A DNA stretch of 38,913 bases, from positions 4,672,415 through 4,711,327 of the forward strand of contig NZ_MQWD01000001.1 of assembly GCF_002283365.1 (NCBI RefSeq), written 5' to 3'. The DNA comes from Rubrivirga marina (lineage in GTDB: Bacteria; Bacteroidota; Rhodothermia; Rhodothermales; Rubricoccaceae). A program made the position numbers and the translations under genes. The notes beneath the pieces were generated by a model, which saw only the letters and a program-made list of their open reading frames with translations, was not told where the DNA came from and did no database searches. Of the stretch, positions 1 through 38,913 are shown one piece after another (positions within the stretch are counted from its first letter, which is position 1; every line of letters starts with the position of its first letter).

Positions 1-542
1 GTGCCCCGGCCCCCTCACCCCGGCCACGGGCGGCCCTGTTCGGCTCGCCCGCTCTCAAGCGCTCTGCCGGCGGCGACGGGCACGCCGGCTCGGCCGCGCT
101 CCCCACCAACGCGCCGTCCGGCGACGGCCAGCCGGGCCCAGCGCCCGAGGCCCCGGCCGACCCGCTCGGCCCAGCCCTCGCCCGCGTCACAGACGCGTGG
201 CCCCGGTTCGTGACCGCCGTGCGCGAGCGCGTCGGTGTGCGCGTCGGCGCCATCGTGAAGGCCGCCGCGCCGGTCCGCGTGGCACGCGGGGCCGTCGAGA
301 TCGGGATGGCCGACGCGTTCGGCGTCACGGTCGCGACCGACAACGACGCGGCGCTCTGCAACGTGCTGGCGGACGTCCTGGGCGGCGAGGCCCCGCCGGT
401 CCGCTGGGTCGAGGCGCCCGCCGAGGCCGTCGAAACCGCCGCGCCCACCGACCCGTTCGAGGCGCTCAAGCAGATGCGCCAGGAGCACCCGGTCGTCCGC
501 GCCCTCTTCGAGCAGTTCGGCGCCGAGATCGTCTGGCAGTAG
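1..542 (+). CDS. dnaX: DNA polymerase III subunit gamma/tau, C-terminal fragment
   Basis: The gene is cut by the window edge; codons are in phase from base 3 and the TAG stop is at 540-542, leaving about 179 residues. The first ~60 residues are a Pro/Ala/Gly-rich linker and the last ~115 form a compact alpha/beta-looking domain starting around a DAWPRF segment and ending in FGAEIVW. This fits the linker and C-terminal part of tau, which in the holoenzyme joins polymerase cores to the clamp loader and helicase. The ATPase part lies outside the window. The call rests mainly on context: ybaB and recR follow on the same strand, the classic dnaX-ybaB-recR order. The tail of DnaX is poorly conserved, so sequence alone would not prove identity. 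Confidence 0.8.
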   Translation, partial: APAPSPRPRAALFGSPALKRSAGGDGHAGSAALPTNAPSGDGQPGPAPEAPADPLGPALARVTDAWPRFVTAVRERVGVRVGAIVKAAAPVRVARGAVEIGMADAFGVTVATDNDAALCNVLADVLGGEAPPVRWVEAPAEAVETAAPTDPFEALKQMRQEHPVVRALFEQFGAEIVWQ

Positions 543-543
543 C

Positions 544-600
544 GGGTTCGCAGGATGGGGTCGGAGTTGGCTCCGGCCCCATCCTGCGAACTCCGAACCC
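544..600. repeat. Long hairpin between dnaX and ybaB
   Basis: Bases 547-566 pair with 571-590 over 20 positions, with a single T-G wobble and a 4-base TTGG loop. An outer pair, GGGTTCG at 544-550 and CGAACCC at 594-600, extends the symmetry beyond a CTC bulge. No T-run follows, so this is not a standard intrinsic terminator. It begins 1 base after the dnaX stop and ends 44 bases before the ybaB start. An mRNA-processing or stability structure, or a REP-like repeat, are possible readings. Confidence 0.8.
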
Positions 601-644
601 TGACCGCAGGCCGGCGCAGCCAACTCACCACTCTGAACTCAACG

Positions 645-998
645 ATGGACGGACAACCCAACATGGCCGACCTGTTCGGCAAGATGGCCGACATGCAGCA
701 GCGGATGGCCGACATCCAGGCCAAGCTCGCGGAGGAGCGCGTGACGGCCGAGGCCGGCGGCGGCATGGTCGCCGTCACGGCCGACGGGACTGGCCGCGTC
801 GTCTCGATCAAGATCGAGCCCGACGCCGTCGACCCCGACGACCTCGAGCTGCTGGAGGACCTCGTCGTGGCCGGCGTGAACAAGGCCATCGAGGAGGCCG
901 AGGCCGTCAAGGCCCAGAAGCTCCAGGAGGCCACGAGCTCGATGCTCCCGCCCGGCCTCGACCTCGGCAATCTGGGCGGCGGCCTGCCCAAATTTTAG
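645..998 (+). CDS. ybaB: YbaB/EbfC family nucleoid-associated protein
   Basis: A small dimeric DNA-binding protein of 117 residues, the normal family size. Visible family features are the N-terminal helix with repeated [15 protein letters not shown]-type heptads, the central strand [20 protein letters not shown], the [18 protein letters not shown] helix and a disordered Pro/Gly tail ending in LPKF. ATG 645 is chosen; ATG 663 (MADLFGKM) is a good alternative giving 111 residues, while longer upstream readings enter the hairpin region. It lies between dnaX and recR as in many bacteria, where the three genes are usually co-transcribed and tied to DNA replication and repair. The exact biochemical role of the family is still vague. 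Confidence 0.95.
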
Positions 999-1107
999 GA
1001 CCGGCGAGTTCTGCGGCTCGGACGGCCACCGTGGGGTCCGTATGACCCACCGCTGTCGCCCCCCCCGTGGCATCCTGACCCGCTCGCCCGCGCCTCCATT
1101 CCCGACC

Positions 1108-1791
1108 ATGCACCTGACCTCCGAGACCGTCGAAGCCCTCGTCGAGCAGCTCTCGAAGCTGCCCACGATCGGGCGGAAGACGGCGCAGCGGCTGGCGGCC
1201 TTCATCCTCAAGATGCCGCGTGAGGAGGTCGTCGAGATCGCCCGGGCGATGGTCGCCGCGAAGGACCGCGTCAAGACGTGCTCGGTGTGCTTCAACGTGA
1301 CCGACGTCGACCCGTGCCCCGTGTGCCAGTCGCCGAAGCGCGACCGGTCGATCATCTGCGTGGTCGAGGAGCCGAGCGACGTCCTCGCACTGGAGCGGAC
1401 GGGCGACTACCGCGGGCTCTACCACGTCCTCGGCGGTGTGATCTCGCCGCTCGACGGGATCGGGCCGGATGACCTCCACGTGTCGGAACTCGTCGGTCGC
1501 GTGGCCTCGTCGACGGGGGCCGCCACCCCGGTCGTCGCGGAGGCAGCCGAGGGCTACGACGGGGCCGAGGCGCCTCCGAAGGAGGCCGAGCGCGTGCCGG
1601 TCAGCGAGGTCATCCTCGCCATGAACCCGAACGTCGAGGGCGACACGACGGCGTACTACGTGAGCCAGATGCTCCAGCCGTTCGGCGTGACGGTCTCGCG
1701 GATCGCGAGGGGCCTCCCCATCGGCGGCGACCTCGAGTTCGCCGACGAGGCCACGCTGAGCCGCGCGCTCGAAGGGCGGTCGGGCGTCTAG
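1108..1791 (+). CDS. recR: Recombination mediator protein RecR
   Basis: RecR works with RecO and RecF to load RecA on gapped DNA. The 227-residue protein shows the N-terminal helix-hairpin-helix ([20 protein letters not shown], about 15-34), a C4 zinc finger (C58, C61, C70, C73), a TOPRIM domain with VVEEPSDV at about 85-92 and [13 protein letters not shown] at 108-120, and the C-terminal [14 protein letters not shown] signature. The family is usually about 200 residues; the excess is an Ala/Glu-rich insertion at about 133-162 inside TOPRIM, before [18 protein letters not shown] 1108 is chosen over an upstream ATG at 1042 because the extra 22 residues are Arg/Pro-rich and unlike the family. 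recO is also in this window (22536). Confidence 0.97.
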
Positions 1792-1800
1792 CCCGGCCCG

Positions 1801-1814
1801 CCTCGGGCCCGAGG
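1801..1814. repeat. Perfect 14-bp intergenic palindrome
   Basis: CCTCGGGCCCGAGG lies 9 bases after the recR stop, preceded by CCCGC. It is a short version of the CCGCCTCGG/CCGAGGCGG palindrome seen in several other gaps of the window. It may act as a weak terminator for the dnaX-ybaB-recR operon, but no T-run follows. Confidence 0.6.
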
Positions 1815-1855
1815 TGGACCGCGCTGCGGTTCCCCGCCGGTCCTAGCTTCTGGGC

Positions 1856-2431
1856 ATGTCTGAGATCCGTCGCGTCTGCGTCTACTGCGGCTCCCGCCCG
1901 GGGCTCCGCCCGGCCTACGCCGAGGCCGCGCGCCAGCTGGCCGTCTCGCTCGCCGAGGCCGGCGTCGGCATCGTGACCGGCGGCGGGCACGTCGGGCTGA
2001 TGGGCGTCGTGGCCGACGCCGCGCTCGAGGCCGGCGGCGACGTCTACGGCGTCATCCCGCAGGCCCTCGTCGACCGCGAGGTCGGCCACACCGGGCTGAC
2101 GGACCTCTACGTGGTCCAGTCGATGCACGAGCGGAAGGCGCTCATGGCCGAGCTCGCCGACGCCTTCGTGGCGCTCCCGGGCGGGCTCGGGACGCTCGAG
2201 GAGATTGCCGAGGCGCTCACGTGGGTCCAACTCGGCATCCACGCCAAGCCGTGCGCGCTCCTGGACGTCGAGGGCTACTACGCGCCGCTCGCCCGGTTTT
2301 TGGATCACACCGTCGAGGAGGGGTTCGTGCTCGAAGACCGCCGGGCCGCGATCCTCGTCGAGCCGACGCCGGAGGCGCTCCTGGCCCGCCTCCTCGGGAC
2401 GCCCCCGGTGATGCCGCCCCTCGGAGGCTGA
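1856..2431 (+). CDS. LOG-family nucleotide phosphoribohydrolase (TIGR00730 type)
   Basis: A 191-residue Rossmann-like protein of the LOG (lysine-decarboxylase-like) family, which hydrolyses nucleoside 5'-monophosphates, including cytokinin forms, to base and ribose phosphate. Visible are the N-terminal [10 protein letters not shown], the nucleotide loop [10 protein letters not shown] (41-50), GVIPQAL (65-71), MHERK (90-94) and the diagnostic PGGLGTLEE (108-116). The true substrate cannot be read from sequence, and old annotations as lysine decarboxylase are known to be wrong for this family. The TGA stop overlaps the ATG of the next gene by one base (TGATG), so the permease is probably translationally coupled, an unexpected pairing. 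The sequence TAGCTTCT sits 4-11 bases before the ATG. Confidence 0.9.
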
Positions 2432-4080
2432 TGCTGAGCCGCCGCGCCGCCTGGGCGCTCGCCGTCCCCGTCGTCCTCGTCCTCCTTGGCTACGTCGTGT
2501 GGCCGAACGTCGAGACCGCCCGCCTCGGGCTCGACGCAGGCCTCCTCGCCGATCTGTTCGGGCAGGGCCGCGCGGCCGGCACGCGCGCGCTCGTCAACTC
2601 CGTCGGCGTGTCGTTGGGGACGGTGTTCGGCGGCGGAGTCGTGGGGACCGCGCTCGCGTGGGCGCTGTGGCGCTACGACCTGCCGCTCCGCAAGACGCTC
2701 GGAGCCGTCGCCGCGCTGCCCCTCGCCCTCCCGCCGCTCGTCGGCGTCCTCGCGTTCCTGTTCCTGTACGGTGAGTCGGGGATGCTGCCGCGCGCGCTCC
2801 AGGCTGCCTTCGGGCTCGACGCCGTGCCGTTCTCGTTCGGCGGCGTCGGCGCGGTGCTGGCGGTCCACGTCTACGTGTTCTACGTCTACTTCTACCTGTT
2901 CGTCGGCGCCGCCCTCCGCGACCTCGACGCGTCGCTCCTCGACGCCAGCGCCGACCTCGGGGCCGGGCCGTGGACGACGTTCCGGCGCGTCGTGCTGCCG
3001 CTCCTCCGGCCGGCGCTCCTCGGCGCGTCGCTGCTCGTGTTCATGCTGTCGATGGCGTCGTTCACGGCGCCGCTCCTCTTCGCCGAGGGCGAGCCGTTCC
3101 TGACGACGCAGATCTACCAGTTCAAGACGAACGGCGCGCTCGATCGGGCCGCGGCGGTCTCGGTCGTCCTCACGGGGCTCTGCCTCCTGTTCCTCGTCGG
3201 CGTCGAGTTCCGGGGCGCGGCGACGCGGTCGACTAGCAGCAAGGGCGTCGGGCGCGGGCCGGGGCCGCTTCGGGGGCCGGCCCGCGTCGTGGCCGGCGTG
3301 CTGGCCGTGGTGATGCTCGTCGTCGTGCTCCTGCCCGTCGCCACGGTGGTCCTGCTGTCGTTCGTGGAGGAGGGCTCGTGGACCACGCAGGTGCTCCCGG
3401 ACACGTTCACGGTCGCCAACTACACGGCGCTCTTCGCCCAGCCCGACGTCCTCGCCCCCATTACCAGTTCGTTGTGGATGGCCGCGCTCGCGACGGCCGC
3501 GAACGTCGTGTTCGGCGTGGCGACGGCGCTCGTCGTGGTAAAGGGCCGCGTCCCGGGCCGCGGGCTGATCCGGGCGCTCGCGCTCCTGCCGTTCGCCGTG
3601 CCGGGGACGGTCCTCGCGCTCGGCCTCCTCTTCCTGTTCGACGAACCGACGGCGCTCTCCGGCGGCGCGGTCCTCATCGGGACCGTGTGGCTGCTCCCCC
3701 TCGCGTACTTCGTCCGCCACATTCCCCTCGTGGTCCGCTCCACGCAGGCGTCGCTGGAGGGCTTCGACGACCGGCTCGCGGAGGCCTCGGCCGACCTGGG
3801 GGCCGGCGGGTGGACGACGTTCCGGCGCGTCGTGATGCCCGTCATCGGGCCGGGCGTGGTGGCCGGCGGGCTCCTCACGTTCGTGACGGCGCTGGGCGAG
3901 TTCGTCGCCTCGATCATGCTCTACGTCTACGCCAACCGGCCGATCTCGGTCGAGGTGTTCGCACAGCTCCGGATCTTCGCGTTCGGGCAGGCCGCGGCGT
4001 ACAGCGTGCTCCTGATGGCGCTCGTGGCGCTCGCCGTCGTCGCCAGCCGGCGGCTCGGCGGGCGGGCAGAGCTCGGCTGA
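2431..4080 (+). CDS. Fused two-domain ABC transporter permease, iron/thiamine type
   Basis: This inner-membrane permease of 549 residues has two BPD_transp_1 halves, as in FbpB/ThiP-type importers of ferric iron, thiamine or sulfate. About 12 hydrophobic segments are visible. Each half carries the EAA loop that docks the ATPase: ASADLGAGPWTTFRRVVLP at about 172-190 and ASADLGAGGWTTFRRVVMP at about 452-470. The start at 2431 is chosen because it overlaps the upstream stop and is followed at once by a signal-anchor-like helix; longer readings run through the LOG gene in another frame. No periplasmic binding protein or ATPase gene is adjacent, so the partners must be elsewhere or the permease is an orphan. 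The substrate is therefore undetermined; ferric iron is the usual guess for fused permeases. Confidence 0.9.
   Translation: MLSRRAAWALAVPVVLVLLGYVVWPNVETARLGLDAGLLADLFGQGRAAGTRALVNSVGVSLGTVFGGGVVGTALAWALWRYDLPLRKTLGAVAALPLALPPLVGVLAFLFLYGESGMLPRALQAAFGLDAVPFSFGGVGAVLAVHVYVFYVYFYLFVGAALRDLDASLLDASADLGAGPWTTFRRVVLPLLRPALLGASLLVFMLSMASFTAPLLFAEGEPFLTTQIYQFKTNGALDRAAAVSVVLTGLCLLFLVGVEFRGAATRSTSSKGVGRGPGPLRGPARVVAGVLAVVMLVVVLLPVATVVLLSFVEEGSWTTQVLPDTFTVANYTALFAQPDVLAPITSSLWMAALATAANVVFGVATALVVVKGRVPGRGLIRALALLPFAVPGTVLALGLLFLFDEPTALSGGAVLIGTVWLLPLAYFVRHIPLVVRSTQASLEGFDDRLAEASADLGAGGWTTFRRVVMPVIGPGVVAGGLLTFVTALGEFVASIMLYVYANRPISVEVFAQLRIFAFGQAAAYSVLLMALVALAVVASRRLGGRAELG
2970..2994 (+). repeat. 25-bp exact repeat, first copy (EAA loop)
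   Basis: This is identical to 3810-3834, exactly 840 bases (280 codons) downstream. Both copies encode the same W-T-T-F-R-R-V-V segment of the two EAA loops. Identity at every third codon position shows the two permease halves arose by duplication or are homogenised by gene conversion. Confidence 0.85.
3810..3834 (+). repeat. 25-bp exact repeat, second copy (EAA loop)
   Basis: Second copy of the repeat at 2970-2994, in the second EAA loop of the same permease gene. The surrounding sequence of the two halves is much less similar than these 25 bases. Confidence 0.85.
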
Positions 4081-4086
4081 CCCGGT

Positions 4087-4107
4087 CCGCCTCGGCGCCC
4101 GAGGCGG
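4087..4107. terminator. Putative terminator hairpin after the ABC permease
   Basis: CCGCCTCGG (4087-4095) pairs with CCGAGGCGG (4099-4107) across a CGC loop, 6 bases after the permease stop. A T-run is missing, so termination is inferred from stem strength and position. It belongs to the recurring intergenic palindrome family of this window. Confidence 0.6.
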
Positions 4108-4162
4108 GCGGGCTGGGTCACCTCCGAGCCGGGCTGGCGAGGGAGTCATTTGATGAGAGCGG

Positions 4163-4194
4163 TTCCACCTCGCGGAGCGAAGCCCCTACCTTTC
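4163..4194 (+). promoter_or_regulatory. Possible promoter of the saccharopine dehydrogenase-like gene
   Basis: TTCCAC at 4163-4168 and TACCTTTC at 4187-4194 are separated by 18 bases, and the ATG follows at 4220. The TAnnTTT form resembles the Bacteroidota -7 element. The -33 part is weak (TTC, not TTG). Confidence 0.3.
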
Positions 4195-4219
4195 AGACTC
4201 CCCTCTCTGGCGCCCGTCC

Positions 4220-5353
4220 ATGAAAGTCACCGTCCTCGGAGCCGGCACCATCGGCACGGCCGTCGCTGTCGACCTCGCCACGAGCGGCGACGCGACGCGC
4301 GTGCAGGTCTGCGAGGCCCAGCCCGCCACGCTCCGGGCGTTCCGCGCGGCCCACGCGCACCCGAACCTCCGGACGTTCGAGGCCGACGCACGCGACGCCC
4401 AGGCCCTCGAGCCGATCGCCAACGGGAGCGCCGTCGTCGTGTCGTGCGTGGGGCCCGAGCACTCGGACCGGCTGGCCCGGCTGGCGCTCGGCCTCGGGGC
4501 CCACTTCGTCGACCTCGGGGCCTCGCTCCGCGACGCGGGCCTGCCGGAGCTCGCCGAGCGGCGCCAGCGGTGGATCGTGACGGGCTGCGGGCTGGCGCCG
4601 GGCCTCGTCGGCGTCCTCGCCATGAAGGCCGTCGACGCGCTCGACGCCGCGCGCGCCGTCCGGATCCGGTTCGGCGACGTCCCGCTCACGGCGCCGGAGC
4701 CGTTCCGCCACCGGCTCGCCCACTCGGCCGAGCGGCTCATCGACGACTACACCGAGCCCGCGCCGGTCCTCGTCGACGGCCGCATGGAGACGCGCGAGCC
4801 GCTGACGGGCATCGAGCCCGTCGAGGTCGACGGGTTCGGGACGATGGAGGCGTTCTACGCGGGTGCCGGCCTGGGCAGCCTCGCCGAGGCGCTCGAAGGG
4901 CGCATCGGGAGCCTCGACGTCAAGACGATCCGCTACCCCGGCCACGCCGAACGGATGCGGTTCGTCCTCGACCTCGGCCTCGCCGAGCGGACCTCGCTCG
5001 ACGTCCGGACGCACCTGACCTACCGCGACGTCCTCGTCCGCCGCCTCCGCAAGCGGCTCGGCGGCGACTACGACGACGCCGTCCTCCTCCGCATCGAGGT
5101 GGACGGGACGCGCGACGGGGAGGAGGGCACGCTCGTCTACGAGATGGTCGACCGCTGCGACACGGCCGGCGGGCTCTCGGCGATGCAGCGGTGCACCGGC
5201 TTCCCGGCCTCGACGGCCGCCGTCCTCCTCGGGGAGCGCGCGCTCCCGGGCGGCGGCATCGGCCCGGCCGACCGGGTCCTCCCGGTCGAGCCGTTCCTCG
5301 AGCGCCTGGCGGCCCGCGGCATCGCCGCCCAGGAGAGTTGGGCGCCGGCCTAG
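4220..5353 (+). CDS. Saccharopine dehydrogenase family oxidoreductase
   Basis: A 377-residue cytosolic NAD(P)-dependent protein. The N-terminal Rossmann fold starts at residue 1 with VTVLGAGTIGTAVAVDL (GxGxxG), followed by VVSCVGP and the family-typical LGAHFVDLG. GCGLAPGLVGVLAMKA (about 127-142) matches the GxxPG region that precedes the C-terminal substrate domain of saccharopine reductase and lysine-1-dehydrogenase-like proteins. ETREPLTGIEPVEVDGFG and an F-Y-A-G-A-G-L motif lie in the substrate domain. Candidate reactions are saccharopine or lysine epsilon-oxidation, but the substrate cannot be fixed from sequence. It is a single-gene unit with a possible promoter upstream and converges on an SDR gene. 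Confidence 0.8.
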   Translation: MKVTVLGAGTIGTAVAVDLATSGDATRVQVCEAQPATLRAFRAAHAHPNLRTFEADARDAQALEPIANGSAVVVSCVGPEHSDRLARLALGLGAHFVDLGASLRDAGLPELAERRQRWIVTGCGLAPGLVGVLAMKAVDALDAARAVRIRFGDVPLTAPEPFRHRLAHSAERLIDDYTEPAPVLVDGRMETREPLTGIEPVEVDGFGTMEAFYAGAGLGSLAEALEGRIGSLDVKTIRYPGHAERMRFVLDLGLAERTSLDVRTHLTYRDVLVRRLRKRLGGDYDDAVLLRIEVDGTRDGEEGTLVYEMVDRCDTAGGLSAMQRCTGFPASTAAVLLGERALPGGGIGPADRVLPVEPFLERLAARGIAAQESWAPA

Positions 5354-5400
5354 CGCCAGCCGTCCCCGCCGCGACGCCGAGGCGGGCGGAGCCCGACCGC

Positions 5401-5416
5401 CCGCGGCCGGCCGCGG
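5401..5416. repeat. Perfect 16-bp palindrome between convergent genes
   Basis: CCGCGGCCGGCCGCGG is a perfect palindrome 3 bases beyond the SDR stop, in the gap between convergent genes (5354-5419). The same gap carries GCCGAGGCGGGCGG and CCGACCGCCCG stretches that can pair. Together they may act as a bidirectional terminator. Confidence 0.55.
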
Positions 5417-5419
5417 CCT

Positions 5420-6103
5420 CTACCGCATCGAGCCGTAGGCGCGGAGGACGGACCCGCTGTGGACGGCGCCGGCCGACCCGCAGAGCGTGACGCACAGCCG
5501 GGCGACCTCGTCGACTTCGACGCCGCGCGTGCCCTCGGGCTCGTCGCCGAACAGGATCATCGACGGGGCCACGGCGGCGGCCGTGACGTCCTCGGCCCGG
5601 TACTCGGCCGCGATGGCCTCGACGAGGCGGACCACGCCGGCCTTCGCGGCCGAGTACGCGGCCTGCTCGGCCACCCCCTTGTCAGCGCCCTGGCCCGAGG
5701 CGAGCGCGACGAGCCGCCCAGCCTGCCCGGCCCCCAACATCCGTCGGACCGCGGCGCGGAACACCACGAACGTGCTCGTCAGGTTGACGTCGAGGGCCGT
5801 ATGCCAGTCGGCGAGGGTGGTCTCGGCGAACGGCTTGCCGGCCCACATCCCGACCGTGTGGACGAGGCCGTCGGGCTCACCGAGACCGTCAGCGACGCGG
5901 GCGAACGCGTCGGCGACGGCGTCCTCGTCGGTCACGTCGGCCTCGAGCGAGAGCGCGCCGACGTCATGGGCGTCGCGGTCGAACCCCGCCACCCGCGCGC
6001 CGGCCGCGGTGAGTTGGCCGGCCACGACGCGGCCGAGCCGCCCCGCGGCGCCGGTGACGACGATGACGCGTCCGGAGAGGTCAGGGACATGGGAATCGGG
6101 CAT
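5420..6103 (-). CDS. Short-chain dehydrogenase/reductase (SDR)
   Basis: A 227-residue classical SDR, slightly short for the family (about 250). Near the N-terminus VIVVTGAAGRLGRVVA gives the TGxxGxxG cofactor loop (about 17-24), then FDRD, then LEADVTD. The usual NNAG is replaced by HTVGMW. The catalytic tyrosine and lysine are in YSAAK (about 168-172), with LASGQG supplying the serine region before it, and VAPSMI matches the usual PG-like loop. The Asp in FDRD after the second strand suggests a preference for NAD over NADP. Its substrate is unknown. It is 72 bases downstream of a lipoprotein gene on the same strand, so the two may share a transcript. Confidence 0.87.
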   Translation of the reverse strand: MPDSHVPDLSGRVIVVTGAAGRLGRVVAGQLTAAGARVAGFDRDAHDVGALSLEADVTDEDAVADAFARVADGLGEPDGLVHTVGMWAGKPFAETTLADWHTALDVNLTSTFVVFRAAVRRMLGAGQAGRLVALASGQGADKGVAEQAAYSAAKAGVVRLVEAIAAEYRAEDVTAAAVAPSMILFGDEPEGTRGVEVDEVARLCVTLCGSAGAVHSGSVLRAYGSMR

Positions 6104-6175
6104 GAATCGTCAGGGGAGGTGAGCCAGGGAAGAGGGTCCCACGGGACCGGTGCCGCGAGCGAACCCCGCACGGTG

Positions 6176-6655
6176 CTATTCCGACGACGTGTGGTCGTGA
6201 ACGACGCGCCAGCCGTCGGGCGTCGAGGCCAGGAGGAGCGTGAAGAGGCCGACGGGTCCCTCGCCCGGCGCGTCGCCGGCACGCTGGAGCCGCCACCGGC
6301 CCCACGCCAGCGCGCGGCGCGCCGAGAGCGGGTGGACCGTGAGGTCCGAGAACGTGAGCTGGCCCATGGCCTCGGCGTCGGGGTAGCCCCGGACGTAGCC
6401 GTACAGGGCCTCCTCCCAGCCGTTTCGGACGGTCCCGCCCGAGAGGAACGTGAGCGTGTCGGTCCGCGCGTAGCCGTCCATGAAGCCGCGAACGGAGCCG
6501 TCGTTCCAGGCCTCGACCTGGGCGTCGAGCGTGGCGAGGACGCCGGCCTCGACGGCCTCGGCGTCGAAGCCGGCCTCGGGCACGGGCGGGGCCGTCGCCG
6601 CGCACCCCGCGAGGGCGACGGTGAGAACGGCGAGTCCGGCCAGACGGAGGGGCAT
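6176..6655 (-). CDS. DUF4440/SnoaL-like lipoprotein
   Basis: This predicted lipoprotein has 159 residues. A 17-residue hydrophobic leader ends in a lipobox (A-L-A-G-C18). The mature part looks like an NTF2/SnoaL-like fold of the DUF4440 type: a helix with LDAQVEAWNDGSVRGFMDGY, then FLSGGTVRNGWEEAL, LTFSDLTVHPLSARRALAWG, and a closing strand pair ending GWRVVHDHTSS. Proteins of this family bind small ligands or act as unassigned enzymes, so no reaction can be claimed. The start at 6655 puts the signal peptide at the N-terminus; the much longer open frame upstream is a shadow of sprA codon bias. It lies just before the SDR on the same strand and divergently from sprA. Confidence 0.85.
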   Translation of the reverse strand: MPLRLAGLAVLTVALAGCAATAPPVPEAGFDAEAVEAGVLATLDAQVEAWNDGSVRGFMDGYARTDTLTFLSGGTVRNGWEEALYGYVRGYPDAEAMGQLTFSDLTVHPLSARRALAWGRWRLQRAGDAPGEGPVGLFTLLLASTPDGWRVVHDHTSSE

Positions 6656-6726
6656 GGGGAGCGTGGCGGGGCCCGACAGACTACGCACGGGAGGGCGCTC
6701 GTTGGCCCGGGCACACAGAAGCTCCC

Positions 6727-6757
6727 TTGTTCGCCTCCGAGGCCACGGGTAGCTTCG
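6727..6757 (+). promoter_or_regulatory. Possible sprA promoter
   Basis: TTGTTC (6727-6732) and TAGCTTCG (6750-6757) are separated by 17 bases, the same spacing as at 18717-18745 and 23402-23432. It would give a 5' leader of about 155 bases before the sprA start at 6920. The rest of the 6656-6919 gap shows no gene. Confidence 0.4.
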
Positions 6758-6919
6758 CGGTCCCTGGAGGGGCCCCGCCCGCACGTCGCGGGCGCCGCCG
6801 CATTCCGTCCACCGCCCGCGCCCTATCGACGCGTTCGCTACGCTCCGACCGTTTCCCCTGACGCCCCGGAGGCCACCTCGTGGCCCCGCCGCGTCGCCTC
6901 GTAGCCGACCGCCATCGTC

Positions 6920-9900
6920 TTGCGCGCGCCGTCCCCACGGACCCGCTTCCTCCCCCGCCGCGCGGCCACGCTCAGCGTCCTCGCGCTGGGCGGCCTGCTG
7001 GCCCTGATCGCCCGGCCCGACCGGGCGGCGGTCGCGAGCCCGGCCGCGTGGCCCTGGCGGATCGCTGCGGACACGGACACCGTCGCCGTCCCCGCCCCGG
7101 ACCGCCTCCCCGTCCTCCGCGACACGACCGAGGCGGACACCGTCGAGACGGACACGGTCGAGGCGGAGGCCCCGGCCCCGCCGGCCTCGGGCGCCGCGCC
7201 AGCCGACACGACGGCGCGCCCGGCCGACGACGACTTCGGCTTCGTCGTCCCCGACACCATCGCGGTGTCGGACACGCTCGACGTCGCCGCGGCCGGCACG
7301 ACCGACGCCGGCACGACCGACGCCGACTCGACGGAGCGGGCCCGGACGTACTTCCCGCGGCCGCTCGACAGCAGCCCCTACGTGTCCGTCGTGCCGCAGT
7401 ACCTCCCCGGCGTCCGCGGGCGGCTCGGGACCTACTGGCGGCGCGAGGTCACGCTCGACACGACGGCCTACGCCTACCGCGTGCGCGAGGTCGTCGGCGA
7501 GGACGAGGTCCGGACGCCGGCCACGTTCACGCTCGACGAGTTCCTCGCGGCCCGCCGCCAGGAAGCCGTCGGCGAGCAGTTCCGGACCCTGGCCGCCCAG
7601 CGCGCCGACCGCCAGCAGGCCCGCCGCAACGGGTTCGGGTTCGCCGTCGACATCCCGGGCGGCAACGAGAGCGCGTTCTCGACCATCTTCGGCAAGAACG
7701 AGGTGGCTCTCACGGTCAACGGCACGTCGAACGTCAACCTCGGCGTCCGCTACGACCAGAACAGCCTCCAGCAGTCGCTCTCGCAGGGCGGGACGCCGTT
7801 CGCGCCCGACTTCGGCCAGGACCTGAACCTCAACGTGGCCGGCACGATCGGCGACAAGCTGGCCATCAACGTCAACTACGACACGCAGAGCCAGTTCGAC
7901 TTCGAGAACCAGGTCTCGCTCGTCTACACCGGCTACGAGGACGACATCGTCCAGCGGGTCGAGGCCGGCAACGTGTTCCTCCAGACGCCGGCCACGCTCA
8001 TCCGCGGCGGCCAGCGCCTCTTCGGCATCCGGACCGACCTCCAGTTCGGGCCCCTCGCGGTCACGGCCGTGGCGAGCCAGCAGGACGCCGAGACCGTCAA
8101 CAAGACGTTCGAGGGCGGCGCCGACGCCCAGCAGTTCTCGCTCGCCCCGTACGACTACGAGGACGACACGCACCTCTTCCTCGGCTTCGCCTTCCACAAC
8201 TGGTGGGACCGGGCCCACGAGCGGCCGCAGAACCCGCAGCTCCCGCCCAACCTCCGGCGGTTCGTCGGGATCGAGGTGTGGAAGCACGAGCCCGGCCTCA
8301 TCAACTCGACCGACGAGAACATCGAGACGACGTGGGCCGTCGCCCTCGCCGACCTCGGCGAGCCCACGGCCGTCCTCGACGGCGGCGAGTCGTACCTCGG
8401 CGAGTTCGACCCGATCACCGGCCGCTACGACAACGAGGTCGTCCCGCTCCCGGCCCCGGGGGAAGACCAGTACCCAGACGGGCTCCTCGAGGGGGTCCGC
8501 CAGAACGGGGCCTCCGTCACGGCCGACATCGCCAACGGGCTCCAGCGGCCGCTCCCGGCGACAGGTGCCTTCTCGAACAACGTGTTCAAGCGGCTCCGGG
8601 CCAACATCGATTACACGTTCGACGCCCAGCTCGGCTGGATCTCGCTGGCGACCTCGCTGACCGACAGCGACCTCATCGCCGTGGCCTACCAGTACGAGAC
8701 GACCGACGGCCGGCTCGTCACCGTTGGCGACTACGGCCGGCCGGCCCAGTCGACCTCCCAGAACGGGCCGCGCACGATCCTCAAGCTCCTCCGCGCCGAG
8801 TCGCCGACGCCGGTGGCCCCGCTCTGGGACCTCACGATGCGGAACATCTACCGCATCGGCGGGCGGAGCCTCAACCCGACGACGTTCCAGCTCGCCGTGA
8901 CCTACGAGCCGGCCGGCTCGTCGGCCGGCACGACGCCGCCCGCCGACGAGCTCTCGTTCGAGCAGCGGACGTTCCTCGAGGTCCTCGGCCTCGACCGCGT
9001 CAACGAGCAGGGCCTCGCCACGCCCGACGACGTCTTCGACTTCAGCTCGGGCGTGACGGTCAACCCCGACAACGGCCGCGTCATCTTCCCCGTCCGCCAG
9101 CCCTTCGGCGACTACCTCTACAACCTCATCGACACGGGCTGGACCGTCGGGACGATCGGGACGAACAACGGCCGGATCGCCGTCTCGTACGGCGCGCTCA
9201 CGCCGGCCCAGGCCCTCGAGACCTACGTCCCCCGCCTCGCCGACGGGACCGCGCGCGGCCAATCGCTCTACGACCTCGAGCCCGAGAACGCCCGGCGCCG
9301 GCTCCCCCGCCTCACCGACTACCGCGTCGGCGGCGAGTACAAGAGCGCGACGCAGTCCATCTTCAACATCGGGTTCCAGCTCGTCGAGGGGACCGTCCGC
9401 GTGACGGCCGGCGACCTCGAGCTGACCGAGGGCGTCGACTACCGCGTCAACTACACGGCGGGGACGGTCGAGATCACGAACCCGACGTACCTCCTCGAGG
9501 GCCAGCGCGTCGCCGTCGAGGTCGAGCAGAACAAGTTCTTCTCGATCGGCTCGAAGACGCTCCTCGGCCTCCGTGCCGACTACACGCTGAGCGAGGACTT
9601 CGGCCTAGGCGCGACGTGGATGCAGCTCTCGGAGCGCCCGCTCGGCGACAAGTTTCGCGTGGGCGAGGAGGCCCTCGACAACTCGATCGTCGGGCTCGAC
9701 GGGGCGTTCCGGGCCGAGCCCCGCTGGCTCACGCGGGCCGTCGACGCGCTCCCGTTCATCCAGACGCGCGCGCCGTCGCGGTTCGAGATCCGCGGCGAGG
9801 TCGCCCGGCTCACGCCCGGCCACCCCCAGACGCTCGCCTACCGGCGGACCCGCGACGCGCTCCTCGAAGACGACCTCGACTTCGCCGAGGACGAGCTCTC

Positions 9901-12900
9901 CGGCGTCAGCTACGTCGACGACTTCGAGGGGAGCGAGAACGCCTACACGGCCCTCCGCTTCCCCGACGGCTGGCAGATCGCGGCGCCGCCGAACGGGGGC
10001 GAGGACCAGGGGGCGGTCACGGCCGGGCCCCCGGGCTCCCGCGACGGCTCGGCCAACGAGGACGACGTGACCGACCCGGTTCTCCGGTCCAACTGGCGCG
10101 GCCTCTTCGCCTGGTACACGATCCCGTCGAGCGTCTACGAGGCCGGCGGGTTCGGCCCGATCCTCACGCCGGCGACGGAGAAGATCACCGTCGAGGACCT
10201 CTACCCCGAGCGGGCCCTGACGCTGAACTCGACGGAGCGCCAGTACCCGGTCGACCTCCTCGACGTCTACTTCGACCCGACCCGCCGCGGGCCCTACAAC
10301 TACAACGGCGACCTCGCCGGCGTCTTCGCCCAGAACCCCCGCGACGTCTGGGGCGGCTTCGTCCGGCCCATCGAGAACTCGTACTCGAACTTCGACGGGC
10401 AGAACAACATCGAGTTTATCGAGCTCCTCGTCTCCCCGCTGGGCGGGAAGGACGGGACGGAGCCGATCGCCGAGACGGCCCGGCTCTACATCGACCTCGG
10501 CCGCGTCAACGAGGACGTCATCCCGAACGGGTTCCTCAACTCCGAGGACGGCCTCCAGAACGGCGACGCGCCCTCCGGCGACACCGACTCGTGGAGCCGC
10601 CGCCAGACCGGCCGGACCAACGGGTTCGTCGACTTCTTCGAGGACACCCAGCGGACCGAGGACCTCGGCCTCGACGGGCTCCCCTCCACGGCCGACCTCT
10701 CAGACGGCCGGGGGCAGGTCCCCTACGGGCTCGACGAGCAGACCCAGTTCCGAGCCTTCCTCGACTCGCTCGACCCGAACACGCCGGTGGGCCGCCGGGC
10801 CGCCGACGACCCCTCCGGCGACGACTTCTACAACTTCCTCGACCAGCGCTTCTTCAACGACCAGCTCTACCCCGGCCCCAACGCGGCGACGGTCCAGGAG
10901 CGGTTCGCCCACTACCGCGTGGCCCGCGAGCTCAACTCGGCCGAGGCCCAGTCGAACCTGAAGGACGGCCAGGGCATCTCGGTGGTCCCGAACTCCGAGG
11001 ACGTCAACGGGAACAACACGCTCGACGCGGCCGAGACCTTCCACCGCTACGAGATCCCGCTGGAAGCGGACGCCCTCGCCGCGAGCCCGTTCTTCGTCAA
11101 CCCGATCACGACGCAGAGCCGCATCCCCGGCGCCGGCGAGCAGACGTGGTACCTCCTCCGGATCCCGGTCCGGACGCAGAGCGACGCCAAGACGGAGGTC
11201 AACGTCGAGCCCGACGACTTCTCGCGGATCGAGAGCGTCCGCGTCTGGACGACGGGCCACGACCGGCCGGCCACGCTCCGGATCGCGTCGTTCGAGCTCG
11301 TCGGGAGCCAGTGGCTCAAGTCGGAGGAGGTCGGGTTCCTCGAGGAGGGCGTCGAGGACGACCCGGACGCGACCGGCGGGACACCGCCCCAGCTGTTCAT
11401 CGAGTCGGTGAACAACGAGGAGAACCGGTCGATCTACGCCGTCCCCAAGGGGACCATCCAGAACACGGCGCGGACGCCGAGCGGGCAGCTCCGGGCCACG
11501 CGCGAGCAGGCGCTCGTCTTCCGCGCCGAGGGCCTCGCCGACGGCCGCCGCGCGGCCCTCGCCCGGTCCTACGCGACCCGCCCGCTCGACCTGACGAAGT
11601 ACTCGAACCTCCGCCTCGCCGTCCACGGCGACGGGTTCGACCGGCGCGACTCGATGCGCGTGTTCGTCCGGTTCGGCGACGACGAGACGGCCAACTACTA
11701 CGAGCTCGAGCAGCCGGTCTACCCGTTCGACCCCGCCCGCCTCGGGACGCTCACCGACGAGTGCCTGAGCGACCGGCCGTTCAACTGCGCCCAGTCGGAC
11801 AGCCTCTGGCAGACGAACGTGCCGGTCGGCGGCGGCGAGACCCGCGACCTCAACCCGATCAACGTGGTCCTCTCGGAGCTCAACCGGGCCAAGCTGGAGC
11901 GCGACCAGAGCCAGTTCGCCATCGACGAGCGGTTCACGCTCACGGACGTCGAGGGCGCCCCGCCGGGCGCGACGATCACGGTCCGCGGCCAGCCCTCGAT
12001 CCAGGACGTCCGGACGGTCGTGCTCGGCGTGCGGAACGGGGCCGGCGGGGCGGCCATCGTCGACACGGTCTCGATCTGGTTCAACGAGCTCCGGGTGACG
12101 GGCTACGACGAGGCCGGCGGGGCGAGCGGGTTCGTCACGGCCGCGCTCGCGCTCGCCGACGTGGCCTCGCTCAACGCGCGGCTGAGCTTCACCGACGACG
12201 GGTTCGGCGAGCTCGGCGGCGCGCTCGGCGGGCGCGCGTTCGCCCAGCAGTCGGCGTTCACCTTGACGTCCCAGTTCAACGCGCACAAGCTGCTCCCCGA
12301 GCGGTTCGGCTGGAGCATCCCCGTGTCGTACTCCGTGACGCGGAACAACTCGACGCCGCGGTTCGACCCCGACAACGGCGACGTCCGCCTCGACGACCTC
12401 GTCGAGGCGGCCCGGGCCGACGTGGGCACGGGCGAGGACCCGGCCGTGGCCGACGTCCGCGCCCAGGACATCCTCGCCCGGGCCCGGACCGAGACGTCGT
12501 CGCAGAACCTCCGCGTGCAGGCGTCGAAGACCGGCAGCCGCTCGCCGTGGCTCCGCTACACCGTCGACGGGCTCTCGGCGTCGTACTCGCTGTCGTCGCA
12601 GCGGGGGTCGAACCCGTCGGCCGCGTTCAACAACTCGGACTCGTGGACGGGCACGGTGAACTACCGCCTGACCGTGCCCGACCCGTACGCTGTCCGGCCG
12701 TTCTGGCTGCTCGACTCGGTCCCGGTCCTCGGGAGCGTGTTCGGCGGGCTCCGCCTGAACCTCCTCCCGCAGAGCCTGACGATGAACACGGACGCCTCGC
12801 GGAGCCTCTCGGCGAGCCAGCAGCGGCTCGGCGTCGACTTCCTCTCGGAGCCCCAGGAGGTCCGCGACTTCCGCGCGCTCACGCGGCGGACGCAGCGGTT

Positions 12901-14887
12901 CGAGCACGGCCGCCAGTTCAACGTCCAGTACACGCCGTTCCCGTTCCTCCAGCTGAGCTACGGCTCGGACACGGACCAGGACCTCGGCGCGGCCGGCCAG
13001 CGCGAGCGGTTCCGGACGCTCGTCCGCGAGCGCGTCTCCGGTGACTCCGTCGGGTTCTACCGCGTCTACGAGGGCCTCAGCCCGTCGGCGGCCCGCTCCG
13101 ACACGAGCGCCGTGTACCAGGACCTCGTCAACGAGCTCGACGGGTTCAACGCGGGCGACGCGTTCCCGGACAGCCGCGTCGAGGTCCTCGGTGGGAGCGA
13201 CCTCGACGTCCTCCCGCTCGGCGAGGCCCTCGGCAACGTGTTCGCGGGCGGGATCCGGACGCGCCAGTACACGCAGCAGTCGACGGCCTCGCTCCGCGTG
13301 AGCACGTCGCGCTACAAGTGGCTCTCGTGGCTCCAGCTCCAGCCCATCGCCGTCTCGACCAACTACACGTGGCGCGACCAGCCGAGCGCGGCGGCGCCCG
13401 AGCTCGAGGTGGCCTCGGCCGGGGCCACGGCCTCGGTCCAGAGCTCGGTCCGGATCCGCCCGCGCGAGTTCTGGCGGCTCTTCCCGTTCTACCGGTCCTG
13501 GGAAGGGCGCCAGCCGGCCGTCGCCGCGACGGACTCGACCGGCGGCGGGGCGCCCTGGTTCAGCCCGCTCCGCCTCGCGCGCCGCGCGTTCCTCGCCGCG
13601 ACCGGCATCGACGACGTGACGCTGACCTACCGGGGCTCGACGACGGCGGCCACGGCCGGCCTCGACGGCCAAGCCTACAGCCTCCTCTCCGGCCTCACCG
13701 GCGCGGCGCCGTCGCTGGGCTACCGCCTCGGCCTCGACCGCGAGATCGGGCTCGACCAGCGGATCAACACCGACGCCGCGTTCAACACGTTCTCGGACGT
13801 CCTCGGGGCCAACCACGACCTCGACCTCCGGACGCAGCTCTCGCCCTTCCGCGGCCTCTCGATCGGCCTCTCGATGCGCTCGGCGTTCGGGACGAATGAG
13901 GAGGTCGACTTCCAGATCCCGGAGGGCGGCGGCGACCCGGCCCGCTCGATCGGCCGGCGGGCCGGCCAGGGGACGGCGACCATCTTCGCCTTCGGGGGGG
14001 GCTACGAGAGCCTCGTCGAGCGCCACGCGGCCCGCTACGACCCGAGCGCCACGCCGAACGAGGCGGGCATCATCGAGTCCGAGTTCCTCTCGCCGACCGG
14101 CTTCGCCGACGACTTCACGGCCGAGCTCTCGCGCGGGCTCGGCGGGTTCGGCCCGAACGGGCTGTTCACGATCCCGCTGCCCAACTGGAACATCACGTAC
14201 TCGGGGCTCGAGCGGCTCCCGCTCCTCCGGGCGATCGCCTCGAACGTGAGCCTCCAGCACGGCTACTCGGCCACGTCGGAGACGCAGTTCGCGACCATCT
14301 TCGACCAGGACGCCCGGTTCTTCGAGTTCGACGGGGCCGTCTACGGCGGCGCCGCGGCCATCGCCGACGGGGGCTACGACGAACCGACCTCGATCACGGT
14401 CAACGAGCGGTACCAGCCGCTCATCGGGCTCTCGTTCGCGTTCAAGGGGAACATCCAGGCGAGCCTCTCGACCAACCGGACGTCGCTGTTCACGCTCCAG
14501 GCGCTCTCGGCCCAGGTGTTCGAGAAGACGTCGCGCGACCTGCGCGTCGACCTCTCCTACGCCCGGACGGGGCTGAGCCTCTTCGGCATCCGCGGGCTCA
14601 ACAACCAGATTCGGTTCCAGCTCACGGCCCTCGTCGCCGACGACGAGACGTTCATCGGGCTCCCGCTCCAGCAGGACGTGCTCTTCACGCTCAACGGCGA
14701 GCCGCTGACGGAGCAGACGGCGGTCGAGACGTCGCGCCTCCAGCTCTCGCCGCAGATCAGCTACACCGTCTCGAGCCAGGTCACGGCCAACCTCCTCGCG
14801 CAGTACGAGCAGACGACCTCGGAGCAGGCCGGCACGACCAACCGCTTCACGGGCGGCGTCAGCCTCCGCATCCTGTTCTCGAACTAG
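6920..14887 (+). CDS. sprA: Cell surface protein SprA, type IX secretion outer-membrane pore
   Basis: A giant 2655-residue protein, the size of SprA (about 2400 in Flavobacterium). SprA forms the outer-membrane barrel of the type IX secretion system and is needed for gliding in Flavobacterium. Seen here: an N-terminal signal (RR then a hydrophobic stretch, 13-30), an acidic Thr/Asp/Val-rich linker (about 45-135), the [16 protein letters not shown] segment near 165, repeated SprA_N-like blocks such as [19 protein letters not shown] and [13 protein letters not shown], a Ca-loop-like [12 protein letters not shown], and a long run of alternating beta-strands to the end (SLRILFSN). The TTG at 6920 is used because a TAG lies 16 bases upstream in frame and no ATG precedes the signal peptide. 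No other T9SS gene is in the window. Confidence 0.93.
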
Positions 14888-14936
14888 GGACGGCGCTCGG
14901 GGGTTGATCCGGGCGACGACCGGACCCCGAGCGCCC

Positions 14937-15725
14937 ATGATGTCCCCGCCCCAGCCCGCCGACGTCCTCCGCCTCGGGCGCGTGCCGTACCGAGAGGCGT
15001 GGGACTTCCAGGCCGTGCTCCAACAGCGGCTGGTGGACGCCAAGCGAGCCGGGCCTCCCGAGCCGCTCCCGCACACGGTCCTCGTGGTCGAGCACCCGCC
15101 GGTCTTTACGCTCGGCAAGAGCGGCGACCCGGCGAATCTCCTCGCCTCGGAGGACGAGTTGGCCCACCTCGGGGCCGAGTACGTCCCGGTCGATCGCGGC
15201 GGCGACATCACGTTCCACGGGCCTGGCCAGGTCGTCGTGTACCCGATCCTCGACCTCGACCGGCTCGCGACGCCAGAGGGCGAGTCGCTCCACGACCTCC
15301 ACCGCTACCTGCGGGAACTGGAGGAGGCCGTCATCCGGACGTGCGCTGACTGGGGCGTCGAGGCGGGTCGGGTCGGCGGGCGAACGGGCGTCTGGGTCGG
15401 GCCGGACGGCCACGGCGACGAGCGGAAGGTCTGCGCGATGGGGGTCCGCTGCAGCCGGTGGGTCACGATGCACGGCCTCGCGCTCAACGTGACGACGGAC
15501 CTGGGGTGGTTCGACCGGATCGTGCCGTGCGGCATCGACGACCGCGGCGTGACGTCGCTGGAGCGGGAGTCCGACCGTCCGGCCCCCTTCGACGCCGTCG
15601 CCGATCGGCTCCTCGTCCACCTCGGCGAGCGGCTGGGGCTGGCCGTGACCGAGCACGCGGGCCACGCGGCGTGGGCGCGCCTCAAGGAGATCACACGCGA
15701 GAATCTCGGCGCGGAAGCAACTTGA
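14937..15725 (+). CDS. lipB: Octanoyltransferase LipB
   Basis: LipB transfers octanoyl from acyl carrier protein to the lipoyl domains of 2-oxoacid dehydrogenases and GcvH, the first step of protein lipoylation. The 262-residue protein shows [14 protein letters not shown] (50-63), the signature [17 protein letters not shown] (87-103) with its conserved histidine, the lysine in [11 protein letters not shown] (K164), the MHGLALNV strand (178-185) and the catalytic cysteine in VPCGI (C198). Start options are ATG 14937 and the next codon ATG 14940; an upstream TTG at 14904 would add 11 unconserved residues. It lies 49 bases after sprA with no clear terminator, so readthrough from sprA is possible. 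Confidence 0.96.
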
Positions 15726-15771
15726 GGGGGGGCGGGGTACGTTGACGGCCTCCCCCCTCCCCCCTGTGCCC

Positions 15772-16128
15772 ATGCCTCCCTTCAACGTCGACCAGTTCGC
15801 CCGCCAGCTCCTCGCCGAAGCCCTCTTCTACGACGAAGAGTATGGGGCGCTCGGCAACGTCAGCCTCATCGACAAAGAAAGCGTCCGCGAGCGCTACCTC
15901 GCCTCCTACGACCCCGACCGCGACACGTACCTCATCGAGGAGGCCGTCGAGTGGGAAGAGCTCGACGCCGACGAGGACGGCGAAGTCGACTACGCGCTGG
16001 CCGTCGACGGCCAGGAGTACGGGACCTACGGGACGCCCGAAGAGGCGGCCGAGGTGCTCATGACCCTCGCGCGCGACAACAACCTCGGGCCGAGCTTCAT
16101 GATCCTCTTCGACGAGGACCAGGCCTAG
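15772..16128 (+). CDS. Small acidic protein of unknown function
   Basis: A 118-residue soluble protein I do not recognise. It starts MPPFNVDQFARQLLAEALFY, then has an acidic middle (WEELDADEDGEVDYALAVDG) and a helical tail EEAAEVLMTLARDNNLGPSF followed by a short MILFDEDQA strand. Low pI, no signal peptide, no membrane segment and no cysteine. ATG 15772 is preferred over a start at 15742, whose extra residues are Pro-rich. It lies 46 bases after lipB and ends in front of a good terminator, so lipB and this gene may form one transcript. No enzyme motif is visible. Confidence 0.8.
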   Translation: MPPFNVDQFARQLLAEALFYDEEYGALGNVSLIDKESVRERYLASYDPDRDTYLIEEAVEWEELDADEDGEVDYALAVDGQEYGTYGTPEEAAEVLMTLARDNNLGPSFMILFDEDQA

Positions 16129-16150
16129 CCGACCTCTGCTCGTCCGACTC

Positions 16151-16187
16151 CGCCCGCCTCGGCCGACCGCCGGAGCGGGCGCTTGTT
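16151..16187 (+). terminator. Intrinsic terminator after the small acidic protein gene
   Basis: CGCCCGC (16151-16157) pairs with GCGGGCG (16175-16181), with an inner CGG/CCG pair, followed by CTTGTTT. It lies between convergent genes and probably ends the lipB-side transcript; the CCCGCCTCGG element of the shared palindrome family forms its left arm. Confidence 0.65.
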
Positions 16188-16192
16188 TGGAG

Positions 16193-16579
16193 TCAGCCCG
16201 GCGCCCCCTGACGCCAGAGCGCGACGGCGAGGGCCGCCCAGCCGCCCATGAACGAGAGCCCCCCGAGCGGGGCGACCGCGCCGAGCACCGGCAGGTCCAA
16301 CAGGACGAGCGCGTAGAGGCTTCCCGAGAACAGGACGACGCCGGCCAGGAACAGCCGGCCCGCCCACCGCGCCGCCGAGGCCGACCGGGTCGCGGCGAGT
16401 CCGAACCCGACGATGGCCGCAAGTGCGTGGACGAGGTGGTACTGAGCCCCCGTCCGCCACGTCTCCAGGCGCTCGGGCGAGACCGCGCTCTCCAGCCCAT
16501 GCGCGCCGAACGCGCCGAGCGCGACGGCCAGCGCGCCGAGGCCGGCGGCGACCGCCGCGAGCCGCCAGTCAGCCCGCAT
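16193..16579 (-). CDS. DUF423 family inner-membrane protein
   Basis: A 128-residue membrane protein with four hydrophobic segments, typical of DUF423 (YgdD-like). Diagnostic stretches are LGALAVALGAFGAHGLE near the N-terminus, RLETWRTGAQYHLVHALA, FLAGVVLFSGSLYAL and LGGLSFMGGWAALA near the end. The biochemical function of the family is unknown. The start overlaps the end of the upstream lipoprotein gene by 11 bases, so the two are probably translated in a coupled way as the last genes of the 18693-16193 operon. Confidence 0.93.
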   Translation of the reverse strand: MRADWRLAAVAAGLGALAVALGAFGAHGLESAVSPERLETWRTGAQYHLVHALAAIVGFGLAATRSASAARWAGRLFLAGVVLFSGSLYALVLLDLPVLGAVAPLGGLSFMGGWAALAVALWRQGAPG

Positions 16580-17090
16580 CGCCGCCCTCCGTCGTCCGTG
16601 CCGGCAACACCTGGAACGGGACGGCCGAGCCGTTGAGGCGCATCGTGTAGCTCCCGGCCTCGAACGCGCCCTGCAGCATGAAGTAGAACCGGAACGGACG
16701 GACGACGGCCGTGCACACGCGCTCGCGTGGCTGGCGCATCAGGAGCTCGACTGTCACGAAGTGGCTGTCCCGCGCCTGCGTCGGGTCGTTGAGCTCGGCG
16801 CAACCGTCGGGGAGGGCGCCCTGGACGAGGACCTCGACGGCCACGCCGTCGCCCGGGAGGGGCCGGCCCGCCGGGCGGACCGCCACGGAGTCGATGACGG
16901 CCGGGTAGAAGATGTACTGGGTGCTGTCGGTCACCGGCCGGAGCAGGACCGTCTCGCGGTTCGGGTCGCTCCCGACGCGGTAGCCGAACCGGTCGCGGTC
17001 GGGGCCGCCTTGGGCGCCGGACGCGCCACCGCAGGCACCGAGCGCGGCGCCCAGCGCGAGCGCGACGACGGCGGAGAGGAGCCGGCGCAT
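16569..17090 (-). CDS. Putative lipoprotein of unknown function
   Basis: A 173-residue exported protein with an N-terminal MRR, a hydrophobic leader and a lipobox (A-L-G-A-C20). The mature region has strand-like segments (FYPAVIDSVAVRPAG, VAVEVLVQGALPDGC, HFVTVELLMRQPRERVC, FRFYFMLQGAFEAGSYTMRLNG) that suggest a small beta-sandwich, with two cysteines that could pair. I do not recognise a family. The start codon overlaps the rsfS stop (ATGA) and the end overlaps the DUF423 gene, so it is embedded in an operon. Confidence 0.85.
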   Translation of the reverse strand: MRRLLSAVVALALGAALGACGGASGAQGGPDRDRFGYRVGSDPNRETVLLRPVTDSTQYIFYPAVIDSVAVRPAGRPLPGDGVAVEVLVQGALPDGCAELNDPTQARDSHFVTVELLMRQPRERVCTAVVRPFRFYFMLQGAFEAGSYTMRLNGSAVPFQVLPARTTEGGDAG

Positions 17091-17617
17091 CAGGCGCCCT
17101 CCTCGTCGTCGCCGTCGGCTTCGACCGGCTCCCCATCGTCGGGGAGTTCGTCCTCGGCCGTCGGGCCGTCGCCCGGGGCCTCCGGCACGGGGTCCGAGAG
17201 GAGCTTGACCGTCGAGTCCTCGTCGGAGACGGTCTCCGTGGGCGCGTCGCCCCAGAGCCGCTCGAGGTCGTAGTGCGATCGGAGCTCGGGGTCGAACACG
17301 TGGACGGCGAGGTCGAAGTAGTCGAGGACGATCCAGCGGCTCGTGCCGGGCTGGCCGTCGCGGGCCACGGGCCGCTCACCGGCCTGCTGACGGATCGCGT
17401 CGACCACGCCGTCGACGATGGCGCGGATCTGGAGGTCCGACTCGCCCGTCGCGATCACGAAGTAGTCGACCTCGCCCGAGATGCCGCGGAGGTCCATCAC
17501 GGTCACGTCGCGGGCCCGCTTGTCGAGGGCCGCCTCGACGGCGATCTGGGCGAGCGCGCGGCCGGGCGTGGGGCCGGTGCGGCGGGTGCGTTGGGAGGTC
17601 GTCGAGGCAGAAGACAT
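17090..17617 (-). CDS. rsfS: Ribosomal silencing factor RsfS with acidic C-terminal tail
   Basis: RsfS binds L14 on the large ribosomal subunit and blocks subunit joining during starvation. The core (about 20-125 of 175) shows ALAQIAVEAALDKRARDVTVMDLRG, EVDYFVIATGESDLQIRAIVD and the signature WIVLDYFDLAVHVFDPELRSHYDLERLWGD. The family is usually about 110-130 residues; here a basic N-terminal extension of ~18 residues and a Glu/Asp/Pro-rich tail of ~48 residues are added. The ATG at 17617 is the only convenient start. It follows the LytR_C gene and overlaps the next lipoprotein gene by ATGA. An rsfS-LytR_C pairing is common in this group of bacteria. Confidence 0.96.
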   Translation of the reverse strand: MSSASTTSQRTRRTGPTPGRALAQIAVEAALDKRARDVTVMDLRGISGEVDYFVIATGESDLQIRAIVDGVVDAIRQQAGERPVARDGQPGTSRWIVLDYFDLAVHVFDPELRSHYDLERLWGDAPTETVSDEDSTVKLLSDPVPEAPGDGPTAEDELPDDGEPVEADGDDEEGA

Positions 17618-17670
17618 CAGGACAGGAGGGATCTCAACGGGGTCGGAGGGACCGGGTCGAACGTGGGGAG

Positions 17671-18114
17671 TCAGTCGGAGGATTCGTACGAGGCCAGCGC
17701 GCGGTAGTCGGCGCCGACGGTGACGGTGACGTCGAGGGAGTAATCGGTCGTCGGGCCGCCGGTCACGACGCGCTCGACGCCGAGGCCGAGGGCCTGGGCC
17801 ACGTGGCGCGCGTCGAGGGCCGTGCCCGAACGCACGAGGACCGTCGTGGTGTCTTGGAAGGCGCCGTTCCCCAGCTCGACGACGTCGAACCCGCGGCGCC
17901 GGAGGAAGGCCGTCGTCTGCGCCGCCAGCCCGTCGACGCCGGCCCCGTTGCGGACCTCGACTTGGATCCGGGAGTGATCGGCCTCCTCGCGGTCGGGCAC
18001 GGTCCGCGGCGTGAAGGCGCGCGTGGCGAACCCGTAGAGCAGGACGAGCACCACCACCGCCCCCACGACGAGGGCCGCGTTCAGTAGGCCGTCGCTCAGG
18101 CGGGACTCAGCCAA
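17671..18114 (-). CDS. LytR C-terminal domain protein
   Basis: A 147-residue membrane-anchored protein. It has an N-terminal transmembrane helix (about 11-32) and, after a short basic linker, a LytR_C domain from about 48: IQVEVRNGAGVDGLAAQTTAFLRRRGFDVVELGN and TTVLVRSGTALDARHVAQALGL. The domain is found at the end of LytR-CpsA-Psr proteins and as a stand-alone envelope domain; its role is not settled. The start is TTG at 18114, 6 bases after the stop of the upstream gene and in the same frame. No internal ATG gives the membrane helix. Part of the 18693-16193 operon. Confidence 0.88.
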   Translation of the reverse strand: MAESRLSDGLLNAALVVGAVVVLVLLYGFATRAFTPRTVPDREEADHSRIQVEVRNGAGVDGLAAQTTAFLRRRGFDVVELGNGAFQDTTTVLVRSGTALDARHVAQALGLGVERVVTGGPTTDYSLDVTVTVGADYRALASYESSD

Positions 18115-18120
18115 GCCGCG

Positions 18121-18693
18121 TCACTCGGCGTCGCGGAAGAACAGGTCGTCTGCCCCGCCCGTGTCGAACCCCGCCGAGAAGCCCGTCATGCCGGTGCCGC
18201 CGTAGAGGCCGGCGCCGAAGCCCGAGCGCGCGCCGTAGCCGTACGGCGAGGCGTACGCGCCGTACGGGCTCTGCTGCACGCGGAGGTGGAGCGTCGCGTT
18301 CTCCGTCGGCCGGTACGCGATCTCGGCGTTTCGGAGGAACACGCGCGTGTCGCCGGGGCTCTCGAGCCCGAGGCCGCTCTGGAGTTGGTCCGACCCGAAC
18401 AGCCCGTGCATCACGCCGAGGTCGACGCGGCCGGCGAGGTTCTGGGTCGGCTGCCAACGGAGCGAGGCCGTGTACACGCCGAGGCCGAGCGACCCGAAGC
18501 CGCCCGTGCTGTAGCTCGCCTCGTACGACTGGCTGAACTTCAGCGTCTCGGCGTTGAACAGCTGGCCGAGACCGAGCGTGCTCGGCGTCTCCGAGAGCAC
18601 GACCGGCGCCGGACGGGCCGGCACGTCGGCCGCGCGCTGGGCGCGGACGGGCACGGCGAAGGCGAGGAGGGCGGCGAGGGCGATCGTGCGCAT
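18121..18693 (-). CDS. Secreted, possibly outer-membrane, Gly/Tyr-rich protein
   Basis: A 190-residue exported protein with a Sec signal peptide ending VRAQ (about residue 19). The mature part has alternating strand patterns (KFSQSYEASYSTGGFG, GVYTASLRWQPTQNLAGRVDL, RVFLRNAEIAYRPTENATLHL) and then a Gly/Tyr-rich region (about 145-180). This resembles a small outer-membrane beta-protein of the kind often left as hypothetical in Rhodothermota; no Pfam-like motif is recognised. It is the first gene of the LytR_C-rsfS operon and has a good promoter just upstream. Confidence 0.83.
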   Translation of the reverse strand: MRTIALAALLAFAVPVRAQRAADVPARPAPVVLSETPSTLGLGQLFNAETLKFSQSYEASYSTGGFGSLGLGVYTASLRWQPTQNLAGRVDLGVMHGLFGSDQLQSGLGLESPGDTRVFLRNAEIAYRPTENATLHLRVQQSPYGAYASPYGYGARSGFGAGLYGGTGMTGFSAGFDTGGADDLFFRDAE

Positions 18694-18716
18694 CGGGGCG
18701 ACGGAGCGGGGCGGGC

Positions 18717-18745
18717 AGGATAGATCGACCGCGAGCGGGAGTCAA
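18717..18745 (-). promoter_or_regulatory. Promoter of the LytR_C-rsfS operon
   Basis: On the minus strand, TTGACT (18745-18740) and TATCCT (18722-18717) are separated by exactly 17 bases. The predicted start of transcription would be about 17 bases before the ATG at 18693. It matches both sigma-70 spacing and the TTG/TA layout of Bacteroidota promoters. Confidence 0.6.
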
Positions 18746-18802
18746 CCGGCGGCCGAGCCTGCTGAACGCGGGACGTGGGCGCGTGGTGCCCTCTGCGAGA
18801 CG

Positions 18803-19027
18803 TCAGGCAACCGGAATGACCCGGTCCACCTCGGCAACGTCGTCGGACGGGCCGGGCGGCACGCCGAGACGCACCCGGGTGGCCAGCGCGGCGACGACGA
18901 ACGCGGGGGTCGCCACCACGAGGATGCCTTATGGGATCCCCTGCCCCGCGTACACCGCCACGAGCGCCGCCCGCCGGAGCCGACGGCGCTCGGTCAGGGT
19001 GGGGAGCACGGAGAGGCGAGCGGTCAC
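18803..19027 (-). pseudogene. Possible decayed MFS-type transporter fragment with in-frame stop
   Basis: Translating the minus strand from GTG at 19027 gives 74 codons with one TAA at 18931-18929, then a TGA at 18805-18803. Before the stop is ERRRLRRAALVAVYAGQGIP, and directly after it GILVVATPAFVVAALATRVR. A tyrosine codon in place of TAA would give GQGIPYG, which matches the first membrane helix of PAT/AmpG-like major facilitator permeases. After about residue 53 the similarity fades into a short tail (ending DRVIPVA). I read this as a broken remnant, but a chance similarity in an otherwise empty 382-base gap is possible. The stretch 18694-18802 holds only the operon promoter. Confidence 0.4.
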
Positions 19028-19075
19028 GGGGCTGTGGGGAGACGCCCGAACGTCGCCCCAGTCCGCCCCCAGACG

Positions 19076-19339
19076 CTACATCGTGTCAGCGGGCTCGTCG
19101 ACCGGCGGCGTCGCGTCCTCGATCGGCGCGTTGAAGAGGTCGTCGCCGGTCTCCGCCGAGTCGGCCATGGCCTCGTCAGACGACTGGCCGTCGTCACGGG
19201 ACAGGGGGTCCACATCCATCGGCGTGTCGGGGTCGGGGTCCGGGAGCTCCTGCGTTGCGTCAGGCGCGGGGTCGACTTGGTCGGGCCCGCAGGCGGCAAG
19301 CGGGAGCGAGAGCGCGAAGAGAAGGGCGAAAAAGCGCAT
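19076..19339 (-). CDS. Small acidic lipoprotein
   Basis: An 87-residue lipoprotein with a 16-residue leader and a lipobox (P-L-A-A-C17), followed by a strongly acidic, low-complexity mature region (PDPDPDTPMDVDP, MADSAETGDD). No folded domain is evident. The leader ALSLPLAAC is almost the same as those of the genes at 19466 and 20505, suggesting copied signal sequences. Codon-position GC and the lipobox support a real gene, but the function is unknown. Confidence 0.72.
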   Translation of the reverse strand: MRFFALLFALSLPLAACGPDQVDPAPDATQELPDPDPDTPMDVDPLSRDDGQSSDEAMADSAETGDDLFNAPIEDATPPVDEPADTM

Positions 19340-19465
19340 GGCATGGCGGGTGACGTGGGGGGCGCCAACGGGCCGGGCTCCAGGCGGGATCCACGGGGAG
19401 CCCCTGAACGAGCGCGGGGCGGCCCCCCGGAAGGGACCGCCCCGCGACGGCGGATGCCGGACGGC

Positions 19466-19777
19466 TTACATGCCGTCGTCGTCCGTGGCCTCCTCGACGT
19501 CACCGGCCGCCTCGTTGACGGCGTCCTCGGTGGCCTCGCCAGCGTTGTCGAGGGCCGCCTCGGTCTCGGCGGCGGCCTCGTCGGCCTCGGCCTCGATGGC
19601 GTCGCCGGCGGCCTCGGCCTCCATGGCGGCGTCGTCGGCCGCGGCGTCGAGGTCGTCGCCGATCTGCGCGGCGTCGGCCTCGATGGCGTCGTCGGTCTCG
19701 TAGGTGTCGACGTCGTCACCGCAAGCGGCGAGCGGGAGCGACAGAGCGAGCGCGAAGAGCGCGATGTTCTTGAACAT
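19466..19777 (-). CDS. Acidic alanine-rich helical lipoprotein
   Basis: A 103-residue lipoprotein (lipobox P-L-A-A-C19) whose mature part is almost only Ala, Glu and Asp, with repeated AIEAEADEAAAE-type units that predict one long amphipathic helix or coiled coil. It starts CGDDVDTYETDD; acidic residues right after the lipid-bearing Cys resemble the surface-export signals described for Bacteroidota lipoproteins, which is only an inference here. Function is unknown. The gap that follows upstream (19778-19938) contains no gene, but has an inverted repeat, GTCCA (19901-19905) and TGGAC (19912-19916). Confidence 0.78.
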   Translation of the reverse strand: MFKNIALFALALSLPLAACGDDVDTYETDDAIEADAAQIGDDLDAAADDAAMEAEAAGDAIEAEADEAAAETEAALDNAGEATEDAVNEAAGDVEEATDDDGM

Positions 19778-19938
19778 GATGGTATTGGGTAGGGTGAAGG
19801 TGTCCCGGGAGCGATCACCGGGGCCCGGCGGGGTGAGGAGCCGAGCGGGTCCTAGAACGGAAGGTCCACCATTGTGTTGCCCACGGCACTAGACAACCCT
19901 GTCCAATCTTCTGGACGACCATCAACATTCACCGTCTC

Positions 19939-20415
19939 TCATCCGTCGGCGCCGGCCGAATCGGCGGCGGTCGTGTCGGGCGCGAGGCGCTGCCCACTCC
20001 GCCGCAGCACGTCGCCAAGCGCGGCCAGTGGCGTCCCCGCCTCGGCGAGCGCTCCGGTCTGTTCGCCGACGTCGCGGAGCGTCCGCCCGATGCCCGGACC
20101 GTCGAGCGGGCTCGACTGAAGCTGGTTGCGAAGCGTCGTGAGGTCGTCCCGGAGCTCGGTCGCCCCATCCGCCGAGACGGTGTCGAGGCGGGCGATCCAG
20201 AGGTCGATCGTCTGGATGGCGACGGACGGCGAGACGGCCAGGAGGTCGCCGCTTACGAGGTCGAGCGTGCTCTCCGGGGAGACGGCCCGGACCATCGCCG
20301 TGTCGGGGAGCGACGCGTCGGGGTCGGAGGGCGCGACACGGGCGCCGTCGGAGGACGCGTCTGGACCGCAGGCGGACACGGCGAGGACGAGGGCGAGCAG
20401 GAGCGAAGGGCGCAT
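19939..20415 (-). CDS. Lipoprotein, tandem paralogue A
   Basis: A 158-residue lipoprotein (V-S-A-C16). After an acidic linker, residues about 55-145 form a helical domain: AVSPSVAIQTIDLWIARLD, LTTLRNQLQSSPLDGPGIG and TLRDVGEQTG. The gene at 20505 encodes the same domain and the same total length. ATG 20415 is chosen over ATG 20442, because the latter lies directly on the T-run of the upstream terminator and would place nine extra residues before the signal peptide. The family is not one I can name. With the terminator only 27 bases upstream, expression needs readthrough or a promoter inside the neighbouring gene. Confidence 0.82.
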   Translation of the reverse strand: MRPSLLLALVLAVSACGPDASSDGARVAPSDPDASLPDTAMVRAVSPESTLDLVSGDLLAVSPSVAIQTIDLWIARLDTVSADGATELRDDLTTLRNQLQSSPLDGPGIGRTLRDVGEQTGALAEAGTPLAALGDVLRRSGQRLAPDTTAADSAGADG

Positions 20416-20442
20416 GGGACGGGAAAGAGAAGCGGGGCGCAT

Positions 20443-20486
20443 AAAAAAAGGCCGCCGACCGGACCCCGCGGGGTTGGTCGGCGGCC
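20443..20486 (-). terminator. Strong rho-independent terminator between the two paralogues
   Basis: On the minus strand, GGCCGCCGACC (20486-20476) pairs with GGTCGGCGGCC (20460-20450) over 11 perfect base pairs and is followed by seven T (20449-20443). The 15-base loop holds another palindrome, CCCCGCGGGG. It lies 18 bases after the stop at 20505. Confidence 0.93.
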
Positions 20487-20504
20487 GAATCGGACCGGTG
20501 GGGC

Positions 20505-20981
20505 CTACATGCCCGCGAGGGAGTTGCCGGCGTCGGTCAGCGTGGTGCCGAGCGTCTCGAGGGCGCCATCACCCGCGGCGGCGGCCGTCGTGGCCTGGCC
20601 GAGGCTCTGGAGCGTCGCCCCGACCGCGGCGCCGTCGATCGGCGATGCCTGGAGCTGGCTACGGAGCGTCTCGAGATCGGCGACGACCGGCGCGAAGTCC
20701 GGGTTGCCCTCGAGGCGGTCGATCCACGCGTCGATGTTGCTGACGGCAGCGGCGGGCGCGAGGCTCGTGAGGCCTCCGGCCTCGGTGACAGCGTCGACGG
20801 TGGCCTGGGGCGTCACCTCAGGCGCGTCGTCCATCGTGGTGTCGTCCATCATCGGCTCGTCGACTATGGGGTCGGGGGTCTCGACGATGGTCGTGTCGGT
20901 CTCGGCGACCTCGGGCTCAGACTCGCAGGCCGCGAGAGGCAAGGCGAGGGCGAGAAGGAAAAGGGAGAGGCGGGTAGTCAT
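20505..20981 (-). CDS. Lipoprotein, tandem paralogue B
   Basis: A 158-residue lipoprotein (P-L-A-A-C19), the same length as the neighbour at 19939. An acidic Asp/Thr/Met-rich linker (20-58) leads to a helical domain (about 68-153) with VSNIDAWIDRLEG, LETLRSQLQASPIDGAAVG and TLQSLGQAT, which aligns without large gaps to paralogue A. The shared pattern is ID-x-WI-x-RL, LR-x-QLQ-x-SP-x-DG and G-x-TL. It could be a helical bundle; I know no named family. A strong terminator follows. Confidence 0.87.
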   Translation of the reverse strand: MTTRLSLFLLALALPLAACESEPEVAETDTTIVETPDPIVDEPMMDDTTMDDAPEVTPQATVDAVTEAGGLTSLAPAAAVSNIDAWIDRLEGNPDFAPVVADLETLRSQLQASPIDGAAVGATLQSLGQATTAAAAGDGALETLGTTLTDAGNSLAGM

Positions 20982-21089
20982 GGCAGGGGGGAGGGTGAAA
21001 GGGCGGGGAGTCCGCTATCGGGCTAACCCGCTACCGAGGCCGCGGATCGCGGATCATTCGCATTTCACCCCGGATCGGGCGTCTCCTGA

Positions 21090-21590
21090 CTACGCGGTCG
21101 GGACCTCTTCTCGGCCCTCGGCCCCCAACGCCGAAACCGTCCACTCGGCCGGACGGTCGCTCTCAGCGAGGGACGCGGCAAGGCGGAGGAGGCGAGCCTG
21201 CTCGGGCCACACCAGCCGGTCGGCCGCGGCCTCGGCGGGGAGCCACGCCGCCATGTCGTGCTCGTCGTCGAGCACCGGCTCGCCCTCGACCTCGGCGGCG
21301 AAGGCCGGAGCGAGAACGACGCGGTCGGCCGCCCAGTCGTAGTGGGCGTTGACGGAGGGGAGGGCCCAGAGTTGGAGGAGTCCGCGGCCGAGCCGCCAGC
21401 CCGTCTCCTCCGCGAGCTCGCGGAGCGCCGTTCGCCACGCCGGCTCGTCGCCGTCGATCTTCCCGCCGATCATGCGCCAGGAGCCCGCGTAGGCGTGGCC
21501 GGCCGCGCGGCGCGCGATCAGCCACTCGGTCCCACCGGCTGCTCTCCGGTACGGGTAAACGTCGACGGCGTGGAGCGAGAGGACGGGCAC
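21090..21590 (-). CDS. Nudix hydrolase
   Basis: A 166-residue Nudix enzyme that would hydrolyse a nucleoside diphosphate linked to another group, with Mg2+. The Nudix box is complete: GKIDGDEPAWRTALRELAEE, then TGW (about 43-65), matching Gx5Ex7REUxEExGU. The N-terminal VDVYPYRRAAGGTEWLIARR strand and DEHDMAAWLP after the box are usual for dATP/NudB-like members, so a house-cleaning role on a nucleotide is likely. The substrate cannot be decided. It is divergent from the tiny membrane protein at 21630, with only 39 bases between the two starts. Confidence 0.92.
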   Translation of the reverse strand: MPVLSLHAVDVYPYRRAAGGTEWLIARRAAGHAYAGSWRMIGGKIDGDEPAWRTALRELAEETGWRLGRGLLQLWALPSVNAHYDWAADRVVLAPAFAAEVEGEPVLDDEHDMAAWLPAEAAADRLVWPEQARLLRLAASLAESDRPAEWTVSALGAEGREEVPTA

Positions 21591-21629
21591 TCCCAGAGAA
21601 CGGAACCGCGCGGGCGGGGTTCACACTCC

Positions 21630-21869
21630 ATGGCCGACGGATCGATCTACCTCGTCATCGCGGGCACCTTCTTCGGGTTCATCGCGCTCGCCTTCATCCT
21701 GCTCTTCCCGGTGTACCGGTTCATGAAGCGCCAAGAGACCCTCTCCGACGACTGGACACCGGAGGCCATCGCCCGCCGCCAACGTCGCCAGTCCGCCCGC
21801 CCGGATGACGACGGCAGCGACCCGCTTCGCGACGACGGCCCGCCAGGCGGCGAGCCGGTCGCCCCTTAG
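21630..21869 (+). CDS. Small single-span membrane protein
   Basis: A 79-residue protein with one N-terminal transmembrane helix (about 5-30, IYLVIAGTFFGFIALAFILL) followed by a charged cytoplasmic tail (RFMKRQETLSDDWTPEAIARR, then Asp/Pro-rich). No family is recognised. The ATG at 21630 is chosen because the hydrophobic stretch begins there. Its stop overlaps, tail to tail, the stop of the ComEA-like gene (21866-21869). Confidence 0.78.
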   Translation: MADGSIYLVIAGTFFGFIALAFILLFPVYRFMKRQETLSDDWTPEAIARRQRRQSARPDDDGSDPLRDDGPPGGEPVAP

Positions 21870-22402
21870 AGCCGGATCCAGGGGCGCATCCGCTCGAGCG
21901 TCTTCTCGCCGATCCCCTTGACCTCGGTGATCTGCTCGGGCGTGCGGAACGGCCCGTGCGTCCGGCGGTGCTCGACGATCCGACCCGCCAGCGCCGGCCC
22001 GATCCGGGGGAGCCGCTGGAGTTCCTGGGCGGAGGCTGTGTTGAGGTTCGTCGGGGCCGGCGGCGGCTTGCCGGACCGGCGCGGCGCGGCGGCCCGCTCG
22101 ACGGCGGCGTCCGCGATCTCGGCGGCGGTCGAGTCCGCCGCTGGAGCCGCCGAGGCGGGCGCCTCCGGCATCGCGGCGAGAGCCAGCGGGACCGCGGGCG
22201 CGGCCTCGCGCGTGGTATCGGCCGCGGCCGTGGCGAAGGCGGCATCGGAGGCCGCGTAGAAGTCGGCGGGGATCGGTGCCGAAGTCGCCTGGAGGTGCCG
22301 GGCGACGGTCCCGCCGAGGAGGGCGAGGAGCAGGGTGAGCGCGGCGGTCGCCTCGACCTCCGAGAGGCCGAGGCGCGTCCGAAGGCGGTAGAGCCAGGTC
22401 AT
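21866..22402 (-). CDS. ComEA-like membrane-anchored helix-hairpin-helix protein
   Basis: A 178-residue protein: a short cytoplasmic N-terminus, one transmembrane helix (about 17-33), an Ala-rich flexible linker (about 45-112) and a C-terminal HhH domain (about 117-178), with NLNTASAQELQRLPRIGPAL and ITEVKGIGEKTLERMRPWI. This is the ComEA layout; ComEA binds DNA outside the inner membrane during natural transformation. No other competence gene is in the window, and the same domain arrangement also occurs in general helix-hairpin-helix proteins, so the role in uptake is a guess. It converges with the tiny membrane protein. Confidence 0.85.
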   Translation of the reverse strand: MTWLYRLRTRLGLSEVEATAALTLLLALLGGTVARHLQATSAPIPADFYAASDAAFATAAADTTREAAPAVPLALAAMPEAPASAAPAADSTAAEIADAAVERAAAPRRSGKPPPAPTNLNTASAQELQRLPRIGPALAGRIVEHRRTHGPFRTPEQITEVKGIGEKTLERMRPWIRL

Positions 22403-22535
22403 GACGGAGGCGCGGGGCGGGGACGTGCGGACCTAGACCCGCCAGGGCTCGCCATACAACCCGGCCCGAGCTCGGACGCAGAACCACGCCGCCGCGCGGG
22501 CAGGCACCCTGTCCTCGCGGCGGCGTACATCCGAC

Positions 22536-23330
22536 ATGATCGTCCGCACCGACGCCGTCGTCCTCCACGCCTTCGACTACGGCGAGACCAGCCGGATCGT
22601 CCGCCTCCTGACACGGCCGCACGGCGTGATCGGCGTGATCGCGCGCGGCGCGCGCCGGCCGACGAGCACGTTCGGCTCGACGCTCCAGCCGATGTCGTAT
22701 CTCCAGGCCGTGTACTACCACCGGGCAGGGCGGGGCCTCCAGACCTTGAAGGAGACGTCGCACGTGGTTCGGTTCAGGCGGCTCACGTCGGACATCGACC
22801 GGGTCACGCTCGGGCTCCGCGTGCTGGAGGTCACGCGGGCGGTCATCGAGGAGGGCGAGGCGCATCCCCTCGCGCTCGACCTCGTCGTCCGCACGCTCGA
22901 GCACCTCGACGAGGCCGAGGCCAACGCCGCCAACGCGGTCCCGTGGTTCCAGCTCCACCTGGCGGCCCTCCTCGGGTTCGCGCCCGACGTCCGACGGGAG
23001 GACGTCGAGGCCCTCGGCGACGACGGCGGGCGGCTCCTGCTCCAGAGCGGGACCGTCCTCCCCGCCGGCGCCGAGGCGAGCGCGATCGGCCTGGCGGCCT
23101 CGGCCGACGGGGTCCCGGCGAGCCGGGCCGCACTCCGGGCGTTCGCGATCCTCGCGCGGACTGGGCTCGACACGGCCGGTCGGATGCGGCTCGCACCCGA
23201 CGTCCGCCGCGAGGTCGAGGGCCTCGTCGACGCGTTCGCCCGCGTCCACTTCGAGACGACGTACCCCGAGCGCGTCCGCGGGGTGGCCGACCAACTCGAC
23301 GCCGCGTTGGGGCGGAACGAGGATATGTGA
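22536..23330 (+). CDS. recO: DNA repair protein RecO
   Basis: RecO anneals SSB-coated DNA and, with RecR, loads RecA. The 264-residue protein has the N-terminal OB fold (VRTDAVVLHAFDYGETSRIVRLLT, GVIARGARRPTSTFGSTLQP, about 3-52) and a helical C-terminal part. Members often carry a four-Cys zinc site in the C-terminal domain; this one has no cysteine at all, so the site is absent. Length is normal to slightly long. The start ATG 22536 gives the usual M-I-V-R-T opening. recR, its partner, is at 1108. Confidence 0.96.
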   Translation: MIVRTDAVVLHAFDYGETSRIVRLLTRPHGVIGVIARGARRPTSTFGSTLQPMSYLQAVYYHRAGRGLQTLKETSHVVRFRRLTSDIDRVTLGLRVLEVTRAVIEEGEAHPLALDLVVRTLEHLDEAEANAANAVPWFQLHLAALLGFAPDVRREDVEALGDDGGRLLLQSGTVLPAGAEASAIGLAASADGVPASRAALRAFAILARTGLDTAGRMRLAPDVRREVEGLVDAFARVHFETTYPERVRGVADQLDAALGRNEDM

Positions 23331-23401
23331 GCCGCCGGCGGCAACCGGCCCTCCGATGGCGGACGGCGGCCCCTCGATGCCGACTACCCATCTGTGCGGA
23401 G

Positions 23402-23432
23402 TTGTGTGTGATGGGCGTCTGCCCTACTTTGG
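23402..23432 (+). promoter_or_regulatory. Promoter of the LexA-like gene, with possible operator
   Basis: TTGTGT (23402-23407) and TACTTTGG (23425-23432) are 17 bases apart; the latter is close to the Bacteroidota TAnnTTTG element. Transcription would begin about 14 bases before the ATG at 23453. CCCATC (23387-23392) and GATGGG (23410-23415) form an inverted repeat that straddles the TTG element and could be an operator. Confidence 0.6.
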
Positions 23433-23452
23433 CGGCGGACACCAGGCCCCCC

Positions 23453-24019
23453 ATGAGCCGCCGCCAGCTGACTCAGAAGCAGCACGCCTTCCTCGAGTAC
23501 CTCCGCGACCACGTCGACCAGCACAAGGTCTGGCCGACGTACCGCGAGATCGCCGACCACTTCGAGTACCGCTCGCCGAACTCGGTCACGCAGAACCTCC
23601 AGGCCCTCTCGCGAAAGGGGTTCCTCCAGCGCGGCCGCAACGGCTACGCCCTCGTCGAGCAGACGGCCCGCGACGGCTCGATCCGCGTGCGCGGCGCGCT
23701 CCGAGGAGGCCGCATCGAACCGGCCCCCTCCGATCGGCTCTCGCTGACGTCGCTCTTTCCGGACCTCAGCGGCTTCCACGCGCTCGAACTCGATGCCGGG
23801 ACCGACCGGACCGGAGAGCTCGGCGACGCGCGTTACGTGTTCGTGGCGGAGGGCGACGTGGCGGAGGGCGACACGGCCGTCGTCATCGACGGCGGGCGGC
23901 TGTCGATCGGGCTCGCGGCCGACCTCACCCCGGACGCCGAGGTCCTCGGGCGCTACGCCGGGCACGCCGGGCCCTACGGCATCGTCCGGGCGGACGCCAC
24001 GACGAGCGCCAGCGCCTGA
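23453..24019 (+). CDS. LexA-like repressor lacking the self-cleavage machinery
   Basis: A 188-residue protein. The N-terminal winged helix matches LexA (LTQKQHAFLEYLRDH, WPTYREIADHFEYRSPNSVT and NLQALSRKGFLQR, about 6-60). The C-terminal part aligns loosely to the LexA protease fold (GALRGGRIEP, SLFPDLSGFHALEL, VAEGDVAEGDTAVV, VLGRYAG). However, the Ala-Gly cleavage pair is replaced (LRGG), the GDSM serine motif is replaced by DAGTDR, and there is no lysine after residue 55, so a Ser-Lys dyad is impossible. It may be a repressor that does not respond to RecA. ATG 23453 is chosen because the upstream in-frame ATG 23411 lies between the promoter boxes. Confidence 0.8.
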   Translation: MSRRQLTQKQHAFLEYLRDHVDQHKVWPTYREIADHFEYRSPNSVTQNLQALSRKGFLQRGRNGYALVEQTARDGSIRVRGALRGGRIEPAPSDRLSLTSLFPDLSGFHALELDAGTDRTGELGDARYVFVAEGDVAEGDTAVVIDGGRLSIGLAADLTPDAEVLGRYAGHAGPYGIVRADATTSASA

Positions 24020-24092
24020 CGACGCGGCCCGGGAGCGCTTAAGGGGACGAGCGGAGGGCCGATACCGGCCGGGACGTCCGCTCGCGCCTCCC

Positions 24093-24674
24093 ATGAACCC
24101 TCTCCGCGTCCTCCTCGCCGCCACCGTCCTCCTCGGCCTCTCCGCCTGCGACGCAGGCGGCGGCCCCGACGGCAGCGCCACCTCCGGCGTCTGGGCCGGC
24201 ACCGCCGAGTTCAAGGTCGACTCGCTCCTGGCCGACCAAAACTTCCGCATCGTCACCGACTACGAGACGCGGTACGAGTTCGAGTTGACCGAGGACGAGG
24301 ACGGCCTGGTCATCGGCTACCTCAACCAGTACAACACGGGCACGTTCTTGCTCCGCGAGCCGCGCGACGGCACCGACGGCCAGACGGTCATCGAGCGGAC
24401 GGTCGAATGGGACGACGAGCTCGTCCAGACGTGGCCCGTCTACGGCACGTTCTACCGGCCGACGCTCGAGCTCGACCTCCCGCAGGCCGAGGCCCAGGGC
24501 GTCTTCCCGAAGGACATCTGGACGTTCACGGTCGTCGGCGACCGGGCGCGGCTCGAGGCCACGAAGATCCTCCACGGCTACACGTTCGAGGTGTTCGAGG
24601 ACTACGACTCGCCCTACACGATCGTCCTCAGCCCGACGAACGAGGACGAGTTCTCGATGCGGCGGGTGGACTAG
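24093..24674 (+). CDS. Lipoprotein, likely small beta-barrel type
   Basis: A 193-residue lipoprotein (lipobox L-S-A-C19). The mature part begins [14 protein letters not shown] and continues in alternating strands with acidic loops ([57 protein letters not shown]). The opening SGxWxG is shared with the protein at 27087 and resembles lipocalin-like or similar small barrels. No named family is recognised. The gene end overlaps the opposite-strand DUF2256 gene by 47 bases. Confidence 0.83.
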
Positions 24675-24837
24675 CCCCTCCCGCCTCGGGCCCGCTCCGG
24701 GCACGGCGCGACCGCCGGCACCGCTCGGAGCAGTACACGACGGCGTCCCAGTCGCGCGCCCACTTCTTGCGCCAGGCGAACGGCCGCCCGCAGACGGGAC
24801 ACGTCTTCGTCGGGAGGTGAGGCTTCCGGTGGGCCAT
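24628..24837 (-). CDS. DUF2256 zinc-ribbon-like protein
   Basis: A 69-residue protein whose first ~45 residues are a full DUF2256: [20 protein letters not shown] and [12 protein letters not shown], with four cysteines in two CxxC-like pairs that fit a zinc site. Family members are about 40-60 residues and of unknown role. The extra Arg/Pro/Ser tail runs into the antisense 3' end of the lipoprotein gene, so the gene seems to have lost its original stop or been extended. The ATG at 24837 starts M-A-H-R-K as in the family. The gap 24838-25048 upstream shows no other gene. Confidence 0.85.
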
Positions 24838-25048
24838 CGGCGATGATGCGTCGTGTCGGCCTGAGACCCTCCGACCGCGCTCCGGGCTCCGCTTCGTTCG
24901 GTGAGAGACGCGACGCGCAAGGCGGGAATCTCGGGCCCCTCCTCCCCGACGCCGAGGCGAGCACCGGCGGGCGGGCGACACGGGACGGCCGGCGCCGCGG
25001 AGCTTTTCGCGAGGCCGCCTGTACCGCCTCGCCCCCCCTCCTCTCCCC

Positions 25049-25729
25049 GTGACCGTCCGCCAGATCGCCGCCGTCAAGACCGCCCGGTACGCCGTGCTCG
25101 GTCCGGAGGACGGCCCCCCGAACGAGGTGTGGATGGCGTGCCACGGGTACGGGCAGCTCGTGACGCACTGGGCCCGGCATTTCCATGCGCTGGAGCGGCC
25201 GGGACGGCTCGTGGTCGTGCCCGAGGCGCTGAACCGGTTCTACGTGGGAGAGATCGGAGCCCGCGACCGACGCGTGGGCGCGAGCTGGATGACGCGCGAG
25301 GAGCGGGAGGCCGACATCGAGGACGTCGTCCGCTACCTCGACGACGTGTTCGTCGCCGCCTGTGCCCGCGCCGACGTCGATCCGCAGACGGTCCCGCTCA
25401 CGGCGTTCGGGTTCAGCCAGGGGACGGCGAGCGTGGTCCGGTGGCTGGCCCTCAGCCCATTGATCTCGCGCCGGCCGACGCGCGCGGCTCGCGTGATCCT
25501 GTGGGGCGGCGGGATGCCCCACGACCTCGACCTCGGCGCCCACGCCGACTGGCTCGCCGAGGCGGGCGTGACGCTCGTCGCCGGCGACCGTGACGGGTTT
25601 GCGACGCCGGCGCGGGTGATGGAGCAGGAGGCGCGGCTGAAGGCGGCCGGCGTCCCCGTTGAGACGGTCTCGTTCGCCGGCGAGCACCGCCTCAACGAGC
25701 GCGTGCTTCGAGAGGTGGGGGCGGCATGA
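25049..25729 (+). CDS. Alpha/beta hydrolase, phospholipase/carboxylesterase type
   Basis: A 226-residue cytosolic hydrolase. It has the oxyanion strand WMACHGYGQ (about 28-36), [11 protein letters not shown], the nucleophile elbow GFSQG (serine at about residue 125), a later DRDGFATP segment with an acidic residue, and a final EHRLN that supplies the histidine. This is the esterase type related to the YpfH/phospholipase-carboxylesterase group. The start is GTG 25049; no ATG is available before the conserved strands. It overlaps gluQ by ATGA, so the two form an operon, though no functional link is obvious. Confidence 0.88.
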
Positions 25730-26694
25730 GCGTCGTCGGTCGCTTTGCCCCGAGCCCGACGGGTGACCTCCACGTGGGGAGCGCGCTCGCCGCCCTCGCC
25801 GCGTGGGCCAGCGCGCGCTCGCAGGGCGGGCGGTTCGTGTACCGCGTCGAAGACCTCGACGGGCCGCGGGCCGTACCGGGCTCGGTCGAGCGGCAGGTTG
25901 AGGACGTCCGATGGCTCGGGCTCGACTGGGACGAGGGACCCGGGGTCGGCGGGTCGCACGGGCCGTACCGCCAGTCGGAGCGGGACGAGATCTACGAAGC
26001 GGCCCTCCGGCAGCTGGCCGAGGGCGGCCACCTCTTCCCGTGCCGCGTCTCGCGGCGGGACCTCCAGGAACTCGCGAGCGCCCCGCACGGACACGACGGG
26101 CAACCTCCCTACCCTCCCTCTCTCCGTCCCGACAACCTCCCGCCCGGCTGGTTCGACGACGAGGCCGCCTGCCACGACGCCGCGCTCCGCTTCCGCGTCG
26201 AGGCGGGCACGGTCGCCTTCGACGACCGCGTCGTCGGGCGCGTCGAGGAGGACGTGCGCCAATCCGTCGGCGACTTCGTGCTGAAACGGCGCGACGGGGT
26301 TTACGGCTACCAACTCGCGGTCGTGGTGGACGACCTCGCGATGGGCGTGACGGAAGTCGTCCGCGGGATGGACCTGCTCGACTCGACGGCCCGGCAGGTC
26401 CTGCTGACTCGTGCGCTCGGCGGCGAGCCGCCCACGACCGCTCACGTCCCGCTCCTCGTCCGCCCCGACGGCGTGAAGCAGTCGAAACGGAATGACGCGC
26501 TGACGGTCCGCGAGCTCCGGGACGCGGGGGTCGAGGCCGAGGCGATCGTCGGGTGGCTGGCGGCCGCGCTCGGGCAAGGCGACGCGCGACGGCGGGCACC
26601 ATCCGAGGTCGCCGCGGCGTTCGACGTCGACCGCGTTCAGCCCGAGCCGGTGGTCGTCCCGGACGGGCTCGCCGACCGGCTCGGCGCCCTCTAG
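25726..26694 (+). CDS. gluQ: Glutamyl-Q tRNA(Asp) synthetase
   Basis: GluQRS is a truncated glutamyl-tRNA synthetase that attaches glutamate to the queuosine base of tRNA(Asp). The 322-residue protein keeps FAPSPTGDLHVGS (7-19), the HIGH-like class I signature, YRVEDLDGPR and VPLLVRPDGVKQSKRN (251-256), the KMSKS-like loop, and lacks the anticodon-binding domain. The zinc site is degenerate: the usual CxC pair is only PCRVSR (C106), with the second cysteine replaced. Some members of the family also lack zinc. The start overlaps the hydrolase stop by ATGA. Confidence 0.94.
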   Translation: MSVVGRFAPSPTGDLHVGSALAALAAWASARSQGGRFVYRVEDLDGPRAVPGSVERQVEDVRWLGLDWDEGPGVGGSHGPYRQSERDEIYEAALRQLAEGGHLFPCRVSRRDLQELASAPHGHDGQPPYPPSLRPDNLPPGWFDDEAACHDAALRFRVEAGTVAFDDRVVGRVEEDVRQSVGDFVLKRRDGVYGYQLAVVVDDLAMGVTEVVRGMDLLDSTARQVLLTRALGGEPPTTAHVPLLVRPDGVKQSKRNDALTVRELRDAGVEAEAIVGWLAAALGQGDARRRAPSEVAAAFDVDRVQPEPVVVPDGLADRLGAL

Positions 26695-26703
26695 TTTCGC
26701 CCC

Positions 26704-27087
26704 ATGCCCGCCCGCCTCGTCCTGCTCGTCGCGCTCCTCGCCGGCTGCGCCTCGTCGGGCGCGCCCGACCGAGCAGGGGAGCCGATTCCGACGGAGACGT
26801 GGACCGGGGAGATGGCCGCCGACGCGCTCCGGAGGCTCCCGGCCACGCTCTACACGGGGCCCGGCCGCGTCGAGCTCGCCGTCGGCTCGACGCGCGTGAC
26901 GGCCGACGAGGTGTCGTACGACGGCGAGCGGCTCTGCTTCCGCGCGCCGAGCTTCCCCGGTTCCCGGATCGGGACGCAGACGCTCCGCTGCGACCTTCTC
27001 AACGACGGCCGCGGGACCCTCTCGGGGAGTTGCCGGGCCGGGACAGACCGCTACCGACTCGTCGTCCGCGACCGAGCCCTCTACTGA
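26704..27087 (+). CDS. Small lipoprotein, tandem with the 27087 gene
   Basis: A 127-residue lipoprotein (L-A-G-C15). The mature part has TWTGEMAADAL near its start, RVTADEVSYDGERLCF in the middle and LRCDLLNDGRGTLSGSC with a following G-T-D-R at the end. The tail matches the next protein (MTCDLASGDDGVLSGTC, then G-S-D-R), so they are paralogues with conserved cysteines. Function unknown. The TGA stop overlaps the ATG of the next gene by one base. TAGTTTCG (26692-26699) covers the gluQ stop just before the start. Confidence 0.82.
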   Translation: MPARLVLLVALLAGCASSGAPDRAGEPIPTETWTGEMAADALRRLPATLYTGPGRVELAVGSTRVTADEVSYDGERLCFRAPSFPGSRIGTQTLRCDLLNDGRGTLSGSCRAGTDRYRLVVRDRALY

Positions 27088-27494
27088 TGACCCTCCGCCT
27101 CCTCCCGCTCCTCGTCCTCGTCGCGCTGGTGCCGTCGGCCGGGGCGCAGATGCTCCCGTCCGGCGTCTGGACCGGCACGCTCACCGACGCCGACGGGGAC
27201 ACCCACGCCGTCGAGACCGACATCCAGCGGTGCGCCGACGGGTTCAAGATGGCGCTCGACGTCGGCGGCCGGACGGCGGAGGTCCCGGAAGACGCGCCGG
27301 CGACGTGGGAGCGCGGCCGGCTCCGGTTCACGACGAGCCGCCTCCGCCTGCCCGGCACGTTCCTCCCGCGCGCGATGACGTGCGACCTCGCCTCCGGCGA
27401 CGACGGCGTGCTGAGCGGGACGTGCGCCATCGGCAGCGACCGCGTCCGCCTCCGGCTGTCCCCCCCGTCCGACGGCACATTCGGCTGCGACTGA
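27087..27494 (+). CDS. Small secreted protein, paralogue of the 26704 lipoprotein
   Basis: A 135-residue exported protein with a signal peptide ending SAGAQ and no lipid-anchor cysteine. It has SGVWTGTLTDADGDTHAVET after the signal, DIQRCADGFKMALDVGG, LRFTTSRLRLPGTF and a cysteine-bearing tail (MTCDLASGDDGVLSGTC, FGCD). The start overlaps the previous stop, so the two genes are co-expressed. One paralogue is lipid-anchored and the other apparently free. The fold is likely beta-rich; no family name can be given. Confidence 0.83.
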   Translation: MTLRLLPLLVLVALVPSAGAQMLPSGVWTGTLTDADGDTHAVETDIQRCADGFKMALDVGGRTAEVPEDAPATWERGRLRFTTSRLRLPGTFLPRAMTCDLASGDDGVLSGTCAIGSDRVRLRLSPPSDGTFGCD

Positions 27495-27513
27495 GCCGGC
27501 CTCGCGCACGGCG

Positions 27514-28641
27514 TCACCGAGGCGCGCGACCTCGCCAGGACCGGTCCCCCTGGAGCCGCCGGCCCGCGGCGTAGACGAAGAACAGGCGGCGGGCGCGGAC
27601 CGCGCGGCGGCCGTCGGCCACGGCCCAACCGGCCTGCGCGCCGTTCGCCACGACGGAGAGGCCCGCCAGGGAGGCTGCGACGGTCTGGGCGAGCACGTCG
27701 GGCGCAGCGAGGGCCACCGTGAGGGCCGGGACAGCGAGCGGGACGAACTGCTGGGGCCGCTCGGCGTAGCGCGTGGCGAGTTCGCGGAGGTAGCCGACCG
27801 ACGCGACGGCGTCCTCGATCTCGGCCACGGCCGGCGCCACGCGCTGGCGGTAGACGCGTTCGGCCTCGACGGCGAAGTCGGGGTCCCAAGCGGCCGAGGC
27901 GACCTCGGCGGCGAACTCGTCGACGGCGCCGCGGAACCGGGCGAGCGGCCCGTCGAGGTCGGCCCGGACGTCGAGGACCTCGGGAACCGTCGCCCGGTCG
28001 AAGAGCGGGAGCCGTTGGAGGACGTGGGCCGCGAGGCCGCCGTCGCGGGCGCGGTGGGCGCGAGGCTCCGACACGCCGACCCGGCCCGCCTCGGTGGCGT
28101 CGCGGAGGGCCTCGGCGGTGGGCCCGTCGAGGAGCGGCGTCGCATCGCCGCGAGCGATGGCGTCGGCGACGGCGGCGGCGTACGTCTCGGCCGCGGCCTC
28201 GGCGAAGTCGGACGGACGGGCGACGGCGCCCACGCCCAGCGTCTCGATCGTCAGCCGCTGGGCCTCGACGGCCGGCGCCAGCTCGGCCAGTCCGCTCTCG
28301 ACGACGGCCTCCTGCAGCGCCCGCCGGTAGCGGCCCCACCACGCGTCGACGGTCAGCCGGACCACCTCGGCGTCGAGGTGCCGCCCGATCCCAACGACGT
28401 GCGCGAGGCGGGCCGGACCGTCGCCGAGGCCGAGGTCGTCGGCGAGTCCGGCGAGCACGGCGAGGCGGCCGGGCACGTCGCAGGGATTGTGCTCCTCGAG
28501 GCGGAGGAGCAGGCTCGCGGCCGGGCTGCACAGCGTCACGCGGTCGCCGTAGAGCAGCGCCGCCTTGACGAGCGGGAGACCGACGGAGAGGTCGGGGGGA
28601 AGCGCCGAGCGCGGCGGCCCGACGCCGACGGTGAGGTCCAT
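27514..28641 (-). CDS. Hypothetical 375-residue protein
   Basis: I do not recognise this protein. Its start is conserved-looking (LPLVKAALLYGDRVTLCSPA, about 22-41), followed by mostly helical sequence with long Ala/Glu/Arg stretches. A block at about 219-290 reads VPEVLDVRADLDGPLARFRG, then APAVAEIEDAVAS. Near the C-terminus (about 299-342) lies a hydrophobic, Ala/Val-rich pair of helices. There is no signal peptide and no catalytic motif I can point to. It is divergent from the radical SAM gene (28797) and convergent with the small secreted proteins. A link to the neighbouring DNA-repair pair is only a possibility. Confidence 0.82.
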   Translation of the reverse strand: MDLTVGVGPPRSALPPDLSVGLPLVKAALLYGDRVTLCSPAASLLLRLEEHNPCDVPGRLAVLAGLADDLGLGDGPARLAHVVGIGRHLDAEVVRLTVDAWWGRYRRALQEAVVESGLAELAPAVEAQRLTIETLGVGAVARPSDFAEAAAETYAAAVADAIARGDATPLLDGPTAEALRDATEAGRVGVSEPRAHRARDGGLAAHVLQRLPLFDRATVPEVLDVRADLDGPLARFRGAVDEFAAEVASAAWDPDFAVEAERVYRQRVAPAVAEIEDAVASVGYLRELATRYAERPQQFVPLAVPALTVALAAPDVLAQTVAASLAGLSVVANGAQAGWAVADGRRAVRARRLFFVYAAGRRLQGDRSWRGRAPR

Positions 28642-28796
28642 GGCGCGAGTGGTGGACCCGGGAAGGTCCGGCCCGCCGGTGCCACCCGCGGGTCATGGGA
28701 TTGGTGCACTACCAGGCCGGCGACACAGTGGTGGCACACGTCCTCGCGACCTTGGGGCCTCCGGCCCCAGCGGCCTCCCACCACGCCCCCGAACAG

Positions 28797-30101
28797 ATGC
28801 GCCGACAGGTCATCGAGAAGCTCGAAATCCTCGCCGACGCGGCCAAGTACGACGCGTCCTGCGCCTCGTCTGGCGGCAAGCGCGAGAACTCGCCGACCGG
28901 GATCGGCAACTCCACGGGCGCCGGCATCTGCCACTCGTACACCGAGGACGGCCGGTGCGTCTCGCTCCTCAAGGTCCTGTTCTCGAACGTCTGCATCTAC
29001 GACTGCGCCTACTGCGTGTCGCGGCGGTCGAACGAGGAGGTCACCCGCGTGGCGTTCACCGTCGACGAGGTCGTCGAGCTCACGATGGGGTTCTACAAGC
29101 GGAACTACATCGAGGGCCTCTTCCTCTCGTCGGGCATCTTCAAGGACGCCGACACGACGACGGAGAAGCTGGTCGCCGTCGCGCGGTCGCTCCGCCAGGA
29201 CCACGGGTTCAACGGCTACATCCACCTCAAGGTGATCCCGGGCGCGAGCCCCGAGCTCCTCACCGAGGCGGGCCGGCTGGCGGACCGGCTGAGCGTGAAC
29301 GTCGAGATCCCGAGCGAGGCCGGGCTCAAGCAGGTCGCGCCCGAGAAGGACTACGACCAGGTGTTCGGGCCGATGGGCCACGTCCGCGACGGGATCACGG
29401 AGGCGAAGGAGGAACGGAAAAAGGACCGCCGCGCGCCCCGGTTCGCGGCCGGCGGCCAGAGCACGCAGCTCGTGATCGGCGCGACGCCCGAGACGGACCG
29501 CCAGATCCTCGAGCTCAGCGACGGGCTGTACTCGGAGCAGAAGCTCCGGCGCGTCTACTACTCCGGCTTCGTCCCGCTCGGCGGGGACGACCGCGTGCCG
29601 GACCCGGAGACCTACCGGGCCCCGCTCCACCGCGAGCACCGCCTCTACCAGGCCGACTGGCTCCTGCGGAAGTACGGCTTCGACCTCGACGAGGTCGCCC
29701 CGCCCGGCTCCGGCAACCTCGACGCCGAGGTGGACCCGAAGACGTCCTACGCCCTCCGCTTCCCGTACCTCTTCCCCGTCGACGTCAACACGGCGCCGGT
29801 CGAGTGGCTCCAGCGCGTGCCCGGGCTCGGGATCCGGAGCGCGAAGCGGATCGTGGCCGCGCGGCGGCGGGGCGTCGTCCGCTGGGACGACCTCCGGACG
29901 ATGGGCGTCGTCCTCAAGCGCGCGCAGTTCTTCCTGACGACGCCGGACCACCGGCCCCAGCTCATCGACCGAGACCCCAACGCCGTCCGCCAGCGGATCG
30001 TGGGCGGGCGCGGCGACGGGGCGCCGCAGCTGTCGCTGTTCGCGCCGGCGCCCGTCCGGCTGGCCGCGCCCGCCTCGGCGCCGCTCCCGAAGGCCGCGTA
30101 G
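28797..30101 (+). CDS. Putative DNA modification/repair radical SAM protein (TIGR03916 type)
   Basis: A 433-residue radical S-adenosylmethionine enzyme. It opens with EKLEILADAAKYDASCASSG and GIGNSTGAGICHSYTEDGRC, then carries the iron-sulfur motif CIYDCAYC (CxxxCxxC), IEGLFLSSGIFK and IHLKVIPGASPELL; a C-terminal helix-hairpin-helix follows (VDVNTAPVEWL, VPGLGIRSAKRIVAARRRG). That combination matches the family paired with a DUF4130 protein and proposed, without proof, to act on DNA. ATG 28797 is chosen because it lies seven codons before the conserved opening; an in-frame ATG at 28695 would add 34 Pro/Ala/His-rich residues. The DUF4130 partner follows at 30219. Confidence 0.93.
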   Translation: MRRQVIEKLEILADAAKYDASCASSGGKRENSPTGIGNSTGAGICHSYTEDGRCVSLLKVLFSNVCIYDCAYCVSRRSNEEVTRVAFTVDEVVELTMGFYKRNYIEGLFLSSGIFKDADTTTEKLVAVARSLRQDHGFNGYIHLKVIPGASPELLTEAGRLADRLSVNVEIPSEAGLKQVAPEKDYDQVFGPMGHVRDGITEAKEERKKDRRAPRFAAGGQSTQLVIGATPETDRQILELSDGLYSEQKLRRVYYSGFVPLGGDDRVPDPETYRAPLHREHRLYQADWLLRKYGFDLDEVAPPGSGNLDAEVDPKTSYALRFPYLFPVDVNTAPVEWLQRVPGLGIRSAKRIVAARRRGVVRWDDLRTMGVVLKRAQFFLTTPDHRPQLIDRDPNAVRQRIVGGRGDGAPQLSLFAPAPVRLAAPASAPLPKAA

Positions 30102-30111
30102 TCCCCTCCCC

Positions 30112-30218
30112 GTCATCCTGAACGCAGCGAAGGATCTCGTCGGCTTCGACCGGATCGCCCGCGACGGACCCTGCGCCCCCGACCCGAGATCCTTCGTCGC
30201 TCTGCTCCCCAGGATGAC
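30112..30218. repeat. 107-bp palindromic repeat inside the radical SAM/DUF4130 operon
   Basis: The ends are GTCATCCTG (30112-30120) and CAGGATGAC (30210-30218), with an inner pair GAAGGATCTCG (30129-30139) and CGAGATCCTTC (30185-30195). It looks like the GTCATCCTGA...CGAAGGATCTCG palindromes known from many GC-rich bacterial genomes (from memory, not searched). It begins 10 bases after the radical SAM stop and its right end touches the ATG of the next gene. Confidence 0.88.
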
Positions 30219-31088
30219 ATGATGGACACGAAGCGCTCGCCGACCGCCGCCAGTCCGCCGGCCCTGCCCGTCGACCCGCACCTCGCCGTCGAGACCGACG
30301 GGACGCTGGCCGGCCTCCTCTGCGCCTACGCCGAGACGTACCGCCTCGGCGTGCTGCCCGTGTCGGTCGGGCTCATCGGCGAGCCCGCGAGCGGCGCGCT
30401 CTTCGGCGACGTCCTCCGCGTCGAGACCCAGGCGGCCATCGCGAGCCGCGTCGAGCGCGGACTCGACCGCCTCGTACCCGGGCTCGTCGGGCGGATCCAC
30501 CGCGCGATCCTCGGGGAACGGCCGGGCATCGAGGTCGCCGCGCTCCGGCTGGCGGACACCGTCCGCGCCGAGGGCGCCGCCGCGGCCGACGACTGGACGT
30601 TCGAGCCGGCCCGAGAGGTCGCCCAGTGGTCCGGCCGCGTCGGGCGCGAGGCCCACCGGATGGAGGCGTTCGTCCGCTTCGAGCGGCACGTGGCCGACGG
30701 CGCCGAGACGTGGGTCGCCACGGCGCGGCCCGAGTACCACGTCCTCCCCATCCTCCACGGCCACTTCGCGGCGCGCTACCCCACGCTCGCCTGGCGGATC
30801 GTCGACGTGCGGCGCGGGCTGGCACTCGTCCACACGCCGGCCATGGACCGGGCCGCGGGCGATCCGCCGACGCGGATCGTGCCGGCCGTGACGCTCGGGC
30901 TGGGCGACGAGGCGCCCGACGAGGCGGCCTACCAGCGGATGTGGCGGGCCTACTTCCAGGCCGTCACGATTCCCGAGCGGCGGAACCTCGCGCTCCACCT
31001 CCGGCACGTCCCGAAGCGCTACTGGCCGTACCTCACCGAGAAGCAGCCGACGGTCGGGTCGCCCCGCTTCGACGCCGAGGCGGGCTAG
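30219..31088 (+). CDS. DUF4130 protein, partner of the radical SAM protein (TIGR03915 type)
   Basis: A 289-residue protein of the family always paired with the radical SAM protein upstream. Visible are VETDGTLAGLLCAYAETYRL near residue 25, a central EAHRMEAFVRFER and VLPILHGHFAARYPTLAWRI region, and the C-terminal signature TIPERRNLALHLRHVPKRYW then PYLTEK. Some members are fused to a uracil-DNA-glycosylase-like domain; here there is no such domain. The only plausible starts are ATG 30219 or ATG 30222, both directly at the end of the palindromic repeat, with ~25 extra residues before the conserved part. Its TAG stop overlaps the AI-2E gene's stop on the other strand (31085-31088). Confidence 0.92.
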   Translation: MMDTKRSPTAASPPALPVDPHLAVETDGTLAGLLCAYAETYRLGVLPVSVGLIGEPASGALFGDVLRVETQAAIASRVERGLDRLVPGLVGRIHRAILGERPGIEVAALRLADTVRAEGAAAADDWTFEPAREVAQWSGRVGREAHRMEAFVRFERHVADGAETWVATARPEYHVLPILHGHFAARYPTLAWRIVDVRRGLALVHTPAMDRAAGDPPTRIVPAVTLGLGDEAPDEAAYQRMWRAYFQAVTIPERRNLALHLRHVPKRYWPYLTEKQPTVGSPRFDAEAG

Positions 31089-32170
31089 GTGACGGTCGGC
31101 TCCCGGTTCGAGACGGGGACCGGATCGTCCGCGTTGTCCGGGTCGGCCGGCTCGCCCTTGACGAACGGGCCGATGTAGAGCCGCTCGACGAGGATCCGCG
31201 CGACGCCGAGGATCGGGACCACGAGCAGGATCCCGAGGAAGCCGGCGAGCCCGCCGAGCACGATCTGCCCGGCCACGATGAACGCCGGCCCGACCTTGAT
31301 GAGGTCGCCCTGGACCTTCGGCGTGATGAGGCTCCCCTCGACCTGCTGCGCGGCGACGGCCAGCGCGAGCGTCCACAGCCCCGTCGTCGTCCCCTGCGCG
31401 AACCCGACGACGACGGCCGGCGCCCACCCGATGAACGGGCCGAACGTGGGGATCACCGTCAGCGCCGCCGCGAACGCCGCTAGCGCGAGGGCCGCCGGCA
31501 GCCCGATGGCCGTCAGCCCGACGACCCCCATCAACCCGAGCGCCGCGACGGCGATGGCGACGCCCTTGATCCACGCCATCAGCACGCGGCCCATGTCGTG
31601 GAGCATGTCGCGCACGAACGGCTGGTGCTCCTCGTCGAACAGCCGGACGACGGCGGCGGTGTAGACCTCCGGGCTGGCCGCCGTGTAGATCGCCACGATC
31701 AGGACGACGAGCAGGCCCGACACGATGCCGGCCACAGTCGAGAACCACCCGAGCAACTGGCCCCCGACGTTCCCGATCGCCGACGGCACCGAGAGCGCGC
31801 TCTCGGGCAGGCCGAGCCGCTCCCGCGCCGTCTCCAGCAACTCCGGCGCCTGCTCCATCAGCCCCTGCGCCTCGGACGCCACCCGAGGCCCGCCGAAGTA
31901 GGCGGCGCCGACGAACCCGCCGAGCACGAGGAGCACCACGAGCGCGAGCATCCACCCGCGCGGGGCGCCGGTCTTCTCGGCCAGCCACGCGCTCGCCCGG
32001 TAGAACAGGACGCCGATCGAGACGCCGAGGAACACGAGCAGGACCGCCTGCCGCGTCGTCCACAACACGAAGAGTCCGACGACGGCGAGCGCGACGATCG
32101 CGACGACGTAGCGCGCCCGTTGGCGGAACGACTCGGGCGTGTCGAGCGGGGTGTGATGCGTCGGCGTCAT
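31085..32170 (-). CDS. AI-2E family transporter (PerM/TqsA-like)
   Basis: A 361-residue inner-membrane protein with about eight hydrophobic segments. The family signatures are present: ARYVVAIVALAVVGLFVLW at the first span, LIVAIYTAASPEVYTAAVVR, VIPTFGPFIGWAPAVVVGFA and VEGSLITPKVQGDLIKVGPA, then ILLVVPILGVARILVERLY. Members include TqsA and PerM; the true substrate of most is unknown, so quorum-signal export should not be assumed. It follows the GNAT gene on the same strand after 36 bases, and is probably co-transcribed with it. Confidence 0.92.
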   Translation of the reverse strand: MTPTHHTPLDTPESFRQRARYVVAIVALAVVGLFVLWTTRQAVLLVFLGVSIGVLFYRASAWLAEKTGAPRGWMLALVVLLVLGGFVGAAYFGGPRVASEAQGLMEQAPELLETARERLGLPESALSVPSAIGNVGGQLLGWFSTVAGIVSGLLVVLIVAIYTAASPEVYTAAVVRLFDEEHQPFVRDMLHDMGRVLMAWIKGVAIAVAALGLMGVVGLTAIGLPAALALAAFAAALTVIPTFGPFIGWAPAVVVGFAQGTTTGLWTLALAVAAQQVEGSLITPKVQGDLIKVGPAFIVAGQIVLGGLAGFLGILLVVPILGVARILVERLYIGPFVKGEPADPDNADDPVPVSNREPTVT

Positions 32171-32206
32171 GGGTCGTGGGACGCCGACTCCGGCCCGGAG
32201 GTCCCC

Positions 32207-32743
32207 CTACATCTCCTCCCCGGCATCGCCCCGTCCCCCGAGATCAATGGCGAACAGGACGCTCGGGCCGACGCCGTCCTGCCGATCGAGCATCCCCTCG
32301 CGCCGCATCCCGACCTTTTCGAGGACCCGCTGCGAGGCCACGTTCGCAGGCGACGTGATGGCGAGGACGCGCGCCAGCCCGAGGTCGCGGCGGGCGTGCG
32401 CGAGTGTGGCCCGGGCCGCCTCCGTCGCGTAGCCCCGCCCGGCGTGGACGGCGAGGAGGGCGTAGCCGAGGTCCGGTGCGTCGAGGCCGTCACGACGGAG
32501 GACCCCGCACATTCCGACCGGATCGCCCGTCGCGCGGAGGGCGACGTGGTAGAGCCCGAACCCGTTCGCGGCGTAGCTCGCGAGCGGCCCGTCGCGGAGG
32601 TAGCCCTCGGCGTCGGCGAGCGTCCGGACGCCGCGGTCGCCGATGTGCTCCAGCCACCCCGGCTCGTTGACGAGGTCCAGGATGAACGGCGCGTCCTCGA
32701 TCACGAGGCGGCGGAGGGCGAGGCGTTCGGTCTCGAACAGCAT
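32207..32743 (-). CDS. GNAT family N-acetyltransferase (RimJ/RimL type)
   Basis: A 178-residue acetyltransferase that would use acetyl-CoA. The opening FETERLALRRLVIEDAPFIL is typical of the RimJ/RimL-like group, with GDPVGMCGVLRRDGLDAPDL as strands 3-4, then ALLAVHAGRGYATEAARATL carrying the acetyl-CoA loop (Q/RxxGxG/A variant AGRGYA), and NVASQRVLEKVGMRREGML near the end. The substrate may be a protein N-terminus or a small amine and cannot be named. ATG 32743 gives the family start; the much longer open frame upstream is the reverse of acnA-region codons. It starts 8 bases after the acnA terminator. Confidence 0.93.
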   Translation of the reverse strand: MLFETERLALRRLVIEDAPFILDLVNEPGWLEHIGDRGVRTLADAEGYLRDGPLASYAANGFGLYHVALRATGDPVGMCGVLRRDGLDAPDLGYALLAVHAGRGYATEAARATLAHARRDLGLARVLAITSPANVASQRVLEKVGMRREGMLDRQDGVGPSVLFAIDLGGRGDAGEEM

Positions 32744-32749
32744 GGCGCT

Positions 32750-32811
32750 AAGAAACGACCCCGCCCGCCTCGGGCGCTCCGTCGAAGGAGGCGCCGAGGC
32801 GGGCGGGGTCG
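32750..32811 (-). terminator. Strong intrinsic terminator of acnA
   Basis: An 18-bp perfect stem, 32756-32773 with 32794-32811 (core CGCCCGCCTCGG / CCGAGGCGGGCG), followed on the minus strand by TTTCTT. It lies 15 bases after the acnA stop and just before the GNAT start, so it separates the two genes. It is the longest copy of the window's recurring palindrome. Confidence 0.9.
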
Positions 32812-32826
32812 GTTCGGGTGCAGGCG

Positions 32827-35547
32827 CTAGGCCGTCTCCAGCTCGCCGGCCATGTAGTCCCGGAGGACGTAGTTGAGGATCCCGCCGTGCCGGTAGTACT
32901 CGACCTCGACCGGCGTGTTGAGCGCGACCGTCACGTCGAACGCCACCGTCGATCCGTCGCCCTTCGTGGCCGTGACCGTCAGCGTCTGGCCCGGGCGGAC
33001 GTCGTCGTCGACCGGGATGTCGAACTGCTCGGTCCCGTCGAGGCCGTGCGTGTCGAGGCTCTCGCCGTCCTGGAACAGGAGCGGGAGGACGCCCATCCCG
33101 ACGAGGTTCGACCGGTGGATCCGCTCGAAGCTCTTCGCGACGACGGCCTCGATGCCGAGGAGGAGCGTCCCCTTGGCGGCCCAGTCGCGCGACGAACCCA
33201 TCCCGTAGTCGACGCCGGCGAACACCAGCAGCGGCGTGCCCTCGGCGGCATACTCCTGCGCGGCGTCGTAGATGTACATCTGCTCGCCGTCCTTCATCGT
33301 CCAGCCGCCTTCCGTACCCGGAGCGAGCTGATTCCGAAGACGGATGTTGCCGAACGTCCCGCGCGTCATCACGCGGTCGTTGCCGCGGCGGGAGCCGAAC
33401 GAGTTGAAGTCCTTCGGCTCGACGCCGTGGTCCTGGAGGTACTGCCCGGCCGGCTCGCTCTTTGGGATCGCGCCCGCCGGCGAGATGTGGTCGGTCGTGG
33501 TCGAGTCGCCAGCCTTGACGAGCGTCTTGGCGCCCCGGATCGGCTCGATCGTCGGGACCTCGGGCGTGACGTCGAGGAAGAAGGGCGGCTCCTGGATGTA
33601 GGTCGAGTCGTCCTGCCAGTCGTAGACGGCGCCCTCGGACGTGTCGATGGCGTTCCAGCGTGGGTTCGAGTCCTCGATCCCCTCGTAGAGCTCCTCGAAC
33701 TGCTCCCGTGTGACGGCCTGGTTGATGGCGTCGAGGATCTCCTGCTGCGACGGCCAGAGGTCCTTGAGGTAGACGTCGTTGCCGTCCTGGTCCTGCCCGA
33801 TCACGTCGTTCTGGAGGTCGATGTCGACCGTACCCGCGAGGGCATAGGCGACGACGAGCGGCGGGCTGGCGAGATAGTTGGCCTTGACGAGCGCGTGGAT
33901 CCGCCCCTCGAAGTTCCGGTTGCCACTCAGCACGCCGGCCACGACCAGGTCGCCGTCGGTGATGGCTTCGGCGACCGGCTCCGGGAGCGGGCCCGAGTTG
34001 CCGATGCACGTCGTGCACCCGTAGCCGACGAGGTTGTACCCGATCTGGTCGAGGTAGTCCTGAAGCCCTGCCTTCTCGAGGTAGGCCGTCACGACGCGGC
34101 TGCCCGGCGCGAGGCTCGTCTTCACGTACGGCGGAACCGTCATCCCACGCTCGACGGCCTTTTTGGCGAGGAGGCCGGCCGCCAGCATCACGCTCGGGTT
34201 CGAGGTGTTCGTGCAGCTCGTGATGGCGGCGATCACGACGTCGCCGTGCTTGAGGTCGAGCTCGTTGCCCTCGTCGTCCTTGTAGGCACCCGTGTTGTCG
34301 AGCGCGTCCTCTTTCAGCCCAAAGCCCTGCGGGCTGGCCGGCCGTGTCAGCGACGCCTTGAACTCGCGCTGGACGTCGCCGAGGACGATCCGGTCCTGCG
34401 GGCGCTTCGGGCCCGACATCGACGGCTCGACCTCGGACAGGTCGAGCTCGAGGACGGCCTCGAACTGCGGGTCCGGCGTGTCGTCGGTACGGAAGAGGCC
34501 CTGCGCCTTGCAGTAGGCCTCGACCAGTTCGACCGTCGCCTCGTCGCGGTTCGTCCGGCGGAGATAGTCGAGCGTCTCGTCGTCGATCGGGAAGAAGCCC
34601 ATCGTGGCCCCGTACTCCGGCGCCATGTTGGCGATCGTCGCGCGGTCCGGCAGCGACATCGACGAGAGCCCGGTCCCGAAGAACTCGACGAACTTGCCGA
34701 CGACGCCGTGCTTCCGGAGCATCTGCGTGACCGTCAGCGTGAGGTCGGTCGCCGTCACGCCCTCCTTCAGCTTCCCGTTCAGGCGGAAGCCGACGACCTT
34801 CGGCATGAGCATGTAGATCGGCTGCCCGAGCATGGCCGCCTCGGCCTCGATGCCGCCGACGCCCCACCCGAGCACGCCGAGGCCGTTGATCATGGTCGTG
34901 TGTGAGTCGGTCCCGACCAGCGTGTCGGGGTAGGCGACCGGCAGGCCGTCGTCGCCCGGCGTCGTCCAGACGGCACGGGCGATGTACTCGAGGTTGACCT
35001 GGTGGCAGATCCCGCGCTCCGGCGGGACGACCGAGAAGTTGTCGAACGCCTTCGAGCCCCACCGGAGGAACTCGTAGCGCTCGGCGTTCCGCTGGAACTC
35101 AATGTCGGCGTTGATCTGGAACGCCTGGGGGAGCGCGAAGCTGTCGACCTGGACCGAGTGGTCGATCACGAGGTCGACCGGGACGCGCGGGTTGATGGCC
35201 TCGGGGTCGCCGCCGTTGCGGGCCATCGCGGAGCGGAGCGCGGCGAGGTCGACGACGGCGGGGACGCCGGTGAAGTCCTGCAGGAGCACGCGGGCCGGCG
35301 TGAACGGGATCTCGACCTCGGCCGGCGCGGCCGGGTCGTAGGTCGCGAGGTTGCGGACGTCGTCCTCGCCGACGGGCCCGGGGAGGTCGGCCTGGCGGAG
35401 GGCGTTCTCGAGGAGGACCTTGATCGAGAACGGGAGCCGGTCGAGGTCGGCCCCGGTCGCCTCGGCGACGCGGTCGAGGCGGTAAACGGTGTGGGCGCCG
35501 GCGGAGGTGTCGATCGTGTCGCGGGCGTCGAAGAGTGAGTCGGCCAT
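32827..35547 (-). CDS. acnA: Aconitate hydratase A
   Basis: Aconitase interconverts citrate and isocitrate in the citric acid cycle. The 906-residue protein is the full AcnA/IRP size. The three cluster ligands are visible: C445 in [13 protein letters not shown], and C511 and C514 in [13 protein letters not shown]. Other landmarks are [22 protein letters not shown] (GTDSHT), [51 protein letters not shown] and [19 protein letters not shown] 35547 gives the usual short N-terminus ([12 protein letters not shown]); an upstream start at 35601 would add 18 Pro-rich residues. It has its own terminator. TATCCT lies at 35598-35593, about 46 bases before the ATG, as a possible -10 without a good -35. 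Confidence 0.97.
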
Positions 35548-35859
35548 GTCGTGCGGAGGTCCGGAAAGAAGTCGAGCGTCGGAGGGGGCTGGAGGATACA
35601 CGCCCGTCCGGCGCCGAAGTGCCCTTCAGGGTCTGTCCGGACCGGATCTCGACCGGTCTCCACCAACCGCCCACCGACGGCGGGGAGACGGATCCGCCCG
35701 ACGGCCCGAGCGACGCCCGAGGCGGGCCGAGCCTAGGTGGACGGAGCCGAGGAGGGCCGAGCCGAGGCCGCACTGGAGAAGCACGGGCGACCGAGATGTC
35801 GCGGCGCCCACGGGTTCGAGGGTATCGTTCGGCCCGCCTCCACCCCTTCCCCATCCCCC
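35548..35859. other. 312-base intergenic region between divergent acnA and protease genes
   Basis: No gene is seen. It must hold the acnA promoter (TATCCT on the minus strand at 35598-35593) and the promoter of the protease. It also has a G-rich, 30-base-spaced direct repeat (GGGCCGAGCC at 35724-35733 and 35754-35763) and one half of the recurring palindrome (CCCGAGGCGGGCC, about 35716-35728). TATCGTTC at 35823-35830 is a candidate -10 for the protease. Confidence 0.5.
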
Positions 35860-38800
35860 ATGCGCCTGTTTGCTCTCCTCTTGGTCGGCGCCGTCGTGCT
35901 GGCGGCCGGACCGGCCCAAGCCCAGTCCCTCTGGACCGACGTCGCGCCGGCGTCCCTCGGGCCCTCCGACGCCCCGACCCTCCCGCAGTCCTTCCGGACG
36001 GTCCACCTCGACCGCGACGCCATGGCCGACCGGCTCGCGTCGAGCCCCGTCGCCACGGCCCCGGCCGACGTGCAGCGCGGCGTCGCGATCCCGATCCCGC
36101 TCCCCGAGGGCGGCACGGTCGAGGTCCGCGTGGCCGAGTCCTCGATCATGGCCCCGGCGCTCCAGACCCGCTACCCCGAGATCCGGACGTACCTCGCGCA
36201 GGGCCCGGGCGGCGTCCATGGCCGGCTGAGCCTGACGCCCAAGGGCTTCGCTGGGATGCTGTTCACCACCGGCGGCGCCGTCTACGTCGACCCGTACCTC
36301 CGCGACGGCAGCAGCACCTACATGGTATACCGCGCCCAGGACCTCGTCGTTGACCCGCGGCTGCGCGGTCGCGTCGAGGACGCGGTCGAGCAGAGCGGGG
36401 CGCACGCCTCGGTGGACTCCGAGAGCGCCACTCACGGCGACGTTCTCCGGACGTACCGGCTGGCCGTCGCGGCCACCGGCGAGTACACCCAGTTCCACGG
36501 CGGGACCGTCCCCGACGCCATGGCCGCCATCGTGACGTCGATGAACCGCGTGGCCGGCGTCTACGAGCGCGACATCGCCGTGACGTTCTCGCTCGTGCCG
36601 AACACCGACGACGTCGTCTTCACCAACGGGACCACCGACCCGTACTCGAACAACAACGGGAGCGCGATGCTCTCGCAGAACCAGGTGACGCTCGACGCCG
36701 TCATCGGCACGGCCAACTACGACATCGGCCACGTGTTCTCGACGGGAGGCGGCGGCGTGGCCTACCTCGGCTCCGTGTGCGACGTCTCGATCAAGGCCGG
36801 CGGTGTGACGGGCGGCAGCGCCCCCGTCGGCGACGCGTTCGACATCGACTACGTGGCGCACGAGATGGGCCACCAGTTCGGCGCCAACCACACGCAGAAC
36901 AACGCCTGCAACCGGGCCAGCTCGGCGGCCTACGAGCCCGGCTCGGCCTCGACCATCATGGGGTACGCCGGCATCTGCCCGCCGAACCTCCAGAGCAACA
37001 GCGACCCGTACTTCCACGTGATCTCGCTCGACGAGATGACGTCGTTCATCACGGCGGGCGGGGGATCCACGTGCGGCACGGCGACGCCGACCGGCAACGC
37101 GATCCCGACCGTCTCAGCCACGGGCGGCTTCACGATCCCGGCCGGCACACCCTTCACGCTCACGGGCAGCGCGACCGACGACACGCCGGGCTCGCTGACC
37201 TACACGTGGGAGGAGTTCGACCTCGGCCCGGCCGGCCCGCCCGGCAACGGCACGGCGCCGTTCTTCCGCTCGTTCAACCCGACGCCGGAGCCCACGAGGA
37301 CCTTCCCGCGGTTCGACCGCTACGTCGCCGGCCTCCCGACCGTCGTCGGGGAGGACCTCCCGACCACGACCCGGTCGCTCACGTTCCGCCTCACGGCGCG
37401 GGACAACGCGCCCGGGGCCGGCGCCATCGACGACGCCACCATCACGATCAACACGGACGCTTCGGGCGGCCCGTTCGCCGTCACGTTCGCCTCGACGCCG
37501 GGCCTGTCCTACAGCTCGGGCCTGAACACCGTGACCTGGGACGTGGCCGGCACCGACGGCGGCGCGATCAACACGCCGACCGTCGACATCCTCCTCTCGA
37601 CCGACGGCGGCGACTCGTTCGCCCCGATCGCCTTGGGCACGGCCAACGACGGATCCGAGGTCGTGACCTTCCCGGCCGTCGAGACCACCGAGGCGCGGGT
37701 CCTCGTCCGGGCCGTCGGGAACATCTTCTTCAACGTGAACCCCGAACCGTTCACGATTACCGACCTCGACCCGCCGGCCATCGCCGTCAGCCCGACCTCG
37801 ATCAATGAGACGCTGGCGCCGGGCGGCACGACGACGGAGCCCGTAACGATCTCGAACACGGCCTCGGCGGGCTCCCAGGACCTCACGTGGTCCGTCAGCG
37901 TGGTGACCGACCTCGCGCTCCTCTCGGGCGAGCCGGCCCCGGCGCGCGACCTCCCGAAGGGCTCGGCGGCCGCCGACGGGACCGGGCCCCACTCGCTGGC
38001 CACGGGCGGCCCTGACGCCTACGGGTACGTCTGGATCGACTCCGACGAGCCGGGCGGCCCGGCCGTCGACTTCCAGGACATCTCGGGCACCGGCACGGCC
38101 GTGACGTTCACGCCCGCCGGGACGTTCGGCGCGAACGACGAGGGGTACGCCGACGTGGTCCTCCCGTTCACGTTCCCGTTCTACGGCGTCGACAAGTCGA
38201 CCATCCGGGTCTACACCAACGGGTTCGCCACATTCTCGTCGGCCGCCGGCAACTCGTACAACAACCCCACCGGGTTCCCGGGCGCGAGCGGGCCGACGAA
38301 CGTCGACGACGTGATCGCCCCGTTCTGGGACGACCTTGACCTCACCGCAGCCGGGGCCGTGTACACGGGGACGCTCGGCGACGGCCGGTTCGTCGTCCAG
38401 TGGGACGGCGCTCCGAGGTATGACGAGGCCGGCTCGTCGGTGACGTTCCAGATCCTCCTCTCGGAGGACGGGACGATCGAGTTCCAGTACGAGACGATGA
38501 CCGGGACGCTGAACAGCAACGCCGCGGGCATCGAGAACGCCGACGCCTCGGTTGGCCTGACGGTCGCGGCCAACGAGGCGTACGTCGCCTCGGACAAGGC
38601 CGTCCGGTTCACTGTGCCGGTCGTCTGGATCACCGCCTCGCCGACGAGCGGGTCCGTCGCGCCCGGCGCCAGCGGCGGGTTCGATGTCGACATCGACGCC
38701 TCCGAGCTTGAGGAGGGGACGTACACGGCCTCGCTCGTGATCACGTCGAACGACCCGGTGACACCGTCGGTCACCATCCCCGTCGCGCTCACGGTGGGTG

Positions 38801-38913
38801 AGGACGACGGGTCGATCTCGATCGTGGTCGAGGGCGCCCGCGGGATGCGGTACCTCGGGGCCCCCGCCGTCGGCGTGACCGTCGACGACCTCGCCGCCCA
38901 GAACCTCGTCCGC
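35860..38913 (+). CDS. Secreted M12B-like zinc metalloprotease with beta-sandwich domains, 3' end cut off
   Basis: This is the first 1018 residues of a large exported protein; the gene runs off the window. It has a signal peptide ending AQAQ (about 22), a propeptide-like region, and a reprolysin-type catalytic domain with the zinc motif HEMGHQFGANH (334-344) and a Met-turn IMGY (M367). Beta-sandwich domains follow: a PKD/Ig-like stretch from about 412, an abnormal-spindle-like choice-of-anchor stretch, a NIDO-like domain (about 721-920, YVWIDSDEPGG to KAVRFT) and an ITSNDP-containing module. The last residues, RYLGAPAVGVTVDDLAAQNL, look like the region before a type IX sorting domain. With SprA in the window it is a likely T9SS substrate. 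Confidence 0.87.
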   Translation, partial: MRLFALLLVGAVVLAAGPAQAQSLWTDVAPASLGPSDAPTLPQSFRTVHLDRDAMADRLASSPVATAPADVQRGVAIPIPLPEGGTVEVRVAESSIMAPALQTRYPEIRTYLAQGPGGVHGRLSLTPKGFAGMLFTTGGAVYVDPYLRDGSSTYMVYRAQDLVVDPRLRGRVEDAVEQSGAHASVDSESATHGDVLRTYRLAVAATGEYTQFHGGTVPDAMAAIVTSMNRVAGVYERDIAVTFSLVPNTDDVVFTNGTTDPYSNNNGSAMLSQNQVTLDAVIGTANYDIGHVFSTGGGGVAYLGSVCDVSIKAGGVTGGSAPVGDAFDIDYVAHEMGHQFGANHTQNNACNRASSAAYEPGSASTIMGYAGICPPNLQSNSDPYFHVISLDEMTSFITAGGGSTCGTATPTGNAIPTVSATGGFTIPAGTPFTLTGSATDDTPGSLTYTWEEFDLGPAGPPGNGTAPFFRSFNPTPEPTRTFPRFDRYVAGLPTVVGEDLPTTTRSLTFRLTARDNAPGAGAIDDATITINTDASGGPFAVTFASTPGLSYSSGLNTVTWDVAGTDGGAINTPTVDILLSTDGGDSFAPIALGTANDGSEVVTFPAVETTEARVLVRAVGNIFFNVNPEPFTITDLDPPAIAVSPTSINETLAPGGTTTEPVTISNTASAGSQDLTWSVSVVTDLALLSGEPAPARDLPKGSAAADGTGPHSLATGGPDAYGYVWIDSDEPGGPAVDFQDISGTGTAVTFTPAGTFGANDEGYADVVLPFTFPFYGVDKSTIRVYTNGFATFSSAAGNSYNNPTGFPGASGPTNVDDVIAPFWDDLDLTAAGAVYTGTLGDGRFVVQWDGAPRYDEAGSSVTFQILLSEDGTIEFQYETMTGTLNSNAAGIENADASVGLTVAANEAYVASDKAVRFTVPVVWITASPTSGSVAPGASGGFDVDIDASELEEGTYTASLVITSNDPVTPSVTIPVALTVGEDDGSISIVVEGARGMRYLGAPAVGVTVDDLAAQNLVR

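Follow-up and report, generated by a model that had tools for sequence, protein, structure and literature searches.

The window, that is the whole 38,913-nucleotide stretch of Rubrivirga marina DNA analysed here, carries on its forward strand a gene for a LexA-like protein of 188 amino acids, preceded by recO and by a candidate operator and promoter (Table 1). The gap between the end of recO (23330) and the start of the gene (23453) is 122 bases, as the first-pass annotation of this DNA had given it, and the identity of RecO is confirmed by Pfam. Elsewhere in the window, at 19076–20981 on the minus strand, four adjacent short lipoprotein-like open reading frames with LAAC or SAC boxes are present, possibly related to one another. 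The genome of the window (G000) is 97.0% complete. The protein is present in seven of the nine genomes of its family (f1, Rubricoccaceae, Rhodothermota), G000 included, and its counterpart is missing from G002 and G003.

Table 1. Features of the recO-lexA region, in coordinates of the window
Feature	Position	Strand	Basis or detail
recO, conserved upstream neighbour	22536..23330	+	Pfam RecO_N 84.2 bits, RecO_C 64.9 bits
Candidate LexA-type operator CTGTGCGGAGTTGTGTG, TGTG direct repeat, its end 44 bases upstream of the start codon	23392..23408	+	
Possible Bacteroidota-type promoter: TTG 23402, TACTTTG 23425-23431, 23 bases apart	23402..23431	+	read from sequence
Very probable lexA orthologue, predicted to lack the self-cleavage machinery, 188 aa	23453..24019	+	ATG at 23453, stop at 24019
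Winged-helix DNA-binding domain, residues 1-68, recognition helix SPNSVTQNL	23453..23656	+	Pfam
Predicted degenerate S24 domain, residues 69-188	23657..24016	+	profile comparison, identity, alignment
Gly85-Gly86 at the canonical scissile Ala-Gly position	23705..23710	+	alignment columns
Thr117 at the canonical catalytic Ser position	23801..23803	+	alignment columns
Gly153 at the canonical catalytic Lys position	23909..23911	+	alignment columns

The protein was aligned within a set of 79 distinct LexA-like sequences drawn from its order. This set is a subset, taken from among the matches listed in a search that detected PF01726 in 111 of 114 genomes; it comprises canonical LexA proteins (group A, 28 rows), proteins encoded beside mraZ (group B, 37 rows), proteins like the one described here (group C, 10 rows, from families f1 and f9), three rows of a type termed X and one odd row (L079).

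The DNA-binding half is LexA-like, as had been recognized from the letters alone: PF01726 matches residues 4–60, scoring 55.7 bits where the cut-off is 23.7. A CI-type helix-turn-helix was not found at the N terminus, where Pfam gives PF01726 and no HTH_3 match. Identity to the canonical rows in this domain is 0.60 for the G000 protein and 0.61 for the C rows, compared with 0.59 among the canonical rows themselves, and the recognition helix SPNSVTQNL is shared by 25 of the 28 canonical rows and all 10 C rows. The dN/dS of this part, from simple Nei-Gojobori counts on five pairs, is 0–0.17. In a structural model built from a four-row alignment, pLDDT per block of ten is 63–87 across residues 1–60. 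A sequence search of the PDB gave nine LexA sequences, eight of which match the DNA-binding half alone; 3k2z (Thermotoga LexA, as named in the Foldseek output) matches residues 5–104.

The C-terminal half has lost the residues of self-cleavage. The columns of A84, G85, S119 and K156 of Escherichia coli LexA hold Ala, Gly, Ser and Lys in all 28 canonical rows; in the G000 protein they hold G85, G86, T117 and G153, and its translation has no lysine beyond residue 55. The first-pass annotation, which had noted that the cleavage site, the GDSM serine and any lysine after residue 55 are missing, is therefore right for G000; lysine loss is not a trait of the family. Across the C rows, the four columns keep Ala in 0/10, Gly in 9/10, Ser in 0/10 and Lys in 2/10 (G004 and G005), and the Ser column is occupied by T, N, V, A, E or L. 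Since two rows retain the lysine and none the alanine or serine, the cleavage site and the serine seem to have been lost earlier than the lysine within f1.

The NCBIfam lexA model (TIGR00498) matches residues 4–87 alone, with 49.2 bits against a cut-off of 110.95, and Pfam gave no PF00717 match in the 188-aa protein up to E 1; two of the nine other C rows were covered by Pfam. The S24 ancestry of the C-terminal half is indicated by a profile comparison (98.6%, E 5e-16) in which the seven f1 rows were set against the C-terminal domains of 26 canonical rows; column-shuffled controls reached at most 0.46% (20 shuffles), and two of the 28 A rows, for which the script located no point of division, were omitted. 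Identity to the canonical rows has fallen to 0.25 for the G000 protein and 0.29 for the C rows, compared with 0.69 among canonical rows. By these comparisons, the C-terminal half is predicted to be a degenerate S24 domain, so that the S24 derivation implied in the first pass is upheld at the level of sequence; the fold model, with pLDDT of 31–59 per block past residue 70, is too poor to decide. The ten best Foldseek hits are all LexA (E 7e-6 to 5e-4, 186–217 columns, rmsd 13–17 Å) and carry no weight for this poorly modelled half. Its dN/dS, likewise from five pairs, is 0.12–0.44, all values in both halves being below 0.5. Because this points to selection that is relaxed yet purifying, the S24 remnant would be more than the product of mere rot.

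In a 57-row tree, built from all 28 A rows, 15 of the 37 B rows, the 10 C and 3 X rows and E. coli LexA, group C is resolved as one clade (100/97) within a clade of A plus C (100/99). Group A without C is monophyletic in 0% of 200 bootstrap trees; the exact place of C inside A is weak (84/84). Group B forms a separate clade (100/99), and the tree tool issued a long-branch warning for X and E. coli. RecO is encoded within the fetched region of 21 of 26 canonical LexA loci and seven of the eight C loci fetched; in the remaining one, the C gene is at the end of its contig. According to the coordinates, recO is upstream and in the same direction in most A and C regions that contain it; at L069 the gap is about 2 kb, and L080 has a different orientation. 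At L075 (G107) and L077 (G105), a pair of adjacent canonical LexA genes is present with recO nearby. Nesting within A, together with adjacency to recO, indicates that group C represents the canonical LexA of the order by descent and place. It is very probable that the 188-aa protein is an orthologue of LexA which does not cleave itself and in which DNA binding is conserved.

The first-pass annotation had offered, as one option, a paralogue that modulates the SOS regulon, and had proposed a search of the genome for a canonical LexA. None was found in G000. Its three PF01726 matches are the 188-aa protein, a 229-aa protein encoded on the mraZ side and an HrcA-like protein (L003); the latter was rejected as a third LexA, being HrcA-like by the reading of its ORF and scoring below the cut-off. 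The mraZ-side protein, which has Gly for Ser and Arg for Lys, was the only candidate for a canonical copy, so a paralogue of a canonical LexA is set aside: the protein is assigned as the orthologue of the order's canonical LexA, no canonical LexA stands beside it and no LexA box was found at recA (see below). Seven S24 (PF00717) places are present in G000, comprising the mraZ-side protein and six UmuD-like places (L114, L120, L128, L132, L135, and L136), two of them broken; one of the six has an in-frame TAG and one is a remnant fused into a longer open frame. The four whole UmuD-like proteins have an S24 match and no HTH in Pfam, and an S24 repressor with an HTH taking over in G000 was rejected on this ground. 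Thus, PF01726 and PF00717 searches, together with Pfam analysis of the S24 proteins, revealed in G000 neither a cleavable DNA-binding LexA nor any other DNA-binding protein whose Ser-Lys pair is intact; its relatives differ.

Type X proteins with Ser and Lys intact are encoded in G002, G003, G004 (two), G006, G041, and G055, and three of these genomes, G004, G006, and G041, combine such a protein with a non-cleavable LexA. Because relatives carry type X, the lack of any cleavable LexA is a statement about G000 and not a rule of the family. The type X loci (L116, L117, L124, L133, L134, L108, and L098) have IPAGP and the intact Ser-Lys pair; the two of G004 lie on contigs C14 and C15, and GAGGTGTAAACTGAC is found in three type X promoters. 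Possibly these genes are mobile.

The mraZ-side protein of G000 (L051, G000:C1:762293) is encoded divergently from mraZ, an arrangement seen in all 20 fetched regions (4–12 kb) of its family. All 37 rows have Gly in place of the Ser and Arg in place of the Lys. Two copies of a GTGAAAATnATTTCAC-like palindrome (≤4 mismatches) occur in 21 of the 23 promoters scored, and within f1 copies with ≤2 mismatches were found at that gene only, bar one site in G002, in six of nine genomes. Across the order, proteins of this kind may regulate the cell-division cluster without being cleavable.

The candidate operator of the 188-aa protein overlaps the upstream box of the promoter; the assignment of 23402–23431 as a possible promoter follows the Bacteroidota-type consensus. 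The repeat is identical in G007 and differs by one base in G006, and an exact match to it occurs in G000, G007, and G006 at the own promoter alone in each genome. The promoter with a possible operator suggested in the first pass is retained in part: the inverted repeat CCCATC (23387)/GATGGG (23410) is present in the window and was rejected as the operator, its arms being kept in neither G007 nor G006, whereas the direct repeat between the arms is kept in both. Canonical lexA promoters of the order likewise contain a TGTG direct repeat, e.g., ACTGTGTGGCCTATGTGT in G043, and in five of the ten A promoters scored no more than one of 200 shuffles is as good. For group C, the best match has one mismatch in G000, G007, G006, and G005, with 3, 1, 1, and 0 of 200 shuffles as good, respectively. 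It is marginal in G004 (9 of 200), weak in G042 (10) and G040 (13) and unconvincing in G041 (35) and G008 (43); the G001 gene lies at a contig end, so that no promoter is readable. Half-site spacing varies between relatives, and start codons, set by script for all promoter work, are possibly off by some codons.

With ≤2 mismatches to the operator allowed, the four genomes of the genus gave the own promoter in three and one additional site in G000, which has two mismatches and is located, by reading, inside a KsgA-like coding sequence. No regulon past the own promoter was found in these four genomes with one strict pattern. Similarly, one tight pattern for canonical LexA gave exact matches at lexA alone in four of six genomes and recovered no wider regulon there; its two-mismatch totals are near the reversed control in G027, G043, G026, and G029 (21 vs. 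15 in G029) and clearly exceed it in G066 and G061 only.

At recA of G000 (L141), no LexA box was found, the best match having 3 mismatches with 89 of 150 shuffles as good. The same promoter contains TGACACnnGGnTGTCACC, which fits another element, with the consensus TGACrCnnnGnTGTCACC, at 2 mismatches (0 of 300 shuffles as good). Among recA promoters scored in 30 genomes, this element is present at ≤3 mismatches in 21, G000 included, and is located about 10 bases before a TATCCT-like -10 box in most of those shown. A LexA-type repeat (≤1 mismatch) is present in eight (G005, G030, G061, G066, G074, G081, G089, and G112), with 0–18 of 150 shuffles as good, and is weak in G061, G089, and G112 (18, 9, and 7 of 150). 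In G005, the LexA-type repeat and the other element overlap.

Sites of the recA element led to a WYL regulator (L252, G000:C1:1500280), whose matches to WYL, WCX, HTH_11 and HTH_PafC give it an HTH + WYL + WCX architecture. An orthologue is encoded in 24 of the 30 genomes, with 67–100% identity over the query. The element is present in 21 of the 24 recA promoters from genomes with the orthologue and in none of the six without it at ≤3 mismatches (Fisher P 1.4e-4), in 23/24 vs. 2/6 at 4 mismatches (P 0.0026) and in 16/24 vs. 0/6 at 2 mismatches; these P values are too small, since the relatives do not count as independent, with perhaps three or four losses among them, and the consensus and the 3-mismatch threshold were picked after viewing these very promoters. 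The three genomes missed at this threshold of 3 are G002, where a look-alike shortened by one base can be seen, and G089 and G107, in which the best fit has four mismatches. A shortened look-alike is present in G003, which lacks the WYL gene and is 88% complete. The promoter of the WYL gene itself has the element (≤3 mismatches) at 10 of 11 f1 and f9 loci and 1 of 12 others scored, a count that excludes G030 (L279) and distant paralogues in G061 and G066, which gave no start. Where LexA cleavage was lost, in f1 and f9, the WYL gene thus appears to control itself.

Across whole genomes, the element shows no enrichment: nine genomes yielded 114 matches with ≤3 mismatches, compared with 122 for the reversed pattern (25 vs. 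11 in G000, 8 vs. 18 in G001, 2 vs. 11 in G002, and 1 vs. 11 in G003). Thirteen of 30 element loci were chosen by eye; six have recR, a GyrB/ParE-type gene, DUF5131, BLUF or WYL (twice) downstream, two or three have unnamed ORFs, and the others have no ORF in reach. The BLUF blue-light sensor gene (L216, G000:C1:2123097) has a recA-type element upstream with 2 mismatches. By eye, umuD promoters contain part of the recA element only.

The features described are best explained by a non-cleavable LexA that was released from SOS duty and kept as an autoregulated DNA-binding protein, a reading that we consider probable; that it acts as a dimeric autorepressor is also likely, by a hair less so. By sequence, the cleavage site and the nucleophile are gone from the S24 domain, along with the lysine in this genus, and RecA would be unable to make the protein cleave itself. 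It would then be a stable dimeric repressor on a TGTG-type direct repeat, bound at its own promoter and few other places, and the S24 remnant, judging from LexA in general, would now be used for dimerisation.

The remnant could instead still sense a signal, through a ligand, a modification or regulated proteolysis in place of self-cleavage. Purifying selection on the C-terminal domain (dN/dS 0.12–0.44) is what such a role would leave, but dimerisation alone could account for the constraint. Near the end of the protein is LGRYAGHAGPYG, at a place where the canonical rows of the alignment have LGRYVGH or similar. The motif GRYxGHAGPYG is invariant across the four rows of alignment A1; on the other side, its GRYxGH portion goes back to canonical LexA, the remainder is altered in G005 and no new conserved pocket was identified. 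A replacement of this kind has been suggested for Synechocystis LexA, in which neither the Ala-Gly site nor the serine is present and phosphorylation is described as changing under salt stress (PMC7567884). We regard sensing by the remnant as unlikely. A decaying gene, at an early step towards full loss of LexA and with no present function, is more improbable still. Family f11 could represent the end of such a path, as each of its seven genomes has one PF01726 match, and the six that were read are of the mraZ-side type; G002 and G003 of f1 are without the protein, and in G004 the reading frame extends to 428 aa. Against decay stand dN/dS of 0–0.17 in the DNA-binding and 0.12–0.44 in the C-terminal part, the presence of the gene in seven of nine f1 genomes, the intact recognition helix and the promoter repeat kept in some relatives.

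A recognition helix identical to that of 25 of the 28 canonical rows would also suit a protein that still modulates the SOS regulon by blocking operators shared with another LexA. Against this, no cleavable LexA was found in G000, recA has no LexA box by our search, the one pattern searched gave no further good site, and the mraZ-side promoter has a quite different palindrome. We regard this reading as very unlikely.

In two families, control of the damage response may have been handed over by RecA-LexA, the successor being a WYL regulator of PafBC type that acts at the recA element; this is put forward tentatively, and we would give it somewhat less than an even chance. In this weaker part of the scheme, recA came under another element (TGACrCnnnGnTGTCACC), which would have freed LexA for its role; the likely binder of the element would be the PafBC-like WYL/WCX regulator, in whose own f1 and f9 promoters the element also occurs. 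LexA would then have been stripped of its protease and retained as a DNA-binding protein. Genomes of the order would then display successive stages: recA with a LexA box where the WYL gene is absent, both together, the WYL element only with LexA intact, the WYL element with a non-cleavable LexA and finally the loss of LexA.

Among known systems, canonical LexA (PF01726 + PF00717, TIGR00498) shares with the 188-aa protein the winged helix, the S24-derived C terminus, the repeat in its own promoter and the place after recO; the 188-aa protein differs in lacking the Ala-Gly, the Ser and the Lys, in scoring below the TIGR00498 cut-off and in having no PF00717 match. Non-cleavable LexA is already known, since LexA of Synechocystis sp. 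PCC 6803 is described as having neither an Ala-Gly site nor a catalytic serine, and non-SOS targets have been suggested for it (PMC7567884); the protein considered here shares both losses, belongs to a separate lineage and has lost the lysine as well. The non-canonical LexA proteins of Bacteroidetes, a related phylum, are also unusual SOS-type S24 repressors, otherwise nearly the reverse of the 188-aa protein: according to the source, they have phage-repressor-type N termini and keep the Ala-Gly and the Ser-Lys pair (PMC8565304). In Balneolaeota, a neighbouring phylum, LexA is reported to have a direct-repeat operator, TTACACATATTTTWTACATA, and a regulon that includes recA (PMC7739468); the direct repeat is a point of likeness, whereas no such box was found at recA of G000.

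PafBC and DriD are WYL-domain activators described for LexA-independent damage responses and acting at recA (PMC6789036; PMC11804915; PMC5656591). At recA here, TGTCACC-about 10 nt-TATCCT is similar to the motif reported for mycobacteria, tTGTCRgtg-8 nt-TannnT, and the G000 regulator has WYL, WCX and HTH_PafC matches. It differs in that one WYL gene was found here, with no PafB-PafC pair, and in that the element is near-palindromic. No paper on LexA of Rubrivirga, or of Rhodothermus and Salinibacter, was found among the open-licence papers searched, and no report of PafBC/DriD-type control of recA in this phylum was found in the titles and abstracts listed from them.

A lineage that keeps the DNA-binding half of LexA fully constrained after self-cleavage has been lost allows one to ask what purpose LexA serves without SOS. 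If the link to the WYL regulator is true, it would represent a natural replacement of one damage sensor by another, with intermediates in living relatives, and would extend PafBC/DriD-type control of recA to another phylum.
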